A stretch of DNA of 64,000 nucleotides from positions 126,497 through 190,496 of the forward strand of contig JAENYE010000003.1 in assembly GCA_016841955.1 (NCBI GenBank). Direction: 5' to 3'. This document shows, one piece after another, positions 1-64,000 of the stretch. Source of the DNA: Methanobacteriota archaeon (GTDB lineage Archaea; Halobacteriota; Methanomicrobia; Methanomicrobiales; Methanoculleaceae). Numbering within the stretch: position 1 is the stretch's first letter; each line of letters opens with the position of its first letter. The position numbers were made by a program, and so were the translations under genes. The notes beneath the pieces are model-generated. The model was given only the letters and a program-made list of their open reading frames with translations, had not been told where the DNA came from and did not search any database.

Positions 1-21
1 CATCTACTGACAGGTACATCA

Positions 22-1344
22 ATGGAAACAGTTGCACTGATCGCGATAGCGGTCTTTCTCTTCACCTACGCCCTGATCGTAGACGAGCGGATCCACCGGG
101 CGGTGGCCGCCATGCTCGGGGCGGCGATCGTGGTCTTCATCGGGATCGTCCCCTGGGAGGCGCTCCTCGAATACATCGACTTCGGGACGATCTTCCTGCT
201 CCTCGGGATGATGATCATCGTCAATACCGCCCGGGGTAGCGGCCTCTTCGAGTATATCGCTATACGGACGGCAAAACTCGCAAAAGGGAGTCCTATCCGG
301 GTCCTCGTCCTCTTTGCGCTCGTGACCGCGGTGGTGAGCGCCTTCCTCGACAACGTCACCACGGTCCTTCTCCTCACCCCGATGCTCCTCTACATCGCGA
401 AGGTGATGAAACTCAACCCCATCCCGTTCCTGGTTACGGAGATCTTCGCTTCCAACGTCGGCGGGGCGGCGACGCTCATCGGCGACCCCCCGAACATCAT
501 GATCGCATCGTCTGCGGGAATCACCTTCAACGAGTTCCTGATCCACCTCGGCCCCATCATGGTCATCGATATGGCGATCCTTCTCCTGATGATGTACCTC
601 ATCTACGGCCGGTCCATGAAGGTGAGCCCCGAAAAGCGGCAGGAGATGGTTCGGACGCTCAACGGCCTCGACGAGCGTGCGGCGATCGTCGACCGGTCGC
701 TCTTCAATAAGTCGGTGGCGGTTATCGGGTTCGTGGTCCTGCTCTTCTTCGTCCACAACCGGATCGGAGAGATCCTGCACTTTATCCTGCCGTTCGTCGA
801 CCCGGCGATGGGGCTTGAACCCGCGGAGGTGGCCCTCATCGGAGCGGCTATCATCCTCTTCTGGAGCAGGCAGTCCCCGGAGGAGATCTTTGAGAAGATC
901 GAGTGGCCGGCCCTCTTCTTCTTCGGCGGGCTTTTCGTCATCGTCGGCGCTCTCGTCGAGACGGGGATTATCGCAAACATCGCCACGGTCATGGTCGAGA
1001 ACGTAGGTTCGACCGGCGAAGCGATGTTCATCGTGGCCTGGTTTGCCGCCATCGCCTCGGCGATCGTGGATAACATCCCCCTGACCGCGGCGATGATCCC
1101 GCTCATCCATGACCTGGGAGCGACGATGGACGTCTACCCGCTCTGGTGGTCGCTCGCCCTCGGCGCATGCCTCGGCGGCAACGGCACCGCCATCGGGGCG
1201 TCGGCAAACGTCGTCGTTATCGGTATCGCCGAGCGTGAGGGGGTCGGTATATCCTTCGTCGACTTCCTGAAGATAGGTATGCTCGTGCTCTTCGTGACGG
1301 TGGCGGTAGGTCTCGGAATACTCTGGCTGAAATTTGCGGTGTGA
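22..1344 (+). CDS. ArsB/NhaD-type (SLC13-like) ion transporter
   Basis: This is a polytopic membrane protein of 440 residues that resembles the ion transporter superfamily containing ArsB, NhaD and citrate carriers. The sequence is a string of hydrophobic segments. Each half carries a similar loop with an SAFLDNVTT-type motif (about residue 110) and an SAIVDNIPLTAA motif (about residue 345). A GGAATLIGDPPNIM motif lies between them at about residue 150. The paired D-N motifs and the GDPPN loop are typical of the NhaD/ArsB fold, which probably exports or exchanges an anion or Na+/H+. The true substrate cannot be read from sequence. The stop overlaps the start region of the universal stress protein gene, so the two are probably co-transcribed. 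The ATG at 22 is just inside the window, so its promoter is not visible. Confidence 0.85.
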   Translation: METVALIAIAVFLFTYALIVDERIHRAVAAMLGAAIVVFIGIVPWEALLEYIDFGTIFLLLGMMIIVNTARGSGLFEYIAIRTAKLAKGSPIRVLVLFALVTAVVSAFLDNVTTVLLLTPMLLYIAKVMKLNPIPFLVTEIFASNVGGAATLIGDPPNIMIASSAGITFNEFLIHLGPIMVIDMAILLLMMYLIYGRSMKVSPEKRQEMVRTLNGLDERAAIVDRSLFNKSVAVIGFVVLLFFVHNRIGEILHFILPFVDPAMGLEPAEVALIGAAIILFWSRQSPEEIFEKIEWPALFFFGGLFVIVGALVETGIIANIATVMVENVGSTGEAMFIVAWFAAIASAIVDNIPLTAAMIPLIHDLGATMDVYPLWWSLALGACLGGNGTAIGASANVVVIGIAEREGVGISFVDFLKIGMLVLFVTVAVGLGILWLKFAV

Positions 1345-1349
1345 ATGAC

Positions 1350-1799
1350 ATGAAGATTCTCGTGCTTATCGATGGTTCGAAGTGGAGCCAGAAGGCGGCT
1401 CTGCACGCGATTGAACTGGCAAAGCGAAAAGATGCCGAGGTAGTCCTCTTCTCGGTGCTGGATATCAAGGAAGCCAAAGCGATGGCGTTCAACTTCTGCG
1501 CCCAGAGCGGCATCTGCGACCAGTTGAAGGACTACGAAGGCCGGATCTGGAAGGACATGCATGACAGCATCGAGGACGATCAAAACAGCATCCTCTCCCG
1601 CTACAGGGGTGAGGAGATCCGGTGCTCGTCAAAGATCGTGGAGGGCCGCATCAGGGACGAAGTCCTCAGGGAGGCAAATTCCGGCGAATACGGGCTGGTC
1701 GTCATGGGCGCTTTCGGCAGGAGCGGAAAGACCCGAATCAGCACCCTGTTCGAGGAGATCGGCGGCGCGGTCAGACCGCCGCTGCTCGTCGTCCGGTAA
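1350..1799 (+). CDS. universal stress protein (UspA family)
   Basis: This is a small cytoplasmic protein of 149 residues with the UspA fold. It begins MKILVLIDGS, the typical first beta strand, and ends with a VVMGAFGRSGKTR segment that matches the nucleotide-binding loop of ATP-type Usp proteins. It probably binds ATP and modulates the transporter encoded just upstream, since Usp genes are often paired with transporters. That pairing is an inference. A GTG at 1341 overlaps the transporter stop and would add three residues. The ATG at 1350 gives the usual family N-terminus and was preferred. Translational coupling is likely with either start. Confidence 0.85.
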   Translation: MKILVLIDGSKWSQKAALHAIELAKRKDAEVVLFSVLDIKEAKAMAFNFCAQSGICDQLKDYEGRIWKDMHDSIEDDQNSILSRYRGEEIRCSSKIVEGRIRDEVLREANSGEYGLVVMGAFGRSGKTRISTLFEEIGGAVRPPLLVVR

Positions 1800-1874
1800 C
1801 CCTCTATTTTTCTGTCCGGGTCACCCCGCGCAGTGTAATTTCATGCTCTAGGGGATTGTGCCCGTAGGGGTGTG

Positions 1875-1965
1875 CGAGCGAGAGCGAGCACCGTTAGGTG
1901 CGAAGTGCGACGGGCCGGAGGGCCGGAGCTTGAGAAGACCGAAGGTCTTCGAAGCCGCGAAGAAC
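1875..1965. repeat. intergenic palindromic repeat modules (copy A)
   Basis: This gap between convergent genes holds short hairpin modules that recur elsewhere in the window. GAGCACCGTTAGGTGCGA at 1886-1903 recurs in reverse complement at about 55927-55944. A module with CGGAGCTTGAGAAG, a short spacer and CTTCGAAG at 1924-1953 matches the 55970-55990 region in reverse complement. The order of modules differs between the two places, which suggests a mosaic repeat family rather than one fixed element. No ORF is convincing here. Confidence 0.6.
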
Positions 1966-2008
1966 AGAGATAAAAAAGAGACCCCTACCGGGCAGGGTCG
2001 CTAACAAT

Positions 2009-2833
2009 CTACTTCTCCACCCGTTCGAGGTCGTCCGAGAGGTCTCCCGAGAGGTCGACCGTCCAGAAGTCGCCGCGGAGAGGGAGTGCCATGCTGAAGT
2101 TCGTCGTGGTGTCGACCTGCACGCTGCCCTCCGTCACGGTCATATCGAGCAAGTGCCCGCCGGCGGTGCGGTCGCTCGTGATGAAGTGCAGGTGGTATCC
2201 GGGGACGTTGATCCCTTCTGCGAGTGCCGGTGTCCAGAACCCGACGGCGGTCCCGGTGACGTTCTCGAACGTAAAGACCGTCTGGTTTGCCACCACGTCG
2301 GCGAGCCGCGGGTAGGGCTTCTCCTGGATGGGCACGCTCCGCGTCACCACCCGAGGGAAGGTGCCGTCCATTCTGATCGCGTAGAAGAGGTTCTTTGAGG
2401 GGAGTTCTGTCTCCAGGTAGCCCTCGAGGGCGGTCAGGTTCATCGGCTCGTCGATCGTGACCGTCACGTCCGGATCAAAGAAGGTCGCGGCCGCGAACGG
2501 TGTCGTGGCGCTTCCGGCGACAGGGTAGGTCCGTCCGTCGGTCCGGACCAGATACCACTCGCCGTCGACGCCGACCAGTTCCCCGTCAAGCCGGTCGCCG
2601 CACCCGATCCCGAGATCCCCGTGCGTCGCAAGCTCATCGAACGTTATGCTGCCGTCGTAGACACCCTGGAGGAGCGCATCGATGGTCGAGACCTGAAAGA
2701 GCATCTCCCGGTCGATGTCCTCGCCGGGCGCAGGGCCAACGAGGAGGGGAGCGGCCGCAACGCCGATACAGGCCCCGATGAGGAGAGAGGCGACGGCAAT
2801 GACGGTGTAACGGAGCAATGCGTCTTCAGCCAT
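2009..2833 (-). CDS. budA: alpha-acetolactate decarboxylase, membrane-anchored
   Basis: The product converts alpha-acetolactate to acetoin. It is 274 residues from the ATG at 2833. An in-frame start 22 codons further up would run into the deaminase gene and adds only low-complexity sequence. The N-terminus (about residues 6-28) is a single hydrophobic segment, VIAVASLLIGACIGVAAAPL, so the catalytic domain is probably outside the membrane. That is unusual for a classic cytoplasmic budA but common in archaeal homologues. The metal-binding histidines of the family are visible in HLHFITSDRTAGGH (about residues 210-223). It lies 10 bp downstream of the deaminase gene on the same strand and is probably in its operon. 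Its physiological role in a methanogen is unclear. Confidence 0.85.
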   Translation of the reverse strand: MAEDALLRYTVIAVASLLIGACIGVAAAPLLVGPAPGEDIDREMLFQVSTIDALLQGVYDGSITFDELATHGDLGIGCGDRLDGELVGVDGEWYLVRTDGRTYPVAGSATTPFAAATFFDPDVTVTIDEPMNLTALEGYLETELPSKNLFYAIRMDGTFPRVVTRSVPIQEKPYPRLADVVANQTVFTFENVTGTAVGFWTPALAEGINVPGYHLHFITSDRTAGGHLLDMTVTEGSVQVDTTTNFSMALPLRGDFWTVDLSGDLSDDLERVEK

Positions 2834-2843
2834 GGACCGCCTC

Positions 2844-3278
2844 TCACAACGCCCCGATATCCTCGTACCAGAGGTCGGGGTGCGTCTCGATAAACGCATG
2901 CATCATCGTTTTGCAGACATCGAGGTCCAGGTCGAGCACATCGACCCCGTGGGACTCAAGGAACTCCCGTGCTCCAGGGAAATTTGCCGACTCCCCCGCC
3001 ACGATCTTCCCGATCCCGAACTGGACGGCCGCTCCCGCACAGAGGTAGCAGGGCATCAGCGTGGAGTAGAGCGTGCACTCCGCGTAGTTCCGGATCCTCC
3101 CGGCGTTCCTCAGGCAGTCTATCTCCGCGTGGAGTACGGGGTCGTTGTCCTGGACGCGGCGGTTCCGCCCTCGCCCGATGATGCGGCCGTCCTGCACCAG
3201 CACCGACCCGATGGGTATTCCGCCTTCTTGCAGGCCGATCTCCGCCTCTTCGATGGCGCACTTCATGAATAAGTCCAT
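2844..3278 (-). CDS. cytosine/nucleoside deaminase family protein
   Basis: This is a zinc-dependent deaminase of 144 residues related to yeast-type cytosine deaminase and the CMP/dCMP deaminase fold. The catalytic signature is complete: His50 and Glu52 in LHAEID, and Cys77 and Cys80 in TLMPCYLC. The product probably hydrolyses cytosine or a cytosine nucleoside for pyrimidine salvage. The exact substrate is inferred from resemblance only. The start at 3278 was chosen because GGGAGG at 3284-3289 (read on the minus strand) is 5 nt upstream. A more upstream start at 3329 would fall within the TATA-like promoter region. It heads a two-gene unit with the acetolactate decarboxylase. Confidence 0.8.
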   Translation of the reverse strand: MDLFMKCAIEEAEIGLQEGGIPIGSVLVQDGRIIGRGRNRRVQDNDPVLHAEIDCLRNAGRIRNYAECTLYSTLMPCYLCAGAAVQFGIGKIVAGESANFPGAREFLESHGVDVLDLDLDVCKTMMHAFIETHPDLWYEDIGAL

Positions 3279-3302
3279 AATGTCCTCCCGGGCGCTCAAT
3301 TT

Positions 3303-3341
3303 GGTATATAAATCGATCGCAATTTCCAATCAAGTATATGA
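3303..3341 (-). promoter_or_regulatory. TATA-box promoter region of the deaminase operon
   Basis: Two AT-rich archaeal TATA-like boxes are present on the minus strand, at about 3303-3310 and 3333-3341. The distal one would start a transcript near 3310 and include the Shine-Dalgarno motif at 3284-3289. The proximal one would start it almost at the gene. Confidence 0.45.
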
Positions 3342-3452
3342 AGTCGTTCCTTGATTATAAACGCATACGGAATGGAGACGGCAGCCCCGGACCCCGGCAG
3401 GGTTGAAACGACTTTGAAAAAGAAGATCTGTACAACGGGAGTCAGCATCCCG

Positions 3453-3995
3453 TCAGAGGCTCGGGATCTCCCGCTCGGTCCCGATCTCGTCGAGCGCCTG
3501 CCGGCCGGCAAGCCTGACGTCACGGTCGGCGTCGCCGAGGAGGCGCACCAGGGGTTCCCTGGCCCGCGGGTTGCCGATCTTCCCGAGCGCCCATGCCGCC
3601 ATCCCCCGGACCCGGGGTTTCGCATCGTCGAGCAGCCGGATCAGCGGCTCGACGGCCCGGGGATCGCCGATCTTCCCGAGCGCCCACGCTGCGCCTGCCC
3701 GGACCCAGGGGCTGTCGTCCTCAAGGCTCCGTATCAGCGGGAGGACAGGTTCGCGTCCATCGAGGAGCCCGAGTGCTTTCGCCGCCTTCCACCGGACATC
3801 GACATACTCGTCGTCCAGCGCCTCGATAAGCAGCAGCACCGCCCGACTGTCGCCCAACTCCCCGAGCGCATCCGCGGCCCGCCACCGGGCATTGAGGTCC
3901 CCGGACTTCAGCATCGAGAGGTACCTGTGGAGTTTCTTCTCCCTGTCGAGGCCTTCGACCTCTCCTCCCGGTACCGGCGGATCCTCCCCTACCAT
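3453..3995 (-). CDS. HEAT-repeat (PBS-lyase type) protein
   Basis: This is a protein of 180 residues made almost entirely of about five 31-residue HEAT/PBS-lyase repeats. Each has the pattern V-R-x-x-A-A-x-A-L-G-x-I/L-G-D-x-R-A followed by a PLI-L helix (residues 30-175). Such solenoids bind other proteins, and the partner here is unknown. The ORF extends upstream to 4226, but that part would run over the start of the divergent gene and is not repeat-like. The ATG at 3995, 20-30 bp from a TATA-like CCTTATACTC (about 4026-4035), is therefore preferred. Confidence 0.75.
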   Translation of the reverse strand: MVGEDPPVPGGEVEGLDREKKLHRYLSMLKSGDLNARWRAADALGELGDSRAVLLLIEALDDEYVDVRWKAAKALGLLDGREPVLPLIRSLEDDSPWVRAGAAWALGKIGDPRAVEPLIRLLDDAKPRVRGMAAWALGKIGNPRAREPLVRLLGDADRDVRLAGRQALDEIGTEREIPSL

Positions 3996-4097
3996 AGGCC
4001 ACCCCCCGCCATTTTGGGGCACCTGAGTATAAGGTTTTGCCCCCCGGGGATGCTTCCGGGAGGTGCATTTTTCTACTCTCCCTGCCTTCACCATAGT

Positions 4098-4523
4098 ATG
4101 GAGAGTCCGACCGGTATACCGGAGGGTACGACATTTCCCCCGGACCTGGAACGCCTCGGTATCGCCCCGGGAACAAAGATCGATATCAGGGACCTCGATG
4201 CGATGGGCAAGCGTCACAACTTCCACGTCTTCCTCTACTTTGAGGAATCCCTGGCAAGGTCTTCCACGCTCCGGGAAGACCTGCAGGAATACAGCGACGT
4301 CCCGGACCTGGAGCGCCCGTTCATCAGCCTGGGTGCGTTTCTCCGGTTCGCTACCGAGTCGGACCCCCTCTTCACCCGGCGCCTGGACGAGCTCCCGCTG
4401 GTCGTTGAGGTCGTGGCCTACGGGGAACTCAGGACACGGGAGGGGAAACTCGTGCCGTATGTCAAAGGGGTGATGCCGTTCCTGGACGAACTCACGATGG
4501 AGGATACCGTCGGCGTATCCTGA
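4098..4523 (+). CDS. hypothetical protein, divergent to the HEAT protein
   Basis: I do not recognise the family of this 141-residue soluble protein. It is acidic, has no membrane segment and shows an alternating hydrophobic pattern consistent with an alpha/beta fold. A phrase such as KRHNFHVFLYFEESLARS (about residues 36-53) is not a motif I know. The open frame runs back to 3351, but the upstream part is antisense to the HEAT gene. The ATG at 4098 follows the AT-rich divergent promoter region and is the most plausible start. Shared control with the HEAT protein is possible. Confidence 0.55.
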   Translation: MESPTGIPEGTTFPPDLERLGIAPGTKIDIRDLDAMGKRHNFHVFLYFEESLARSSTLREDLQEYSDVPDLERPFISLGAFLRFATESDPLFTRRLDELPLVVEVVAYGELRTREGKLVPYVKGVMPFLDELTMEDTVGVS

Positions 4524-4748
4524 TCCCTTCTCCCGTGCAGATTATGTACCCGGACGTTTAGGGAGATTTTACGACCTAAAACCATATACCACCCGGGTAA
4601 ACGCCGGCCGGGCAGGGAACTGCACCACAGAAGGATCGGAAACCTATTTTATCCCGACGTTCCATTCCCCCTATCGCGGGTAGCCGGGAACAACGATCTG
4701 CTCGCCCCGACGGGGGGGGTGCGTAGCGGTCCGAACCCGTGAGCGGAA

Positions 4749-4758
4749 TCTTATATTC
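4749..4758 (+). promoter_or_regulatory. TATA box of the MEDS-domain gene
   Basis: TCTTATATTC lies about 24 bp upstream of the TTG start at 4776, which suggests a leaderless or near-leaderless transcript. The rest of the 4524-4775 gap has another TATA-like patch near 4578-4588 with no ORF behind it. Confidence 0.5.
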
Positions 4759-4775
4759 ACGGGAATGTTGCCGCA

Positions 4776-5705
4776 TTGACAGATGGTGATTGCTTCACGG
4801 ACAAAACGACAGTCCTCTCCAGGCCACCCTGGGGTACCCATGCCTGCCTCGTCTACCGGAACCGGCACGATCTCATCGACACCCTGGTGCCGTATTTTCA
4901 GTCGGGGCTGGAGCAGAATGCCTGTTGCGTATGGATCACCGCAGATCCCCTGCAGGCAGGTGCAGCGAGGAAGGTGCTCCGAAGAAGCGTCAAATCCCTT
5001 GACCGACGCCTGAAGCGGGGCCAGATCGAGATCCTGGACGCACGCGACTGGTACCTCCAGGACGGCGGCTTCTCGCGCTCCGCTGCATTGAACAGCTGCG
5101 TTAAGAAAGGACTTGAGGCACAGGAGAGAGGTTACGAAGGCCTGTTCATCTCCGGCAACGTCTCCTGGCTGACAGGGGCGGAATGGGACGTTTTCATGGA
5201 GTACGAGGCAATGGTTAACCGGGCCATCGGGAACAGCCGGATCGCCGCCATCTGTGCCTACCCGCTTGGTGTCTGCGGGGCACGCGAACTGCTGGAGATT
5301 GCCTCCACGCACCAGCTGGCTGTCATCAGGCAGGACGGGGTATGGCGGCGGATCACCCTGGCAGAGGAGGCAGCACTCCCGGATGAAGGGAAGAAGTGGG
5401 CTATCGGCCAGATTGAAGCGAACATCGAGCAGTTCGCGACCCTTGCCGACCGGATCCGCCACCCCCTTCAGGTGCTCATGGCGATCGCGGATCTGATCGA
5501 GAGCGACCAGTCGGATACGATCCGGCAACAGGCGAGAGAGATCGATGCGGTCGTCAGGCAGCTCGACTCCGGCTGGGCGGGATCGAGGGCGGTCAGGGAG
5601 TACCTCATGAACCACGACCTTGCCGGAAGCGGCCCGGCACCGTTTACGGAACCCGGAACGTGCCCGCACCCTTCAGAATATCCAGACTCACGTCGAAGTT
5701 CCTGA
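4776..5705 (+). CDS. MEDS (DcmR-like sensory) domain protein with degenerate histidine-kinase H-box
   Basis: This is a putative cytoplasmic sensor of 309 residues. Residues 17-190 look like the MEDS domain found in methanogen and methylotroph regulators: THACLVYRNRHDLIDTLVPY at the start, then the Gly-rich core and an ICAYPLGVCGARELLEIAS stretch. Residues 215-260 resemble a HisKA dimerisation helix, ADRIRHPLQVLMAIADL. Aligned with the canonical SHELRTPL, the phosphoacceptor His position is Asp, and no ATPase domain follows. The start is TTG, supported by the TATA box 24 bp upstream and by the lack of another in-frame start before the domain. The last 62 bp overlap the convergent nadC end, so the C-terminal tail may be dispensable. 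Confidence 0.65.
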   Translation: MTDGDCFTDKTTVLSRPPWGTHACLVYRNRHDLIDTLVPYFQSGLEQNACCVWITADPLQAGAARKVLRRSVKSLDRRLKRGQIEILDARDWYLQDGGFSRSAALNSCVKKGLEAQERGYEGLFISGNVSWLTGAEWDVFMEYEAMVNRAIGNSRIAAICAYPLGVCGARELLEIASTHQLAVIRQDGVWRRITLAEEAALPDEGKKWAIGQIEANIEQFATLADRIRHPLQVLMAIADLIESDQSDTIRQQAREIDAVVRQLDSGWAGSRAVREYLMNHDLAGSGPAPFTEPGTCPHPSEYPDSRRSS

Positions 5706-6504
5706 CCGTATGGGTGAGCGCACCCATGCTGATGATGTCGACCCCGGTCGCGGCGTACCCGACGGCAGCGTCACCGGCAACCCCTCCCGAGACCTCAAGG
5801 GTCACCCGCTCCCGGAGGCCCCGCTCGTTAAGCATCCGGACGGCTTCCCGGACCGCGTCCGGCGCCATGTTGTCGAGCAGGACGATGTCGGCCCCGGCAA
5901 CTGCAGCCGTGATCGCGTCCTCCGCCGTCTCGACCTCCACCTCGACCGTCCGGTAGAGGCTCTCTTGCTTCGCCCTCCGGATCGCTTCCGGGAGCGGCAC
6001 CAGCGCGAGGTGATTGTCCTTGATCAGGACCATATCCGAGAGGCAGTAGCGGTGCGGGTCGCCCCCGCCGAGGACCACCGCCTTCTTATCCAGCATCCGC
6101 AGCCCCGGGGCCGTCTTCCGGGTCGCGGCAATCCGCACGGCAGGCGAGACCTTACGGACCGCATCGGCCGTCTCCCGGGTCCGGGTCGCAATCCCGCTCA
6201 TGCGCCCGATAATGTTGAGCGCCGTCCGCTCCAAAAGAAGGATCGCCCTCGCGGGACCGTCGAGTTCGAGGAGGACCGCTCCCGGAGCAACCGTCCTGCC
6301 GTCGGCGGAACGCTCACGAACCGTGACCTCGAAGTGCTCGAAGAGCGCCCGTGCCTCCGCAAGGCCCGCGATGGTCCCCGAGTCCTTCGCCCGGATCACC
6401 GCCCGGCAGGCGATGTCGGGGACGACCGCTTCAGAGGTGACGTCGCCCCACGGCGCATCCTCGCGGACGAACCGGAGCAGATCCTCAATCGGGATCATTC
6501 GCAC
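5644..6504 (-). CDS. nadC: nicotinate-nucleotide pyrophosphorylase (quinolinate phosphoribosyltransferase)
   Basis: NadC joins quinolinate to PRPP, giving nicotinate mononucleotide and CO2. The 286-residue length is normal. Family features are visible: RTALNIIGRMSGIATRT (about residues 90-106), RKTAPGLRMLDKKAV with the basic residues that hold PRPP (130-144), GGGDPHRYCLSDMVLIKDNH (148-167), and a terminal GVDIISMGALTHT. The GTG start at 6504 directly follows the nadA stop (TGA then GTG), so translation is coupled. An ATG two codons later is an alternative. It is the last gene of a nadX-nadA-nadC operon. Confidence 0.95.
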   Translation of the reverse strand: MRMIPIEDLLRFVREDAPWGDVTSEAVVPDIACRAVIRAKDSGTIAGLAEARALFEHFEVTVRERSADGRTVAPGAVLLELDGPARAILLLERTALNIIGRMSGIATRTRETADAVRKVSPAVRIAATRKTAPGLRMLDKKAVVLGGGDPHRYCLSDMVLIKDNHLALVPLPEAIRRAKQESLYRTVEVEVETAEDAITAAVAGADIVLLDNMAPDAVREAVRMLNERGLRERVTLEVSGGVAGDAAVGYAATGVDIISMGALTHTVRNFDVSLDILKGAGTFRVP

Positions 6505-7398
6505 TCACGCTCCGACGGCGATCATCCGCTCGATGGCCCGCCGTGCCCGGTCCATGATCTCCGGGGCGAGAACGACCTCGTGCTCCTCGCGCTCGAGAGC
6601 CCGCCTGAGGTCGGCGAGGGATATCCTCTTCATATCCGCGCAGACAGCCTCCGGTTTCTCGTAAAAGACCCTCCCCGGGTAGAGCACCCGGAGGCGGGAG
6701 GCCATCTCCCGTTCGGTGAAGACCCACCAGGGCTCGTCACCGCCGGCGGCGTCCCGGACCATGCCCCCCGTGGAGGCTATCAGGTCGGCCTGCTCCTGGA
6801 CTTCCGGCAGGCATTCGGGGTGACAGACGACCATCCCCCCCTTCCTCCGGGCCGCTTCGACGTCGGCAAGGGTAAACCCCGTGTGGACGTAGCAGTGGCC
6901 GCCGGGCGGCACCGGGACGATCGTCTTCTCCGGGAGCTCCCGCTGGACGTATGCCGCAAGGTTTGCATCCGGCCCGAAGAGGATCGTATCGTGTGGTAGC
7001 GACCTAACGACCTGAACTGCGTTTGCAGAGGTGCAGGTGATGTCGGCGAGCGCTTTGCTCTCCGCCGTGCTGTTGACGTAGACCACCACGGCCGCATCGG
7101 GATACCGCTCTTTTGCCTCCCGGATCAGGTCCGGGGTCAGGAAGTCGGCGAGGGGGCACCCTGCGTCCTCTACAGGGATGATCACCTTCTTATCAGGGTT
7201 GAGGATCTTTGCCGTCTCGGCCATGAACCGGACACCGCAGACGACGATCAGGTCCGCCCCGGTCTCCTTCGCCTTCACCGCGAGCTCGAGGCTGTCGCCT
7301 ACCACGTCGGCGAGCGCCTGGATCTCCATGGGCTGGTAGTTATGCGCCATGACAACTGCGTTCTTTTCGGCTTTGAGCGCACGAATATCCTTTTCCAT
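6505..7398 (-). CDS. nadA: quinolinate synthase
   Basis: NadA condenses iminoaspartate with dihydroxyacetone phosphate to make quinolinate, using a [4Fe-4S] cluster. The 297-residue protein shows three conserved cysteines: in VVCGVRFMAETAKIL (about residue 83), in DITCTSANAVQVV (about 126), and in PEAVCADMKRI (about 256). The substrate-binding segments MAHNYQPMEIQ and HCYVHTGF are also present. It follows nadX directly and supplies NadC. With no nadB nearby, NadX is the likely source of iminoaspartate. Confidence 0.95.
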   Translation of the reverse strand: MEKDIRALKAEKNAVVMAHNYQPMEIQALADVVGDSLELAVKAKETGADLIVVCGVRFMAETAKILNPDKKVIIPVEDAGCPLADFLTPDLIREAKERYPDAAVVVYVNSTAESKALADITCTSANAVQVVRSLPHDTILFGPDANLAAYVQRELPEKTIVPVPPGGHCYVHTGFTLADVEAARRKGGMVVCHPECLPEVQEQADLIASTGGMVRDAAGGDEPWWVFTEREMASRLRVLYPGRVFYEKPEAVCADMKRISLADLRRALEREEHEVVLAPEIMDRARRAIERMIAVGA

Positions 7399-7400
7399 TG

Positions 7401-8159
7401 TTACGTACCCACCACCAGAGGGTTCTCGAGGTTCTTCAAGAGCGTCAGGATGGAGAGGGCGGCCATATAACTCGTCGCCGGGTTATCAGGACTCGGGACG
7501 TTCCTGACCCGGACGTAAATATCCCCGAAGTCGCCCTCGACGAATATCTCGTGGATGTTTCTCTCCGCTGCAGGGTCGACCAGGAGTTCCACGTCGGCGT
7601 CCCTGCCGGCAGCGAGTCCCAACGCTACTGCGACGTTGATGTTTTTGGGGTATTGCTTTATACAGTCGTGCGCCAGTCCCTTAAATATCTCTGTCCGGGC
7701 GGTGGCGGTCATCCCGAGCGATGCGGGGGGCTTTGTCGTCCGCAGGAGGAGTTTTCTCGGCGGCGAGATCTGGCCGATCTTGAGGTTATCGAGTCCGGTG
7801 ATGGCGCCGCTCGGTATGCGAATCTTCTTTCCCGCCTCCCGTGCCACCTCGACGAGGCGTTCGCGGAACTCATCGTCGGCGAGAGCTCCCCCGGAGAGGA
7901 CGACGATGTCCCGCCCCGAGCGGAGGACCGCCTCGCCGTAGTACCTGACGGCATCGACCGAGGCGGCTTCCACGACGATCGAGAAGTCCTCCCGCATGAA
8001 GGCATCGAAGTCCGTATACGGCCGGGCATGGCAGAGCGCCGCCAGTTCCTCCGCCCGCCCGGGGATGATATCGAAGACGGCGGCAACCCGGATGCTCTCG
8101 GCGTGCGTGGCGATGATATGCCCGACGTTGCCGCATCCCAGCAACCCTATTTTAATCAT
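7401..8159 (-). CDS. nadX: L-aspartate dehydrogenase
   Basis: NadX oxidises L-aspartate to iminoaspartate with NAD(P)+, the oxygen-independent first step of NAD synthesis. The 252-residue protein starts with a Rossmann motif, IGLLGCGNVGHIIATH. It has the family segment VEAASVDAVRYYGEAVL (about residues 63-79) and an active-site region IPSGAITGLDNLKI (114-127). A histidine in RNIHEIFVEGDFG (about 205) lies where the family catalytic His is expected. It leads the nadXAC operon; two base pairs separate it from nadA. Confidence 0.93.
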   Translation of the reverse strand: MIKIGLLGCGNVGHIIATHAESIRVAAVFDIIPGRAEELAALCHARPYTDFDAFMREDFSIVVEAASVDAVRYYGEAVLRSGRDIVVLSGGALADDEFRERLVEVAREAGKKIRIPSGAITGLDNLKIGQISPPRKLLLRTTKPPASLGMTATARTEIFKGLAHDCIKQYPKNINVAVALGLAAGRDADVELLVDPAAERNIHEIFVEGDFGDIYVRVRNVPSPDNPATSYMAALSILTLLKNLENPLVVGT

Positions 8160-8307
8160 CGAATAAAGAAGTTGTAATAGCAGCGGTTAAGGGTTGTGCT
8201 CGGCACGAAACCGACCGGAAGAAGGGTAAAACATCCCCCAAACGATAGAGGAGATCAAGCCGCCGGGATCGGGCCGGCCGCCGACCGCGCGCAGGGAGTC
8301 GATTACC

Positions 8308-9546
8308 ATTACTCTGGAAGATCTGCAGGGAAGAGCGATCTACATCGAGAGTTACGGGTGCACCTATAACCACGCCGACACCCGGAGGCTCGCGGCGATA
8401 CTGGAAGGCCTCGGCTGCAGGCTGACCGGGCCGGACGAGGCGGATGCCGTGATCGTCAATACCTGCACGGTGATCGGCGCGACCGAGCGGAAGATGATGC
8501 GGCGTCTTGCGGCGTTTGCCGGTCGGGATCTCTACGTGACCGGGTGCATGCCGCTCGTCCAGATGGAGTTGATCAACTCGGTCTGCACGCCGCACGTCAT
8601 CCACCCGGACGAGATTCACGAGCGCTACGGCGGCGTCGGCACCCCCGGTCCGGGAGCGGTCGGCGTGGTGCAGGTGGCGAGCGGGTGCGTCGGCCGGTGC
8701 AGTTACTGCATCACCCGGCTCGCCCGGGGGCGGCTCAAGAGCGCGCCGCCCGAAGAGATCCTCGATGCCGTCCGGGGCCTTGCCGCGTCGGGCGCCTATG
8801 AGATCCAGCTGACCGGGCAGGACGTGGCTGCCTGGGGGCTCGATCGGGGCGAGTCGCTCCCCGACCTCCTGCGGGCGATCGCAGACGTCCCCGGACGGTT
8901 CGCCGTCCGGCTGGGGATGATGCACCCGGCCTCGGTGCTCGGGATCCTCGGGCCGCTCGTCGACGCCTGCGGGAGCGATAAGGTCTTCCGGTTCCTCCAC
9001 CTCCCCGTCCAGTCGGGCTCCGATGCTGTCCTCGAACGGATGCAGCGCGGCTACCGTGCGGCCGACGTCACAAAGATCGTCGATACGTTCCGGGAGCGCT
9101 ACCCGGATATGATGATCTCGTCCGACTTCATCACCGGGTTTCCCGGGGAGACGGACGAGGAGTTCCGGGAGACGCTCGAACTCCTGCAGCGTGCGGCGTT
9201 TGTGAAGGTGAACATCACCCGCTACTCCCGGCGGCCCGGCACGCCTGCCGCCGCCCTGAAAGACCTCCCCGACCGGATACGCAAAGACCGGTCCAGGGCG
9301 TTACTTTTCGAGGCGAACCGGATCTACGACCGCTACAACGAGCGCTGGATCGGGCGGGAGACACCGGTCGTTGCGACCGAGAAGAACGCGTCCGGGTCGA
9401 CCGTCTGCCGCAACCCCTGCTACCTCAATGTCGTCATAGGAGAGGACCTGCCGTTCGGGTTCTCCGGGAGGGCGGTGATCAGCAACAACCGGCGGCACTA
9501 CGTCACCGGCACCCTGGTCCTATCAGATGCCGGGCACGGGGTTTAG
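8308..9546 (+). CDS. MiaB/MtaB-family tRNA methylthiotransferase, non-canonical start
   Basis: This is a radical-SAM enzyme that adds a methylthio group to modified adenosine 37 of tRNA, probably the archaeal t6A-specific branch. All domains are visible. The N-terminal domain has three cluster cysteines (Cys18 in ESYGCTYNHAD, Cys53 in NTCTVIG, Cys80 in TGCMP). The radical-SAM triad is Cys127, Cys131 and Cys134 in CVGRCSYC. A C-terminal TRAM-like segment follows. The first standard start in this frame is GTG at 8449, which would remove Cys18. The frame is open back to 8230 with no ATG, GTG or TTG. ATT at 8308, 9 nt after AGGGAG, or ATT at 8302 are the best candidates. An assembly error is the alternative. 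Confidence 0.85.
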   Translation: MTLEDLQGRAIYIESYGCTYNHADTRRLAAILEGLGCRLTGPDEADAVIVNTCTVIGATERKMMRRLAAFAGRDLYVTGCMPLVQMELINSVCTPHVIHPDEIHERYGGVGTPGPGAVGVVQVASGCVGRCSYCITRLARGRLKSAPPEEILDAVRGLAASGAYEIQLTGQDVAAWGLDRGESLPDLLRAIADVPGRFAVRLGMMHPASVLGILGPLVDACGSDKVFRFLHLPVQSGSDAVLERMQRGYRAADVTKIVDTFRERYPDMMISSDFITGFPGETDEEFRETLELLQRAAFVKVNITRYSRRPGTPAAALKDLPDRIRKDRSRALLFEANRIYDRYNERWIGRETPVVATEKNASGSTVCRNPCYLNVVIGEDLPFGFSGRAVISNNRRHYVTGTLVLSDAGHGV

Positions 9547-9588
9547 CCCCACCGAAACTTTTTCTTCCGGCGAAGCGTATCCTCTTCC

Positions 9589-10032
9589 ATGCAGGGGATC
9601 ACCGGGCACGAACTCTCCTCGAAGAAGGCTGAATACCTCAAATACATCTATATGCAGAGCGACGTCGTGAAGACGACCGAGATCGCCACCCACTTCTCGG
9701 TCGCGCCCTCGACGGTGACAAAGGCGCTTACGGAGATCGCAAAGGCAGGATACATCAAGCATACGCCCTATCGCGGTGTGAGACTCACAACTCTTGGCAC
9801 CGACTACGCCCGGTTCCTGATCCGGCGTCACAGGATCGTCGCCCTGATGCTCAGCCACTACGGGCTTGAGCCCGGCGAAGCCTGCAGCGAGGCGAAGAAG
9901 ATCGAGCAGTGCTTCTCAAAGGACCTCACCAACAGGATGTGTACGTCGCTCGGGCACCCGATAATGAGCGTCTGCGGGGAGATCGAGCACGATCACCGTT
10001 GCTGCTGCCCTTCCGGCGACGGGCAGAGGTGA
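9589..10032 (+). CDS. DtxR/MntR-family metal-dependent transcriptional regulator
   Basis: This is a metalloregulator of 147 residues. Residues 8-65 form the DtxR winged helix (SSKKAEYLKYIYMQ, then TTEIATHFSVAPSTVTKALT). Residues 70-125 form the dimerisation and metal-binding part, with RRHRIVALMLSHYGLEPGEAC and conserved Glu and His. The C-terminal SH3-like domain of long DtxR proteins is absent. The tail instead holds EIEHDHRCCCPSG, a cluster of His and Cys that could bind metal. It sits directly upstream of the znuABC-like operon on the same strand and probably represses it when Zn, Mn or Fe is plentiful. Confidence 0.88.
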   Translation: MQGITGHELSSKKAEYLKYIYMQSDVVKTTEIATHFSVAPSTVTKALTEIAKAGYIKHTPYRGVRLTTLGTDYARFLIRRHRIVALMLSHYGLEPGEACSEAKKIEQCFSKDLTNRMCTSLGHPIMSVCGEIEHDHRCCCPSGDGQR

Positions 10033-10039
10033 CTGCAAA

Positions 10040-10049
10040 ACGTTTTTAT
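10040..10049 (+). promoter_or_regulatory. TATA box upstream of the metal importer operon
   Basis: CGTTTTTATC precedes the importer by 50-60 bp. Just downstream, near 10069-10084, TTAGGC and GCCAA flank a 4-bp spacer and form a weak inverted repeat that could be a DtxR-type operator. The operator part is speculative. Confidence 0.4.
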
Positions 10050-10099
10050 CTTCGCATAGAAGAAAATTTAGGCCCATGCCAAGTCTGGAGTGAAGAACG

Positions 10100-11002
10100 A
10101 TGGGATCGCAGGATAAAAACAGCACCACCTCTTTCTCGCTCATTGCAGCCGCATTCATAGTCCTCCTGCTGACAGCAGCCACGGCGGGGTGCACCGGGAC
10201 CGAGCGGCAACAGGACGGACGGGTCGTCGTCGCGGTCACCATACCGCCCGAGCAGGAGTTCGTGGAGCGGGTGGGGGGCGATCACGTCCGTGTTATCCTG
10301 CTGGTGCCGCCGGGAGCCGACCCGCACACCTACGAACCTCCGCCGGGAGTCCTCGCCGAAGTCGCGGAGGCGGACATGTATGCCGTGGTGGGTTCGGGGA
10401 TAGAGTTCGAACTCGCCTGGCAGGAGAAGATCGCCGCCCTGAACCCCGACATGCTGATCGTCGACTGCTCGCACGGCGTCGACCTGATCGCGACCGGGGA
10501 AGGCGGCCACCCGGGGACCGACCCCCACATCTGGCTCTCGCCCAAAAACGCGAAGGTAATGGTCGAGAACATCCGCGAGGGGCTCGCAGAGGTCGACCCG
10601 GCAAACGCCGACGACTACAACCGGAGCGCCGGGGTATACCAGGAGGACCTCGATGCCCTGGACGCGGAGATCGCCGGGGCGCTCGCCGAATCGGGGGTGA
10701 AAAAGGTCATGGTCTACCACTCGTCGTGGGCCTACCTTGCCCGGGACTACGGTCTTGTCGAGGTCCCTATCGAGGACGAGGGGAAAGAGCCCTCCCCACA
10801 GAGGATAGAGCACCTCGTCGCGCAGGCGAAAGATGAGCATATCAGGGTGATATTCGCGTCGCCCGAGCACTCCACCCGGAGCGCCGAGGTTATCGCGGAC
10901 GAGATCGGCGGCACCGTGGTGCTGGTGAGCCCGCTCGCGAAAGACTACCTGGAGAACATGCGGCACGTAGCCTCGGCATTCGCAGAGAGCGGCAGACCAT
11001 GA
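10100..11002 (+). CDS. znuA: metal ABC transporter substrate-binding lipoprotein (ZnuA family)
   Basis: This extracytoplasmic binding protein captures zinc or manganese for import. The 300-residue sequence begins with a signal peptide ending in a lipobox, LTAATAGC, with Cys31 as the lipidation site. The family metal ligands are recognisable: His in PPGADPHTYEPPP (about residue 75), His in DPHIWLSPKNAK (about 142), a His near HSSWAYLARDYG (about 208), and an acidic residue in FASPEHSTRSAE near 255. There is no His-rich loop of the kind seen in many zinc-specific ZnuA proteins, so manganese is also possible. The stop overlaps the ATPase start by 4 nt. Confidence 0.9.
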   Translation: MGSQDKNSTTSFSLIAAAFIVLLLTAATAGCTGTERQQDGRVVVAVTIPPEQEFVERVGGDHVRVILLVPPGADPHTYEPPPGVLAEVAEADMYAVVGSGIEFELAWQEKIAALNPDMLIVDCSHGVDLIATGEGGHPGTDPHIWLSPKNAKVMVENIREGLAEVDPANADDYNRSAGVYQEDLDALDAEIAGALAESGVKKVMVYHSSWAYLARDYGLVEVPIEDEGKEPSPQRIEHLVAQAKDEHIRVIFASPEHSTRSAEVIADEIGGTVVLVSPLAKDYLENMRHVASAFAESGRP

Positions 11003-11766
11003 GCACCCCCGTGATCGAGGTCGATGATGTCTGGGTCAGGCTGCGCGGCCACACCGTGCTCGAGGGGGTGAGCCTCGTCGTCTACCCGGGCGATTTCTAC
11101 GCCATTATCGGGCCGAACGGTGGCGGCAAAACGACGCTCCTCCGGGTGATCCTCGGCCTCCTCGCCCCCTCCCGCGGCGTAGTCCGGATCCTCGGCAGCA
11201 CGGAGGCCCGGATGCGTAAGGACCTCGGCTACGTCCCCCAGTTCCGGACGTTCGACTTCGATTACCCCATCACCGTGCGGGAGATGGTCCTCTCCGGCCG
11301 CCTCGGCCACATCGCCCGCAGGCCCCGGCGCTACGACGAAAAAGACCACGCCCGGACGGAAGAGGCGCTCGAGACGATGCACATCGCCGATCTTGCCGAC
11401 CGGCAGATCAGGGACCTCTCGGGCGGTGAGCAGCAGCGGGCGATCATCGCCCGGGCGCTCGTAGGCGACCCGAAGGTTCTGCTCCTCGACGAACCGACGG
11501 TCTACGTGGACGCCCCGACGGCGGCGCAGTTCTACGGGATCCTTGATGGGCTCCGCGACCGGATGGCGATCGTCCTCGTGACCCACGACATCGGGGTGAT
11601 CCCGGAGCACGTGACCAAGGTCGCCTGCCTGAACCGGCGCCTCTATACGCACGACACGAACGAGCTCACGGCGGATATGCTCGAGGCCGCGTACCACTGC
11701 CCGGTGGACCTGATCGCCCACGGGGTTCCGCACCGGGTCTTTTCGGAACACTCAAGGGAGGAGTGA
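10999..11766 (+). CDS. znuC: metal ABC transporter ATP-binding protein (ZnuC family)
   Basis: This 255-residue ATPase powers the metal importer. Walker A is GPNGGGKTT (about residues 38-46), the Q-loop is VPQFRTFDFDYP, the ABC signature is LSGGEQQR (about 140-147), Walker B is VLLLDEP, and the switch His is in VTHDIG. Its start overlaps the znuA stop (ATGA), and its own stop overlaps the permease start, which indicates one co-translated operon. The C-terminal YHCPVDLIAHGVPHR tail includes His and Cys and is typical of archaeal members. Confidence 0.93.
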   Translation: MSTPVIEVDDVWVRLRGHTVLEGVSLVVYPGDFYAIIGPNGGGKTTLLRVILGLLAPSRGVVRILGSTEARMRKDLGYVPQFRTFDFDYPITVREMVLSGRLGHIARRPRRYDEKDHARTEEALETMHIADLADRQIRDLSGGEQQRAIIARALVGDPKVLLLDEPTVYVDAPTAAQFYGILDGLRDRMAIVLVTHDIGVIPEHVTKVACLNRRLYTHDTNELTADMLEAAYHCPVDLIAHGVPHRVFSEHSREE

Positions 11767-12578
11767 GTCTGCTCGAAATACTCGGGTTTGAGTTCTTCAG
11801 GAACGCCCTGATCGCCGGGGTGCTTGCGAGCGTCGCCTGCGGCATCATCGGCACCTATGTCGTGGTGCGGCGGATGGTCTCGGTCAGCGGCGGCATCTCC
11901 CACGCAGCCTTCGGGGGGATCGGCCTCGGCTACTTCCTCGGGATCGATCCGCTTCTCGGCGCCGCCGGGTTCACCGTGGCGACAGCACTCGGGATGGGCG
12001 CGCTCCAGCTCCGGGCCCGGCAGCAGATGGATACCCTCATCGGGGCGGTCTGGGCGGCCGGGATGGCCATAGGCATCCTCTTCGTCTACTTAACACCGGG
12101 GTTCGCCCCCGACCTCTTCTCCTACCTCTTCGGGAACATCCTCCTCGTGCCGCGGGGGGACATCCTGCTGATGGCGGTCCTCGTCGTCATCATCGTCGCC
12201 GTCGTGGCCTGCCTCTACAGGGAGCTCCAGGCGATCACCTTCGACCCGGATTACGCAACGGTCATGAACCTGCCGGTCGAGCGGCTCTCGCTCCTCCTCC
12301 TCGTGCTGATTGCCCTCACGGTGGTGATGCTGATCCGGGTGGTGGGGATCATCCTGGTGATCGCGCTCCTCACGCTCCCGGCGGCGATCAGCCGCCTCTA
12401 CACAACCCGGATCAGGAGCATGATGCTTCTCGCCGTCGCCCTAGGCATCATCTTTTCCATGACGGGGATCTGGCTCTCCTACCTTTTGAACGTCCCGTCG
12501 GGGGCTACGATCATTCTCGTGAGCACGCTCGCGTATGCGGGCGCCCTCGGGGTCGAACGCCTCCGGCAGGGCGATTGA
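11763..12578 (+). CDS. znuB: metal ABC transporter permease (ZnuB/MntB family)
   Basis: This 271-residue membrane permease forms the transport channel for zinc or manganese. About eight or nine hydrophobic segments are visible. The N-terminal signature GIIGTYVVVRRMVSVSGGIS (about residues 25-44) and the coupling segment ALLTLPAAISRL (about 200-211) are typical of the ABC-3 family. Translation starts at a GTG that overlaps the ATPase stop. It is the last gene of the dtxR-znuACB block. Confidence 0.93.
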   Translation: MSLLEILGFEFFRNALIAGVLASVACGIIGTYVVVRRMVSVSGGISHAAFGGIGLGYFLGIDPLLGAAGFTVATALGMGALQLRARQQMDTLIGAVWAAGMAIGILFVYLTPGFAPDLFSYLFGNILLVPRGDILLMAVLVVIIVAVVACLYRELQAITFDPDYATVMNLPVERLSLLLLVLIALTVVMLIRVVGIILVIALLTLPAAISRLYTTRIRSMMLLAVALGIIFSMTGIWLSYLLNVPSGATIILVSTLAYAGALGVERLRQGD

Positions 12579-12607
12579 CAACAATCTACGCGAGAGGACA
12601 ACGGGGC

Positions 12608-12686
12608 CTCACGCGAAGGACGCGAAGCCGCGAAGACTGCCTGTATCCATCCACTGAATTTCGCGTTCTTCGCGGCTTCGCGTGAG
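12608..12686. repeat. intergenic inverted repeat
   Basis: The left arm (12608-12636) and right arm (12661-12686) both contain CTCACGCGAA and AGCCGCGAAGA in mirrored order. They could form a long hairpin with about 24 nt between them. Related words (GAAGCCGCGAAGAAC) occur at about 1951-1965. It may terminate the metal importer transcript. Confidence 0.6.
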
Positions 12687-12747
12687 TTTGAGTATCAATG
12701 GACAAACCGGTGCGCTTATGCCGGCGTACGCAAGAGGTGAGTGAGCA

Positions 12748-13272
12748 ATGGATCCGATCATCGAAGAGGGATACGCCCGGCTCCTCGAGACCCTCGGGGA
12801 CCTGCAGGCGAAGAAGGAAGAGTCGGCCTCGGAACTCCGGGGTAACGTAGGAGCCCTCCTTGCGCGGATGGCTGCCGATACGGCGCCGGTCGTGAAGCAG
12901 ATCGGCCTGGAGATGCTCCGGCGCGCAAAGAGGGAGGCATCCGGGGAGCTCTACGACCAGGAGTTCTACGAGAAGAAGATGATCGCCCTCGGGAAGGCTG
13001 AACCGCTCCCGTACCGCCCGGACGACCCGAGCAAGCCCGTCGATGCGCAGATATGCGTCCTCGACGAAGACGGGGCCTTCCACGAGCTGATGTACACCAC
13101 CACCGAGATCCGGACCGATTCGTATCTAAGCCCCCTGACACCGGAGGAGGCGTTCGACGTCTACGGCTACGACCTCGTCTTCATGCTCTACCGGGCGCTT
13201 TATGAGTATGCAAAGAAGGAGGAGGAACTGATGGCCGCGCTCGCGCGGACGCTCGAGTATCTCGGCTCCTGA
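12748..13272 (+). CDS. hypothetical protein
   Basis: This is a cytoplasmic protein of 174 residues that I do not recognise. The N-terminal 70 residues are predicted helical and charged (MDPIIEEGYARLLETLGD). The middle, at residues 90-130, looks like a small beta domain (DAQICVLDEDGAFHELMY). The C-terminus is again helical, with a YDLVFMLYRALYEYAKKEEE stretch. A GAGGTG Shine-Dalgarno-like motif precedes the ATG. It stands alone between the metal importer and a repeat-rich gap. It could be specific to Methanomicrobiales. Confidence 0.6.
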   Translation: MDPIIEEGYARLLETLGDLQAKKEESASELRGNVGALLARMAADTAPVVKQIGLEMLRRAKREASGELYDQEFYEKKMIALGKAEPLPYRPDDPSKPVDAQICVLDEDGAFHELMYTTTEIRTDSYLSPLTPEEAFDVYGYDLVFMLYRALYEYAKKEEELMAALARTLEYLGS

Positions 13273-13397
13273 AAATCTTTTTTCTGAAGATGGTCCCCGG
13301 ATTTCGAGGGGGCGCCGGGTGCAGCGGGCATCCCTGGAGGTTTTGAGTCACTGCATGCGTGTTGCCATAAAAGGACGGGCTGGACTCGATCAAAAGC

Positions 13398-13560
13398 CCG
13401 GTGCAGTGGACCGTGGGAGTATCACACCTCCGGTGCTCGAACTCCGCCTCCCCCTCCGGGGCACGCGTCGTTTATCGCCATTGGGGGGGCGGGGACAGGG
13501 GAAGGGGTCTCCCCCCTCCCCTCACGGCGATACTCACTGGAAACCCGTGCACGGGTTCGT
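13398..13560. repeat. intergenic palindromic repeat element (copy B)
   Basis: This copy begins with GTGCAGTGGACCGTGGGAGT (13401-13420), identical to 55858-55877. It contains a GGGACAGGGGAAGGGGTCTC segment close to the one in the 55.9 kb copy. Its outer arms GAGTATC (13417-13423) and GATACTC are inverted. It ends with GAAACCCGTGCACGGG, like the GAAATCCGTGC ends of the 23.8 and 55.9 kb copies. No coding potential is apparent in 13273-13692. Confidence 0.7.
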
Positions 13561-13692
13561 GGTGTCCCGAAGAGCAATGGGTGGGACACCCCGAGGTTGG
13601 GAAGTCGCAGGACCTCAGAGAGCGCCCGGCAGGGACAGGACACCGTGGTCAACACGACGGCCTCCGACCTGCCTTCTCGCATCCCTGTCTCC

Positions 13693-14145
13693 TCACCGGC
13701 GCCCGAAGATCGGAAACATCGGTTCCAGGAGGTCACGCCCGGCTCCGAGCGCCGTGAGCGGATACGACCGCGTAAACTGCCGGCCGTCGTCATCCTCGTA
13801 AGTGACGACCGCTTTTGCCTCAACGACCATAGAAGCGAGGCCAAAGCCGGATTCCTCGTCCGGGTCAAGCGAAGCGATCTCGAAATCGATGTCGAGCGGG
13901 ACGAGGGCGACGCGGATGTTCTGCGCCCTTGCGGTGCCCGTATTGGTGACGATGATCTCCCGCGCATCTTTCGAGAGATCCACAGTGACGAGCGGGTAGT
14001 TGCCGGCATCCCCCATGATGCGGAAGCTCATCAGGAGAACGAGCACAAAGACCAGCGCGATGAGGGCGAAGAAAACGTTGATGAAGAGCAGCCCGAGCGT
14101 GATGAGGGCGCCCATCACCAGAACGATCTTCTGGTTCTTTTCCAT
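13693..14145 (-). CDS. hypothetical membrane protein with extracytoplasmic beta domain
   Basis: This 150-residue protein has one long hydrophobic region at residues 6-43 (probably two closely spaced transmembrane helices). A soluble domain of about 90 residues follows, with a beta-rich pattern (REIIVTNTGTARAQNIRVAL) that resembles CARDB-like adhesion or immunoglobulin-type folds. A TATA-like TTATAA on the minus strand at about 14169-14177 suggests a leaderless transcript. It is divergent to serS with separate promoters. Function is unknown. Confidence 0.6.
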   Translation of the reverse strand: MEKNQKIVLVMGALITLGLLFINVFFALIALVFVLVLLMSFRIMGDAGNYPLVTVDLSKDAREIIVTNTGTARAQNIRVALVPLDIDFEIASLDPDEESGFGLASMVVEAKAVVTYEDDDGRQFTRSYPLTALGAGRDLLEPMFPIFGRR

Positions 14146-14258
14146 GCTAGATGAGTTGGTTCGCCTGAAATTATAAGAGTAGGTTTCGGGGGGAGAAGGC
14201 AGGACGTGATCAGGGCACAGTCCGGGGGATCACCTGCACTCATCCCGCAGAAGGGCAA

Positions 14259-14278
14259 CATGACCATATACCGTCATG
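14259..14278 (+). promoter_or_regulatory. serS promoter with TATA box inside an inverted repeat
   Basis: CATGAC at 14259-14264 and GTCATG at 14273-14278 are perfect inverted arms around an 8-bp spacer that is the TATA box (CATATACC). The serS ATG is 23 bp further on, so a transcript would begin about 10 nt before it. A dimeric repressor bound here would block the TATA-binding protein. Confidence 0.6.
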
Positions 14279-14300
14279 GCGAAGTACGTACAGAGACAGT

Positions 14301-15578
14301 ATGCTTGAGTTGAAGTTCGTTCGTGCACACCCCGAGATCGTCAGGGCAGACCTCACGAAGAGGGGAGATACCGAGAAACTGGCCTGGGTCGACGAGGTGC
14401 TGGAGATGGACCGGAGGGCACGGGAACTCACCGTGAAGATCGGAGACCTGCGCAACCGGAGAAACGTTATATCCCGCGAGATCAGCCAGGCGAGAAAGGC
14501 GGGAAAGGATATCGCGGGGCTTCTTGCCGAGGCAGCGGACCTCCCCGCGCGGGTCAAGGAGGCGGAGGCGGAGCGCGATACGCTCACCGAAGCGGTGAGG
14601 TACCGCCTGATGCGGCTCCCGAACATCCTGCACGAGAGCGTGCCCGTCGGCAAGGACGATACCGAGAACGTCGAGGTCCGGCGGTGGGGTGAACCGAAAA
14701 TTCCCGCGTTCGACCTGAAGAACCACGGCGCGCTCGCCGTCGAGCATGACTGGGCGGACTTCGAACGCGCGGCAAAGATTGCCGGATCCGGGTTTTACTT
14801 CTTGAAGGGCAGGCTCGCCCTGCTTGACATGGCTCTGCAGCGGTTTTCGATGGATCTCCTCGTCAAGCGCGGATATACCCCGGTGATTCCTCCCTACATG
14901 CTGAACCGGGCCGCGTACGAGGGCGTGACCGACCTCGCCGACTTCGAGAACGTCATGTACAAGATCGACGGCGAGGACGAGTACCTCATCGCGACGAGCG
15001 AGCACCCGATGGCCGCGATGTATAGCGACGAGATCTTCGAGGAGAAGGATCTGCCGCTCCGGCTTGCAGGGCTGAGCCCGTGTTTCCGGCGCGAGATCGG
15101 GGCGCACGGGATCGATACGAAAGGCCTCTTCCGAGTCCACCAGTTCCACAAAGTGGAGCAGTTCGTCTATGCCACGCCGGAGCAGTCCTGGGACCTCCAC
15201 GAAGAACTGATGGCGAACGCCGAGGAGGTCTTCCAGCAGCTCGGCCTCCCCTACCGGGTCGTCTCGATCTGCACGGGGGATATCGGGACCGTCGCCGCAA
15301 AGAAGTACGACCTCGAGGTCTGGATGCCGCGCGAGGAGCGCTACCGCGAAGCGGTATCGTGCTCGAACTGCACGGCCTACCAGGCGGTCAGGCTGAACAT
15401 CAAGGTGCGCGACCCCGTCGAATTCACCTCGAAGCGCTACGTGCACACCCTCAACAGCACTGCGATCGCAACGTCGCGCGCGATCCGGGCGATCCTCGAG
15501 AACTACCAGAACGAGGACGGCTCGGTCACGGTCCCCGAAGCCCTCAGGCCGTACCTCTACGGCGAGGAGATGCTGTAG
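14301..15578 (+). CDS. serS: seryl-tRNA synthetase (common class II type)
   Basis: SerRS attaches serine to tRNA-Ser. This 425-residue protein is the ordinary bacterial/archaeal type, not the rare zinc-dependent methanogen type. Residues 1-105 form the two-helix coiled-coil arm that grips the tRNA variable arm (GDLRNRRNVISREISQARKA). The catalytic core follows, with motif 2 in LSPCFRREIGAHGIDTKGLF (about residues 258-277) and motif 3 in NSTAIATSRAIRAILENYQ (about 390-408). It appears monocistronic, with its own promoter and a probable terminator behind it. Confidence 0.95.
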   Translation: MLELKFVRAHPEIVRADLTKRGDTEKLAWVDEVLEMDRRARELTVKIGDLRNRRNVISREISQARKAGKDIAGLLAEAADLPARVKEAEAERDTLTEAVRYRLMRLPNILHESVPVGKDDTENVEVRRWGEPKIPAFDLKNHGALAVEHDWADFERAAKIAGSGFYFLKGRLALLDMALQRFSMDLLVKRGYTPVIPPYMLNRAAYEGVTDLADFENVMYKIDGEDEYLIATSEHPMAAMYSDEIFEEKDLPLRLAGLSPCFRREIGAHGIDTKGLFRVHQFHKVEQFVYATPEQSWDLHEELMANAEEVFQQLGLPYRVVSICTGDIGTVAAKKYDLEVWMPREERYREAVSCSNCTAYQAVRLNIKVRDPVEFTSKRYVHTLNSTAIATSRAIRAILENYQNEDGSVTVPEALRPYLYGEEML

Positions 15579-15587
15579 GCTGCCCGG

Positions 15588-15617
15588 GGCCGTGAGAGGC
15601 CGATAACATTCTTTTTT
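15588..15617 (+). terminator. probable serS terminator
   Basis: A short GGCC-GTGAGA-GGCC hairpin (15588-15601) is followed by a T-run (CTTTTTT) at 15611-15617, ten bases after the serS stop. Confidence 0.5.
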
Positions 15618-15619
15618 GG

Positions 15620-15744
15620 TTCGGCTGGAACGTGGCGGCCTGTCACGAGGCAGGGGCCAGAAGGTACTACGCCCCGGGCACGGATTCCCACCGGGATGCT
15701 ATACCCGGTGGAGGAAACCCCTTCCAGCAGGCCGGCCCCGCACC
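15620..15744. other. structured non-coding stretch between convergent genes
   Basis: A perfect 8-bp hairpin, CCACCGGG-ATGCTATA-CCCGGTGG, occupies about 15689-15712. It lies inside a larger weak pairing of GGCGGCCTG (from about 15633) with CAGGCCGGCC (about 15728-15737). In reverse complement the part GGAATCCGTGCCCGGG resembles the ends of the window's repeat family. It may be a diverged repeat copy, a bidirectional terminator or a small RNA. Sequence alone does not decide. Confidence 0.35.
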
Positions 15745-16446
15745 TTATGGGATCGTCCGGACGATCCGCTCCTTCGTCACCTTCCCGGCGATGACGCGGG
15801 CAAGGGCAAGGAGCCCGATCCCGACTGCCGCGAGGACCGCCTCCGTCATCACCGAGATGCCCGGCCCGCCAGATACGATTCCCTGGAGCCCGGCGATCAG
15901 GAAGATGAACCCGAATATGAAGATGAACCCGAGGATCTGGTTCTCCCGCATCCCGAGTGCGAGCTGGGCCGCGCCGATGAGCCCGGCCGCGGCGGCGATC
16001 CAGACCGGGACGACGGCCGCGATGTGAAGGAGGAGCAGGGGTTCGGCGGCGACAGGAGTCCCCGAAAGGGTGGAGACCGCCGCGATGGTCACTGCGGCCG
16101 AGAGGAGGGTCGTCAGGTACGCCGGCACGGCAACCCCGAGCGCCTTCCCCTCCCAGAGACCGTGGAGGGAGACCGGAGCGCAGAGGAGCGTCTCGATGGT
16201 GCCGTCCCGCTTTTCACGGAGGAAGGCGTCGGCGCAGAAGAGATAGCCCATAAAGACCCCGACAGGGAGGATGATCGCGGCGATGGCGCCGGCAACGGCC
16301 GCAGCGTCTCCACCGGCGCCCGCAGCGATCCCGAGGGCCGACATGACCGGGAACCAGACGGAGAAGATGAGCGCGGTGATGACGATGCTCCTGTTCCGGA
16401 GGGCGAGCCGCATCTCGCGGCCGGCTATGACGCCGAGGGTGTTCAT
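15745..16446 (-). CDS. ABC-2 type transporter permease
   Basis: This 233-residue membrane protein has about six hydrophobic segments and is probably the channel part of an ABC exporter. The segment LFCADAFLREKRDGTIETLLCAPVS (residues 69-93) carries the E-K-R-x-G-T-x-E-x-L-L motif typical of ABC-2 and NatB-like permeases. Its start overlaps the ATPase stop by 4 nt (GTG/ATG within TGA context), so it partners the upstream ATPase. The substrate is unknown; drug, lipid or Na+ export are the usual roles for this group. Confidence 0.88.
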   Translation of the reverse strand: MNTLGVIAGREMRLALRNRSIVITALIFSVWFPVMSALGIAAGAGGDAAAVAGAIAAIILPVGVFMGYLFCADAFLREKRDGTIETLLCAPVSLHGLWEGKALGVAVPAYLTTLLSAAVTIAAVSTLSGTPVAAEPLLLLHIAAVVPVWIAAAAGLIGAAQLALGMRENQILGFIFIFGFIFLIAGLQGIVSGGPGISVMTEAVLAAVGIGLLALARVIAGKVTKERIVRTIP

Positions 16447-17375
16447 GCCCCGCCCTCCGCCTGGCCGACGTGTTCGAGGTAGATCTCCTCAAGCGACCGG
16501 GACGACCGGCGGACCTCCTCGATGCGGAACCCGGCACCGACGAGGGCCGTGACGAGGTCCGGGGTCGCACCCGGGTCGGCGAGGGTGCAGAGGAGACCGT
16601 CGCCGTTCACGTCGCACCCCATAACATACGGCAGTCCCCCGACGGTCTCGCACGCGCGGGCACGGTCGCCCGGGTCGGCAAGGGAGACCGTCACGGCCGG
16701 GCGGCCGGAAGCCGCGGTGAGGTTTGCCACCGAATCGAAGGCCCGGATCCTGCCCCCGGCGAGGATCGCGACGGTGGAGCAGACCCGCTGGACTTCGTCG
16801 AGGTGGTGGGAGTTTAAAAAGACGGTCATCTCCTCCCGGCGGGAGAGTTCGACGATGAGGTCGCGGACCATCCTCTGCGCACCGGGGTCGAGACCGGAGG
16901 AGGGTTCGTCGAGGAATACGACCTCCGGCCGGTGGAGGATGGCCCGGGCGATCCCGAGTTTCCGCTTCATGCCGGTCGAGAACGTCCCGACCAGGTCGTC
17001 TCGCCGGTCGGCGAGACCGACGAGCGCGAGGAGTTCGTCGATCCTCTCCGCGGGATCGTCGACGCCGTAGAGCCCGGCGTAGTAGGCCAGGTTGCCGACG
17101 GCGCTCATCCGGTCGGCAAGACCGTTGTTCTCGAAGAGTACCCCGACTCTCGCGCGTGCATCGTCGTCGGCGGCGAGGTCCCGCCCGAGAACCCGGACCT
17201 CGCCCGCATCGGAGGCGAGCAGGCCGAGCAGGATCCGGATGGTCGTGGTCTTCCCGGCGCCGTTCGGGCCGAGATAGCCGAATATCTCGCCGTGCCCGAC
17301 GGTGAACGAGACGTCGCGGAGGATCTCGCGGCCGTCGAAGGACCGCGAGAGGCCCCGGACCTCGACGGCGTTCAC
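16443..17375 (-). CDS. ABC-2 exporter ATP-binding protein
   Basis: This ATPase of about 310 residues is the motor of the exporter. Walker A is GPNGAGKTT (about residues 40), the signature region is TFSTGMKRKLGIARA, Walker B is VVFLDEPSSGLDPGAQR, and the switch region is NSHHLDEV. The C-terminal third is the extension found in NatA-like exporters. The GTG at 17375 was chosen because GGAGGAGG lies 7 nt upstream of it. A GTG seven codons earlier would place this ribosome-binding site within the coding sequence. Confidence 0.9.
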   Translation of the reverse strand: MNAVEVRGLSRSFDGREILRDVSFTVGHGEIFGYLGPNGAGKTTTIRILLGLLASDAGEVRVLGRDLAADDDARARVGVLFENNGLADRMSAVGNLAYYAGLYGVDDPAERIDELLALVGLADRRDDLVGTFSTGMKRKLGIARAILHRPEVVFLDEPSSGLDPGAQRMVRDLIVELSRREEMTVFLNSHHLDEVQRVCSTVAILAGGRIRAFDSVANLTAASGRPAVTVSLADPGDRARACETVGGLPYVMGCDVNGDGLLCTLADPGATPDLVTALVGAGFRIEEVRRSSRSLEEIYLEHVGQAEGGA

Positions 17376-18023
17376 GCCCGCCTCCTCCTCCGGCACCGCA
17401 CGGCGCAGGGGTGAGAGAGGGCGGGACGGGTAACGAGGGTTATGCGGATGTCTTCAGCCGCATGACCGGTGAGAAACATAGGGATAGATCTTCTCGCGGG
17501 ACGTAAAAAGAGTGACTTTTCCGTGAAGGGCAGGGACGGGAAACCCTGTCTTTACGGGGGACTGCGTCGCCCTTTGCGCACAGGAAGACCCGCTGCCCGG
17601 CCCGGCGACGGTGCTCCAGATCGGCATCCCCACGACCCCGGTACCCGGAAAGACCTGGAACGGCTCCGCTTCCAGAACAACCACATCGAAGTCGATCAGT
17701 CTAAAAGCATCGAGAACATCAAACGGGTGCTGAAGCATATCCGTCGAGGCCATCGGCAAGCACTCATCGCCATGGTCACCGTCGACCACCCTGCAAGAAC
17801 CAGGATACAGAACAGATATCGTACTATGCTCACCATCTGCCACCTCGTGTGCTTCATCGCCCCTGTACCGGCATGCAGGACTGTTTGCGGAGGCTGCCCT
17901 CGTGTGTGCGAGGATATAAATTGGTCTGCTATGCCGGGCTGACCGCAAAGTTCCGGTGTGAGCACCCGCGGCCATCCCGTAAGGGGAGGGAGGGTCCGAT
18001 CCCTGCCGACGCGGGGCGAGTCC
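17376..18023. other. 648-bp gap with no convincing gene
   Basis: Overlapping ORFs exist on both strands (17454-17975 minus, 17469-17942 plus), but neither has a ribosome-binding site or recognisable domain. Its composition is less GC-rich than neighbouring genes. On the minus strand one part reads STISVLYPGSCRVVDGD and later DFDVVVLEAEPFQ, which could be a decayed enzyme or receiver-type fragment. I cannot name it. Confidence 0.35.
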
Positions 18024-18767
18024 CTAGTGTTCAGTTTTTGCAGGCTTCGCCACAGCGACCGGGCGGGTAATTCCGGCCACCAGGATATAGCGCCAGAGGA
18101 CAGCGGCCAGAACGGCGCCGATGATGGGTGCGACCCAGAAGAGCCAGAGCTGCATGAGCGCTTCGCCGCCGACAAAGACTGCAGGCCCCAGGCTCCGCGC
18201 CGGGTTGACGGAAGCGTTGGTCACCGGAATCATGACGATATGCACCATCGACAGCGCCAGGCCGATGGGCAGAGCGGCAAATGTCTTCAGTTCCTCAATG
18301 CCGGTCACAGCCAGAATCACGAAGACAAACAGGAGCGTCATCACTACCTCAACCAGGAACCCGGATGCAAGCGAGTAGCCGCCCGGCGACAACGCACCGT
18401 ATCCGTTCTGACCGAGCCCGTCCACGGCGAGCGAGTAGGATGGGTTTCCCACCGCAATGGCAAGAATCACTCCAGCAGCGATGACGGCCCCGATGCACTG
18501 GACAACGATGTAGATGAGCGCTTCCCGCGCCGGCATCTTGCCCGCCGTCAGCACTCCCACGGTGACAGCGGGGTTGACATGGCACCCGGAAACGTTGCCG
18601 ATGGCATAGACCATCGCAAGAAGAACAAGTCCAAAAGCCAATGCTACACCGAGATTTCCGACCACCGGCCCGGCGAGCACTGCACTTCCGACCCCGATAA
18701 GAACCAGTGCAAAGGTCCCGAACATTTCAGCAGCGTACTTGTTCATCCCATTTGCAGCCATTTGCAT
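18024..18767 (-). CDS. aqpM: aquaporin (MIP family; AqpZ/AqpM-like)
   Basis: This is a six-helix water or small-neutral-solute channel of about 247 residues. Both half-helix signatures are complete: GCHVNPAVTVG (about residues 61-71) and NASVNPARSLGP (about 184-195). The N-terminus YAAEMFGTFALVLIGVG aligns with the first helix of AqpZ. The start could be ATG 18767, 18761 or 18746. The first follows GGAG directly and abuts the stop of a 50-codon upstream ORF. The third matches the length of known homologues best. The C-terminal PVAVAKPAKTEH tail is short and charged. Whether it passes water, glycerol or CO2 is not decided by sequence. Confidence 0.92.
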   Translation of the reverse strand: MQMAANGMNKYAAEMFGTFALVLIGVGSAVLAGPVVGNLGVALAFGLVLLAMVYAIGNVSGCHVNPAVTVGVLTAGKMPAREALIYIVVQCIGAVIAAGVILAIAVGNPSYSLAVDGLGQNGYGALSPGGYSLASGFLVEVVMTLLFVFVILAVTGIEELKTFAALPIGLALSMVHIVMIPVTNASVNPARSLGPAVFVGGEALMQLWLFWVAPIIGAVLAAVLWRYILVAGITRPVAVAKPAKTEH

Positions 18768-18920
18768 TCATCTCCACGATAATAGTAGGCATCCGGAATC
18801 CTCCTCCCGAAGGGTGACTTCCCTGGATGAGGGGAGTGCATACGCCTGTGCTGGAGAGTGGCTGTTAGAGCGACCAGCACACGGAACTATTGCGTGCAGA
18901 TGTTGTTGCATAGATGCCAT
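18768..18920 (-). CDS. 50-codon upstream ORF abutting aqpM
   Basis: An ATG at 18920 opens a 50-residue frame beginning MASMQQHLHAIVPCAG and ending LLLSWR. Its TGA (18770-18768) is followed at once by the aqpM ATG at 18767. A strong TATA box 25-35 bp upstream (18945-18955) would give a nearly leaderless transcript starting at this ATG. I see no homology or domain. It may be a leader peptide translationally coupled to aqpM, or chance. It also has a GGGAGGAGG motif near its end that does not fit the aqpM starts well. Confidence 0.4.
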   Translation of the reverse strand: MASMQQHLHAIVPCAGRSNSHSPAQAYALPSSREVTLREEDSGCLLLSWR

Positions 18921-18944
18921 GGAGTGCGGAAAGTCGCCTGATAG

Positions 18945-18955
18945 GATATATATTT
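18945..18955 (-). promoter_or_regulatory. strong TATA box for the aqpM transcript
   Basis: TAAATATATATCC on the minus strand is the best TATA element in this gap. On the plus strand the same AT-rich core could also act, but there only a 19-codon ORF (19006-19065) follows. Confidence 0.5.
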
Positions 18956-19077
18956 AGTGCTCAAGTTACGCCGTCAATCGGCCCTGCGGAAGAAGCGGAA
19001 GAGAGTATGTATCGTGCCGTGTCACCCCCGCAAGTTAAACAGATAGCGAAATACAAAAGGGAATAAAGCCTGCAATA

Positions 19078-19099
19078 GCTCTGTTTCACCAAACAGGGC
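19078..19099 (-). terminator. probable terminator after tRNA-Ile
   Basis: A 9-bp stem with one wobble (GCTCTGTTT / AAACAGGGC) and a CACC loop begins 11 nt past the tRNA 3' end. On the minus strand it is followed by T-rich sequence. Confidence 0.5.
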
Positions 19100-19110
19100 A
19101 AAAGTAGAGT

Positions 19111-19182
19111 GGGCCCGATGCGATTCGAACGCATGACCTCCCGGTTATCAGCCGGGTGCACCACCAGCTATGCTACGGGCCC
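19111..19182 (-). tRNA. tRNA-Ile (anticodon GAU)
   Basis: Read on the minus strand, the 72-nt gene folds into a standard cloverleaf. The acceptor stem is GGGCCCG with CGGGCCC, the anticodon stem is CCCGG with CCGGG, the loop CTGATAA gives anticodon GAU, and the T arm is ATGCG-TTCGAAT-CGCAT. CCA is not encoded. A TATA box lies about 20-27 bp upstream. Confidence 0.95.
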
Positions 19183-19201
19183 TCATACACTCATATTAGT
19201 G

Positions 19202-19209
19202 CCTATAAA
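19202..19209 (-). promoter_or_regulatory. TATA box of tRNA-Ile
   Basis: TTTATAGG on the minus strand lies 20-27 bp before the tRNA 5' end, the usual archaeal spacing. Confidence 0.6.
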
Positions 19210-19583
19210 TGTTGTACAATCTTCAATTTAAAGGTTGTGCAAGGACTCTGCTCCTGAATCGTCTGAGAATGGCACCGCTGAAGAACAGGCAGGGGCGACA
19301 GCGCAGGGACGAGATCACAGATGATTACCCTCTCAGAAATGAGGCCGTCGCACATGACTGCATCCAGGCGAGCATCGACTTTGCGACCGCCGCCGCCTCG
19401 CTCCGCCCGTTCCGGCGCGCATGGCGGTCTCCCCACGACGCGCCGTCTCCGCGACCACCGGTGCCGGAGTCTGCCCGGTGGAACTACCCTGCAATACCTG
19501 GCATTTCAGCACCGAATTAATTTGGACAGGCATCCAAAGCGCTATGTTGAAACCCGATGATAGAAGTATAGTTGTGTGGAACA
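19210..19583. other. 374-bp gap with no supported gene
   Basis: Open frames on the plus strand (19209-19520) have no domain, no ribosome-binding site and Arg/Pro/Ser-rich composition typical of shadow frames. A TATA-like GAAGTATAG lies about 15-20 bp before the iorA ATG. I see nothing else. Confidence 0.4.
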
Positions 19584-21353
19584 ATGGCAGTACGATACCT
19601 ACTCGGGAACGAGGGCATCGCTCACGCGTGCCTGGAGGCAAACGTCGATTTTGCCGCCGGCTACCCGGGAACGCCGTCCTCTGAAGTGATCGACATCCTC
19701 CGGGTGCAGGAGGAGCGCCTCTTCACCGTGGAGTGGTCCACGAACGAGAAGGTCGCTTTCGAGAACGCTCTCGCCGCCGCCTGGTGCGGCCTCCGCGCAC
19801 TCTGCACCATGAAGCACGTCGGGCTGAACGTGGCGGCCGATCCCCTGATGACGAGCGCATACACCGGAGTGACCGGCGGGTTCGTCGTCCTCTCTGCAGA
19901 CGATCCGTTTGCGCACAGCTCCCAGAACGAGCAGGACACCCGCCGTTACGCGCACTTCGCACGGCTCCCCTGCCTCGACCCGGCGTCGGTCCAGGAGGCG
20001 CACGATATGATACGGGACGCCTTCGGCCTCTCCGAAGAACTCGGTCTGCCGGTGATCTTCCGGCCCACCACCCGGATCTGCCACTCGAAGGGCGATGTCG
20101 ACCTCGGAGAGGTCGGCAAGGAGCACCGGACCGCCGCCTTCCGCCGCGACCCGAAGCAGTACGTGGTCATCCCCGCGCACACCCGGGTGCTGCATAAGGT
20201 CCTGAACGAAAAACAGCCGGCGCTAAAAGAGCGGCTGGTCGAACTCGGCTACAACCGCCACACCGTCCGGGGCAGCACCGCCGTCGTCGCGAGCGGTGTC
20301 GCCGCCGCCTACGTCCGCGAGGTGCTCCCCGACGACGTCTCGCTCGCGGTCGTCGGCGCCTACCCCATCGACGAGGAGTGGCTCCGGGACTTCGTCGACC
20401 GGCACGAGAAGGTCCTCGTCGTCGAAGAGCTCGACCCGGTCGTCGAGGAGGCGGTGCGCCAGGTGGCGACGAAGACGGAGGTCTTCGGCAAGATGACCGG
20501 CACGATCCCGTACGAAGGGGAGTTCACCCCGGCGACCGTTGCCGCCGCCCTGCAGAAGGCGGGCATTACCCCCACGGTGACCTTCCCGGCGGCCGCCCCG
20601 GCCCAGGGGGTGCCGCCCCGCCCGCCGATCCTCTGCGCAGGGTGCATGCACCGGCCGACGTTTTATGCGATGCGGAAGGTCTTCCGCGACGGCATCTTCC
20701 CGAGCGACATCGGGTGCTACACCCTCGGGCTCCAGCTCGGGGCGGTGGATACCACCATCTGCATGGGCGCCTCGATCACCGTCGGGAGCGGCATCGCCCG
20801 GTCGGGGGAGGAGCGCCCCGTGATCTGCACCATAGGCGACTCGACGTTCCTGCACACGGGAATGCCGGGGCTCCTGAACGCCGTCTACAACGGCGCCGAT
20901 ATGGTCGTCGTCATCCTGGACAACCGGATCACCGCCATGACCGGCCATCAGCCGAACCCCAACACCGGTGTGACGGCCACGGGCGTCGAGAGCACCCCGA
21001 TATCGCTCGACGCCATCTGTCGGTCGTGCGGGGTCTCCTGGGTCGAGACGGTCGACCCCTATGACCTCCCGGTGCTCCTCGACACCTTCCGCAAGGCAAA
21101 GGAGCGCAAGGGTGTCCGGGTGATCATCGCGAAGCAGCCCTGTGTCATCACCGCACGGCGGAGCGGGATCCGGCGCAAGGCCTACACGGTCGATCCCGAG
21201 CAGTGCATGGGCTGCGGCGCCTGCCGGTCGTTCGGCTGCCCGGCGATCGCCTTTGCCGGTAAGAACGCGATGATAACCGATCTCTGCGCCGGGTGCGGCG
21301 TCTGTGCTGACATTTGCCCATCGGGTGCGATCGGCATGGAGGGACGGCAATGA
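19584..21353 (+). CDS. iorA: indolepyruvate ferredoxin oxidoreductase, alpha subunit
   Basis: IorA with IorB oxidatively decarboxylates aryl pyruvates from aromatic amino acids, making aryl-acetyl-CoA and reduced ferredoxin; in methanogens it can also run in reverse for amino acid synthesis. The 589-residue protein has the N-terminal pyrimidine-binding domain (FAAGYPGTPSSEVID), and a TPP-binding domain with GDSTFLHTGMPGLLNA and NRITAMTGHQPNP (about residues 420-470). Two C-terminal [4Fe-4S] motifs follow: CMGCGACRSFGCP and CAGCGVCADICP. The ATG at 19584 was preferred over a TTG at 19572 because the N-terminus then fits the family. The stop overlaps iorB. Confidence 0.95.
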   Translation: MAVRYLLGNEGIAHACLEANVDFAAGYPGTPSSEVIDILRVQEERLFTVEWSTNEKVAFENALAAAWCGLRALCTMKHVGLNVAADPLMTSAYTGVTGGFVVLSADDPFAHSSQNEQDTRRYAHFARLPCLDPASVQEAHDMIRDAFGLSEELGLPVIFRPTTRICHSKGDVDLGEVGKEHRTAAFRRDPKQYVVIPAHTRVLHKVLNEKQPALKERLVELGYNRHTVRGSTAVVASGVAAAYVREVLPDDVSLAVVGAYPIDEEWLRDFVDRHEKVLVVEELDPVVEEAVRQVATKTEVFGKMTGTIPYEGEFTPATVAAALQKAGITPTVTFPAAAPAQGVPPRPPILCAGCMHRPTFYAMRKVFRDGIFPSDIGCYTLGLQLGAVDTTICMGASITVGSGIARSGEERPVICTIGDSTFLHTGMPGLLNAVYNGADMVVVILDNRITAMTGHQPNPNTGVTATGVESTPISLDAICRSCGVSWVETVDPYDLPVLLDTFRKAKERKGVRVIIAKQPCVITARRSGIRRKAYTVDPEQCMGCGACRSFGCPAIAFAGKNAMITDLCAGCGVCADICPSGAIGMEGRQ

Positions 21354-21946
21354 AACCCTCGTTCGATATCCTGATCGTCGGGATCGGCGGCCAGGGGACA
21401 GTGCTGGCTTCAAACGTCCTCGGCGAGGCGTGCATCATCGAGAACCGGACCGTCCGGAGCGCCGAGACCCACGGCATGGCGCAGCGCGGCGGGTCGGTGG
21501 AGAGCCACATCCGCATCGACGGAGAGTTCGGCTCCCTGATCGTGCCGGGAACGGCCGACCTTCTCGTCGCCTTCGACCTCCTCGAGGCCCTCCGCTACCG
21601 CCATTACCTCCCGGACGGGGGGAGGCTCGTGGTGAACCGGCACCTGGTCGTTCCCACGTCGGTCTACCAGCAGGACCTCGACGTGCCCGACGAGGAGAGC
21701 ATCCTCGCCGCGCTCGCCGACCTCGACGTCGCCTGCATCGACGCCGCGAGCCTCGCCGAGGAGGCGGGGAGCATCCTCTCGCAGAACATCGTGATGCTCG
21801 GGGCCGCGTCGGGCGATATCCCGCTCCGGCCCGAGACCCTCGAAGAGGCGGTGCGGCGGTGCGTCCCGAAAAAGACCGTCGACGTCAACGCCAGGGCCTT
21901 CCGGCTCGGGCGAGATGCGGCTGAGCGGGGTCGCGGCACACCCTGA
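21350..21946 (+). CDS. iorB: indolepyruvate ferredoxin oxidoreductase, beta subunit
   Basis: This 198-residue protein is the gamma-domain subunit of the 2-oxoacid oxidoreductase. It has the GIGGQGTVLASNVLGEA motif (residues 10-26) and the segment SAETHGMAQRGGSVESHIR, both standard in IorB. It overlaps the iorA stop by 4 nt (ATGA), so the two are translated together. An earlier in-frame start at 21314 lies inside iorA and is not needed. Confidence 0.95.
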   Translation: MKPSFDILIVGIGGQGTVLASNVLGEACIIENRTVRSAETHGMAQRGGSVESHIRIDGEFGSLIVPGTADLLVAFDLLEALRYRHYLPDGGRLVVNRHLVVPTSVYQQDLDVPDEESILAALADLDVACIDAASLAEEAGSILSQNIVMLGAASGDIPLRPETLEEAVRRCVPKKTVDVNARAFRLGRDAAERGRGTP

Positions 21947-22039
21947 GTGAGCGGGCGCGAGCCCCCCCGGTACCACCTGTTTTTACTGCACAGCGAGACG
22001 CCGCAACCTGTATTGCCCACCCCGCCGAGCTGGTATGCC

Positions 22040-23557
22040 ATGAGCGAGCGGGATACCGTTGCAGCACTCAAGCGCCTTGCGGGCGCAAAGCCCGAGTTCC
22101 GGCTCTCTGAACTGGAAAAAGACATGGGAGAAGAGGAGTCGCTCGAACGCCTCGCCGGGGAGATCCGCCCGCATCTCGACGATCTCGGCCTCACCCTCAG
22201 GCCCGCCGGCGACGATTACGTGATCGGCCGCCGCCCGGGAGGAGCGCTCACGGTCGGCGCCGCCGGGCGCGAACGGCAGCTCGCGTTCTTCGAAAGGCCG
22301 GAGGTGCCGGACTACATCCAGCGGCTGGTTGAGTCCTACATCGAAAAGAAGACCGCCAAGCCGTGGGACGACCCGGTCGTGCTCGACCGGATGGCGAACG
22401 CCATCCTTGCCCAGAAGAGCCGGTACTGGAAAGAGCAGCGGGTGAGTTACCGGAAGGCATACCCGGTCCTCGGTTACCTGGCCTACCATGCGCCCGTCTA
22501 CCTGGTGCAGTTCGAGCACATCTTCTGGCAGGTCATCAGCCGGGGACTTGCAAAACCTCACATGCGCATCCTTGATCTGGGCACCGGGCCGGGAGTCGTG
22601 CCGCTCGCCGTCATCGACCTTCTCGGACGGATCGGGAGCGGATCGGCCGAGGTCTACGCCGTCGAGCGCTCCGAAGAGCACCTCGAGGCCTACAACGCCC
22701 TCGTCCCGGCAGCGGCCGGGGCGCAGGGGAACGCCGTGCAGGTGCATAAGCCCATCCGCGGCGATATCGAAGCGCTCGCCGCCGGGGACCTGCCCGACCG
22801 GATAGATCTTATGGTCTTCTCGAACGTCCTAAACGAGCTCCGCCACCTCGATATCGACCGGCGCGCCGACCTCGTCGCCGGTCTCGCCGAACGGCTCGCG
22901 CCCGACGGGACGATCGTCGTCGTGGAGCCGGCGGACCTTGCCAATTCTACCGCCATGCGCAGGACCGTACGCGCGATCGCGGACCGGGGCCTTGCCGTCC
23001 ACAGCCCCTGCTCGTTCATCTGGGGCACCGCCTGCAATCCCGAGCGGTGCTGGACCTTCGAGCAGAAGAGCAATATTCGCCCGACGCGGCTGATGGAGCG
23101 CCTCGCAGGGGAGACGAACGCCTACCGGTTCATCAACGTCGACATCAAGTACTCCTCCGCGCTCCTGCGCAAGGATGCGAAGACGCAGCATACCTACCGG
23201 GTCCCGCCGGGAGCAAAGTTCGCCCGCCTCTCCCACCTCCGCCGGCACCGCGACAAGAAGATCAACGTCGTCGCCGCACTGATGTCCGGCAACCTCGGCA
23301 ACAGCCGGACGAAGGTCTACAAGGTCTGCGACGGGACGCCTGCAAACCCGGTCTACGCCGTGATCCCGGCGACCCTCCGCGGCACGAACCGCGACGCGCT
23401 CGAGGGTCTCGCCTACGGCGACATCGTCCGGTTCTACGGAGCCCTCGTCCGCTTCAACCGGGACCACGATGCCTACAACCTGGTAGTCCTGCCGGGAACC
23501 CGGATCGAGCCGGTCGGGTGTCCGGGGGGAGAAGGAGGCGGGATGGAGAGGGTGTAA
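22040..23557 (+). CDS. Rsm22-family (METTL17-like) predicted methyltransferase
   Basis: This 505-residue protein resembles the Rsm22/METTL17 family, which acts in assembly of the small ribosomal subunit. A SAM-binding motif, RILDLGTGPGVVPLAVID, lies near residue 177. An acidic strand DLMVFSNVLNELRHLD (about 255) follows, and then cysteines 324, 332 and 337 in PCSFIWGTACNPERC, the region where the family binds a [4Fe-4S] cluster. The C-terminal 120 residues look like an OB-fold-type beta domain. The frame is open 31 codons further up, but that part lacks family character; the ATG at 22040 is preferred. It follows iorB by about 90 bp, so co-transcription is possible. Enzyme activity is uncertain, as in other members. 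Confidence 0.75.
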   Translation: MSERDTVAALKRLAGAKPEFRLSELEKDMGEEESLERLAGEIRPHLDDLGLTLRPAGDDYVIGRRPGGALTVGAAGRERQLAFFERPEVPDYIQRLVESYIEKKTAKPWDDPVVLDRMANAILAQKSRYWKEQRVSYRKAYPVLGYLAYHAPVYLVQFEHIFWQVISRGLAKPHMRILDLGTGPGVVPLAVIDLLGRIGSGSAEVYAVERSEEHLEAYNALVPAAAGAQGNAVQVHKPIRGDIEALAAGDLPDRIDLMVFSNVLNELRHLDIDRRADLVAGLAERLAPDGTIVVVEPADLANSTAMRRTVRAIADRGLAVHSPCSFIWGTACNPERCWTFEQKSNIRPTRLMERLAGETNAYRFINVDIKYSSALLRKDAKTQHTYRVPPGAKFARLSHLRRHRDKKINVVAALMSGNLGNSRTKVYKVCDGTPANPVYAVIPATLRGTNRDALEGLAYGDIVRFYGALVRFNRDHDAYNLVVLPGTRIEPVGCPGGEGGGMERV

Positions 23558-23698
23558 GGCTGGAGTTGTTCCTTCTGCCGGCATTCAGGTATAGTTCCCG
23601 TCATCTTACCATATACGAGAAGGGAAAACGGGAGCCGGTTGCAGATCGGGCTCTTCGATAGCACCTCAGAACAGTAAAAACTCGGGAAAAACCCGATC

Positions 23699-23905
23699 TA
23701 CTGGACCGTGGTGGCTATCGCGACTGGGGGGTGGGGACAATGGGGAGTGTGAGCGTAGCGAGCATGAGAAACCCGGAGGGTTTCGAGGGGGGCACGCCCC
23801 CCTCCCCACCTGACGGTGGTCGAGCTCCGGTTCTACGAACCGTCGCACTCCCCGTCAGCCCCTTCCCCCAGTCGCGATATCCCCTCGAAATCCGTGCATG
23901 AGAGT
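23699..23905. repeat. intergenic palindromic repeat element (copy C)
   Basis: Outer arms TATCGCGACTGGGGG (23716-23730) and its exact reverse complement (23865-23879) are 15 bp long. Between them are nested hairpins, such as AAACCC-GGAG-GGGTTT, GGGGGG-CAC-GCCCCCC and GGTTC-TAC-GAACC. The end is GAAATCCGTGCATG. The start TGGACCGTGG and the end match the copies at 13.4 and 55.9 kb. The 23558-24022 gap has no convincing ORF. Confidence 0.75.
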
Positions 23906-24022
23906 TGTGACCGGCTACCTGACTCTCATCTCCACCTGATCAAGCTGTAAAACCTCCGATCAGGTTCTCGGCAGGGGCAGGAGTAAGTGTCCTGCCCCCC
24001 ACAAACCCGCCGGAAAATGAGA

Positions 24023-25006
24023 CTACGCCCCTCCCCCGCCTGCACGGAACGGGCAGAAACTCCTGAGTGCGTAGAGCAGCCCCCCGTAGCCGAGGCTGAC
24101 CGCGATGATCTGGACAATTGCCCCAAGCAGCGGGATGAAGATGAGGATCTGCAGGATCACGAACCCCAGGACGAAGATCCACGAACGCCCCGGCTTCCAT
24201 CCCGCCCGGGAGGCGATGACGTCCCCGAGGGCGTATGCGACAAAGAGCGACGAGAGCATCAGGGCGACGATGAAGAGCAGCCCGCCGACGAGCGCGAGGG
24301 GAAGACCGATGATCGTGATTGCGACGATGAAGAGGATGACCGCCGATACGATGATCGCAAAGAACCCCACGATCGCGAGAACGACCGGGCTCCTCTCGAC
24401 CTGCCGGACCACCGCCGCGAACGCATCAGGGAATATCCTGATGAGAAGGAGCCCGAGGATGAGGAACCCGATGGCGGCGAGCACCGACAAGAGGCCGGGT
24501 AGCAGCGTTCCCGGCTCCTCCGGCTCCTCGTAGGTCACGTTCCCCGCCGTGCCGGTGTTGCTGAACGTCTCGCTCAAGACCGTCAGGTTGCGGAGAACCG
24601 ATCCTGCGTTGGTGACCTCTCCCGCGCTGATCACCGCGTCGCGCTCGATGACGGCATCCTCCCCGATCCGGACCGTGCCCCCGGTGACGAGAGCGTTCGT
24701 CGCGTTCCCGTTCAGTTCGATCTCGCCCCCGGCGGCGAGCACCTTCCCGCCGACGTCGCCGTTGATGATCAGGGTTCCTCCCGCGGCGATGATGTCGCCC
24801 CGGACCGGCGCATCCACCGTCACCACGCCCCCGGCAACCGTCAGGCTGTCGACGGGGGCACGGACGGTCACGGATCCGCCCGAGGCGACCACGTCGTCGG
24901 GGATGGGGGTATCGATCACCGGCTGGTCCCCGCCGAGGAAGGTGAGGGCCTGGACTCCGGACGGGATGAGCAGCAGACCGAGGATGATCATTGCCAGATG
25001 CTTCAT
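24023..25006 (-). CDS. bactofilin-like (polymer-forming) domain membrane protein
   Basis: This 327-residue protein has a signal peptide (residues 1-20, KHLAMIILGLLLIPSGVQA). A beta-helical polymer-forming domain follows at residues 30-150, built of short repeats such as SVTVRAPVDSLTVAGGVVTV and DIIAAGGTLIINGDVGGKVL. Four or five transmembrane helices occupy residues 160-315, including a long ILFIVAITIIGLPLALVG segment. Such proteins may form a scaffold on the outside of the membrane. The start was moved to the ATG at 25006, since the longer ORF would put nine non-signal residues in front. I do not know a specific role. Confidence 0.75.
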   Translation of the reverse strand: MKHLAMIILGLLLIPSGVQALTFLGGDQPVIDTPIPDDVVASGGSVTVRAPVDSLTVAGGVVTVDAPVRGDIIAAGGTLIINGDVGGKVLAAGGEIELNGNATNALVTGGTVRIGEDAVIERDAVISAGEVTNAGSVLRNLTVLSETFSNTGTAGNVTYEEPEEPGTLLPGLLSVLAAIGFLILGLLLIRIFPDAFAAVVRQVERSPVVLAIVGFFAIIVSAVILFIVAITIIGLPLALVGGLLFIVALMLSSLFVAYALGDVIASRAGWKPGRSWIFVLGFVILQILIFIPLLGAIVQIIAVSLGYGGLLYALRSFCPFRAGGGGA

Positions 25007-25192
25007 GCTGCGGGGATGGATCGCTCCCCTCAAAAAGGTTCGTGCGGGAGGAGAGAGAGTGATGCTGGAGAGGCGTTGTTCGCGGTCGGTATGGAAACCG
25101 TCCTGGGATGCGCAAACGGTGAGGCGGCAGCCGGGAACAGCCCGGCGGGCTTCCCGGCATTATTAAATAGAGGCGTAACGAATCTGCGCCCG

Positions 25193-25825
25193 CTACACCA
25201 GATTCGTAAGCCGGCTCTTGAGTTCGGCGATCGCCTCGTCTTTCCCGGCAATATCCGACTCCTGGAGCGAACGGATGTTATCCTCGACCGATGTAGCGAG
25301 CCACTCATTCGGGACGCCGGATGCCGGGAAGAGCTCCTTCCACTCGTCGGTTCCGAACGGGATTACCTTGACCAGTTTTCCAAGGATGTTCCATTCGACG
25401 ACCCGGTAGTCCTCACCGGTACTGGTATCCGCGACCTGTATCGACCGGTCCTCATTGCACTCGATGACCCGGGCGTGGATGACGTAGACACTCACCTCAT
25501 TCTTGTCGGTGAAGGTGATCTGGACTACGTCGCCCGGCTGCGGGCTCTCGGGCACCATATAGAGGACGATATCGCCCGGGTACATCAGGCCCGGTTCGTA
25601 CCGGTCTGCGATACCGATGTACCCGGTATCGGAGACATAGAGCCGGAGATATTCCTGGTAAAATTTCCGGACGATCCAGTAGACTGCTCCCGGGTGCGTC
25701 TCCGCCAGTTTCAGGAGGAGATTGTGGATGGCGCTCGGTATACTCTCCGGCCTATCCAGCACCTCACGGGCCAGCCTCTCGTACGCTTCTACGACCCCGG
25801 CCTCTGTCTGCGTTGCCTCTGCCAT
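25193..25825 (-). CDS. protein with a LexA/signal-peptidase-like fold, catalytic residues absent
   Basis: This is a 210-residue cytoplasmic protein. Residues 1-60 are a helical region and 190-210 a short coiled coil. The centre (about 75-160) reads EPGLMYPGDIVLYM, QPGDVVQITF and WNILGKLVKVIPFG. This pattern follows the S24/S26 peptidase fold (PGD-I-V then a GD-V-V strand, and a final LGK-V strand). The Ser-Met of the active site is replaced, and the Lys strand reads YVIHARVIE, with His instead of Lys. I infer a non-catalytic member. The start is supported by a TATA-like GGATAAAAG in plus orientation at about 25858-25868, 35 bp upstream of the ATG. The family assignment is tentative. Confidence 0.55.
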   Translation of the reverse strand: MAEATQTEAGVVEAYERLAREVLDRPESIPSAIHNLLLKLAETHPGAVYWIVRKFYQEYLRLYVSDTGYIGIADRYEPGLMYPGDIVLYMVPESPQPGDVVQITFTDKNEVSVYVIHARVIECNEDRSIQVADTSTGEDYRVVEWNILGKLVKVIPFGTDEWKELFPASGVPNEWLATSVEDNIRSLQESDIAGKDEAIAELKSRLTNLV

Positions 25826-25997
25826 ATCAACAACCCCGGTGCATAATACCGGTAGTAGGATAAAAGTATTCCTCCGGGTATTTGCGGTGCATCGTCCTGC
25901 CCGGGTCCCGTGCCCATCCTCTCACCGTCCCCGGAGGAGAGAAACCGCCGGTCACTACCGGGTTCGGATGCGACTACCGGGGGGAGAGAACTATAAT

Positions 25998-26006
25998 GCT
26001 TATATT
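25998..26006 (+). promoter_or_regulatory. TATA box of the 26043 gene
   Basis: CTTATATTC precedes the ATG by about 37-45 bp, giving a leader of 10-20 nt. Confidence 0.5.
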
Positions 26007-26042
26007 CGACCGTGACCATACAGTAAAGCAGAGGTTATTGAT

Positions 26043-26456
26043 ATGGGTGGCATAAAGGATTCTACGTATCTTGATGTCCAGAAGACCCTCGCCCGGCGGT
26101 TCTCTCCCCAGGAAGGGTGGCAGTTTGCATGGTCTCCCGCCGGCAGTGTGCAGCCGGAATGCGTGCTCTCCCGCCGGGTCGCCGGCAGGACGGAGCGGGT
26201 GCTCGTGAACGTGAAGATGGCCTCCGAGGTCCCGGCGGGTGCCGTCGAGGCGCTCCAGGCTGCCGCAAGCGCCGGTAAGGTCGATAAGGCAGTCCTGGTC
26301 GTACCCGGCGGGGCGAACGTTTCCGGGGTCCCCGAGGGGATCGACGTTCTGGAGATGGGCAACTGGCAGGTCGTCGGCGGCCGCATCGCCTGGTCGAAGA
26401 ACATCGAGCGCGGTGCGTTCCTCCAGGAGGAGCGTGCGAAAAGGGGTCTCGCGTAA
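26043..26456 (+). CDS. hypothetical protein, possibly restriction-endonuclease-like fold
   Basis: This is a 137-residue cytoplasmic protein. The middle (ERVLVNVKMASEVPAGAVE, about residues 54-72) has a strand with K in the V-x-V-K style, followed by VDKAVLVVPGG. That order of elements is seen in endonuclease-like folds of the Mrr/Hjc type, but the acidic metal ligands are not clear. The C-terminal segment SKNIERGAFLQEERAKRG is basic and helical. I cannot assign a function. It stands alone with its own TATA box. Confidence 0.5.
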   Translation: MGGIKDSTYLDVQKTLARRFSPQEGWQFAWSPAGSVQPECVLSRRVAGRTERVLVNVKMASEVPAGAVEALQAAASAGKVDKAVLVVPGGANVSGVPEGIDVLEMGNWQVVGGRIAWSKNIERGAFLQEERAKRGLA

Positions 26457-26789
26457 AGCGGCCCTTCACAACACTTTTACAACGACGTTTTGGCTGATCC
26501 TCTACCTAGAAGAGAGGAGCGCTGCAGTTTCGAGATTTGAGCCACCGTCTCGTCCGGCCGGGGCGATCCCCGGGCAGAGTAGACGACGCTCACACGCATA
26601 GATGAGAGTGTTTACTCACGATCCGTCCAGGAACCGGACCATCACCTGCCATGCGGGTTCTTCATCGTTCGCGCGGCTCCACTTCCCGTCTCGTAACGCC
26701 CGTTTTCGGGCAGAGGGCCGATCAGGCAGATCCAACGTGTAGACGCGTGTCACAGAAAGGGTATATACCGGAGCGTTGAGCTCTCCAGC
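26457..26789. other. 333-bp gap with hairpins and a TATA box
   Basis: A perfect GCCCG-TTTT-CGGGC hairpin lies at 26698-26711. GGTATATACC, a strong TATA box, lies at about 26759-26768, with the fragment ORF starting at 26790. No further coding region is apparent. Confidence 0.4.
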
Positions 26790-27344
26790 GTGGATGTCAG
26801 AACAGGCATCTCACAGTGCGCGGGGGCCGCCCTGCTGATGCACCGGCAGAGCCAGCTCACGTCCTGGCCGGAAGCCGTCAAGGCGGCCATCATGGCGGGA
26901 GCGATCCACAACATCGAAGGTGCCAGCAGGTTGAGCGACCGCGACGGTGCAGGCGGAATCGACTGTTCGATCGCCGACGACACCATCGCGAACAACCGCT
27001 GGTGGGCGAACACCGTGACCTACGGCGACTTCCCGAAGACCTACGTCCTGAGCGGCATCCCCGCCGGGAAGAAGGTCAGGGTCGTCGCCGCGTGGGACTC
27101 GCATCCCCCGGATTCGCACCCGCCTTACGGCACGATTAACGATCCGCTGCAATCCGACTTCGACCTGATAGTCTACGATCCGAACGGCGAGCAGGTTGAA
27201 GTCTCGTCATCCTACGACAACAACTACGAGATCGGCCAGTTCACGACTGAGATGAGTGGGAACTATCAGGCGAAAGTTGTCAAATACCGGTTCGAAGGCG
27301 CATCCGAGCGTCTCGCGCTGGCTTACAGCATCAGCGACCCCTGA
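26790..27344 (+). pseudogene. C-terminal remnant of a subtilisin-like protease
   Basis: This 184-residue frame matches the end of a secreted subtilase: the helix after the catalytic Ser (AGAALLMHRQSQLTSWPEAVKAA, with GTS changed to GIS), then MAGAIHNIEG, SRLSDRDGAGGID and a beta-rich pre-peptidase C-terminal-like domain (SDFDLIVYDPNGEQVEVSSSY). The Asp and His of the triad are missing, the Ser motif is altered, and the first half of the enzyme is absent. A GTG at 26790 is 22-31 bp after the TATA box, so the fragment may still be transcribed. I call it a pseudogene, with expression of the C-terminal domain as a possibility. Confidence 0.6.
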
Positions 27345-27384
27345 ACCTACTTATTTTTGTATACACATCAACGGAGGGGCTGCA

Positions 27385-27975
27385 ATGAAATTGCACATTT
27401 ACTCATGCATCGCAACGATAATCCTCGTCGTCCTTGCCAGCGCCGGGTGCCTGGGACCGGCCGATACCGCCGTAAACGTCACGCCAGAACCGACACCGGA
27501 GCCCTGCGAGACATGCACCGTCCCCGAGGGGTTCTGCGGACCGCCAGCGGTCTGCCCGGGGGAACCGGTGAACAGTGTCTACGCCTTCACGGACAGGAAC
27601 GTCTACCGGATCGGGGAGGTGGTGGAGTTCGGCATCGTCAACTGCGGCGATGAGCCGGTGGAGTTCGGCAGCCCACGCCCATGGTGGATTGACAGGTGTG
27701 TCGCGAACGCATCCGGATGCATGCCGGGCAGTTGCACCGACGGCACGTGGGAGCCCATAGCCGATGGGGGATGTGCTCCGGCCGTGATGTGCTTCCTCGA
27801 CCCCGGAGAAAACTGGACTACACAGTGGAATACTACAAACTGGTGGGATACTGCAGAGGCGAGTGGAAGTCCTGTATGTCCATATGATATTCGGATTCAC
27901 GGCGACCCCCTTACTCCCGGGACATACCGGGTACGGTATGAGCCCAACTTCACCAAGGAGTTCGAATTCGTATGA
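27385..27975 (+). CDS. secreted lipoprotein, proteinase-inhibitor-like beta domain
   Basis: This 196-residue lipoprotein starts MKLHIYSCIATIILVVL with a lipobox LASAGC (Cys22). A Pro/Thr-rich linker (TPEPTPEP) follows. The mature part is Cys-rich. The section VYAFTDRNVYRIGEVVEFGIV is reminiscent of the BsuPI-type inhibitor domain. The end GTYRVRYEPNFTKEFEFV also fits a beta sandwich. The longer ORF back to 27256 would put the signal sequence inside the protein; GGAGGGG just before the ATG at 27385 decides the start. It is next to a protease remnant, so it could be an inhibitor of it; that is speculation. Confidence 0.6.
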   Translation: MKLHIYSCIATIILVVLASAGCLGPADTAVNVTPEPTPEPCETCTVPEGFCGPPAVCPGEPVNSVYAFTDRNVYRIGEVVEFGIVNCGDEPVEFGSPRPWWIDRCVANASGCMPGSCTDGTWEPIADGGCAPAVMCFLDPGENWTTQWNTTNWWDTAEASGSPVCPYDIRIHGDPLTPGTYRVRYEPNFTKEFEFV

Positions 27976-28051
27976 AGGGGGGGGGAGAAGCAGGCAACGC
28001 CCGTCGACCGGGCTACGCTACCACCGGTTCGGGGAAGACCTGGCCAAACAG

Positions 28052-30490
28052 TCACATCCCGAAATCGAAGAGCGTCGTCCGTGACGGGTCGACGTCGTGC
28101 CAGTCCCACCCGAGCGGCTCGATGATCCGCGAGAGAGGGCCCTTGAGCGTCTTTTCGAGCATCGTCTCCCAGTCGACGACGAACTCCGGCGGCACCTGGT
28201 CGGCGTACTCGAAGCAGACCACGTCCGTACGCGGGTACTTTGCCGTGACGGTCTTGATGTAGACCCGTTTGGGTTTGCTGCCCCGCTTGAAGTCAGTCCC
28301 AAGGTACGTGTTCGAGTACTTGGCGCCCCGGATATGGGCGTCGTCGTTCTCGTAGCTCTCCAGGCTCTTTCCGATACCGCCGGGAATACCGGCCTCATCG
28401 AGGGAGTACTCCCCGCGGCGGTACTTCCTGATGACGTCACGCAGGTACGCCTGCACGTCCGCGAACGCGTCCCCGCGAAGGATCATCTCGATGACGGCGC
28501 GCTGCACTTCCCGCGTGATCTGCGGCGAGTCGCTCCGCCGGATCTCGAACCCGACGACATCCACCTCGTCGACGTCCTTGCCCTCCTTCCAGACCAGGTG
28601 CCCGGCGTAGCGCTTCTTCTTGCCGGCCTGGAAGAAGCGGCGGTAGACCTTCTCGAACTTTATGGAGAAGTAGTGCGTATCGGCGGCGAGCTCGGCTTTA
28701 GCGAAGTCACCGTAGCTCGCGTTCAGCCGTGCCTCGATTGCCCTCGCCCGCGCAATGGTCTCCTCGAGATCGCCCGGCGGGACCTGCACCATGCAGGAGT
28801 CGGTGTCGCCGTAGAGGACCGTGTAGCCGAGACCGGTGATGATGTCGCGGGTGTGCCGGATGATCGCCCGGCCGACCGAGGTGACCGCCGACCCGATCTC
28901 GCGGTCGTAGAGCCTGAACCGGGTGTAGCCAGAGACCCCGTAGTAGGAGTTCATGATCACCTTCAGGACGTTCTGCTGGAGGTCGTAGAGGACGTACTCC
29001 GGCGATCCGAAGGAATACTGGTTGCGCAGGCGTTTGCGCGCGTCCCGCTCCTCGAGAAGTTCGGCGAGGATGCTCCGCGTCAGCCCGTCCGGCTCCCGGG
29101 AGAACCGGATGCCGTTCGGGGCCCGCAGTTCGCCGTCCGGGTTCTTCGTCTCGGGTGAGGCGTTGATCGTCATCATCGCCATCGGGTAGAGCGATTTCAG
29201 GTCGAGGACCACCACGTTCTCCCGGAGGCCTGTAGCGGGCTCAAAGACGGTCGCCCCCTCGAACTCGTCCCCGGCGGCGATCCCCTTCGAGGGGAGGACG
29301 AACGTGCCCGACGCCTTCCGGAGGACGTAGATGTCGATGACGTTTGACGAGTTCAGCGTCCGGTCGAGCGGGCACCCGACGTACCGGGCGATCTCCCGGT
29401 AAAACTCGATGATGTTGTTCTTCCTGTCGATCCCGACGCAGAGCTCGACGTCACGGCAGTTGTACTCCACGAGCCGTGCCGGGTCGGACCGCCAGAGCGA
29501 GGTGATCGTCCCGCTGTAGCGGACCTTCGTCACCCCGAGCTCCTCCCCGGCTATCGCATCGAGCCGGTAGGACTCCTTCTGGGCCTGGTGCATCTTCCGG
29601 TAGGCGGAAAGAAGGTCGAAGACCGCCCTCCCGCGGACGGCGTTCCGTTCGGTCTGCCCCGGCAGGCGCGCGAGGTCCTCAGGCCGGAGGCCGAGCGTCG
29701 CCATCCTTTTGAGGATGTAGGGAATATCGAACTCCACGAAGTTCCAGCCCGAGAGGATGTCGGGGTCGCGCTCCCTGAAGTAGGCGATAAGTCCGCGGAG
29801 CATCGAGACCTCGTCCGGGTATCGGACGACCCGGTGCTGCTCGTTGATACAGAGGTCGGGCACGTCGCCCGCCGCCTCGCCGGGCTGCCAGAGGAGTGTC
29901 GTGTAGTCGTCGTCGAACGAGTCCCAGCAGGTGACGCAGATGATCGGGTCCCGCTCGGGTTCGGGGAACCCCTGCTCGTCCACGCACTCGATATCCATGA
30001 TGCAGGTGCGGGCGGGAGCCGCAACGTCGGACGGTGCGAGTTCGCGGTAGTCGATCACGGAAGCGCCGGCGGGGAGCTCCACGCCGGCACGGAGACCGCA
30101 GTCTATCATGAACCGGGTGGCGAACGGGATATCGGCCTCGTAGTGCGGCTTAAAATCATCACGGGCGTCACGGACGTCGCCGGGGCGCCGGGTGTAGAGG
30201 CGGCGGAGCGGCTCGCCGCGGATGGAGCGGTAGGTCGTCCCGGGCTCCGGTTCGACCACCTGCGGGAGAGATCTGCCGTCCACCTGATCGGCGGGCGCAT
30301 AGAAGTAGGGCCGAAATCCGGTCACGTCGATCCTGACCGCTCTCCCTGCGGCGTCCCGGCCGAAGATGTGGATGACCGGGATATCGACGCCGACGCTGTA
30401 CTCCACCTGGTGGATGCCGACCCGGACCTTCCCGAAGTCTTCCAGGGTTGCCGCGGTGCTTATGCGGGACGCCAGCACCTGATCAGACAT
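28052..30490 (-). CDS. polB: family B DNA polymerase
   Basis: This is the replicative or repair DNA polymerase of 812 residues. The 3'-5' exonuclease domain has Exo I DIECVDE (Asp166, Glu168) and Exo II WNFVEFDIPYI (about residue 260). The polymerase domain has motif A DLKSLYPMAMMTINASPET (about 425), motif B KVIMNSYYGVSGYTRFR, and motif C YGDTDSC (about 559). No intein is present, although the motifs are typical intein sites. The start was set at the ATG at 30490; the longer ORF would add an Arg-rich stretch overlapping mdh. It overlaps the end of mdh by 8 nt. Confidence 0.95.
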   Translation of the reverse strand: MSDQVLASRISTAATLEDFGKVRVGIHQVEYSVGVDIPVIHIFGRDAAGRAVRIDVTGFRPYFYAPADQVDGRSLPQVVEPEPGTTYRSIRGEPLRRLYTRRPGDVRDARDDFKPHYEADIPFATRFMIDCGLRAGVELPAGASVIDYRELAPSDVAAPARTCIMDIECVDEQGFPEPERDPIICVTCWDSFDDDYTTLLWQPGEAAGDVPDLCINEQHRVVRYPDEVSMLRGLIAYFRERDPDILSGWNFVEFDIPYILKRMATLGLRPEDLARLPGQTERNAVRGRAVFDLLSAYRKMHQAQKESYRLDAIAGEELGVTKVRYSGTITSLWRSDPARLVEYNCRDVELCVGIDRKNNIIEFYREIARYVGCPLDRTLNSSNVIDIYVLRKASGTFVLPSKGIAAGDEFEGATVFEPATGLRENVVVLDLKSLYPMAMMTINASPETKNPDGELRAPNGIRFSREPDGLTRSILAELLEERDARKRLRNQYSFGSPEYVLYDLQQNVLKVIMNSYYGVSGYTRFRLYDREIGSAVTSVGRAIIRHTRDIITGLGYTVLYGDTDSCMVQVPPGDLEETIARARAIEARLNASYGDFAKAELAADTHYFSIKFEKVYRRFFQAGKKKRYAGHLVWKEGKDVDEVDVVGFEIRRSDSPQITREVQRAVIEMILRGDAFADVQAYLRDVIRKYRRGEYSLDEAGIPGGIGKSLESYENDDAHIRGAKYSNTYLGTDFKRGSKPKRVYIKTVTAKYPRTDVVCFEYADQVPPEFVVDWETMLEKTLKGPLSRIIEPLGWDWHDVDPSRTTLFDFGM

Positions 30491-31349
30491 CGAATCTCCT
30501 GCAGAGAGCCTGCACGAACGCTCCCGCCTCCGCCATCTTCGCCTCTTCCCAGGCATCGAGTTTCCACTCCTCGATGCCGAGGATTCCCTCGCGGCCGATC
30601 CGGGCAGGGACACCGAGCGAGCAGCCGGTTAGATCGTATTCGCCGTCAAGTACGCATGAACAGGGGAGCACCTCGCGCCGGTCGTCGAGGACCGCGCGGA
30701 TCAGCATGGCGATGTGATATGCGGGGCCGAAGACAGTACCGCCCTTGCCGCTGATCACCTCCATGCTCGCCCCCCGCATCCGGGAGAGGATTGCTTCGCG
30801 CTCTTCGAGGCCGACATCGGCGCCGGTCTTCGAGAAGAGCGGTACCTGGTGCTCGCCGTGCTCGCCGAGCACCCAGGCGGGCCCCGTGACCCCCGCCTCG
30901 CCGAGGAAGCGGGCAAAGCGGGCGCTGTCGAGCTGGCCGCCGAAACCGATGCACCGTTGCCGGTCGATACCCATCATCTTCCAGAGGCCGTAGTTGTTTG
31001 CATCCATGGGGTTGGTGACGGTGATGACGATTCCGGGGAACCCTCGCAGGAGCTCGCTGCAACGCTTTGCCACGGGGATATTGGCCTCGAGGAGGTCCGC
31101 CCGGGTTTTGATCCCGGGCGTCCTCGGGGTGCCTGCCGCAAAGACGAAGATATCGGCATCCCGCATCGCCGCAGTATCGGTGGATATCGTGACATCGATG
31201 CCCGTGTGCTGCAGGTCGAGCACCTGTGCCCGGAGGATGGGTTCGTATACGTCGTAGGCGACGATCTCGTCGACGAGACCGAGCGCGGCAGAGAGAAATG
31301 CCGTCTCGCCCCCCACCTTCCCTACACCTAAGATTGCGAGCGAGGTCAT
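30483..31349 (-). CDS. mdh: malate dehydrogenase (LDH/MDH family)
   Basis: This 288-residue cytoplasmic enzyme interconverts malate and oxaloacetate, probably with NAD(P). The Rossmann motif LGVGKVGGETA opens the protein, and TNPMDANNYGLW (about residues 112-123) is the conserved central region. The catalytic His lies in LGEHGEHQVPLF. The substrate-specificity loop reads TPRTPGIKTRADLL, with the two Arg expected for malate. The start ATG at 31349 has a TATA-like TATTTA 25-35 bp upstream. It is in an operon with polB. Confidence 0.9.
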   Translation of the reverse strand: MTSLAILGVGKVGGETAFLSAALGLVDEIVAYDVYEPILRAQVLDLQHTGIDVTISTDTAAMRDADIFVFAAGTPRTPGIKTRADLLEANIPVAKRCSELLRGFPGIVITVTNPMDANNYGLWKMMGIDRQRCIGFGGQLDSARFARFLGEAGVTGPAWVLGEHGEHQVPLFSKTGADVGLEEREAILSRMRGASMEVISGKGGTVFGPAYHIAMLIRAVLDDRREVLPCSCVLDGEYDLTGCSLGVPARIGREGILGIEEWKLDAWEEAKMAEAGAFVQALCRRFDV

Positions 31350-31517
31350 GGTATCGGTCCTATGTGGATAACGGTAAATATTGTGCGCGTGAAGGTGCCC
31401 TGCTGCACGGAGAATAACGATCCGGCAAGGGAAAAGGACGTCTCGCCTCATTCCATACCGGAATCCGGGCTCCGGAGAGCGGAGCTCACTCGTTCTTCAC
31501 CAGTACACTTGGCGCGA

Positions 31518-31533
31518 GAGTATAATAATACTC
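31518..31533 (+). promoter_or_regulatory. pyrD promoter, TATA box inside a perfect palindrome
   Basis: GAGTATAATAATACTC has 6-bp arms around AATA and covers the TATA box. The ATG is 18 bp beyond it, so the transcript is nearly leaderless. This arrangement is suited to repression by a symmetric factor. Confidence 0.6.
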
Positions 31534-31551
31534 TACTCCCACCTTTTTTCA

Positions 31552-32439
31552 ATGGTTGCGCTTTATCCAGGCCCCATCGAGGTCGGGGGCATCCGGTTGA
31601 AGAACCATCTTCTGCTGGCGGCCGGCATCCTCGGAACCACCGGGGCGTCGCTCGCGCGTCTCCTGCACAACGGTGCAGGCGGCGTGGTCACGAAATCCAT
31701 CGGCCCGAGCCCGAAAGAGGGGCACCCGGGACCCTGCCTGATCGTCGTCGACGGCGGTATCATCAACGCCATGGGCCTGCCGAACCCCTCGGCCGCGTTC
31801 GCGGACGAACTGGCCGCCCTGCAGGGGGAGCCGGTGATCGTCAGCATCTTCGGGGGAACGCCGGAGGAGTTCCGGACGGTCGCCGGATGGTTTGCCGGCA
31901 CGGCCTCCGGGCTCGAGCTGAACCTCTCCTGCCCCCACGCGGAGGGGTACGGGGCGGCGATCGGGAGCGACCCGGCTCTCGTGGAGGAATGCACGAGGGC
32001 GGCGGCCTCCCTCGGGGTCCCGACCTGGGTGAAACTCACACCGAACGTCGCCGATATCGGCGAGATCGGGGCGGCCGCGGAGCGCGGCGGGGCGGATGCG
32101 ATCGTTGCGGTCAACACCCTTAAGGCAATGCGGATCTCGACGGCTCTCCGCCGGCCGGTGCTCGGGAACCGGTTCGGCGGGCTCTCCGGGAAGGCCATCT
32201 TCCCCGTCGCGGTCCGGTGCGTCTACGACCTCTACGAGGCGTGCTCCATCCCGGTCATCGGGTGCGGCGGGGTCTCCACCGCCGACAATGTCGTCGAGAT
32301 GATGATGGCGGGAGCAAGCGCCGTCGAGATCGGGAGCGCCGTCATCGACGATATCGATATCTTTGCAGCAATTGCAAAAGACCTCTACAGCCACGACGGC
32401 ATCGACGCACGCGAGATCGTGGGGTGCGCTCATGCATGA
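31552..32439 (+). CDS. pyrD: dihydroorotate dehydrogenase, class 1B catalytic subunit
   Basis: PyrD oxidises dihydroorotate to orotate in pyrimidine synthesis, with FMN. The 295-residue TIM-barrel has the N-terminal KNHLLLAAGILGTTG, the active-site segment ELNLSCPHAEGYG (Cys127), and the FMN phosphate segment CGGVSTADNVVEMMMAGAS with KLTPNVADI. The class 1B type works with PyrK. The two genes overlap by 8 nt. The preceding palindromic TATA region suggests feedback by a repressor. The ATG was chosen because a CTTTTTTC stretch and the TATA spacing leave little upstream. Confidence 0.94.
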   Translation: MVALYPGPIEVGGIRLKNHLLLAAGILGTTGASLARLLHNGAGGVVTKSIGPSPKEGHPGPCLIVVDGGIINAMGLPNPSAAFADELAALQGEPVIVSIFGGTPEEFRTVAGWFAGTASGLELNLSCPHAEGYGAAIGSDPALVEECTRAAASLGVPTWVKLTPNVADIGEIGAAAERGGADAIVAVNTLKAMRISTALRRPVLGNRFGGLSGKAIFPVAVRCVYDLYEACSIPVIGCGGVSTADNVVEMMMAGASAVEIGSAVIDDIDIFAAIAKDLYSHDGIDAREIVGCAHA

Positions 32440-33196
32440 GCAGATGCCTGCCGGGGTTACGATAACGGAGATCGTAGAGGAGACGCCGTCGATCAGGACG
32501 TTCGTCTTCGACCGCGAGATCGCCGCGCGGCCGGGCCAGTTCGTGATGGTCTGGGTGCCGGGCGTGGACGAGATCCCGATGGCCCTCTCCTCACCGTCCT
32601 CGATCACCGTCCAGAAGGTCGGGGACGCGACCGCCGCCCTCTTTGCTATGCGCGAGGGCGACCGGATCGGTATCCGCGGCCCGTACGGGAACGGGTTTAC
32701 CGTATCCGGGCGGACGCTTGCCGTCGCCGGCGGCGTCGGGGCCTCCCCGCTGCTGCCGCTCATCACGACCGGGCAGGTAGACACCTTCCTCCTCGGTGCG
32801 CGGACGGCCTCCGAGCTCCTCTTCGCCGACAGGATACGGGAATCGGCAACACTGATGATCGCGACCGATGACGGCACCGCCGGCCATCACGGGTTCGTGA
32901 CCCAGCTCATGTCAAGGGTGGACCTCGCCGACTTCAGCCATGTCTGCGTCTGCGGCCCAGAAGTCATGATGGCGGCGGTGCTCACCGTCCTCGACCGGGA
33001 AGGGTGCGCGGAGCGGGGACAGTTCTCCCTGCACCGCTACATGAAGTGCGGAGTCGGCCTCTGCGGATCGTGCTGCACCGACCCGCACGGCCTGCGGGTC
33101 TGCAGGGACGGGCCCGTCTTCTCCGGCGACGTCCTGCTCGGGAGCGAGTTCGGGCGCTACGCGCGCGACGCGAGCGGAAGCAGGCACCGGGTCTAG
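32432..33196 (+). CDS. pyrK: dihydroorotate dehydrogenase electron transfer subunit
   Basis: PyrK moves electrons from PyrD's FMN to NAD through FAD and a [2Fe-2S] cluster. The 254-residue protein has an FAD-binding beta barrel with ARPGQFVMVWVPG and EIPMALSSP, a nucleotide-binding half with VAGGVGASPLLPLI, and the cluster motif CGVGLCGSCCTDPHGLRVC (Cys206, 211, 214 and about 224). The start overlaps pyrD, so coupling is likely. Upstream in-frame starts would add an unrelated stretch. Confidence 0.93.
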   Translation: MHEQMPAGVTITEIVEETPSIRTFVFDREIAARPGQFVMVWVPGVDEIPMALSSPSSITVQKVGDATAALFAMREGDRIGIRGPYGNGFTVSGRTLAVAGGVGASPLLPLITTGQVDTFLLGARTASELLFADRIRESATLMIATDDGTAGHHGFVTQLMSRVDLADFSHVCVCGPEVMMAAVLTVLDREGCAERGQFSLHRYMKCGVGLCGSCCTDPHGLRVCRDGPVFSGDVLLGSEFGRYARDASGSRHRV

Positions 33197-33223
33197 TGCC
33201 CTGCCCCTGTCAAAAAAGAAGGG

Positions 33224-34486
33224 TCAGGCAAGGAAGTCTTCCTGGGGCTCAAAGAGGAGGGAGACGATGTTCTCCACCCACCCGAGCACCCGCGAGGTGA
33301 TCGGAACTTCCTCGGCCCTGGCCCGGGCGTTCGTTTCCACCGCTGTACCCGTGCTGTCGTTTGAAGGCGACGGGGAAACGGTCACGTCGCTCGCGGTCTG
33401 GTTCAGGGGTTCTATATCGTCTATCACCGCTGCCGTCGGATCCCGGCTCTCGATCAGGGTCGCATCATCCGTGAAGAGACGGATGGACCGGTCGCCGTCC
33501 CCGCTCCCGACGACGAGGAACGAACCGTCGGGGGTCACGGCAACGGACTCCGCACGACCGCCGAGGGTGATCTTCTGGAGCTCGCCTCCCGTACGGTCGA
33601 GGACATAGACCGCCCTGCCGGATGCGGCGAAGACCTTGCTTGCCTCGTTTGTCAGGGCCGTCGAGAGGACGGCATTTTCCGTGGGGTATTTCCAGAGGTG
33701 CTCACCCTCCCCCGTGGAGAGGTAGACGCACCGGTCAAGCGATCCGGCTGCCACGAACCGCCCGTCGAGGGTGAGAGCAATACCTTCCACGCATTTGCCG
33801 GTCCCGTAACTCCAGGACTCCCCCTCCCTGCTGTTGAGGTAGTAGACCCCCTGGTCGTCGCAGCCGATCGCGATCTTACGGCCGTTCTCCGATATTGCAA
33901 TGTCATAACTGTCGGTCCCCATATCGTAGTCCCAGAGTTCCTTCTTGTTCCGATCGAAGATGTAAACCGCACCATTGTCGCAACCGGTGGCAACATACAT
34001 GCCGTTTGACGAGAGCGCCACACTCCGGTAGACAAAGGTCGTCTTCTCCGCCCAGAGCAGGTTTCCTTCCCTGTCAAAGAGATAGAGTTTGTCTGCAGCG
34101 ACGCCGATGCGCGACCCTTCGGGCGATATACCGACGCCGTTCACCCGGGACCCGACAGCGTTCTTCCAGAGGACATCCCCCTGCTGGTCCAGAAGGTATA
34201 CCACCGAGCCCGCACCGGCAACGATCATGGAGCCGTCCTGCACCACTGCCACGGAACTGACGGCATCGTTTGCCCCCAGCTCCCAGAGAGGAGCATACCC
34301 CCCCTCATCAGCGGAGGCGACCCCGCACAGGGCAGCGATAAGGCAGCAGAACAGAAGTAGCGGCGTTATGATGCGACCGGCTCGAGATAGCCGGGTTACA
34401 CGGCAGGAATGCGCTGCCTGCACGATCCCGGGATTAGCCCGATCTTCGGCAATAGAATTGGATGAAGTCACTTCCCCCGATGACAT
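33224..34486 (-). CDS. secreted PQQ-type beta-propeller protein
   Basis: This 420-residue protein begins with a leader, then a hydrophobic segment TPLLLFCCLIAALCGVASA, and a propeller of seven or eight blades. The blades have the recurring pattern YLFDREGNLLW, YIFDRNKKELW and YVLDRTGGELQ. The C-terminal 80 residues are Thr/Ser-rich. The propeller is likely on the cell surface; a binding target is not known. The TATA box at 34510-34518 leaves a leaderless ATG at 34486. An ATG at 34513 sits within that TATA box and is therefore rejected as start. Confidence 0.8.
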   Translation of the reverse strand: MSSGEVTSSNSIAEDRANPGIVQAAHSCRVTRLSRAGRIITPLLLFCCLIAALCGVASADEGGYAPLWELGANDAVSSVAVVQDGSMIVAGAGSVVYLLDQQGDVLWKNAVGSRVNGVGISPEGSRIGVAADKLYLFDREGNLLWAEKTTFVYRSVALSSNGMYVATGCDNGAVYIFDRNKKELWDYDMGTDSYDIAISENGRKIAIGCDDQGVYYLNSREGESWSYGTGKCVEGIALTLDGRFVAAGSLDRCVYLSTGEGEHLWKYPTENAVLSTALTNEASKVFAASGRAVYVLDRTGGELQKITLGGRAESVAVTPDGSFLVVGSGDGDRSIRLFTDDATLIESRDPTAAVIDDIEPLNQTASDVTVSPSPSNDSTGTAVETNARARAEEVPITSRVLGWVENIVSLLFEPQEDFLA

Positions 34487-34509
34487 CAGGCCCTGACTTC
34501 TCGGAGATC

Positions 34510-34518
34510 CCATATAAA
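34510..34518 (-). promoter_or_regulatory. TATA box of the propeller gene
   Basis: TTTATATG on the minus strand lies 24-32 bp upstream of the ATG at 34486, giving a leaderless transcript. Confidence 0.6.
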
Positions 34519-34669
34519 TGTTGTGGAGGGCGTACCTGCCTCGTTCTCCGGGACGGTTCGCCGGCTCCTGCTCAACCCCAACCAGGGGCGGGACGGGGCT
34601 GCCGGGGTTTCGGGGATACGCGTGGAGTTTTTAGAGGATTCGGGGAAGCCAGGAGTTGGGGGACCCATC

Positions 34670-34701
34670 GGCCGGGCAAGAAAAACAGGTGATGCCCGGC
34701 C
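34670..34701 (-). terminator. hairpin after mobA
   Basis: GGCCGGGCA (34670-34678) pairs with TGCCCGGCC (34693-34701) around a 14-nt loop that reads TTTTT on the minus strand. It lies 58 bp after the mobA stop. Confidence 0.4.
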
Positions 34702-34758
34702 AGGAATGCTCCCGCCCGCCTACGGGTTGGGGTCTCGCTCGAAGATGAGCGTGGAGCA

Positions 34759-35382
34759 TCAGTAGGGCGCGGGCGCATCGTCCCGGCCCCGCCCTGCCGA
34801 CGGGTCGATCGACTCCAGGTCTTCCAGGTTGTTGATGTTCGTAAACGTCATCAGGTCCGGATCGATCTCACGGATCTTCTCCACGCGCACGTACCGGGTA
34901 TCAAGGCTCCGCACCATCGCACGGAGCGAGAGCGACTCGTGCTCCTCCAGGTAGCCGAGCAGTGCGCTCGTCCGGTAGACCGCGTGGAGCGGCTCGAGCA
35001 TATCAGCGTTCCAGCTAGGAATGGCGGCATCGTACCCGGCAGCGGCGTCAAAGAGCAGCCGGACCACCCCCGGATGAATGCAGGGCATATCGCAGGCGGC
35101 AACGAAGACGTATTCACCGTGCACCGCGAGCGCCCCCGCGTGCAGGCCGCCGATGGGCCCGAGATCCCTCCTGATATCCGGTATGCACCTGACATCGTTG
35201 AGGTGGACGAACCGTTCGCACTGTCCGGGATCCCGTGCGACTACCACAGTCTCGTCGACCACCTCTCTCAGGGTATCGATGAGACGGTCGATGAAGGTCT
35301 TTCCCCGGAACGTAAAGAAGTACTTCTCCCGCCCGCCGGCACGCCGTGCCGCTCCGCCAACGAGGACAATCGCAGACCGCAT
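34759..35382 (-). CDS. mobA: molybdenum cofactor guanylyltransferase (MobA-like)
   Basis: This 207-residue nucleotidyltransferase probably attaches GMP to molybdopterin, making the cofactor of formylmethanofuran dehydrogenase and formate dehydrogenase. The GTP-binding signature is LVGGAARRAGGREKYF (residues 7-22). The conserved DLGPIGGLHAGAL segment (about 73-85) and the metal-binding VFVAACDMPCIHP (about 92-104) follow. It is the most downstream gene of the mobA-panE-ogt-XPD group on the minus strand, 17 bp after panE. Confidence 0.88.
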   Translation of the reverse strand: MRSAIVLVGGAARRAGGREKYFFTFRGKTFIDRLIDTLREVVDETVVVARDPGQCERFVHLNDVRCIPDIRRDLGPIGGLHAGALAVHGEYVFVAACDMPCIHPGVVRLLFDAAAGYDAAIPSWNADMLEPLHAVYRTSALLGYLEEHESLSLRAMVRSLDTRYVRVEKIREIDPDLMTFTNINNLEDLESIDPSAGRGRDDAPAPY

Positions 35383-35399
35383 ACTCCTCTCTCCGGCCG

Positions 35400-36311
35400 T
35401 CAGAGCCGCTCCCGGAAACGGATCAGTTCGGCGATGCAGGTGTTATAAGGTGCGTCGATACCGTGTTTTTGGGCGAGCGCCGCCACCGCACCGTTCATGA
35501 AGTCGATCTCGGTCTTCCGCCCCAGAGTAAGGTCCTGGAGCATCGACGAATGGTGGGCGGCCGTCGCCGGGAGTTGCTCGGTCCGGAGATACTCCAGGTA
35601 CGCCTCCGGCGTCTCCCAGGGGAGGGCAACGCCCTCGGCCTCCACCACCCGGCAGGCCTCCCGGACGATCGCGGTGACGATCGCCCAGGCATGCGGATCG
35701 GTGAGCGCGCCGTAGGGGACGTTCACGAGGGCACCGAGCGGGTTCAACGCGCAGTTGTAGAGAGTCTTTGACCAGAGGTCGGTCCTGATCTCCCCGGTCG
35801 CCTCCACCCGGATGCCGGCCTTCCGGATGAGGGCCACGAGACGTCCGACCGCGTCGTCCATGCCGGATGGGAACCTCCCGAGTTTCATGGGCGACGCCTC
35901 CACCGAGACATGGACCGATGCATCGCCACGCCACTCGAACCCGGTGATGATCATCCCGCCGATGACCCGGTCGGTGAACCGCCCGATGATCTCCTCGTTC
36001 CCGATGCCGTTCTGGAGGCTCACCACCTCCCGCCCCCTGATGGCGTCGGCGAACTGGCGGCAGACCGCCTCCGTGTCGGTGGACTTTGCGGCGACGATGT
36101 AGTAATCGGCCTCCCGCCACGCGTCGGGGAGGTCCTCGGAGCAGCTGAAACGGTATGTGCCTTCCCCCCATATGCCGGTCATCAGAAAACCCCGTTTCCG
36201 CACCGCGTCCGCATGCCGCTTCCGGGCAACAGCATGAACGTCCGCGACGCGGGACAACTTTGCGGCGACGGTCAGGCCGACCGCCCCGGCACCCAGGACC
36301 ACGATCTTCAT
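35400..36311 (-). CDS. panE: 2-dehydropantoate 2-reductase (ketopantoate reductase)
   Basis: This 303-residue enzyme reduces ketopantoate with NADPH in CoA synthesis. The Rossmann motif VLGAGAVGLTVAAKL is at residues 4-18, the second nucleotide segment is YIVAAKSTDTEAVC, and the active-site helix LWSKTLYNCALNPLGAL has the expected Lys and Asn. HSSMLQDLTLGRKTEIDFMNG near the C-terminus is the PanE substrate signature. It is probably in one operon with mobA. Confidence 0.92.
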   Translation of the reverse strand: MKIVVLGAGAVGLTVAAKLSRVADVHAVARKRHADAVRKRGFLMTGIWGEGTYRFSCSEDLPDAWREADYYIVAAKSTDTEAVCRQFADAIRGREVVSLQNGIGNEEIIGRFTDRVIGGMIITGFEWRGDASVHVSVEASPMKLGRFPSGMDDAVGRLVALIRKAGIRVEATGEIRTDLWSKTLYNCALNPLGALVNVPYGALTDPHAWAIVTAIVREACRVVEAEGVALPWETPEAYLEYLRTEQLPATAAHHSSMLQDLTLGRKTEIDFMNGAVAALAQKHGIDAPYNTCIAELIRFRERL

Positions 36312-36334
36312 TTCGGATGTACTGTATGGCGGAG

Positions 36335-36805
36335 TTACCTGTTAACTCCTCTCTTTTCCGGCGTGCAGGGTCCGGGCACACGACGTTCCATGGCGAGCAG
36401 GCCCTCCTTGATCGCGAGATCGGGGGAGAAACCCCCCAAGCCGGTCTTCGCGACGACCCGGTGGCAGGGTACCACGATCGGGGTCGGGTTCCGGGCCATC
36501 GCCGAGCCGACCGCCCGGGGCGCGGTCCCGATCATCCGGGCAACCTCGCCGTAGGTGACTGTCTCCCCGCAGGGGACCGCACGGACCGCGCGGTAGATCC
36601 CGGCAGAGGTCGATTCTCCCTCGGTTGCGATACTCCGGAGGGAGGCGAGGTCCGCCGGCCGCCCGGCACAATAACGCAGGATCTCCTCCGGGACCGGCCC
36701 GGAGAGTGCCTCACGCGCGAAACGTACCCGGTAGACGAGGTCGTCCTGCCACGTCACGTGGACGTGCCAGAGGCCGAACCGGCACGACCCGGTTACGATC
36801 GCCAT
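36335..36805 (-). CDS. ogt: methylated-DNA--protein-cysteine methyltransferase
   Basis: This 156-residue suicide enzyme removes alkyl groups from O6-guanine. The active site IVVPCHRVV (Cys114) is intact, with the recognition helix TVTYGEVARMIG (residues 82-93) and RAVGSAMARNPTP (97-109). The C-terminus adds a short extension. It overlaps the XPD helicase stop by 13 nt, so a DNA-repair pairing is suggested by layout. Confidence 0.93.
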   Translation of the reverse strand: MAIVTGSCRFGLWHVHVTWQDDLVYRVRFAREALSGPVPEEILRYCAGRPADLASLRSIATEGESTSAGIYRAVRAVPCGETVTYGEVARMIGTAPRAVGSAMARNPTPIVVPCHRVVAKTGLGGFSPDLAIKEGLLAMERRVPGPCTPEKRGVNR

Positions 36806-38802
36806 TTTTCAGCCTCCTTTTTGAAGATATCGGCGGTGCATTTGGCCATCTCCTCCTGCATCCACGGCGGCAGCCCGGCATGGACCCTGGGCTCCAGGAA
36901 CCGCCGATCCCCGAGGACAAGCATCCCCCGGTCTTCGGGCGTCCGGAGCACCCTCCCTAACGCCTGCAGGGCGCGGTTGACCGCCGGAAGGGTGTAACTG
37001 ATGAACTCCCCCTCCTCACCGAACTTCATCCGGAAGTAGTCGATCACCATCCTGCGGACGCGGTTGAACGGCGCGAGCGGGAGACCGATGACGAGCGCTC
37101 CCGCGAGCATCTCGCCCCGGTAGTCCAGGCCCTCGCTCCACTTGCCGCCGCAGACTGCAAAGAGGAGGCCTGAGCGGCCTGTTCCCGGGAGGGCCATAAA
37201 CTCCCGGAGCATCGTGGCTGCGGCCGAGGTATCCTTGGACTCGATGTAGATCTGCTTCTTTCTAATCCGGGGGGCGCATCGCTCCGCAAAGGTGTTGAGC
37301 AGGTCGTAGGAGGGGAAGTAGACCGCGAGGTTCCCCGGGAGGCGGGCAAACGTGGTGATGTAGTCCTCGGTTCGCGCGAGGTTCTGTGCGTCCCGGCGCA
37401 TCGAGTAGGCAGTGGTGATGTCGCTCGCGCAGAAGATGCGGCGGTTCTCCGGGGGGAAGGAGTTCGGGAGCGAGACCGTGGTGACCGGAAGGTCGCCGAA
37501 GTAGTAGCGGCGGTAACTCTCGATGGGGGAGAGCGTCCCGGATATCAGGACGCAGCATGCATGCGCCCGGGCGATATCCTGGAGTTTGGTGCTCGGGTCG
37601 ATGTTCCTTACCTCGAGCGCCACCGTGCCGTCGTCCTCCTTCCGGTAGACGGTCAGGTACGCCGGATCGGCCGCTGACCGGAAGATCCGGTAGAAGAACT
37701 CGGTCAGCCGCTCGATCGCGCTCTCCCGGAACTCGCCCGCCTGCATGTTCTTCTCGCGGAGCCCCTCGCTGATCTTGAGGAGGTCGTCCACGATCTCCTC
37801 CATGCTCCGGTAGAGCGTGCCTGCGAGGATCATCCGCTGGAAGATGGCCGGGTCGAACCAGTCCTCAACCTCGTGCGAGGCCTTGAGCGCTTCCATGAAC
37901 CGGGTGATCTGCGGCAGGATCTGGACGATGGCATCAGCCTGCTGCGACCGCCGGCGCCCGGAGAGTTCGTGCCCGGCCTGCACGATGTCGCGTTCCTCGA
38001 TCGTCACGCTCTCGATGCTCTGGACGACATCGCCGCAGTTGTGGGCCTCGTCGATGAGCAGCAGGGCGTCATGCCCCTCGATCCCGAGCGACTGGTAGAG
38101 CTGCTCCCGGATCATGTCGTCGAAGAGGTGGTAGAAGTTCACGAGCACCACGTCGGCGTCCCGGGCGGCGTGCATCATCGTGTCGTAGGGGCAGATGTCG
38201 CCACAGAACCCGGCGAGCTGGTCGGGCCAGATCAGCTCGGTGCTCACCCGCTCGGCCCGGACGCGCAGGGCCGCCGACGGGATCATCTTCAGCCCCGCGT
38301 CCTCGGGCTCCACGAAGGATTTGCCGTGGATGAAGTAGGGGCAGATGAGCGGGTGGTCCGGGTCCATCTTCCGGATCTGCTGCTTGATCTGGCGGTCGTT
38401 TGCCGGGACGAGCGATCCCTTCTGCGCCCGCTCCCGCATCAGCGCCGCCGAGAAGGCCTTGACGCCCTCGCACCGCCGGTAGACATCCCCTTCGCCGCCG
38501 AGCGGACACATGCTGGACTTGCCGATGAGGTAAGCGAACTTGAGATCGCCGCGCTTCTCCCGGACGAGCTGGAGCTCGCGCATGAACGTGGCAAGCTGGC
38601 TGATGGTCCGGACGGCGACGAGCACTTTCCGTCCCCGGCTCTCTGCGAGGAGCGCGGAGACCACGCTCGACTTGCCGCTCCCGGTCGGCGCATCGATCAT
38701 GGCGATACCGCCTTCGCGTGCGACGGATGCGGCCAGATCCAGCATCTCCCGCTGGTTGGGCCGGTATGCACGGTACGGGAACCAGTCGTCGAGGGTATCC
38801 AT
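36793..38802 (-). CDS. XPD/Rad3-family Fe-S DNA helicase
   Basis: This 669-residue superfamily 2 helicase resembles XPD. Walker A is APTGSGKSS (about residues 38-46). Cysteines that could bind a [4Fe-4S] cluster are in SSMCPLGG (about 98), RRCEG (about 110), ICPYFIHG (about 152) and CGDICPYD (about 200). The DEAH box is LIDEAHNCGD (about 245). Helicase domain 2 has the segments GTLSPIESYRRYYF, LPLAPFNRVRRMV, ALQALGRVLRTPEDRG. A CCTATAAGC sequence directly upstream is too close to the start to be a standard TATA box. It leads the ogt-panE-mobA group. Confidence 0.88.
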   Translation of the reverse strand: MDTLDDWFPYRAYRPNQREMLDLAASVAREGGIAMIDAPTGSGKSSVVSALLAESRGRKVLVAVRTISQLATFMRELQLVREKRGDLKFAYLIGKSSMCPLGGEGDVYRRCEGVKAFSAALMRERAQKGSLVPANDRQIKQQIRKMDPDHPLICPYFIHGKSFVEPEDAGLKMIPSAALRVRAERVSTELIWPDQLAGFCGDICPYDTMMHAARDADVVLVNFYHLFDDMIREQLYQSLGIEGHDALLLIDEAHNCGDVVQSIESVTIEERDIVQAGHELSGRRRSQQADAIVQILPQITRFMEALKASHEVEDWFDPAIFQRMILAGTLYRSMEEIVDDLLKISEGLREKNMQAGEFRESAIERLTEFFYRIFRSAADPAYLTVYRKEDDGTVALEVRNIDPSTKLQDIARAHACCVLISGTLSPIESYRRYYFGDLPVTTVSLPNSFPPENRRIFCASDITTAYSMRRDAQNLARTEDYITTFARLPGNLAVYFPSYDLLNTFAERCAPRIRKKQIYIESKDTSAAATMLREFMALPGTGRSGLLFAVCGGKWSEGLDYRGEMLAGALVIGLPLAPFNRVRRMVIDYFRMKFGEEGEFISYTLPAVNRALQALGRVLRTPEDRGMLVLGDRRFLEPRVHAGLPPWMQEEMAKCTADIFKKEAEKWRS

Positions 38803-38972
38803 TGCTTATAGGTCGACGGCTGATGTCAATGTAGTTTGGGTGTCCGGGGCGAAAGTGAAGGGAGGCCGGGCGAGGCGGATCGGAGGGAGGGGCACAGACG
38901 CCCGCGCATACGCTCCCTCTGCAGGAAGGCCCACCCCACAAGGGGCCGTCCCCGGAGTGCTCATGGCGGAAC

Positions 38973-38982
38973 TAATATATAC
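38973..38982 (+). promoter_or_regulatory. TATA box of the 39012 gene
   Basis: TAATATATAC lies 30-39 bp before the ATG, giving a leader of about 9 nt that includes GGTGAAG. Confidence 0.6.
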
Positions 38983-39011
38983 AACACCGCGCACTGCTCA
39001 CCGGTGAAGAT

Positions 39012-39272
39012 ATGTCACTCAGGACTGAGGTCATAGAAAATATATCCGCTCTTCTCACGGCTGCATTCGGCCTGATCGCCGCTCTTGCATGGAACGGCGC
39101 TATTCAGGAGCTCTTCGCGATCATCTTCGGAGAGCAGAGCACGTTCGTTGCGATGCTGGTGTATGCCATTGTCGTGACGATCGTCGCGGTGATCGTGGTT
39201 ATCCTGATCGCCCGCGTCGCAGCGAAGGCAAAGGGAGAGGAAGAAGCATCGCAGGGGAGAGCAAAGGGGTAG
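39012..39272 (+). CDS. small two-helix membrane protein (DUF5654-like)
   Basis: This 86-residue protein has a helical N-terminus, MSLRTEVIENISALLTAAFG, then ALAWNGAIQELFAIIFGEQS and a long second membrane segment VYAIVVTIVAVIVVILIARV. The Ala-Trp-Asn core matches the archaeal DUF5654 family as I remember it. The C-terminus is charged and cytoplasmic. Its function is unknown; a channel-like or scaffolding role is only a guess. Confidence 0.7.
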   Translation: MSLRTEVIENISALLTAAFGLIAALAWNGAIQELFAIIFGEQSTFVAMLVYAIVVTIVAVIVVILIARVAAKAKGEEEASQGRAKG

Positions 39273-39493
39273 TCGGGATACCCCGTAAACACACCCTTTC
39301 CGGAAGTTGTAATGCCTGGTGCAACCCCCTCTCCGCACGGCCGCCCTCAGGAAAGAGTGAAATACAGGGGTCCGATGCCGGTTGATGAAGGCGCGCCCGA
39401 CTCAGGATGCACTTCGACCGGACTGCCGGTCACGACGGATAGCCGGCATACCGGGAGACCCCGGAATGGTAGTCTGCAAGGAAGCGGAGCCCG

Positions 39494-40516
39494 ATGACGG
39501 ACGGCCCGGGCATGCAGGATTTTGAGCCTCCCGGCGGGGACCGGTCGCCGGAAGGGGCCGTGGAACGGCGGACGGAGATCACGAGGCATGCGATCACGTT
39601 CACTCTGCTGGCGATCCTCACGGGCTCCTTCTGGCTCGTGGCCCTGATCTACCCGGAAGTCTCCCTGGTAAGGCTCACTCTGTCGCTTTTCTCGATCCTG
39701 ATCATCTTCTCCGTTTACTCCGTCATCCGGATCATCGCCGTCCGACAGATCCGGGGTAGAGAGACACGCTACTCATTCCGGCGGGCGGCCTCGATCCTGT
39801 ACTTCGTCACTGTCATCATCGTCCTGCTCCGCATCTGGGTCGACACGAACTACATCTTCGTCGCCTACGGGATCATCGGGGCCGGCATCGCCATCGCCCT
39901 GCAGGATCTCTTCAAGAACTTCGTCGGCGGGATCCTGATCATCTTCGCCCGCACCTACCAGGTCGGGGACCGTATCGAGATCAGCGAGACGATGGGCGAC
40001 GTGATCGATATCGGGATCCTCACGACGAGAATCCTCGAGATTCACGCCCGGGATGTGAAAGGCGACCAGGCGACGGGCAGGATCGCCGTCGTCCCGAACG
40101 GTGACGTGATATCGTCGCGGGTCTTCAACTACACGATGGACCACAGTTTCGTCTGGGATGAGATATCCATCCCCGTCACCTACGGATCGGACTGGCAGCG
40201 GGCCGTCTCCCTCTTCCTCGACATCGTGCGCCGGGAGACCGCGGTGACGGCCGGACAGGCCGAGCGGGAGATAGAAAAGATCGGCGAGCGCTACTACCTG
40301 CCGAAGAGAGATGTGGAGCCGTCCGTCTACCTGACCCTCACCGACAACTGGATCGCCTTCGATATCAGGTACGTGACCGAGGTCCGGAAAAAACGGGTCA
40401 CAAAAGACGACCTCTCCCGCAAACTCCTGGATGCGGTTGAAGCGACCGATGGTATCACCATCGCCACCGAGAACATCATCGTCTACGACGGCGGCCCGAC
40501 CGGGGAGGCTGCATGA
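39494..40516 (+). CDS. mscS: mechanosensitive ion channel, MscS family
   Basis: This 340-residue protein has four hydrophobic segments. The last, GIIGAGIAIALQDLFKNFVGGILIIFARTYQVGDRI, is the pore-lining helix with the Gly/Ala pattern and the QD-x-x-x-N motif of MscS (residues 124-160). The beta domain and a C-terminal alpha/beta domain follow. It opens in response to hypo-osmotic shock. It overlaps corA by 4 nt, so the two are co-translated. Confidence 0.9.
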   Translation: MTDGPGMQDFEPPGGDRSPEGAVERRTEITRHAITFTLLAILTGSFWLVALIYPEVSLVRLTLSLFSILIIFSVYSVIRIIAVRQIRGRETRYSFRRAASILYFVTVIIVLLRIWVDTNYIFVAYGIIGAGIAIALQDLFKNFVGGILIIFARTYQVGDRIEISETMGDVIDIGILTTRILEIHARDVKGDQATGRIAVVPNGDVISSRVFNYTMDHSFVWDEISIPVTYGSDWQRAVSLFLDIVRRETAVTAGQAEREIEKIGERYYLPKRDVEPSVYLTLTDNWIAFDIRYVTEVRKKRVTKDDLSRKLLDAVEATDGITIATENIIVYDGGPTGEAA

Positions 40517-41520
40517 CCGACACTGCCCGCGCACGACCGGTCACCGTCACGGTCATCGATTACGACGAGTCCCGCTTCGACGAGCGGACCTGCACCCGGC
40601 CCGGGGAGATCCGGACCCCTGCCCTCCGCCCGGCGGTCACCTGGATCGACGTCGACGGCGTCCACGATATCGGGATGGTCCAGGCAGTCGGGGACGCTGT
40701 CGGGATCCATCCGCTGACCCTGGAGGACATCGCGAATACCGGCCAGCGGCCGAAGATCGAGGACTACCGCGATTACCTCTACGTTGCAGTCCGGATGCTC
40801 GCTCCCGACGACAACGGTGAGTTCCGGAGCGAGCAGGTCAGCCTGGTGCTCGGGAGAGGCTACGTCGTATCCTTTCAGGAAGAGCCGGGCGACGCCTTCG
40901 AGCGCATCCGGGAGCACCTGCGTGCGGGAGCCGGGCGGCTCCGGCGCGAGGGGGCGGATTACCTCTTCTACGCCCTGCTGGATGCGATTGTCGACGGCTA
41001 CTTTTCCGTGATCGAGGTCTTCGGGGAGCGTATCGAGGCGGTCGAGGAGGAGGTGGTGGCAGACCCGGACCGCGAGACCCTGCAGGCGATCTACGCTTTA
41101 AAGCGGTCCCTGGTTGCGCTCCGGCGGTCGGTCTGGCCGCTCCGCGACGTGGTGGCGGAACTCGAGCGGGGCGACTCGCCCCTGATCCTTGAGTCGACGC
41201 TCGTCTACCTCCGGGACGTCTACGACCACACCATCCAGGCCGCCGAGACCGTGGAGACCTACCGGGATATGATGTCCGGGACCCTCGACGTCTACCTATC
41301 GAGCCAGAGCAGCCGGATGAACGAGATCATGAAGGTCCTCACCATCATCGCCACCATCTTCATCCCGCTCACCTTCATCGCCGGGCTCTACGGCATGAAC
41401 TTCGCATATATGCCCGAAATCAGGCATCCCTGGGGGTATCCCGCGGTCCTCGCTTCGATGGCGGTCGTCGCAGGCATCATGCTCCTCTACTTCAAAAAGA
41501 AGGGGTGGATAGGGCGGTGA
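40513..41520 (+). CDS. corA: CorA-family magnesium/cobalt transporter
   Basis: This 335-residue protein imports Mg2+ and possibly Co2+. The cytoplasmic funnel is the first 270 residues; the C-terminal two helices contain the signature YGMNFAYMPE (about residues 296-305), then VLASMAVVAGIMLLYF. The last residues KKKGWIGR are basic as usual. It follows mscS, which suggests joint response to osmotic or ionic change. The coupling is visible; the shared role is inferred. Confidence 0.93.
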   Translation: MTDTARARPVTVTVIDYDESRFDERTCTRPGEIRTPALRPAVTWIDVDGVHDIGMVQAVGDAVGIHPLTLEDIANTGQRPKIEDYRDYLYVAVRMLAPDDNGEFRSEQVSLVLGRGYVVSFQEEPGDAFERIREHLRAGAGRLRREGADYLFYALLDAIVDGYFSVIEVFGERIEAVEEEVVADPDRETLQAIYALKRSLVALRRSVWPLRDVVAELERGDSPLILESTLVYLRDVYDHTIQAAETVETYRDMMSGTLDVYLSSQSSRMNEIMKVLTIIATIFIPLTFIAGLYGMNFAYMPEIRHPWGYPAVLASMAVVAGIMLLYFKKKGWIGR

Positions 41521-41644
41521 TCCCGGACGGGTTCCACCGGCAGGCAACACATTTTGCCGGAGAGCCCTGGAAACCGCGCTGCTGCTGCCCTGCACTGAAA
41601 CAATGTCTTATGCCGTGCGAAGAGTACCACCCGCTGAAGGCACC

Positions 41645-41900
41645 ATGAAAAACAGACTCACGGACTCTCTTGATGCGGCGATAGAACGCGGCCGCGCCAG
41701 TCTCGACGCGAGGATGTGGGCACTCGCCGGGAAACTCGCCTACGCGGATACGGCATACGCCCTCCCCGTGACCTGCGCCGTCAACCGGAATTGCCGTGCG
41801 GGACGCGGACGGAGCGCGTGAAGCGTACCGGCAGTCCGGCAACAACCTCCTCGTCGCCTGCGAGTGCCTGATGACCGGCGAAGGCCGGAGATCCTCCTGA
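41645..41900 (+). pseudogene. remnant of an acetyl-CoA synthase/CODH beta-subunit N-terminus (acsB-like)
   Basis: A frame from ATG 41645 reads ERGRASLDARMWALAGKLAY followed by ADTAYALPVTCAV. That second part recalls the DTAYYLPV motif in the N-terminal domain of bacterial-type acetyl-CoA synthase. The frame then breaks: moving by one base at about 41790 restores IAVRDADGAREAYRQSGNN and LLVACECLMTGEG, up to a stop at 41898-41900. The rest of the roughly 700-residue protein is missing. The match to AcsB is from memory of the family and was not searched. Confidence 0.5.
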
Positions 41901-42218
41901 TCGTGAGCGAACCCGGGGCCCGCGGGATGCGGACCGCCGGCAGTATCCGGGACCTCGCGGAGTCGCTCGGCCTCTCGCGGGAGGATGATCTTCCTCGTCG
42001 TCAACCGGGACCGGGGTGGTGCCGCCGCAACAGGCGATCTCCCCCTCATCACCCGTATCCCGGAAGACCCGGCGGTCGAGGAGGCGGAGGACATCACGAG
42101 CGCGGCACCGTTCGCGACGGAGTCGACAACAGGAAGGCCCGGTAATGCCGCCGGATCCGGCAGCGATCTGATATCCAGCCCGGGGCGCCCACCGGCACGC
42201 CACGACCCTTTTTTGTAG
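41888..42218 (+). pseudogene. remnant of a CooC-like CODH maturation ATPase
   Basis: From 41888 one frame reads EILLIVSEPGARGMRTAGS, then IRDLAESLGLS. After a break near 41978, another frame continues MIFLVVNRDRGG, then LITRIPEDPAVEEAE. Together these follow the C-terminal half of CooC/MinD-type ATPases (VVSEPS..G..TA.RI..LA..L, then V.NR, and IP.DP.V.EA). The P-loop half is missing. It overlaps the acsB-like remnant, so a large deletion probably joined the two. Assignment is by pattern memory. Confidence 0.5.
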
Positions 42219-42242
42219 CGGGAATGCCAACACTTCTCCATT

Positions 42243-43583
42243 ATGGCAATCCATCCCATCGACTACCGGTACGGCACCCCCGAGATGCGTGCCGTCTGGA
42301 GTGAGGAGAATCGGTTCCGGGCGATCGTCATGGCCGAAGTGGCGCTGGCCCGTGCCGAGGCCGTGCACGGGATGATTCCCCGCGAGGATGCGGAGACGAT
42401 CGCGATCTCTGCGCCGGAAGCAAGCCTCGAACGGGCGAAGGAGATCGAGGCCGAGATCAACCACGACATGATGGCGATCGTCAAGGCCGTCACCGAGGTC
42501 TGCGGCGACGCGGGCCGGTGGATCCACTACGGCGCGACCTCGAACGATATCCTGGACACGGCGACCGCCCTGCAGGTCCGTGACAGCCTCGCGCTCATCG
42601 AGGAGAAACTGGGCAAACTTCTCTGCGTGCTCCTCACCCGGAGCGCCGAGACCAAGACCCTTGTCTGCGCCGGCCGCACCCACGGGCAGATCGGGGTCCC
42701 GACCACCTACGGCCTCCGGTTCGCGATCTGGGCGAGCGAAGTCTCCCGCCACATCGAGCGGCTCCGCCAGATGCGCTCACGGGTCGTCGTCGGGCAGCTC
42801 ACGGGAGCGGTGGGGACCCAGGCAGCGCTCGGGGATGCCGGTATCGAGATCCAGAAGACGATGATGGAGTTCCTCGGGATCCGGTCGGTGGACGTCTCGA
42901 ACCAGATCATCTCGCGGGACAGTTATGCGGAGTACTTCATGTTCCTCGCAAACGTCGCGACAACGCTCGACAAGATCGGGCTCGAGGTCCGGCTGATGCA
43001 GCGCTCGGAGATCGGAGAACTTGCGGAAGCGTTCGGGAAGAAGCAGGTGGGCTCGAGCACCATGCCCCACAAGCGCAACCCGATCAAGAGCGAGCAGGTC
43101 TGCGGGCTCTCCCGGATCGTGCGTTCCGCGGTCGAGCCGGCCCTGTCGAACAACGTCCTCTGGGACGAGCGCGACCTGACGAACTCCTCGCCCGAGCGGG
43201 TGCTCTTCCCCGAGGCGTCGGTGCTGACCGACCACATCCTCAAAGTGATGATCGATGTGATGGAAGGCCTCGAGTTCAATAAAACAAACATCCGGAAGAA
43301 CCTGATGATGCTCAGAGGGGTGAATCTCGCCGAGTCAGTGATGATCGACCTGACGAAGCGGGGCATGAACAGGCAGGAAGCCCACGAGGTGATGCGGACG
43401 GCGAGCATGCAGGCCCTCGCCGAAGACCGGGACCTTGCCGAGGTGCTCGCCGAACGGCCGGAGGTCACCCGGTTCGTCACCCGCGACGACCTCGACGCCC
43501 TCCTCGACCCGGACGCCTACATCGGGACTGCGGTTCGGCAGGTGGAACGCCTGGTCGAGAAACTCCTGCCGCTCTGCCGGTGA
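42243..43583 (+). CDS. purB: adenylosuccinate lyase
   Basis: This 446-residue enzyme acts twice in purine synthesis, releasing fumarate from SAICAR and adenylosuccinate. The signature GSSTMPHKRNPIKSEQ (about residues 274-289) is complete. The catalytic His of RTHGQ is at about 146, and the SNDILDTATALQ stretch lies at about 101-112. The start ATG at 42243 fits the family MAIHPIDYRYGTPEMRAVWS. It stands immediately after the decayed CODH/ACS region. Confidence 0.95.
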   Translation: MAIHPIDYRYGTPEMRAVWSEENRFRAIVMAEVALARAEAVHGMIPREDAETIAISAPEASLERAKEIEAEINHDMMAIVKAVTEVCGDAGRWIHYGATSNDILDTATALQVRDSLALIEEKLGKLLCVLLTRSAETKTLVCAGRTHGQIGVPTTYGLRFAIWASEVSRHIERLRQMRSRVVVGQLTGAVGTQAALGDAGIEIQKTMMEFLGIRSVDVSNQIISRDSYAEYFMFLANVATTLDKIGLEVRLMQRSEIGELAEAFGKKQVGSSTMPHKRNPIKSEQVCGLSRIVRSAVEPALSNNVLWDERDLTNSSPERVLFPEASVLTDHILKVMIDVMEGLEFNKTNIRKNLMMLRGVNLAESVMIDLTKRGMNRQEAHEVMRTASMQALAEDRDLAEVLAERPEVTRFVTRDDLDALLDPDAYIGTAVRQVERLVEKLLPLCR

Positions 43584-43634
43584 AGGGGTTTTAGGCGGGG
43601 TGCGCCATTGCGTCCCGCAGGAACCCGCCGGCCC

Positions 43635-43910
43635 TCATAATTTGAACCGGGGAGCGGTATCGAAGAGTTTCCGGTACAGCGAGCTGAAGAGTGCGGTGTA
43701 CTCCCCGGCCCTCTCGGTGGATATGTATCTGGTCTTATCCCCCTCGGCCACTTCAACGAGATACTCTTTCGCCACAAGAAACCCGAGATACTCCTGGCCG
43801 GTCTTCGAGTTCAGGTCGCACCGGTTGATGATGCCGGTAAACGACTGCGGCGTTCTGCAGAAGACCAGGATCTCCCAGTAGATCTCAAAAGCCGTCCTGC
43901 GCCCGCTCAT
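43635..43910 (-). CDS. small winged-helix transcriptional regulator
   Basis: This 91-residue protein has a winged-helix domain. The recognition helix is near QSFTGIINRCDLNSKTGQEY, and the wing is near EYLVEVAEGDKTRYISTERA. The length and the TGQEYLGFL segment fit the archaeal HTH_45-like family. It overlaps the stop of the upstream membrane protein by 4 nt, so it is probably its co-expressed regulator. The long ORF back to 44009 runs inside that gene and is not used. A palindrome at 44615-44628 could be its operator. Confidence 0.75.
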   Translation of the reverse strand: MSGRRTAFEIYWEILVFCRTPQSFTGIINRCDLNSKTGQEYLGFLVAKEYLVEVAEGDKTRYISTERAGEYTALFSSLYRKLFDTAPRFKL

Positions 43911-44557
43911 CTCCGATCCCGCTCCAGCGTTTCTTTCAGGAGAGCCTCGGACTCTTCGATCTTGCCGATCCGCTCGTCCCAGACCTTTGCAAACCGGGAG
44001 AAGTAGCACGAGGAAGTAAGGCTGACAAGGGCGACCCCGAGCGCGAGGAGCATGAAAGGGATGACCAGGTAATTGTTCAGGGTGAAGACGATGCCATCTG
44101 TTGAGACGGACAGGAATTCAAGGCTGCCGAGGATCCCGAGGAGAAATGAACTGACGCCGCCGAGCGTGCAGACAACGATCATGGTGCGGATGATTGCGCG
44201 GTTGTCGCGGTAATGGGAGAGCATACGTACGATGAGGCGGGTGAGAGCCTCGTCCGAGACCTCCCTTCCCTTCTCATCCAGGTCGTCCTTGATCGTCTTG
44301 ATTCCTTCAAAAACCCTGACGCCGGTGAGAAGCCAGCTGAATCCCGTAAGGGCGGCAACAAGTGCGATGAGCAGGATGACCGGCGAATAGATCACGTACA
44401 ACGCGGTAGAGAAGGTCTCGTACATGGAGACTGCCTGCCCGACGAGCACGCTGATGCCGAACGCCATCACAAGTGCGGCAAAGACGATGTTCGCGACTGC
44501 AATCAGATAGAAGTGCCGGATCTCGCTTCTGAACTGGACGAGTGCTGATTCGTGCAT
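43907..44557 (-). CDS. four-helix membrane protein of unknown function
   Basis: This 216-residue protein has four hydrophobic segments, at about residues 15-36, 55-77, 118-140 and 150-172. A cytoplasmic loop follows the second with VFEGIKTIKDDLDEKGREV, and the C-terminal tail is charged (KIEESEALLKETLERDRR). It is not a family I know. It is co-transcribed with the winged-helix gene. The TATA-like CCTTTATTTGC on the minus strand (44597-44607) starts a transcript about 20 nt upstream of the ATG. Confidence 0.65.
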   Translation of the reverse strand: MHESALVQFRSEIRHFYLIAVANIVFAALVMAFGISVLVGQAVSMYETFSTALYVIYSPVILLIALVAALTGFSWLLTGVRVFEGIKTIKDDLDEKGREVSDEALTRLIVRMLSHYRDNRAIIRTMIVVCTLGGVSSFLLGILGSLEFLSVSTDGIVFTLNNYLVIPFMLLALGVALVSLTSSCYFSRFAKVWDERIGKIEESEALLKETLERDRR

Positions 44558-44614
44558 GTGGTATTCACCGGTCTATCTATCTATTCACGTTCTGCAAATA
44601 AAGGGCATGAAACT

Positions 44615-44628
44615 AAGATACGTATCTT
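44615..44628. promoter_or_regulatory. perfect 14-bp palindrome upstream of the membrane protein/HTH operon
   Basis: AAGATACGTATCTT is fully self-complementary and lies 8-18 bp upstream of the TATA-like box of the minus-strand operon. It is a candidate operator for the winged-helix protein encoded there. Confidence 0.5.
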
Positions 44629-44846
44629 GCGCAGGTACCGGCACCGATCTTCGGGGATCGATGCACCGGCTCCCCGCCGACACCGATATGACCGGTGAAG
44701 AGACAGAATTCAGGATAGAGGGAGAGGAGCGGGATATCCCGGCAGCCGCCGCCTCCCGGCCGCCTTCATCGCGGGCGCATAGGAATCGGGGTCGCGTGCC
44801 CAGCCGAAATTGCTGGAACAGCGTGCATTTTGCGCCGAATAGCGTG

Positions 44847-44884
44847 AATATATTTATAGTTATTCAGTGCAAACACTGACAGTG
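44847..44884 (+). promoter_or_regulatory. TATA box and CAGTG repeats before the Asn-synthase/gat operon
   Basis: AATATATTTATAG (44847-44859) is followed by CAGTG-CAAA-CACTG (44865-44878), then another CAGTG at 44880-44884, overlapping the expected start site near 44878. This may be a regulatory site. The first ATG is 75 bp further on. Confidence 0.5.
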
Positions 44885-44958
44885 ATCCGTTTTTTGAGAG
44901 GTCTGGGTTACCGGCCCTCTCATGGCAATAACTTGCCGGATTACAGGATACACCGACC

Positions 44959-45957
44959 ATGAACCTGAAGGGCTGGATAGAATGTGACGGGGTGCGGCTC
45001 TCCCCTGCCGACGTGGATTGGATGCTCGGAGAGGGGCCGGAGGCCCTCGCCCGGTGCGGCGGCGAGTTCCTGCTCGTCCGGGACGATTGTATCGCCCGCG
45101 ACGCCTTCGGCATCATGCCCGGCCCGATCCCCCCCGGAACCGTTCATTGCGGCGGGCGCGAGGTGGCCCGGATAGCCCCCGATCCCCCCTCCTGCACCCT
45201 CGAGGATGCGATCGTCACCGCGGTCGATTTACGGAGCGACGAGGGCGTGGTGGCGTTCTCCGGCGGGGTGGACTCGGGCCTCGTCGCCGGGCTCGCCCGG
45301 CTCCCCTGCGTGACGGTGGGGGTCGAGGGGTCGCACGACATCGCATGGGCGGCGAAGGCCGCCCGGACGATGGGGCTTGACCTCACAATCGTCTCCCCGA
45401 CACAAGACGAGGTCGCGGAAGCGCTCGCCCGGGTGATCCGGGTGATCCCCGATCCGACGAACCCGGTCGAGGCCTCGATTGCAACGACCCTCTTCTTTGC
45501 CGCCGCCTGGGCGGGGGAGCAGGGGCATACCCGGATCCTCGCCGGGCAGGGGGCGGACGAGCTCTTCGGCGGCTACGCGCGTTACCTCACCTCCCCTAAC
45601 CTCGCGGCGGAACTCGAGCGGGACTTTGCAGACCTCGGCCGCCAGGGGGTGCGGGACCAGGCGGTGGCGGCGCTCCACGGGGCATACCTATCGATGCCCT
45701 ACCTCGACGTCCGGGTGGTGCGCGCCGCACAGGCGATCCCGGCGAGAGAGAGGGTGCGCGGGGGGGTGAGAAAATATCCCCTGCGTGTGGTCGCAGAACG
45801 TCACATTCCCATTGAAATTGCCCGGGCCGAGAAGAAAGCGATGCAATACGGGAGCGGGATCTGGCGGATAATACAACGGCTCGCACGTACGAACGGTTAT
45901 AAAAAGTCGGTACAAGGGTACTTAACGGAGATCAGTAGGGCTGAATATGGTATCTGA
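44959..45957 (+). CDS. asparagine-synthase-like protein with truncated glutaminase domain
   Basis: This 332-residue protein has a PP-loop ATP pyrophosphatase domain like asparagine synthetase B: AFSGGVDSGLVAGL (about residues 98-111) and ILAGQGADELFGGYARY (about 193-209). The N-terminal 75 residues look like the end of a class II glutaminase (CGGEFLLVRDDCIARDAFGI). The catalytic N-terminal Cys and the first half of that domain are gone. It should therefore need free ammonia or a partner amidase. Its end overlaps gatC by 11 nt, so it is translated with GatCAB. Whether it makes asparagine or another amide is open. Confidence 0.75.
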   Translation: MNLKGWIECDGVRLSPADVDWMLGEGPEALARCGGEFLLVRDDCIARDAFGIMPGPIPPGTVHCGGREVARIAPDPPSCTLEDAIVTAVDLRSDEGVVAFSGGVDSGLVAGLARLPCVTVGVEGSHDIAWAAKAARTMGLDLTIVSPTQDEVAEALARVIRVIPDPTNPVEASIATTLFFAAAWAGEQGHTRILAGQGADELFGGYARYLTSPNLAAELERDFADLGRQGVRDQAVAALHGAYLSMPYLDVRVVRAAQAIPARERVRGGVRKYPLRVVAERHIPIEIARAEKKAMQYGSGIWRIIQRLARTNGYKKSVQGYLTEISRAEYGI

Positions 45958-46216
45958 AAGCGATATTGAGCATATAGCAGAACTTGCGGATATCGGCATA
46001 TCGAAAGACGAGGTGCCGGAGTTCACCACCCAGTTCAACGCAATCCTCGACTATTTTGAGGTTCTCGACACCGTACAGGGCGAAAGCGCTCCTGCTGCCG
46101 GGATCACGAACGTCTTCCGGGAGGATGAGCCCCGGCCCTGTCTCTCGCAGGAGGCGGCCCTCGCGAACGCGGGGTCGACCGAGAATGGATTTATCAAGGC
46201 GCCGAGGGTGATGTAA
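45947..46216 (+). CDS. gatC: Asp-tRNA(Asn)/Glu-tRNA(Gln) amidotransferase subunit C
   Basis: GatC is the small 89-residue subunit that stabilises GatAB. It shows the family pattern IEHIAELADIGISKDEV at the N-terminus, FTTQFNAILDYFEVLDTV in the middle, and the C-terminal FIKAPRVM. The start overlaps the upstream gene; gatA starts directly after the stop (TAA then GTG). Confidence 0.92.
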   Translation: MVSESDIEHIAELADIGISKDEVPEFTTQFNAILDYFEVLDTVQGESAPAAGITNVFREDEPRPCLSQEAALANAGSTENGFIKAPRVM

Positions 46217-47518
46217 GTGGCGGGAACCCTGGACTTCTCGCCTGACGACCGGTACAACGCATTCATCACCACCTGCCTTGAAGTGCCGTTCGGTGACGGT
46301 GCGCTCGCCGGCACCGCCGTCGCGGTCAAGGACAACATCTCCACGACGGGTATCAGGACCACCTGCGGGTCCCGGATCCTTGAGGACTACGTCCCGCCGT
46401 ACGATGCCCATGTCGTGGAACTCCTCCGAGAGAAGGGGGCCGCCATCGTCGGCAAGACCAATATGGACGAGTTCGGCATGGGCACCACCACCGAGACAAG
46501 CGCGTTCGGCCCCGTCAGGAACCCGGTGGACCCGACGAGGGTGCCCGGCGGGTCGTCCGGCGGGAGCGCCGCCGCGGTCGCTGCAGGCTTCGTCCCGATG
46601 GCGCTCGGCACCGATACCGGCGGCTCGATCCGGTGCCCTGCAGCGTTCTGCGGGATCGTGGGGCTCAAGCCCACCTACGGCCGGGTCTCCCGCTACGGCC
46701 TCGTTGCCTACGCAAACTCCCTCGAACAGATCGGGCCGATGGCACGGACGGTGGAGGACGCTTCAAGGCTGATGTCGGTGATCGCGAGGTATGACCCCCG
46801 CGACTCGACGATGCTTGATAGGCCGTACGACCACCGGCCTTCGGCAGATATCGCGGGCCTCCGGATAGGAATACCGGAGGAGTACTTCGGCGAAGGCGTG
46901 GACCCCCGCGTCGCGGAGACGGTCCGTGACGCTATCGGGATCCTCGAAGGGCTCGGGGCCGATACGGTCCCGGTGAGCATCCCCGGCATGCGGCACGCGC
47001 TTGCAGCCTACTACGTCATCTGCACGAGCGAGGCCTCATCGAACCTCGCCCGGTTCGACGGCGTCCGCTACGGCCCGGCGGTCGATACCAGGAAGACCTG
47101 GCACGAGGCCTACCAGGAACTCCGGCATGAGAGGTTCGGGGCCGAGGTCCGGCGCCGCATCATGCTCGGCACCTTCGCCCTCTCGGCGGGCTACGCCGGC
47201 AGGTACTACGCGAAGGCGCAGGTGGCCCGCCGGAACATCAGGCAGGACTTCGAACGGGCCCTCCGCGACGCAGACATCATCGCCGGCCCGACGATGCCGA
47301 CCGTGGCCTTCCGCCTCGGCGAGAAGACCGACCCGCTCTCGATGTACCTCTCGGACATCCTCACGGTGCCCGCGAACCTCGCCGGAATCCCGGCGATATC
47401 GGTCCCGTGCGGCAGGGTGGACGGCCTTCCCGTGGGCCTCCAGTTGATGGGAAGGCAGTTCGAGGACGAGCGCGTCGTCGACGCTGCCTTCGCCTACGAG
47501 CAGGAGGTGGGGGCATGA
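46217..47518 (+). CDS. gatA: Asp-tRNA(Asn)/Glu-tRNA(Gln) amidotransferase subunit A
   Basis: GatA is the glutamine-hydrolysing amidase (433 residues). The catalytic residues are Lys38 in [10 protein letters not shown], the Ser-rich loop [14 protein letters not shown] (residues 111-124) and the nucleophile Ser137 in [12 protein letters not shown]. The GTG start directly follows the gatC stop. The ammonia travels to GatB; the Asn-synthase-like neighbour might also use it, but this is speculation. Confidence 0.95.
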
Positions 47519-48930
47519 AGACGATCGTCGGGCTTGAGATCCACGTCCAGCTCGCGACGGCGACGAAGCTCTTCTGCGGGTGCTCGACGGACTACCGGGA
47601 CGACGAGCCCAATACCCACTGTTGTCCGGTCTGTCTCGGGCTTCCCGGGGCGCTTCCGCGCCTGAACAGAAAAGCGGTCGAGTACGGCCTCCGGGTGGCA
47701 AAGGCCCTTGAAATGGAGGTGCCGGAAGAATCGGAGTTCGCCCGGAAGAACTACTTCTACCCCGACCTCCCGAAGGCCTACCAGATCACCCAATACGACA
47801 AGCCGCTCGCGATCGCGGGCACGGTCGAGATCGAGGACGACGAGGGGCACGAGAAGAACGTCCGGATCACACGGGTGCACCTCGAAGAGGATCCGGGAAG
47901 GCTCGTTCACGTCGCGGGCGGTTCGAAGTACTCGCTCGTCGACTACAACCGGTCGGGCATACCGCTCCTTGAGATCGTCACCGAACCGGATATGCGATCC
48001 CCGCAGGAGGCCCGCCGGTTCCTCAACAAGCTCCGGACGATCCTCGAATACCTCGGGGTCTTCGACGGCGACCGCGAGGGCTCTCTCCGTGTCGATGCAA
48101 ACATATCGCTTGAAGGCTCCGAGCGGGTCGAGGTCAAGAACATCTCCTCCTACAAGGGCGTCGAGAAGGCCCTCACCTTCGAGGTGACCCGGCAGAAGAA
48201 CCTGCTCCGGCGCGGGCAGACGGTGACGAGAGAGACCCGGCACTTCATGGAAGGGCGCGGGATTACCACCTCCGCCCGCGGCAAGGAGGAGGAGCACGAC
48301 TACCGCTACTTCCCGGAGCCCGATCTGAGGCCGCTCCGCGTCGCGGGCTGGGTGGCGGAGATCGATCTTCCCGAACTTCCCGTCGCCCGGAAGAACCGGT
48401 TCATGGTGCAGTACGGCATATCGCTCAACCACGCCCGGACCCTGACCGGCGACCCGAAACTCGCCGACTTCTATGAGGAGGTCGCCCATGTCGACCCGGT
48501 TCTCGCCGCCACGTGGGTGGCCGATACCCTTCTCGGGGAGCTCAACTACCGCGACATGAGCATCGCCGCCGTCCCGGCCGACCGCATCGCGGAACTCCTC
48601 GCCCTCCTCGGGTCGGAGACCATCACCGACAAGGCCGGCGTCCAGGTGCTCAGAGAGATGCTGGATGCCTGCGCGCGAGGCAGGCCCTGCGAGAGGCCCG
48701 CCGCGATCGTGGAGCGTGAGGGGCTCGCCAGGGCCACGGGAGGCGAGTTCACGCAAGTCGTGCAGACGGTGATCGCCGCGAACCCGCAGGCGGTGGAAGA
48801 TTACCGGACCGGCAAGAAGGGAGCCTTAAATTTCCTCGTAGGGCAGGTGATGAAGGAGACCCGCGGCCGGGCGGACCCGCGGGAACTCGGGAGAATCGTA
48901 TCCGAGTGTCTCGAGACAGGGGGGGTGTAA
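47515..48930 (+). CDS. gatB: Asp-tRNA(Asn)/Glu-tRNA(Gln) amidotransferase subunit B
   Basis: GatB activates the tRNA-bound Glu or Asp and amidates it. The 471-residue protein opens with [20 protein letters not shown] and the zinc-site cysteines Cys21, Cys23, Cys37 and Cys40. [20 protein letters not shown] and [16 protein letters not shown] are the family cradle motifs. The C-terminal YqeY-like helical domain ends [20 protein letters not shown]. The start overlaps the gatA stop; a longer frame back to 47407 is inside gatA. Confidence 0.95.
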
Positions 48931-48936
48931 TCCGCA

Positions 48937-51732
48937 GTGCACCTGATCATAGCAGAGAAGAACATCTCGGCAAACCGTATCGCGCAGATCCTCGCCGGCA
49001 ACGAGAAGGTGAGGGCGGCAAAGGACGGAAAGGTATCTACCTACTCCTTTGACACCAAGACGGTGGTCGGCCTCAAAGGGCACGTTGTAGAGGTGGACTT
49101 CGAGCCCGGCTACACGAACTGGCGAAGCGAAACACACACCCCGCGAAGTCTCATCGATGCGGGCACCGTCAAGAAGCCGACCGAGAAGAAGATCGTCAAC
49201 CTCATCCAGAAACTGTCAAAGAAGGCCGACCTCGTCACCATCGCCACCGATTACGATACCGAAGGGGAACTGATCGGGAAGGAAGCCTACGAACTCGTCC
49301 GTGCGGTGAACCCCAATGTCAGGATCAACCGGGCCCGGTTTTCCGCGATAACCCCGGCTGAGATACGGTCCGCCTTTGGGAACCTGACCGACCTCGACTT
49401 CGCGCTCGCGGCTGCCGGCGAAGCCCGCCAGGCGGTCGACCTGATGTGGGGGGCTTCGCTGACCCGGTTCATCAGCCTCGCTGCACGGCGGGGCGGCAAG
49501 AACATCCTCTCCGTCGGCCGTGTCCAGAGCCCGACGCTTGCCATGATCGTTGAGAGGGAACGCGAGATCGAGAACTTCGTCCCCCAGACCTACTGGATGC
49601 TCTCGCTCATCACCGAAAAAGACGGCATGCCGGTGGAGGCGCGGCACACCGCCGGGCGGTTCACCGACCACGACGCAGCCCTCGCCGCCGAGGCGGGGAC
49701 AAAGGAGCCGCTCGTGGTCACGGACGTAAAAGAGGGGCAGAAGACCGACCGGGCGCCGGCGCCGTTCGACACCACGACCTTCATCGTCGCGGCGAGCCGC
49801 CTGGGCCTCTCGGCGGCGAACGCGATGCGGATCGCCGAAGACCTCTACATGAACGGGTACATCTCCTATCCGAGGACCGACAACACGGTCTACCCGAAGT
49901 CCCTGAACCTGAACGGGATCCTTGAGACGCTCAAAGGAGGGGTGTTCGGCGCGGACGTCGCCTGGGTGCAGCAGCACCGGCGTCCGGTCCCGACCCGGGG
50001 CAAGAAGGAGAGCACCGACCACCCGCCGATCCACCCGACGGGAGCGGCGACGCGCGAGGCTCTCGGGCAGGACAGGTGGAAGGTCTACGAACTCATTGTC
50101 CGGCGGTTCCTTGCGACCCTCTCTCCCGACGCGACGTGGGCGACCACCAAATGCCTCTTCGATGCGTCCGGCGAGCCCTACACGGCCACGGGCGGCCGGC
50201 TCCTCTCCGCCGGATGGCGCCGGGTCTACCCCTACTCGGAGGCAAAGGAGAATATCCTCCCGGTGTTTTCTCCGGGCGAACGCCTGCCGATCAAGAACGT
50301 GAACCTCGAGGAGAAGCAGACGCAGCCGCCGGCGCGCTACTCCCAGAGCCGGCTCATCCAGGTGATGGAGGAGCTCGGCCTCGGCACGAAGAGCACCCGG
50401 CACGAGGTGATCGGGAAACTCGTCTCCCGCCGCTACGTGGAGGGAAACCCGCTCCGCCCGACGCTCGTCGGGAGAGCCGTCACGGACGCGCTCGACAACC
50501 ACGCGGAAACGATCACGGAGCCCGAGATGACCCGGACGCTTGAAGAGCACATGCAGCTCATCAAGCAGAGCCAGCGCTCCCGCGACGACGTCGTCACCGA
50601 GTCCCGGGAGATGCTGCATCGGGTTTTCGACAAACTCGAGGCGCACAAGGCGGAGATCGGCAGCGAGATCATGGAGCAGACCGCAGAGGAGCATACCGTC
50701 GGCCCCTGCCCCGTCTGCGGCCACGACCTCCGGATCCGGCACCTGGGCGTCTCCCAGTTCATCGGCTGCACCGGCTACCCGGAGTGCCGGTTCAACATCA
50801 GCCTGCCCGGCAGCACCTGGGGGCGGGCAATCCGGATCGAGGAGACCTGCGAGAAGCACGGGCTCTCCCATGTCCGCCTGATCCGGAAGGGCTCCCGGCC
50901 GTGGACGATCGGCTGCCCGCTCTGCAGCCATATCGCCTCGAACGTCGAGGCGCTCCGAATGATGCCCTCGATGACCGACGACCTCGTGCAGCGCCTGCAC
51001 GCGCACCATATCTACACGGTCTCCGAGATCGCGGGCACGCCGCCCGAAGAACTCGCCCGAACCGTCGGCATCGGGAGCCCGGAGGCCGAGCAGCTCATAG
51101 ATGAGGCAGGGGGCGCGCTCGAAGTCCTCCGGCGCCGCTCGGAACTCAGGAAGTTCATCCGGAAGATCGTCCCGCCCCGCAAGGGCCGGAGCCACGCGAA
51201 GATCACCAGAAGTCTCCTCGAACAGGGAATAGGAGATATCCACGCGCTTTCCCGGGCCGACCCCGCGGCGCTGAAGAAGGCCGGCATCGGCGAGGCGGCC
51301 GCAGCAGAACTCCTGGCGGCAGCCCGCGGCCTCTGCAACGAGCGCGCCCTCCGGGAGGCCGGGGTTCCCGCGGTCAGCCTGAAGAAGTACCAGGCAGGGG
51401 GTGTCGCGAGCCCCGACGACTTCTGTTACCTTCCCATCCCCTACCTCTCGAGCAAAACCGGCATTAATCCGGAAACCGTATATAAACATGTGGATCTGGT
51501 CTGCAGGCACCTCGGGCGCCCCACCCCGCCGAAAGTCTCAAAGGCGATGCTTGAGCGCGGGCGAAAAGAACTCCTGGAAGTTCCCGGCATCGGCGAGGCG
51601 ACCGTGGACAGGCTCTACCTGGCAGGCATCTATGACGCCGCCACGCTGCGGGAGGCCGACCCGGCAGAGGTCTCCTCCATCACCGGCATCCCGAAAGCCA
51701 GACTCCACGACTACATCGGCCATCTGAAGTGA
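48937..51732 (+). CDS. topA: DNA topoisomerase I (type IA), with C-terminal zinc and helix-hairpin-helix region
   Basis: This 931-residue enzyme relaxes supercoils through a covalent tyrosine. The TOPRIM domain has Glu7 in LIIAEKN and DYDTEGE (Asp105, Asp107, Glu109). The active Tyr311 is in YISYPRTDN. Two zinc ribbons follow: CPVCGHDLRI..CTGYPEC (about residues 591-618), and C..H then CPLC near 636-663. The last 250 residues hold helix-hairpin-helix units (DPAALKKAGIGEAAAAELL, LEVPGIGEATVDRLYLAGI) of the kind that bind DNA. That extension is longer than in bacterial TopA. GTG start, 6 bp after gatB. Confidence 0.95.
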   Translation: MHLIIAEKNISANRIAQILAGNEKVRAAKDGKVSTYSFDTKTVVGLKGHVVEVDFEPGYTNWRSETHTPRSLIDAGTVKKPTEKKIVNLIQKLSKKADLVTIATDYDTEGELIGKEAYELVRAVNPNVRINRARFSAITPAEIRSAFGNLTDLDFALAAAGEARQAVDLMWGASLTRFISLAARRGGKNILSVGRVQSPTLAMIVEREREIENFVPQTYWMLSLITEKDGMPVEARHTAGRFTDHDAALAAEAGTKEPLVVTDVKEGQKTDRAPAPFDTTTFIVAASRLGLSAANAMRIAEDLYMNGYISYPRTDNTVYPKSLNLNGILETLKGGVFGADVAWVQQHRRPVPTRGKKESTDHPPIHPTGAATREALGQDRWKVYELIVRRFLATLSPDATWATTKCLFDASGEPYTATGGRLLSAGWRRVYPYSEAKENILPVFSPGERLPIKNVNLEEKQTQPPARYSQSRLIQVMEELGLGTKSTRHEVIGKLVSRRYVEGNPLRPTLVGRAVTDALDNHAETITEPEMTRTLEEHMQLIKQSQRSRDDVVTESREMLHRVFDKLEAHKAEIGSEIMEQTAEEHTVGPCPVCGHDLRIRHLGVSQFIGCTGYPECRFNISLPGSTWGRAIRIEETCEKHGLSHVRLIRKGSRPWTIGCPLCSHIASNVEALRMMPSMTDDLVQRLHAHHIYTVSEIAGTPPEELARTVGIGSPEAEQLIDEAGGALEVLRRRSELRKFIRKIVPPRKGRSHAKITRSLLEQGIGDIHALSRADPAALKKAGIGEAAAAELLAAARGLCNERALREAGVPAVSLKKYQAGGVASPDDFCYLPIPYLSSKTGINPETVYKHVDLVCRHLGRPTPPKVSKAMLERGRKELLEVPGIGEATVDRLYLAGIYDAATLREADPAEVSSITGIPKARLHDYIGHLK

Positions 51733-51736
51733 CACC

Positions 51737-52429
51737 ATGCACGCGAACTGGAAGACCTGGGCACACGTGACGAAACTGGACCCCGACAAACGCCTCTCGC
51801 GAGGCGCCGTCGAGGAGATCGTGACGAGCGGGACCGACGCCCTGATGCTCTCGGGCACCCTGAACGTGACGCGGGAGAACCTCTGCGAACTCCTGGATCT
51901 GGTCTCCGCCTACGGGCTGCCGCTGGTGGTGGAACCGGCGAGCCCCGACTGCGCCATATTCGACGGGGCGGTCGACCACCTCTTCGTGCCGAGCGTGATG
52001 AACACGAACGACGTCCGCTGGATCGTCGGGAAGCACTACGCCTGGCTACGCCACGCGAGCAGCGTCGACTGGGAGATGGTGGTGCCTGAGGCCTACATCG
52101 TCCTCAACCCGAACTCCGCCGTCGGGCGGGTGACTGGGGCGGACTGCACCCTTTCGGCCGAGGATGTGGCCGCGTTCGCGGAGGTGGCAGACCGGTACTT
52201 CCGGTTCCCGATCGTCTACATCGAGTACAGCGGAACCTATGGGGACCCTTGCATAGTGCAGGCGGCGTCCGAAGCGATCGAGCACGCCACCCTCTACTAC
52301 GGCGGCGGGATCCGCTCGGCGGAGCAGGCGGCGGAGATGGGCCGCATCGCCGACACGATCGTCGTGGGCAACGCGGTCTACGAGGAAGGGATCGATGTGC
52401 TCCGGGCAACGGTCCGGGCGGTACAGTGA
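51737..52429 (+). CDS. geranylgeranylglyceryl phosphate synthase
   Basis: This 230-residue TIM-barrel enzyme joins sn-glycerol-1-phosphate to geranylgeranyl diphosphate, the first ether bond of archaeal lipids. It starts MHANWKTWAHVTKLDPDKRL. The phosphate-binding features SGTDALMLSGTLNVT (residues 30-44), YIEYSGTYGDP (about 162-172) and YYGGGIRSAEQAAEM (about 189-203) are conserved. The length and motifs fit the group I (Archaeoglobus-like) enzymes. It follows topA by 4 bp. Confidence 0.93.
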   Translation: MHANWKTWAHVTKLDPDKRLSRGAVEEIVTSGTDALMLSGTLNVTRENLCELLDLVSAYGLPLVVEPASPDCAIFDGAVDHLFVPSVMNTNDVRWIVGKHYAWLRHASSVDWEMVVPEAYIVLNPNSAVGRVTGADCTLSAEDVAAFAEVADRYFRFPIVYIEYSGTYGDPCIVQAASEAIEHATLYYGGGIRSAEQAAEMGRIADTIVVGNAVYEEGIDVLRATVRAVQ

Positions 52430-52432
52430 GGC

Positions 52433-53131
52433 ATGCCTGAGATTTCAATCGTCCTGATCGAACCCCTCTACGAGGGGAACGTCGGGTTTACCGCCCGGGT
52501 GATGAAGAACTTCGGGTTTACCCGGCTCATACTGGTCAACCCCTGCCCGCTCGGCGACGACGCCATCATGCGCGCCTCCCACGCCCGCGACGTCCTGGAG
52601 GGCGCCCGCCGGATGACGGTCGACGAGGTCTACCGGGAGTTCGACTTCGTGGTCGCGACGACCGGCGAGGTGAGCAAATCGGTCTGCACCCCGATGCGGA
52701 TGCCCTACTACGCGCCGGCGGAGGTCCGGGAGATTGTCGCCGACATCGACGGGACGGTCGCGCTCCTCTTCGGGCGGGAGAACTGGGGACTCGCGAACAC
52801 CGAACTGAAGCGCGCGAACCTCATCTGCACCATCCCGACCTCGGAGGTGTATCCGATCCTCAACCTCTCCCACGCAGTGGGCATCCTCTGCTACGAACTT
52901 GCGAACCTGCCGCGCGGGACCTACCCCCTGGCAGGGCAGATCGAGATGGAGTCGCTCTACCGGCACATCGACGCATTTCTCGACCGGATCGACCACCCGG
53001 ACTTCAAGCGTGAGAACACGATGACCCTCATCCGCCGGGTGCTCGGCCGGACGAAACTGACCATCCGCGAGGCGAGCACTCTTCACGGGTTGATGCGCCG
53101 CACGGAGTGGCATCTCGAAAACAAAGAATAG
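52433..53131 (+). CDS. TrmJ-like SPOUT tRNA 2'-O-methyltransferase
   Basis: This 232-residue SPOUT enzyme probably methylates position 32 of tRNA. The N-terminal half shows [20 protein letters not shown] and [20 protein letters not shown], and the trefoil-knot SAM site is [15 protein letters not shown] and [16 protein letters not shown]. The C-terminal 60 residues form a helical arm. It fits the archaeal TrmJ branch. The ATG is 3 bp after the GGGPS stop. Confidence 0.9.
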
Positions 53132-53153
53132 TTTGCGGGAGAGATCTAGTAGA

Positions 53154-53711
53154 ATGATTCTTGTCGACTGGCAGATAGAAGACCGCATCAGGCGCGGGTA
53201 TATCAAGGTAGACCCCTTCGAACCAGGCCTGATCCAGCCAAACTCCCTGGACATCAGGCTCGGTTCCCACTTCGTCTGGTACGTTCCGGGGGACACCGTG
53301 ATCGACCCCTACGAGGAGGAGAGCGTCTGCTTGAACACCGAGGAGAAGGTGGCCGACTCGATCGTCCTTGCGCCGGGACAGTTCCTCCTCGCCGAGACCC
53401 TGGAATCGATCGAACTCCCCGACGACGTCGTGGCGAGCATCGAGGGGAAGAGCAGCATCGCCCGCCTGGGGGTCGAACTTCACCAGACGGGAGGCTGGAT
53501 CGACGCGGGGTTCCGGGGGACGATCACGCTCGAGATGTGCAACGTGAACTCCCGGCCGGTCCGGGTCTACGCGGGGATGCCGATCGGGCAGCTGGTATTC
53601 TACCGCACGGATCGCGCCGCGTACCCGTACAACATGAAGCGGGACGCGAAGTACATGGACCAGCGGCAGGCGACCCTCTCCCGCTACCATGAGAATGCGC
53701 GCCGCGCGTGA
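53154..53711 (+). CDS. dcd: dCTP deaminase
   Basis: This 185-residue enzyme turns dCTP into dUTP (or, if bifunctional, into dUMP). The signature [26 protein letters not shown] (residues 101-126) contains the active-site Ser-Ser-x-Ala-Arg and the substrate-binding residues. The start was moved to ATG 53154, [15 protein letters not shown], since the TTG at 53133 adds only seven residues. It is probably in the topA-to-dcd run. Confidence 0.92.
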
Positions 53712-53810
53712 TCCGTGCCGCCGGCAACCGGGCAAAGGCGCGCACCCCGCCGCCCGGTGGGGGAGGAGGCAGGCGGGACGCCATGTGCTCCCACCCGAAG
53801 AGCGTTATGC

Positions 53811-53820
53811 ACTATATAGC
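53811..53820 (+). promoter_or_regulatory. TATA box of thrS
   Basis: CACTATATAG lies 39-48 bp before the thrS ATG, leaving a leader of 10-15 nt that includes GGGGAT. Confidence 0.5.
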
Positions 53821-53858
53821 AGGAAAACAGATATTGAACGATTCAACTGGGGATACCA

Positions 53859-55694
53859 ATGCGACTTCTTCTGATCCACTCTGATCATATCGAATACGAG
53901 GCCCGGAAGAAGACGAAGGTCGCCGAAGAGGACGCCGTCCCAAAGGACGCCCTCGATGAGGCGCTCGCCGTCTTCTGCGCGGTTGAGTCTGTCGACGAGG
54001 AGAACATCGAGGATGCCGTCAGGCAGGCGGCAGACGAGATCGTCGCCACCGCCAGGCAGCTCGGCACCACCAATATCATGATTTACCCCTATGCCCACCT
54101 CTCCTCCGATCTTGCATCGCCGGAAGCGGCGGTGAGCGCTCTCAGGGGCATCGAAGCGGCCCTCGCCGGGACGGACGGCTTCGTCGTGAAGCGGGCGCCG
54201 TTCGGCTGGTACAAGGCATTCTCGCTCTCCTGCAAGGGGCACCCGCTCTCGGAGCTCTCCCGGACGATCGTACCCGGCGAAGGGCCGGCAGGCGAGAAGA
54301 AAGAGATCCAGCACGAGTTCTTCGTCTTCACTCCCGAGGGGGAGCGCAAAGACGCGGCCGACTACGCGGAGGAGAAGACGCCCTTCGCCTCCCTGGTCAG
54401 GAAGGAACTCGGGTACCCGGGGCCTGACGGGGTCGAGCCGGTTCACGTCGACCTGATGCGGGCCAAGGAACTCGTCGAGTACGAGCCGCGCTCGGACGTC
54501 GGGCACCACCGCTGGATGCCCCGGGGCAAGCTGATCCGGGACCTCCTCAGCGATTACGTTCTTGCACGGGTGCTCGAGTACGGCGGGATGCCGGTAGAGA
54601 CCCCGGTGATGTACGACCTCGGCGATAAGGCGATCGCAGAGCACGCCGCCAAGTTCGGGGAACGGCAGTACCGGTTCAAGAGCGGCAACCGCGATATGAT
54701 GCTCCGGTTCGCGGCGTGTTTCGGGATGTTCTCCATCATGCACGATATGCACATCTCCCCAAACACCCTCCCGATGAAACTCTACGAGCTCTCGACCTAC
54801 TCGTTCCGGCACGAGCAGAAGGGCGAAGTGATCGGGTTGAAGCGCCTCCGCGCTTTCACGATGCCCGATATGCACACCCTCTGCCGGGACGTGGACGGCG
54901 CGCTTGCGGCGTTCGAGGAGCAGCTCGCCATAGGCTGGAAGAGCGGCGAGGATCTCGAGACCCCGCTCGTGGGCGTCTTCCGGTGCACCCGGGACTTTTT
55001 CGACCAGTATGAACTCTGGGTGAAGGGGATCGTCACGAAGTCGGGCGTGCCGATGCTGATCGAGGTCCTCTCGGAGCGGAGCCACTACTGGATCGCTAAA
55101 GTAGACCTCGCGGCGATCGATGCACAGGGCAGGCCGATCGAGAACCCGACGGTCCAGATCGACGTCGAGAGCGCCGACCGGTTCGACATCAAGTACTACA
55201 CCCCGGACGGGACGGAGGTCCACCCCCCGATCCTCCACTGCTCGCCGACGGGCTCGATCGAGCGGGTGATCTGCGCGATGCTTGAGAACACCGCGGCCCA
55301 GGAGGTCCCCTCGTTCCCGACCTGGCTCGCCCCGACCCAGGTCAGGCTGGTGCCGGTGGCGGAGCGGCACGTCTGTTTTGCCGAGGAGATCGGTGCCCGG
55401 CTGACCGCAGCCTGTATCCGGGCGGACGTCGACGACCGGGACGAGAGCGTGAACAAGAAGGTCCGCGAGGCCGGGATGGACTGGGTGCCCTACGTCGCGG
55501 TGATCGGCGACCAGGAGGCCGAGACCGGCCGACTCATGGTCACCATCCGGAAGCTCTCGGAGAGGAAGAAACCCTACAAGGAGACGATGACCGAGAACGA
55601 GCTCATCCAGGCAGTGAATCTGGAGACCGCCGGAAAGCCCTTCCGGCCGCTCTACACCCCGAAGTTACTCTCCCGGAAACCCCGGTTTATCTGA
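53859..55694 (+). CDS. thrS: threonyl-tRNA synthetase, archaeal type
   Basis: This 611-residue enzyme charges tRNA-Thr. Residues 1-145 are the archaeal editing domain related to D-aminoacyl-tRNA deacylase ([36 protein letters not shown]). The class II core follows, with [17 protein letters not shown], motif 2 in [20 protein letters not shown], and motif 3 in [17 protein letters not shown]. The C-terminal 110 residues are the anticodon-binding domain, [20 protein letters not shown]. The start is supported by its TATA box and by its length. Confidence 0.95.
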
Positions 55695-56339
55695 TCTCTT
55701 TTTTTCGCGAAGACCTTCGCGGCGCGACGGCTCTTAAAACTGGAGCGTAGTCACCGTCAGGTGTGAGCGACGGCTTCCCTGAAAGGGAGGGAGTTCGAAG
55801 AGACTGCGGGGCTCCGATTTGCGGCAAACAAGGCGACCGAGTCGAGGGAAAATCCGGGTGCAGTGGACCGTGGGAGTATCGCCACGGGGGGTGGGGACAG
55901 GGGAGGGGGGTCTCCCCGTCAGCCCCTCGCACCTAACGGTGCTCGTGCTCGTGCTCGTGCTCGAAGCCTGACGGCTTCTCAAGCTCCGGACGTTGTCCGT
56001 CGCACCCTTCGGCCAGTCGCACTCCCCCAGACGCGATACCCCTCGAAATCCGTGCCCGGGTGTAACCGAAGGGCTGTCATGTACGAGGTACGATCAACTC
56101 TCTAATGCATATCACGATCACACTTCAATCAGCCGAGCCTCTTCTCTCCTGTCTCCAACTCGCACCTATCGGTGCTCGAACTCCTGTCCTACGGACAGTC
56201 GTTCCCTGAACCCGCCCCTTCGGCCCTCACCGTGGCCACCACCGCGATCACTCGCCGGCCGGTCCAACACGATACCAGAGCCTGCCCCCAACAAGATTTA
56301 AAAGCCCCGGATGCTACTGTCCCACCGGTGCATGAAGTC
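55695..56339. repeat. intergenic palindromic repeat element and flanking modules (copy D)
   Basis: The main copy is at 55857-56062. It begins with the same 24 bp as 13400-13423, then shows GGGGTGGGGACAGGGGAGGG, and ends GAAATCCGTGCCCGGG (about 56046-56061). It contains four direct GTGCTC units (55939-55962). Related hairpins flank it: GTCACCGTCAGGTG near 55749-55762 and CGCACCTATCGGTGCTCG near 56160-56177. No coding region is apparent before the ferritin-like gene. Confidence 0.75.
56290..56301 (+). promoter_or_regulatory. TATA box of the ferritin-like gene
   Basis: AAGATTTAAAAG lies 39-50 bp before the ATG at 56340, or 27-38 bp before a GTG at 56328. Confidence 0.45.
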
Positions 56340-56795
56340 ATGGACGCCGAAGAGTACCGTTCCATCATATTGAATGCCATCGACCGGGAGATCGAGGCCT
56401 ACACCTTCTACCGCACGGTCAGGGAGAAGGTCACGGACGAAAATTTAAAAGACCTCTTCAACGAACTCGCCGGGGAGGAGAGCATCCACAGAAAGACCCT
56501 CGAGGGCTTTCTCCTGAAAGAACCTTCAAAACTCGGGTTCGACACGAAGCGGGACTACAAAGTCGCCGACGTCCTGGAGAGCCCGCCGCTCTCGGCCGAC
56601 TTAAAACCGCTCGACGGCCTCGTTATCGCGATCCGAAAGGAGCTCGACGCAATGCAGATGTACACCCAGCTTGCGGGCCTGAGCGACGACCCGGAACAGA
56701 AGGAGTTATTCCAGAGCCTCGCCTCGATGGAGCGCGGCCACAAGGCGCGCCTCGAGGACATCTACACCAACATGGCGTTTCCGGAAGCCTGGTGA
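56340..56795 (+). CDS. rubrerythrin/ferritin-like di-iron protein
   Basis: This 151-residue protein has a four-helix ferritin-like bundle. Metal-ligand Glu residues fall in AIDREIEAYTFYRTV (about residues 12-26), GEESIHRKTLEGF (about 45-57), IRKELDAMQMYTQLA (about 97-111) and SMERGHKARLED (about 129-140), the E..EXXH pattern. It probably reduces peroxide or stores iron in the cytoplasm. The C-terminal rubredoxin domain is absent. The start ATG at 56340 was chosen; GTG at 56328 would add four residues. Confidence 0.85.
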   Translation: MDAEEYRSIILNAIDREIEAYTFYRTVREKVTDENLKDLFNELAGEESIHRKTLEGFLLKEPSKLGFDTKRDYKVADVLESPPLSADLKPLDGLVIAIRKELDAMQMYTQLAGLSDDPEQKELFQSLASMERGHKARLEDIYTNMAFPEAW

Positions 56796-56972
56796 GAGAC
56801 GAGACGCCCCGGGGGGCCAATCGCCCATCCGCCCGTACCGACAGGGTATGCCGGACCCCGGGGTTTCCTTTACCCGGGCCGATCCCTTCTGCATGCATCA
56901 TTGGCGCAGTATGCACCCTTGAAGGACCGCCGGGAGAGCCCTCCCTGCACGAACTCTGCCACCGGCCATACG
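56796..56972. other. 177-bp gap without a gene
   Basis: Only shadow frames are present between convergent genes. CCGGACCCCGGGG near 56852-56864 is a weak hairpin. Nothing else is seen. Confidence 0.3.
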
Positions 56973-58736
56973 TCACTCTTGCTCAAGGTACAGGATGCCT
57001 GCCGCAACCTCCGCCGATGCCTGCCGCAACCTGGTGAGGTCGGCCGCCGCTTCGTCCATCCGCTCTTTCCTCTTCTGGTAGCCGGCGGCGATCGCCCCCC
57101 TGGTGGCGTCAGCGGCCTCCGCCAGATCAGCATCCAGCTCCCGGGAGAACTGCCGGAACGTTGCATCGATGTTCTGGAGTGTTGCCCACCGGAGGTTCTC
57201 GGCGTTCCTGACCACGAGATAGGAGATCTGCTTCTCGAGCCGCCCCCTGATCCGCTTCTCCCGCATCGAGCGCGGCAGCGCCCGGTCGAGGAGATCGTTC
57301 GTGACCGGGCTGAAGGTGCTCTCCCAGCCCTTCCGGGAGACCCAGTACGGCTCCTGCTGCATCTCGATCTTCCGGTCGCTCTCCGGAGCATGGTAGGGGA
57401 TCTCGAAAAGATCTGCGGCGGCGATCCGGATCGACCCAACGAGGCCGCCGGCCTGCTGCCGGTGAACCTGCAGGAGCGCGGTCACCTTTTGCTCGACCGC
57501 TGCAGTCATTTCGCCGAGTTCGTGCTCGTAGAGCGGTGGGATGGCGGCGGCCACGGCGTTCTGCGCCGCCGCCTCGTCCGGCCCCGCGGGGCCGACGAGC
57601 GCATCCTCCGCGACCGCCCGGAGGTGCGCCAGCGACCGCTCCCGGAGCGCCTGCACCTGTTCTTCGAGCCAGGCCACCGCCCGTTTATGGTCGCCTTCCA
57701 GGATGTCGGCGGCATGCCGCCGCTGGAGCTCCGCCTCCCGGATCTTCACCTCAAATACCTGCATTCGTTCCTCGAGTTCGTCAAGCGGCATCTCCAGTGC
57801 CCGGCGGGAGAGTTCGAGCCGGAGCGCGACGTTGTTCAGCAGGTCGAGACCCTTCTTCCGGACCGCATCCCGGAGCACGGCGTTCTTCTCCCCGGCAAGG
57901 AACTCGATCAGGTGCTCCGCGACCGCCCCCATCCCGCTCGACTCCCAGAGGCCGGCATCGCCGGTCGTTTTGGCGGTAAGCGCCCGTTTCGCCGAGACCG
58001 GGAAGACGGTGATCGGCCCTTCGATACCTGCCCGTTCCCGGAGCACCGTCTCGAAGAACGCGAGCACCGTCTCTCGTTCGTCGTCGCTGAGGTAGTCCAC
58101 TTTGTTGAGGACGAAGAAGACCTTTGTGACCGCATCGCGGATTGTCCGGAGGAACTCGACCTCCACCTCGGTGATCGGCGGGTCGGCTGAAACCAGAAAG
58201 AGCGCGGCGTCGCACTGGGCGAGGAAATTCAGGGTCATCTCGGTGTTGTGCTGGTGGATAGACCCGATCCCGGGAGTATCTATCAGAACGACACCCTTCG
58301 AGAGGAGAGGTGCGGGGTGGGTCACCTCTACCTGCAGGACGCCTTGTTCGTTCCTCGGGTTGAACTCTTCCGAAACGTAGTGAAGGAGCGCCCGGTACAG
58401 GTCGTGGTTAGTCTCGCTCTCGACGACCTCGTCGTCGCGGTCGCCCTGGAACCGGATACGAACGCCCCGTCGGTCATCGTGGGCGATCAGCGTGGGGATG
58501 GCGGTCAGCGGGATCACCGAGCTCGGGAGGAGGGCTTCGCCGAGGAGCGCGTTGATCAGCGTACTCTTCCCCCGCTTGAACTGGCCGAGCACGGCAAGGT
58601 GGAACCGGCCGGAATCAAGCCGGTTCGCCAGCGTCCGGAGCTGGTCGGCGTACGGCGCATACTCGGGACCGAACGATTGGATGCGGTCGGCTTCGCGGGC
58701 AAGGATCTCGGGTAGATGCCGGGTGTGGCTGCTCAT
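56973..58736 (-). CDS. dynamin-like large GTPase
   Basis: This 587-residue protein has an N-terminal GTPase domain followed by long helical segments, as in bacterial dynamin-like proteins. G1 is GQFKRGKST (residues 51-59), G2-type Thr is around PLTAIPT (76-82), G3 is DTPGIGS (153-159), and G4 is NKVD (211-214). Residues 300-587 hold coiled-coil helices with charged repeats such as ELEERMQVFEVKIREAELQ. A membrane paddle is not obvious. The ATG at 58736 follows AAGGAGAT. It may remodel membranes; archaeal members are less studied. Confidence 0.8.
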   Translation of the reverse strand: MSSHTRHLPEILAREADRIQSFGPEYAPYADQLRTLANRLDSGRFHLAVLGQFKRGKSTLINALLGEALLPSSVIPLTAIPTLIAHDDRRGVRIRFQGDRDDEVVESETNHDLYRALLHYVSEEFNPRNEQGVLQVEVTHPAPLLSKGVVLIDTPGIGSIHQHNTEMTLNFLAQCDAALFLVSADPPITEVEVEFLRTIRDAVTKVFFVLNKVDYLSDDERETVLAFFETVLRERAGIEGPITVFPVSAKRALTAKTTGDAGLWESSGMGAVAEHLIEFLAGEKNAVLRDAVRKKGLDLLNNVALRLELSRRALEMPLDELEERMQVFEVKIREAELQRRHAADILEGDHKRAVAWLEEQVQALRERSLAHLRAVAEDALVGPAGPDEAAAQNAVAAAIPPLYEHELGEMTAAVEQKVTALLQVHRQQAGGLVGSIRIAAADLFEIPYHAPESDRKIEMQQEPYWVSRKGWESTFSPVTNDLLDRALPRSMREKRIRGRLEKQISYLVVRNAENLRWATLQNIDATFRQFSRELDADLAEAADATRGAIAAGYQKRKERMDEAAADLTRLRQASAEVAAGILYLEQE

Positions 58737-58833
58737 AGGGTATCTCCTTGACAATCAGCATGAATCGGGCGGGTACATCATGTGCGTATCCGCCGGACGG
58801 ATAGTAGGAGTTATCAGCCACAAAAGCGGTTAG

Positions 58834-58860
58834 AGGTGAACTCCATCACCTGAATATAAC
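58834..58860 (-). promoter_or_regulatory. promoter of the dynamin-like gene with adjacent inverted repeat
   Basis: AGGTGA (58834-58839) and TCACCT (58846-58851) are perfect inverted arms with a 6-bp spacer, directly downstream of a TATA-like GTTATATTC (58852-58860, minus strand). They lie between TATA and start site. A leader of about 95 nt precedes the ATG. Confidence 0.45.
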
Positions 58861-59225
58861 TTCTTTCTCACCGAATGGTTAATTAATCCTTTGTTCCCGG
58901 GTGGTTCCGCGTCTATGCAGGTATCCTCCCCTCACCGGCGCGGCAGGGCAGAACTTCTCCGCCAGGGAGCACCGGGGCACGGTCCCGATATTCCCCGCAA
59001 GATGGAAACGGGTGTCTCCCGAGACAGCCACGGCTCCGGTTCGCAGGCATCTCCGGCATGCCGGAGAGCGTCGCCATCCCCCTCGCCGGGCAGCGCCTTC
59101 TCTGCACGGCGGAACGCTGTCCTGTTCGCATCCGGCCCGGTTGCGGTGGCAGGGCGGGCAAGAGGACCCGCATGTTGCTCGCAGTAGGGCTCCCGTCCGG
59201 ATCGGACGGCACGACTCAGTCGATC
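58861..59225. other. 365-bp gap between the dynamin promoter and enolase end
   Basis: Only low-confidence ORFs are present, on both strands, all Arg/Pro-rich. TTAATTAATCC near 58879-58890 is AT-rich, but no gene follows on the plus strand. I see nothing that I can name. Confidence 0.35.
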
Positions 59226-61365
<2,140 letters not shown>

Positions 61366-61469
61366 AGGAGGCGTAAGGTAGAAGTCATCAGCCGGGTCGG
61401 CGGTTCGAGGCGGACTTCATCGCCTGCATCTGATCGTACGACGCTCGGGAAGAGTATGCGAGGCTCGTG

Positions 61470-61480
61470 GATAAAAGTAT
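61470..61480 (-). promoter_or_regulatory. TATA box of the cyclase-like/eno operon
   Basis: ATACTTTTATCC on the minus strand would start a transcript near 61448, leaving an 80-nt leader. The same 14-bp word GGATAAAAGTATTC also occurs upstream of the 25193 gene. Confidence 0.5.
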
Positions 61481-61484
61481 TCTG

Positions 61485-61518
61485 CCGTGCGTCCGTGCAG
61501 ACCGTGCGTCCGTGCAGA
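61485..61518. repeat. perfect 17-bp tandem repeat (two units)
   Basis: CCGTGCGTCCGTGCAGA is present twice, without a gap, directly upstream of the TATA box of the cyclase-like/eno operon. Each unit has two GTGC(G) sub-motifs. It may be an activator or regulator site. Confidence 0.6.
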
Positions 61519-61577
61519 GTAAGTTCCAAGCAGGGAAGGGCAAGATCCCGGAGCCCGTTGAATCATGGGGCATGGCG

Positions 61578-61602
61578 CTCCGCCCTGAAATGGAGGGCGG
61601 AG
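61578..61602 (-). terminator. hairpin downstream of tRNA-Gln
   Basis: CTCCGCCCT and AGGGCGGAG form a perfect 9-bp stem with a 7-nt loop, 22 bp after the tRNA 3' end. A T-run is not clear, so termination is not certain. Confidence 0.4.
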
Positions 61603-61623
61603 GTATCTACCAAACCGTCTTCA

Positions 61624-61696
61624 TACCCCCGGGCGGATTCGAACCGCCGTCGCCGGATCCAAAGTCCTGCATGATTGACCACTACACTACGGGGGT
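61624..61696 (-). tRNA. tRNA-Gln (anticodon UUG)
   Basis: The 73-nt cloverleaf on the minus strand has acceptor ACCCCCG with CGGGGGT and discriminator A. The loop CTTTGGA gives anticodon UUG, and the T arm is GGCGG-TTCGAAT-CCGCC. The anticodon stem CAGGA/TCCGG has one A.G mismatch at pair 28:42. CCA is not encoded. GatCAB in this window would convert Glu-tRNA(Gln). Confidence 0.92.
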
Positions 61697-61723
61697 GCGA
61701 TCTGCTGCGCTCACAGAGTCCCA

Positions 61724-61731
61724 GTATATAT
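61724..61731 (-). promoter_or_regulatory. TATA box of tRNA-Gln
   Basis: ATATATAC on the minus strand lies 28-35 bp before the tRNA 5' end. Confidence 0.6.
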
Positions 61732-61780
61732 GTCTCTCCTCTATTATCAAGGCATGCTCGCCCGGGATGAGAGCGGAGAT

Positions 61781-64000
61781 TTAGGAGGACGCAACCTCCC
61801 CGATCTCGTTGATCTGCTCCTGGTAGCGCCCGAGATCGCCCTCCGAGAGGGCCTGCTGCGCGGCCTCATAGAGCTCGGCAATCCGGGCGAGCCGCTCCGC
61901 GAGATCCCCGGTGGGCACGGGCACCTCTCCGGGCGGCGGAACCTCCTCCTCGATCCCGAAGATAACCGCCAGCGACTGGTTGAGGGTCTCCTGCATGGTC
62001 AGGCTGTCCCCGTAGGCGACGATCACCCGCTGGAGCTGCGGGAGCGTTCCCCGCTCGGTGGCCTCGAGGTAGAGCGGCTCGACGTAGATGATGGAGTTCT
62101 CGATCGGGATGACGAGCGTGTTGCCCCGCAGGACGTCCGACCCCGCCTGCGACCAGAGGGTGATCGCCTCCGAGATCTCCGGATTCTGATCGATCCTGGC
62201 CTCGACCTGCATGGGGCCGTAGGTCAGCTCCTGCTTGGAGAACTGGAATACCACCAGCTCCCCGTAATTCGGCGCATCGGCCCGTGCCGCCATCCAGCCA
62301 ATCATGTTCTCCTTGTTCCGGGGGGTGAAGGGGAGCATCAGGATGAACTCCTCCTCCGTCTCGCCCGGAAGCCGCAGGATGACGTAGTAGGGAACCATCT
62401 GCTGCCGGGATCCCCGGTAGATCTCATCCGGGATCACCCAGGCGTCCTCTTTGTTGTAGAAGACCAGCGGGTCCTGCATGTGGTAGATGGCGTAGACGTT
62501 GGCCTGGACATCGAAGATCCCCTGCGGGTAGCGTATATGTTCGCGGAGGCCTGCAGGCATCTCCTCGATCCCACGGAAGAGCCCGGGGAAGATATTTGCG
62601 TAGGCTGCGACCAGCGGGTCGTCGGGATCGACGACGTAGTAGGTGACGTCGCCGTCGTAGGCGTCGACGACGACCTTGACGCTGTTCCGGATATAGTTCA
62701 GCCGCTGGCCTACGCCGACTGTCGGCTCGGAGTAGGGGTACTGCGTGGTGGTCGTATACGCATCGATGATCCAGTAGATCTTCCCCCCGTCGACCACGAC
62801 GTAGGGATCGGCGTCGTAGGAGAGGAAGGGCGCGATGGTCGCCGCCCGCTCGGCCGCGTTCCGGTAGAGGAGGATCCTGCTCTCCGGGGTGATCGAGCCC
62901 GAGACCAGGAGCTCGACCGAGCCGAACCTGACCGCGTAGACCAGCCTCCGGAGCCAGTCCCCGAGCGGAACGCCGCCGGAGCCGTCGTAGGTCGCGTAGA
63001 CGTTCTGGTCGCCCGAGGGGTAGTCGAACTCGGCCGTGGTGGTCTCTGTCACCACGTAGTTCCCCGTCTCCTCGCCGTAGTAGATCGCGGGCTCCGCGAG
63101 GGTGAGGTTCGGAAACTGCGTTGCCGGCGGGATGTTCTGCAGGTAAAAGACCGGGAGCCCCTCGGAGGTCACCTGGTCGACGGGGTTCATCACCGCCCCG
63201 TAGCCGTGGGTGAAGATCAGGTGGCGGTTGACCCAGGTCTGCGCCTGCGGGGGGAGGAGCCCGACGTCCAGCTCCCGTGCCGAGACCAGCACCTCCTTGT
63301 ACTGGCCGTCGAGGGTGTAGCGGTCGACGTCGACGTCATAGAAGTCGTAGTAGGTCCTGAAGAGCTGCAGCTGCGAGTAGGTGGCCTGCAGCGGGCGCCA
63401 GTCCCAGAGCCTGATGTTCCGGATGGTGGCGTCGTTCTCCCGGATGTCTTCGGCGGTGAGGTTCAGCTCGACCGGGAAGAACCGCTCGTCCGCCTCGTCG
63501 AGGTCGTAGGCAGCTCGCGTCAGCCGGATATTGTAGCCGAGGTACTCCTCCTCGAGGTTGTACTCGTTCGGGGCCACCACCAGCCCCTGCACGGCGGCGG
63601 CGGCGACGAACCCGATGAAGGCGACGGCCGCAAACGCTGCGATGCCGTAGCCTATCACGTTGAGCCGCTTGAAGACCTCGTTGACCAGAAACCCGATCCC
63701 GACGACGAGCGCGAGGACCGCTAATATCGTCAGCACCGGAAGGGTGACGTTGACCGCCGTGTACCCGGCACCATAGACGGTCCCGGTCGTCGAGAAGAGG
63801 ATGCCGTACCGTGCCAGCCAGAGCCTGGCGGCGAGTGCTATGAATGTCAGGAAGAGGAGGACGGAGATGTGCGGGAGGAGCCGCCGGGCGTACTGCCGCC
63901 ACCCGAGCGGCTCGACGGTCACCGAGGGCTGCACCCCCGGTTCGAACTCGATCCCCAGCGCCCGGATCAGGAACGAGGCTGCGGCGAGCAGGGCCGAGAA
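61781..64000 (-). CDS. UPF0182 family membrane protein (5' end beyond the window)
   Basis: This is the C-terminal part, at least 739 residues, of a large membrane protein of the UPF0182 (COG1615) family. An in-frame GTG at 63934 exists, but the frame stays open to the window edge, so the true start is outside. Two hydrophobic segments of the visible part come first (ISVLLFLTFIALAARLWLAR and VLTILAVLALVVGIGFLVNE), then another near residue 115. A long extracytoplasmic domain follows, rich in Tyr, with repeated VTYYVVDPDDPLVAAYANIF and VWVIPDEIYRG-like elements. The C-terminal QALSEGDLGRYQEQINEIGE is a helical tail. The family function is not known. Confidence 0.88.
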   Translation of the reverse strand, partial: FSALLAAASFLIRALGIEFEPGVQPSVTVEPLGWRQYARRLLPHISVLLFLTFIALAARLWLARYGILFSTTGTVYGAGYTAVNVTLPVLTILAVLALVVGIGFLVNEVFKRLNVIGYGIAAFAAVAFIGFVAAAAVQGLVVAPNEYNLEEEYLGYNIRLTRAAYDLDEADERFFPVELNLTAEDIRENDATIRNIRLWDWRPLQATYSQLQLFRTYYDFYDVDVDRYTLDGQYKEVLVSARELDVGLLPPQAQTWVNRHLIFTHGYGAVMNPVDQVTSEGLPVFYLQNIPPATQFPNLTLAEPAIYYGEETGNYVVTETTTAEFDYPSGDQNVYATYDGSGGVPLGDWLRRLVYAVRFGSVELLVSGSITPESRILLYRNAAERAATIAPFLSYDADPYVVVDGGKIYWIIDAYTTTTQYPYSEPTVGVGQRLNYIRNSVKVVVDAYDGDVTYYVVDPDDPLVAAYANIFPGLFRGIEEMPAGLREHIRYPQGIFDVQANVYAIYHMQDPLVFYNKEDAWVIPDEIYRGSRQQMVPYYVILRLPGETEEEFILMLPFTPRNKENMIGWMAARADAPNYGELVVFQFSKQELTYGPMQVEARIDQNPEISEAITLWSQAGSDVLRGNTLVIPIENSIIYVEPLYLEATERGTLPQLQRVIVAYGDSLTMQETLNQSLAVIFGIEEEVPPPGEVPVPTGDLAERLARIAELYEAAQQALSEGDLGRYQEQINEIGEVASS

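Follow-up and report, generated by a model that had tools for sequence, protein, structure and literature searches.

Genes and gene remnants between corA and purB

The window, a stretch of 64,000 nucleotides, comes from a 9-contig assembly with long contigs that is 99.47% complete. Translation in all frames and comparison with relatives leave no intact gene between its corA-type transporter gene and purB. The interval holds the two ends of a gene cluster that is complete in relatives, namely the start of acsB and the end of cooC (Table 1).

Table 1. Features of the corA-purB interval in the window, and related features at the same site in other genomes
Feature	Position	Strand	Basis or remark
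corA-type transporter gene, left flank	40513..41520	+	G012 and G027 have it on the same side of their intact operon
acsB 5' remnant, codons 1-80	41645..41885	+	alignment to the intact acsB of G012 and G027
Deletion junction, AGGC	41882..41885	+	breakpoint comparison with G012, G027 and G008
cooC 3' remnant, codons ~147-216	41882..42088	+	alignment and tblastn
Eroded cooC tail and intergenic DNA up to purB	42089..42242	+	many small indels; alignment to G012
purB (adenylosuccinate lyase family), right flank	42243..43583	+	in relatives, to the right of the complete operon
~100% identical operon block	L063 4966-12966 against L062; L064 against L065		pairs of different Methanoculleus species
~4 kb stretches between cooC (or corA) and purB	L060 2531-6638; L064 12381-16488; L065 12979-17086; L077 3313-7084

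A tblastn search with the intact AcsB and CooC of Methanoculleus sp. SM3-B2 (G012) as queries finds the remnants within positions 41645-42089. This genome carries the closest relative of the window's purB, with 95% protein identity, which places the window in Methanoculleus. AcsB is matched in two frames, over residues 1-47 (87% identity) and 47-80 (94%), and CooC is also matched in two frames, over residues 147-181 (89%) and 183-216 (82%). The best bit scores are 80 and 70 for AcsB and 61 and 56 for CooC, far above the controls, 1,000 order-1 Markov resamples of the interval, which gave at most 29 and 25. Alignment to G012 and G027 locates the break of frame in the acsB stub at one extra A at 41783/41784, and alignment likewise places one extra base near 41980-41986 in the cooC stub. 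A preliminary description of this DNA had proposed an acsB-like N-terminal fragment with one frameshift and a CooC-like fragment with another, to be checked by such a search, and both fragments are borne out. The two pieces abut at the junction instead of overlapping head to tail, and recognisable cooC stops at about 42088, short of the end at 42218 given there.

Pfam is weak or silent on the fragments: the N-terminal piece gives only a sub-threshold match to CODH_A_N, and the search with the CooC piece gave no relevant match. The case is therefore built on relatives rather than on family models. At the DNA level, bases 1-241 of the stretch beginning at 41645 match relatives at up to 93% (G008); for bases 238-444 the highest identity is 89% (G027, G012 and G008). 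What remains of acsB would not serve as an acetyl-CoA synthase (ACS) gene, since it is frameshifted and limited to codons 1-80, the catalytic domains having been deleted. Substitutions in this stub number 5, 5 and 13 at the three codon positions. This is a third-position bias of the kind seen between intact copies, and indicates that the loss is recent.

The intact operon and the deletion

The preliminary description also suggested comparing the purB-corA interval in relatives, and the comparison reveals an intact cluster whose two ends are matched by the two fragments. In G012 and in the isolate DJKA123_ANT-F21_bin.24 (G027), the arrangement corA-[acsB-acsD-acsC-acsV-mesB-cooC]-purB is complete at the place where the window has its remnants. 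This agrees with the earlier proposal that an ancestor had a bacterial-type ACS module with its maturation ATPase near purB, and the alignments demonstrate the loss by deletion and frameshift that was postulated with it.

The genes of the G012 operon overlap or sit within ~12 bp of each other, and so are probably co-transcribed. Its AcsB scores 902.6 bits against NF040764 (cut-off 800), as a full-length bacterial-type alpha/beta ACS. The A-cluster cysteines, C-x2-C-x8-C-x9-C plus CGC, are present in all 18 loci that have a complete acsB, with all six cysteines kept. AcsD and AcsC together are the corrinoid iron-sulfur protein (CoFeSP). In AcsV the Pfam Fer2 domain and the RACo linker, middle and C-terminal domains are all over cut-off, while the score against NF040756 is 547 bits, where the family cut-off is 800; the protein is thus predicted to be of the corrinoid reductive activator type, with RACo domains. 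For the CooC of relatives, the best match among solved structures is CooC (3kje, E 2.8e-19), ahead of MinD, and the gene would accordingly encode a CooC-type maturation ATPase rather than a MinD-type one.

The fifth gene has no match in NCBIfam or Pfam. It has the zinc ligands H218, C220, D239 and C314 (numbered as in G012) at about the spacing of MesB (PMC7857596, PMC7005905), and all 18 loci in which this region is complete keep them; its product is predicted to be a MesB-type methionine synthase. One criterion for MesB joins a score of at least 173 bits to DET0516 with co-occurrence with AcsC/AcsD; it is the co-occurrence that is seen here, mesB adjoining acsC/acsD in every locus inspected. 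In G021 (L187 4511-7258) there is a 927-aa open frame in which the acsV match ends at residue 574 and mesB starts at residue 44, possibly a small deletion or a fusion. We infer that the lost operon carried out acetyl-CoA synthesis or cleavage at the A-cluster, with the corrinoid protein connecting this reaction to methionine synthesis.

When the genus was searched at the DNA level, the two stubs matched separate positions, ~7.4 kb apart, in each relative. Collinearity of the window with G012 and G027 runs from corA up to position 41885, and resumes at 41882 to continue through purB. Between these breakpoints lie, in the relatives, the rest of acsB, the genes acsD, acsC, acsV and mesB in this order, and the beginning of cooC. 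The 4-bp junction stands in place of 7,447 bp of the relatives, so that 7,443 bp net are missing with respect to either genome; in the breakpoint comparison, G008 is off by one base from these two. The left flank matches up to and including AGGC, and the relatives have AGCC at their right flank, which leaves 4 bp shared imperfectly and 1 bp strictly. With only one base strictly shared, the deletion looks like an end-joining or replication-slip event, not recombination between long repeats.

On the basis of these observations, we conclude, with a probability of roughly 95%, that the stretch is the pseudogene scar of a six-gene operon between corA and purB, cut by one deletion. The six genes would have sat between corA and purB in an ancestor, or in the donor of the allele. 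A single deletion with little or no homology would then have removed the 7.4 kb that run from codon ~81 of acsB as far as codon ~146 of cooC. Both stubs would afterwards have been broken by single-base indels, this probably being the order of events. The scar would now yield no functional product.

Searches of the contigs of the window's own genome gave no match elsewhere to CdhC/AcsB, the CdhD family (AcsC/AcsD), prismane/CO dehydrogenase (CODH) or MesB, and CooS is absent from them. The genome retains MesA and two acetyl-CoA synthetases. The loss may have been tolerated through this MesA-type methionine synthase, which may make MesB dispensable, and through the acetyl-CoA synthetases, which could use external acetate. 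The two synthetases (G000:C5:217789-219606 and G000:C3:530426-532234) are over the family cut-off; each match contains one TAA, which probably sits at the C-terminal end, because the open frames reach 644 and 633 aa.

Distribution, probable exchange and alternative origins of the scar

An intact acsB is found in 14 of the 35 genomes of the genus. These six genes are found in identical order in this genus, in G035, which belongs to another genus of the same family (its contig begins inside acsD), and in genomes from three further families of the order. The cluster of G052, a member of another family, is again located between corA and purB. Its presence at this site is therefore old; what the window records is a loss rather than a partial gain. 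On a purB tree, which is a single-gene tree, the pattern of the operon needs at least 4 changes, and most simply 7.

The deletion is seen in one genome of the species, and the same scar is absent from all other sampled genomes. A tblastn search around purB at 18 operon-free loci of the genus found no comparable scar, giving one chance-level cooC match in G014 (L185). The 30-base matches to the stretch in G015 and G032 are on contigs other than those that bear purB. Many operon-free relatives have the order corA, mscS-type channel, second corA paralogue, purB (L071-L077, L181-L184). In G003, G010, G009 and G020, ~4 kb of sequence separates cooC (or corA) from purB, which marks the corA-purB interval as a variable site.

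The operons of two genome pairs, G012 with G027 and G010 (UBA430) with G009 (UBA303), are ~100% identical in DNA, while nearby stretches of corA and purB are mostly 75-97% identical. These identities point to recent exchange of the operon block between species. Loss and exchange have thus both to be reckoned with, and a tree of one gene is unable to tell them apart. Since the locus seems to have been exchanged, the deletion could have arisen in another lineage and the broken allele been imported by homologous recombination through the corA and purB flanks. We consider this improbable, because the stub's identity to its nearest relatives, 88-93%, is like that of the flanking genes, and none of them matches it exactly. 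It is hardly credible that a chimeric assembly or binning artefact joined the two gene ends: the assembly is a draft, but there are further frameshifts in both stubs, synteny holds to the left and to the right, and searches of the assembly found nothing else of the operon. Equally hard to credit is a new small fusion protein, as the ORFs of 72, 93 and 77 aa that overlap the stretch each read AcsB or CooC residues for part of their length and then leave the frame.

Possible function of the lost operon

The operon of relatives contains no CODH gene (CooS/CdhA), and a canonical CODH/ACS reading of it was rejected for this reason. The preliminary description had called the locus a decayed CODH/ACS locus; the decayed ACS stands, but the CODH does not, the lost cluster being an ACS/CoFeSP/MesB operon. 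The 14 genomes of the genus with intact acsB include G024 (closed) and G012 (99% complete), in which no CODH gene was detected. The prismane-family search gave zero matches in G012, and a single match in G024, of the size of a hybrid cluster protein. This prismane gene (G024:C1:871574-873150) is read in two pieces, which suggests a frameshift. CODH is also undetected in G008 and G027, which have the operon intact, though these assemblies are less complete and the absence is correspondingly weaker.

Losses of CODH/ACS, or partial sets of its genes ('partial deletion'), have already been published for Methanoculleus and other methanogens (PMC8621161). The CODH/ACS-deficient methanogens described there (Methanoculleus, Methanobrevibacter, Methanothermobacter Met2 and others) use acetate as a carbon source, and the loss was called recent and polyphyletic. 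The loss and the partial ACS sets in Methanoculleus agree with what is seen here. That work dealt with presence and absence of subunit genes, whereas the loss here has left a scar whose breakpoints are mapped. In the relatives, the 'partial' set forms a conserved operon of six genes, not a random remainder.

A close parallel is Dehalococcoides mccartyi, in which AcsB splits acetyl-CoA with release of CO and the methyl group ends up in methionine, by an incomplete Wood-Ljungdahl pathway and a core methionine synthase (PMC7005905, PMC7857596). AcsB, CoFeSP and the putative MesB likewise occur without CODH in at least G012 and G024, and the MesB zinc ligands H, C, D and C are conserved. Unlike D. 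mccartyi, the hosts are archaea with the methyl carriers of methanogenesis and, in the window genome, with MesA. The same operon also encodes an activator of the AcsV type and an ATPase of the CooC type, and many operon-bearing relatives have a separate CooS. Compared with bacterial AcsB (solved structures 1ru3, 6ytt, 1oao), the AcsB of relatives is over the alpha/beta equivalog cut-off of NCBIfam and has the A-cluster cysteine pattern, but its N-terminus is ~30-50 residues shorter and there is no CODH partner gene in the operon. It has been published that MesB clusters with Wood-Ljungdahl genes, and that there are methanogens which have MesA as well as MesB (PMC7857596). New here are the mapped deletion scar, the uniform CODH-less make-up of the six genes in the order, and the signs of block exchange.

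We tentatively hypothesise that the operon is a CODH-independent module, in which AcsB would cleave acetyl-CoA or capture free CO, and CoFeSP would pass the methyl group to MesB for methionine. It would not serve carbon fixation, and would have been exchanged and repeatedly lost, the window being one recent loss. A more doubtful possibility is that it was a working Wood-Ljungdahl carbonyl module served by a CooS encoded elsewhere, and that the deletion was part of a loss of autotrophy. CooS-type CODH (TIGR01702) is indeed located elsewhere in many genomes of the genus, several of them with the operon. It also occurs in operon-free genomes, being patchy across the genus independently of the operon, and this, its absence from the window genome, and the intact operons without detected CODH in G024 and G012 argue against such a module. 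So does M. bourgensis E02.3, which requires acetate although genes annotated CODH/ACS are present (PMC8540584); this need fits a role of the operon other than carbon fixation.

The presence/absence pattern known in Methanoculleus thus becomes a mappable event, with a scar that is unusually readable. What has been called a partial CODH/ACS set in these methanogens is a conserved operon for ACS, CoFeSP, the activator, MesB and CooC, and lacks CODH. Since the lost set resembles the CODH-less route from acetyl-CoA to methionine of D. mccartyi, losing the operon need not mean losing autotrophy. If the operon makes methionine or captures CO, and does not fix CO2, little can be concluded from its loss about autotrophy, and another explanation would be needed for acetate auxotrophy in the genus.
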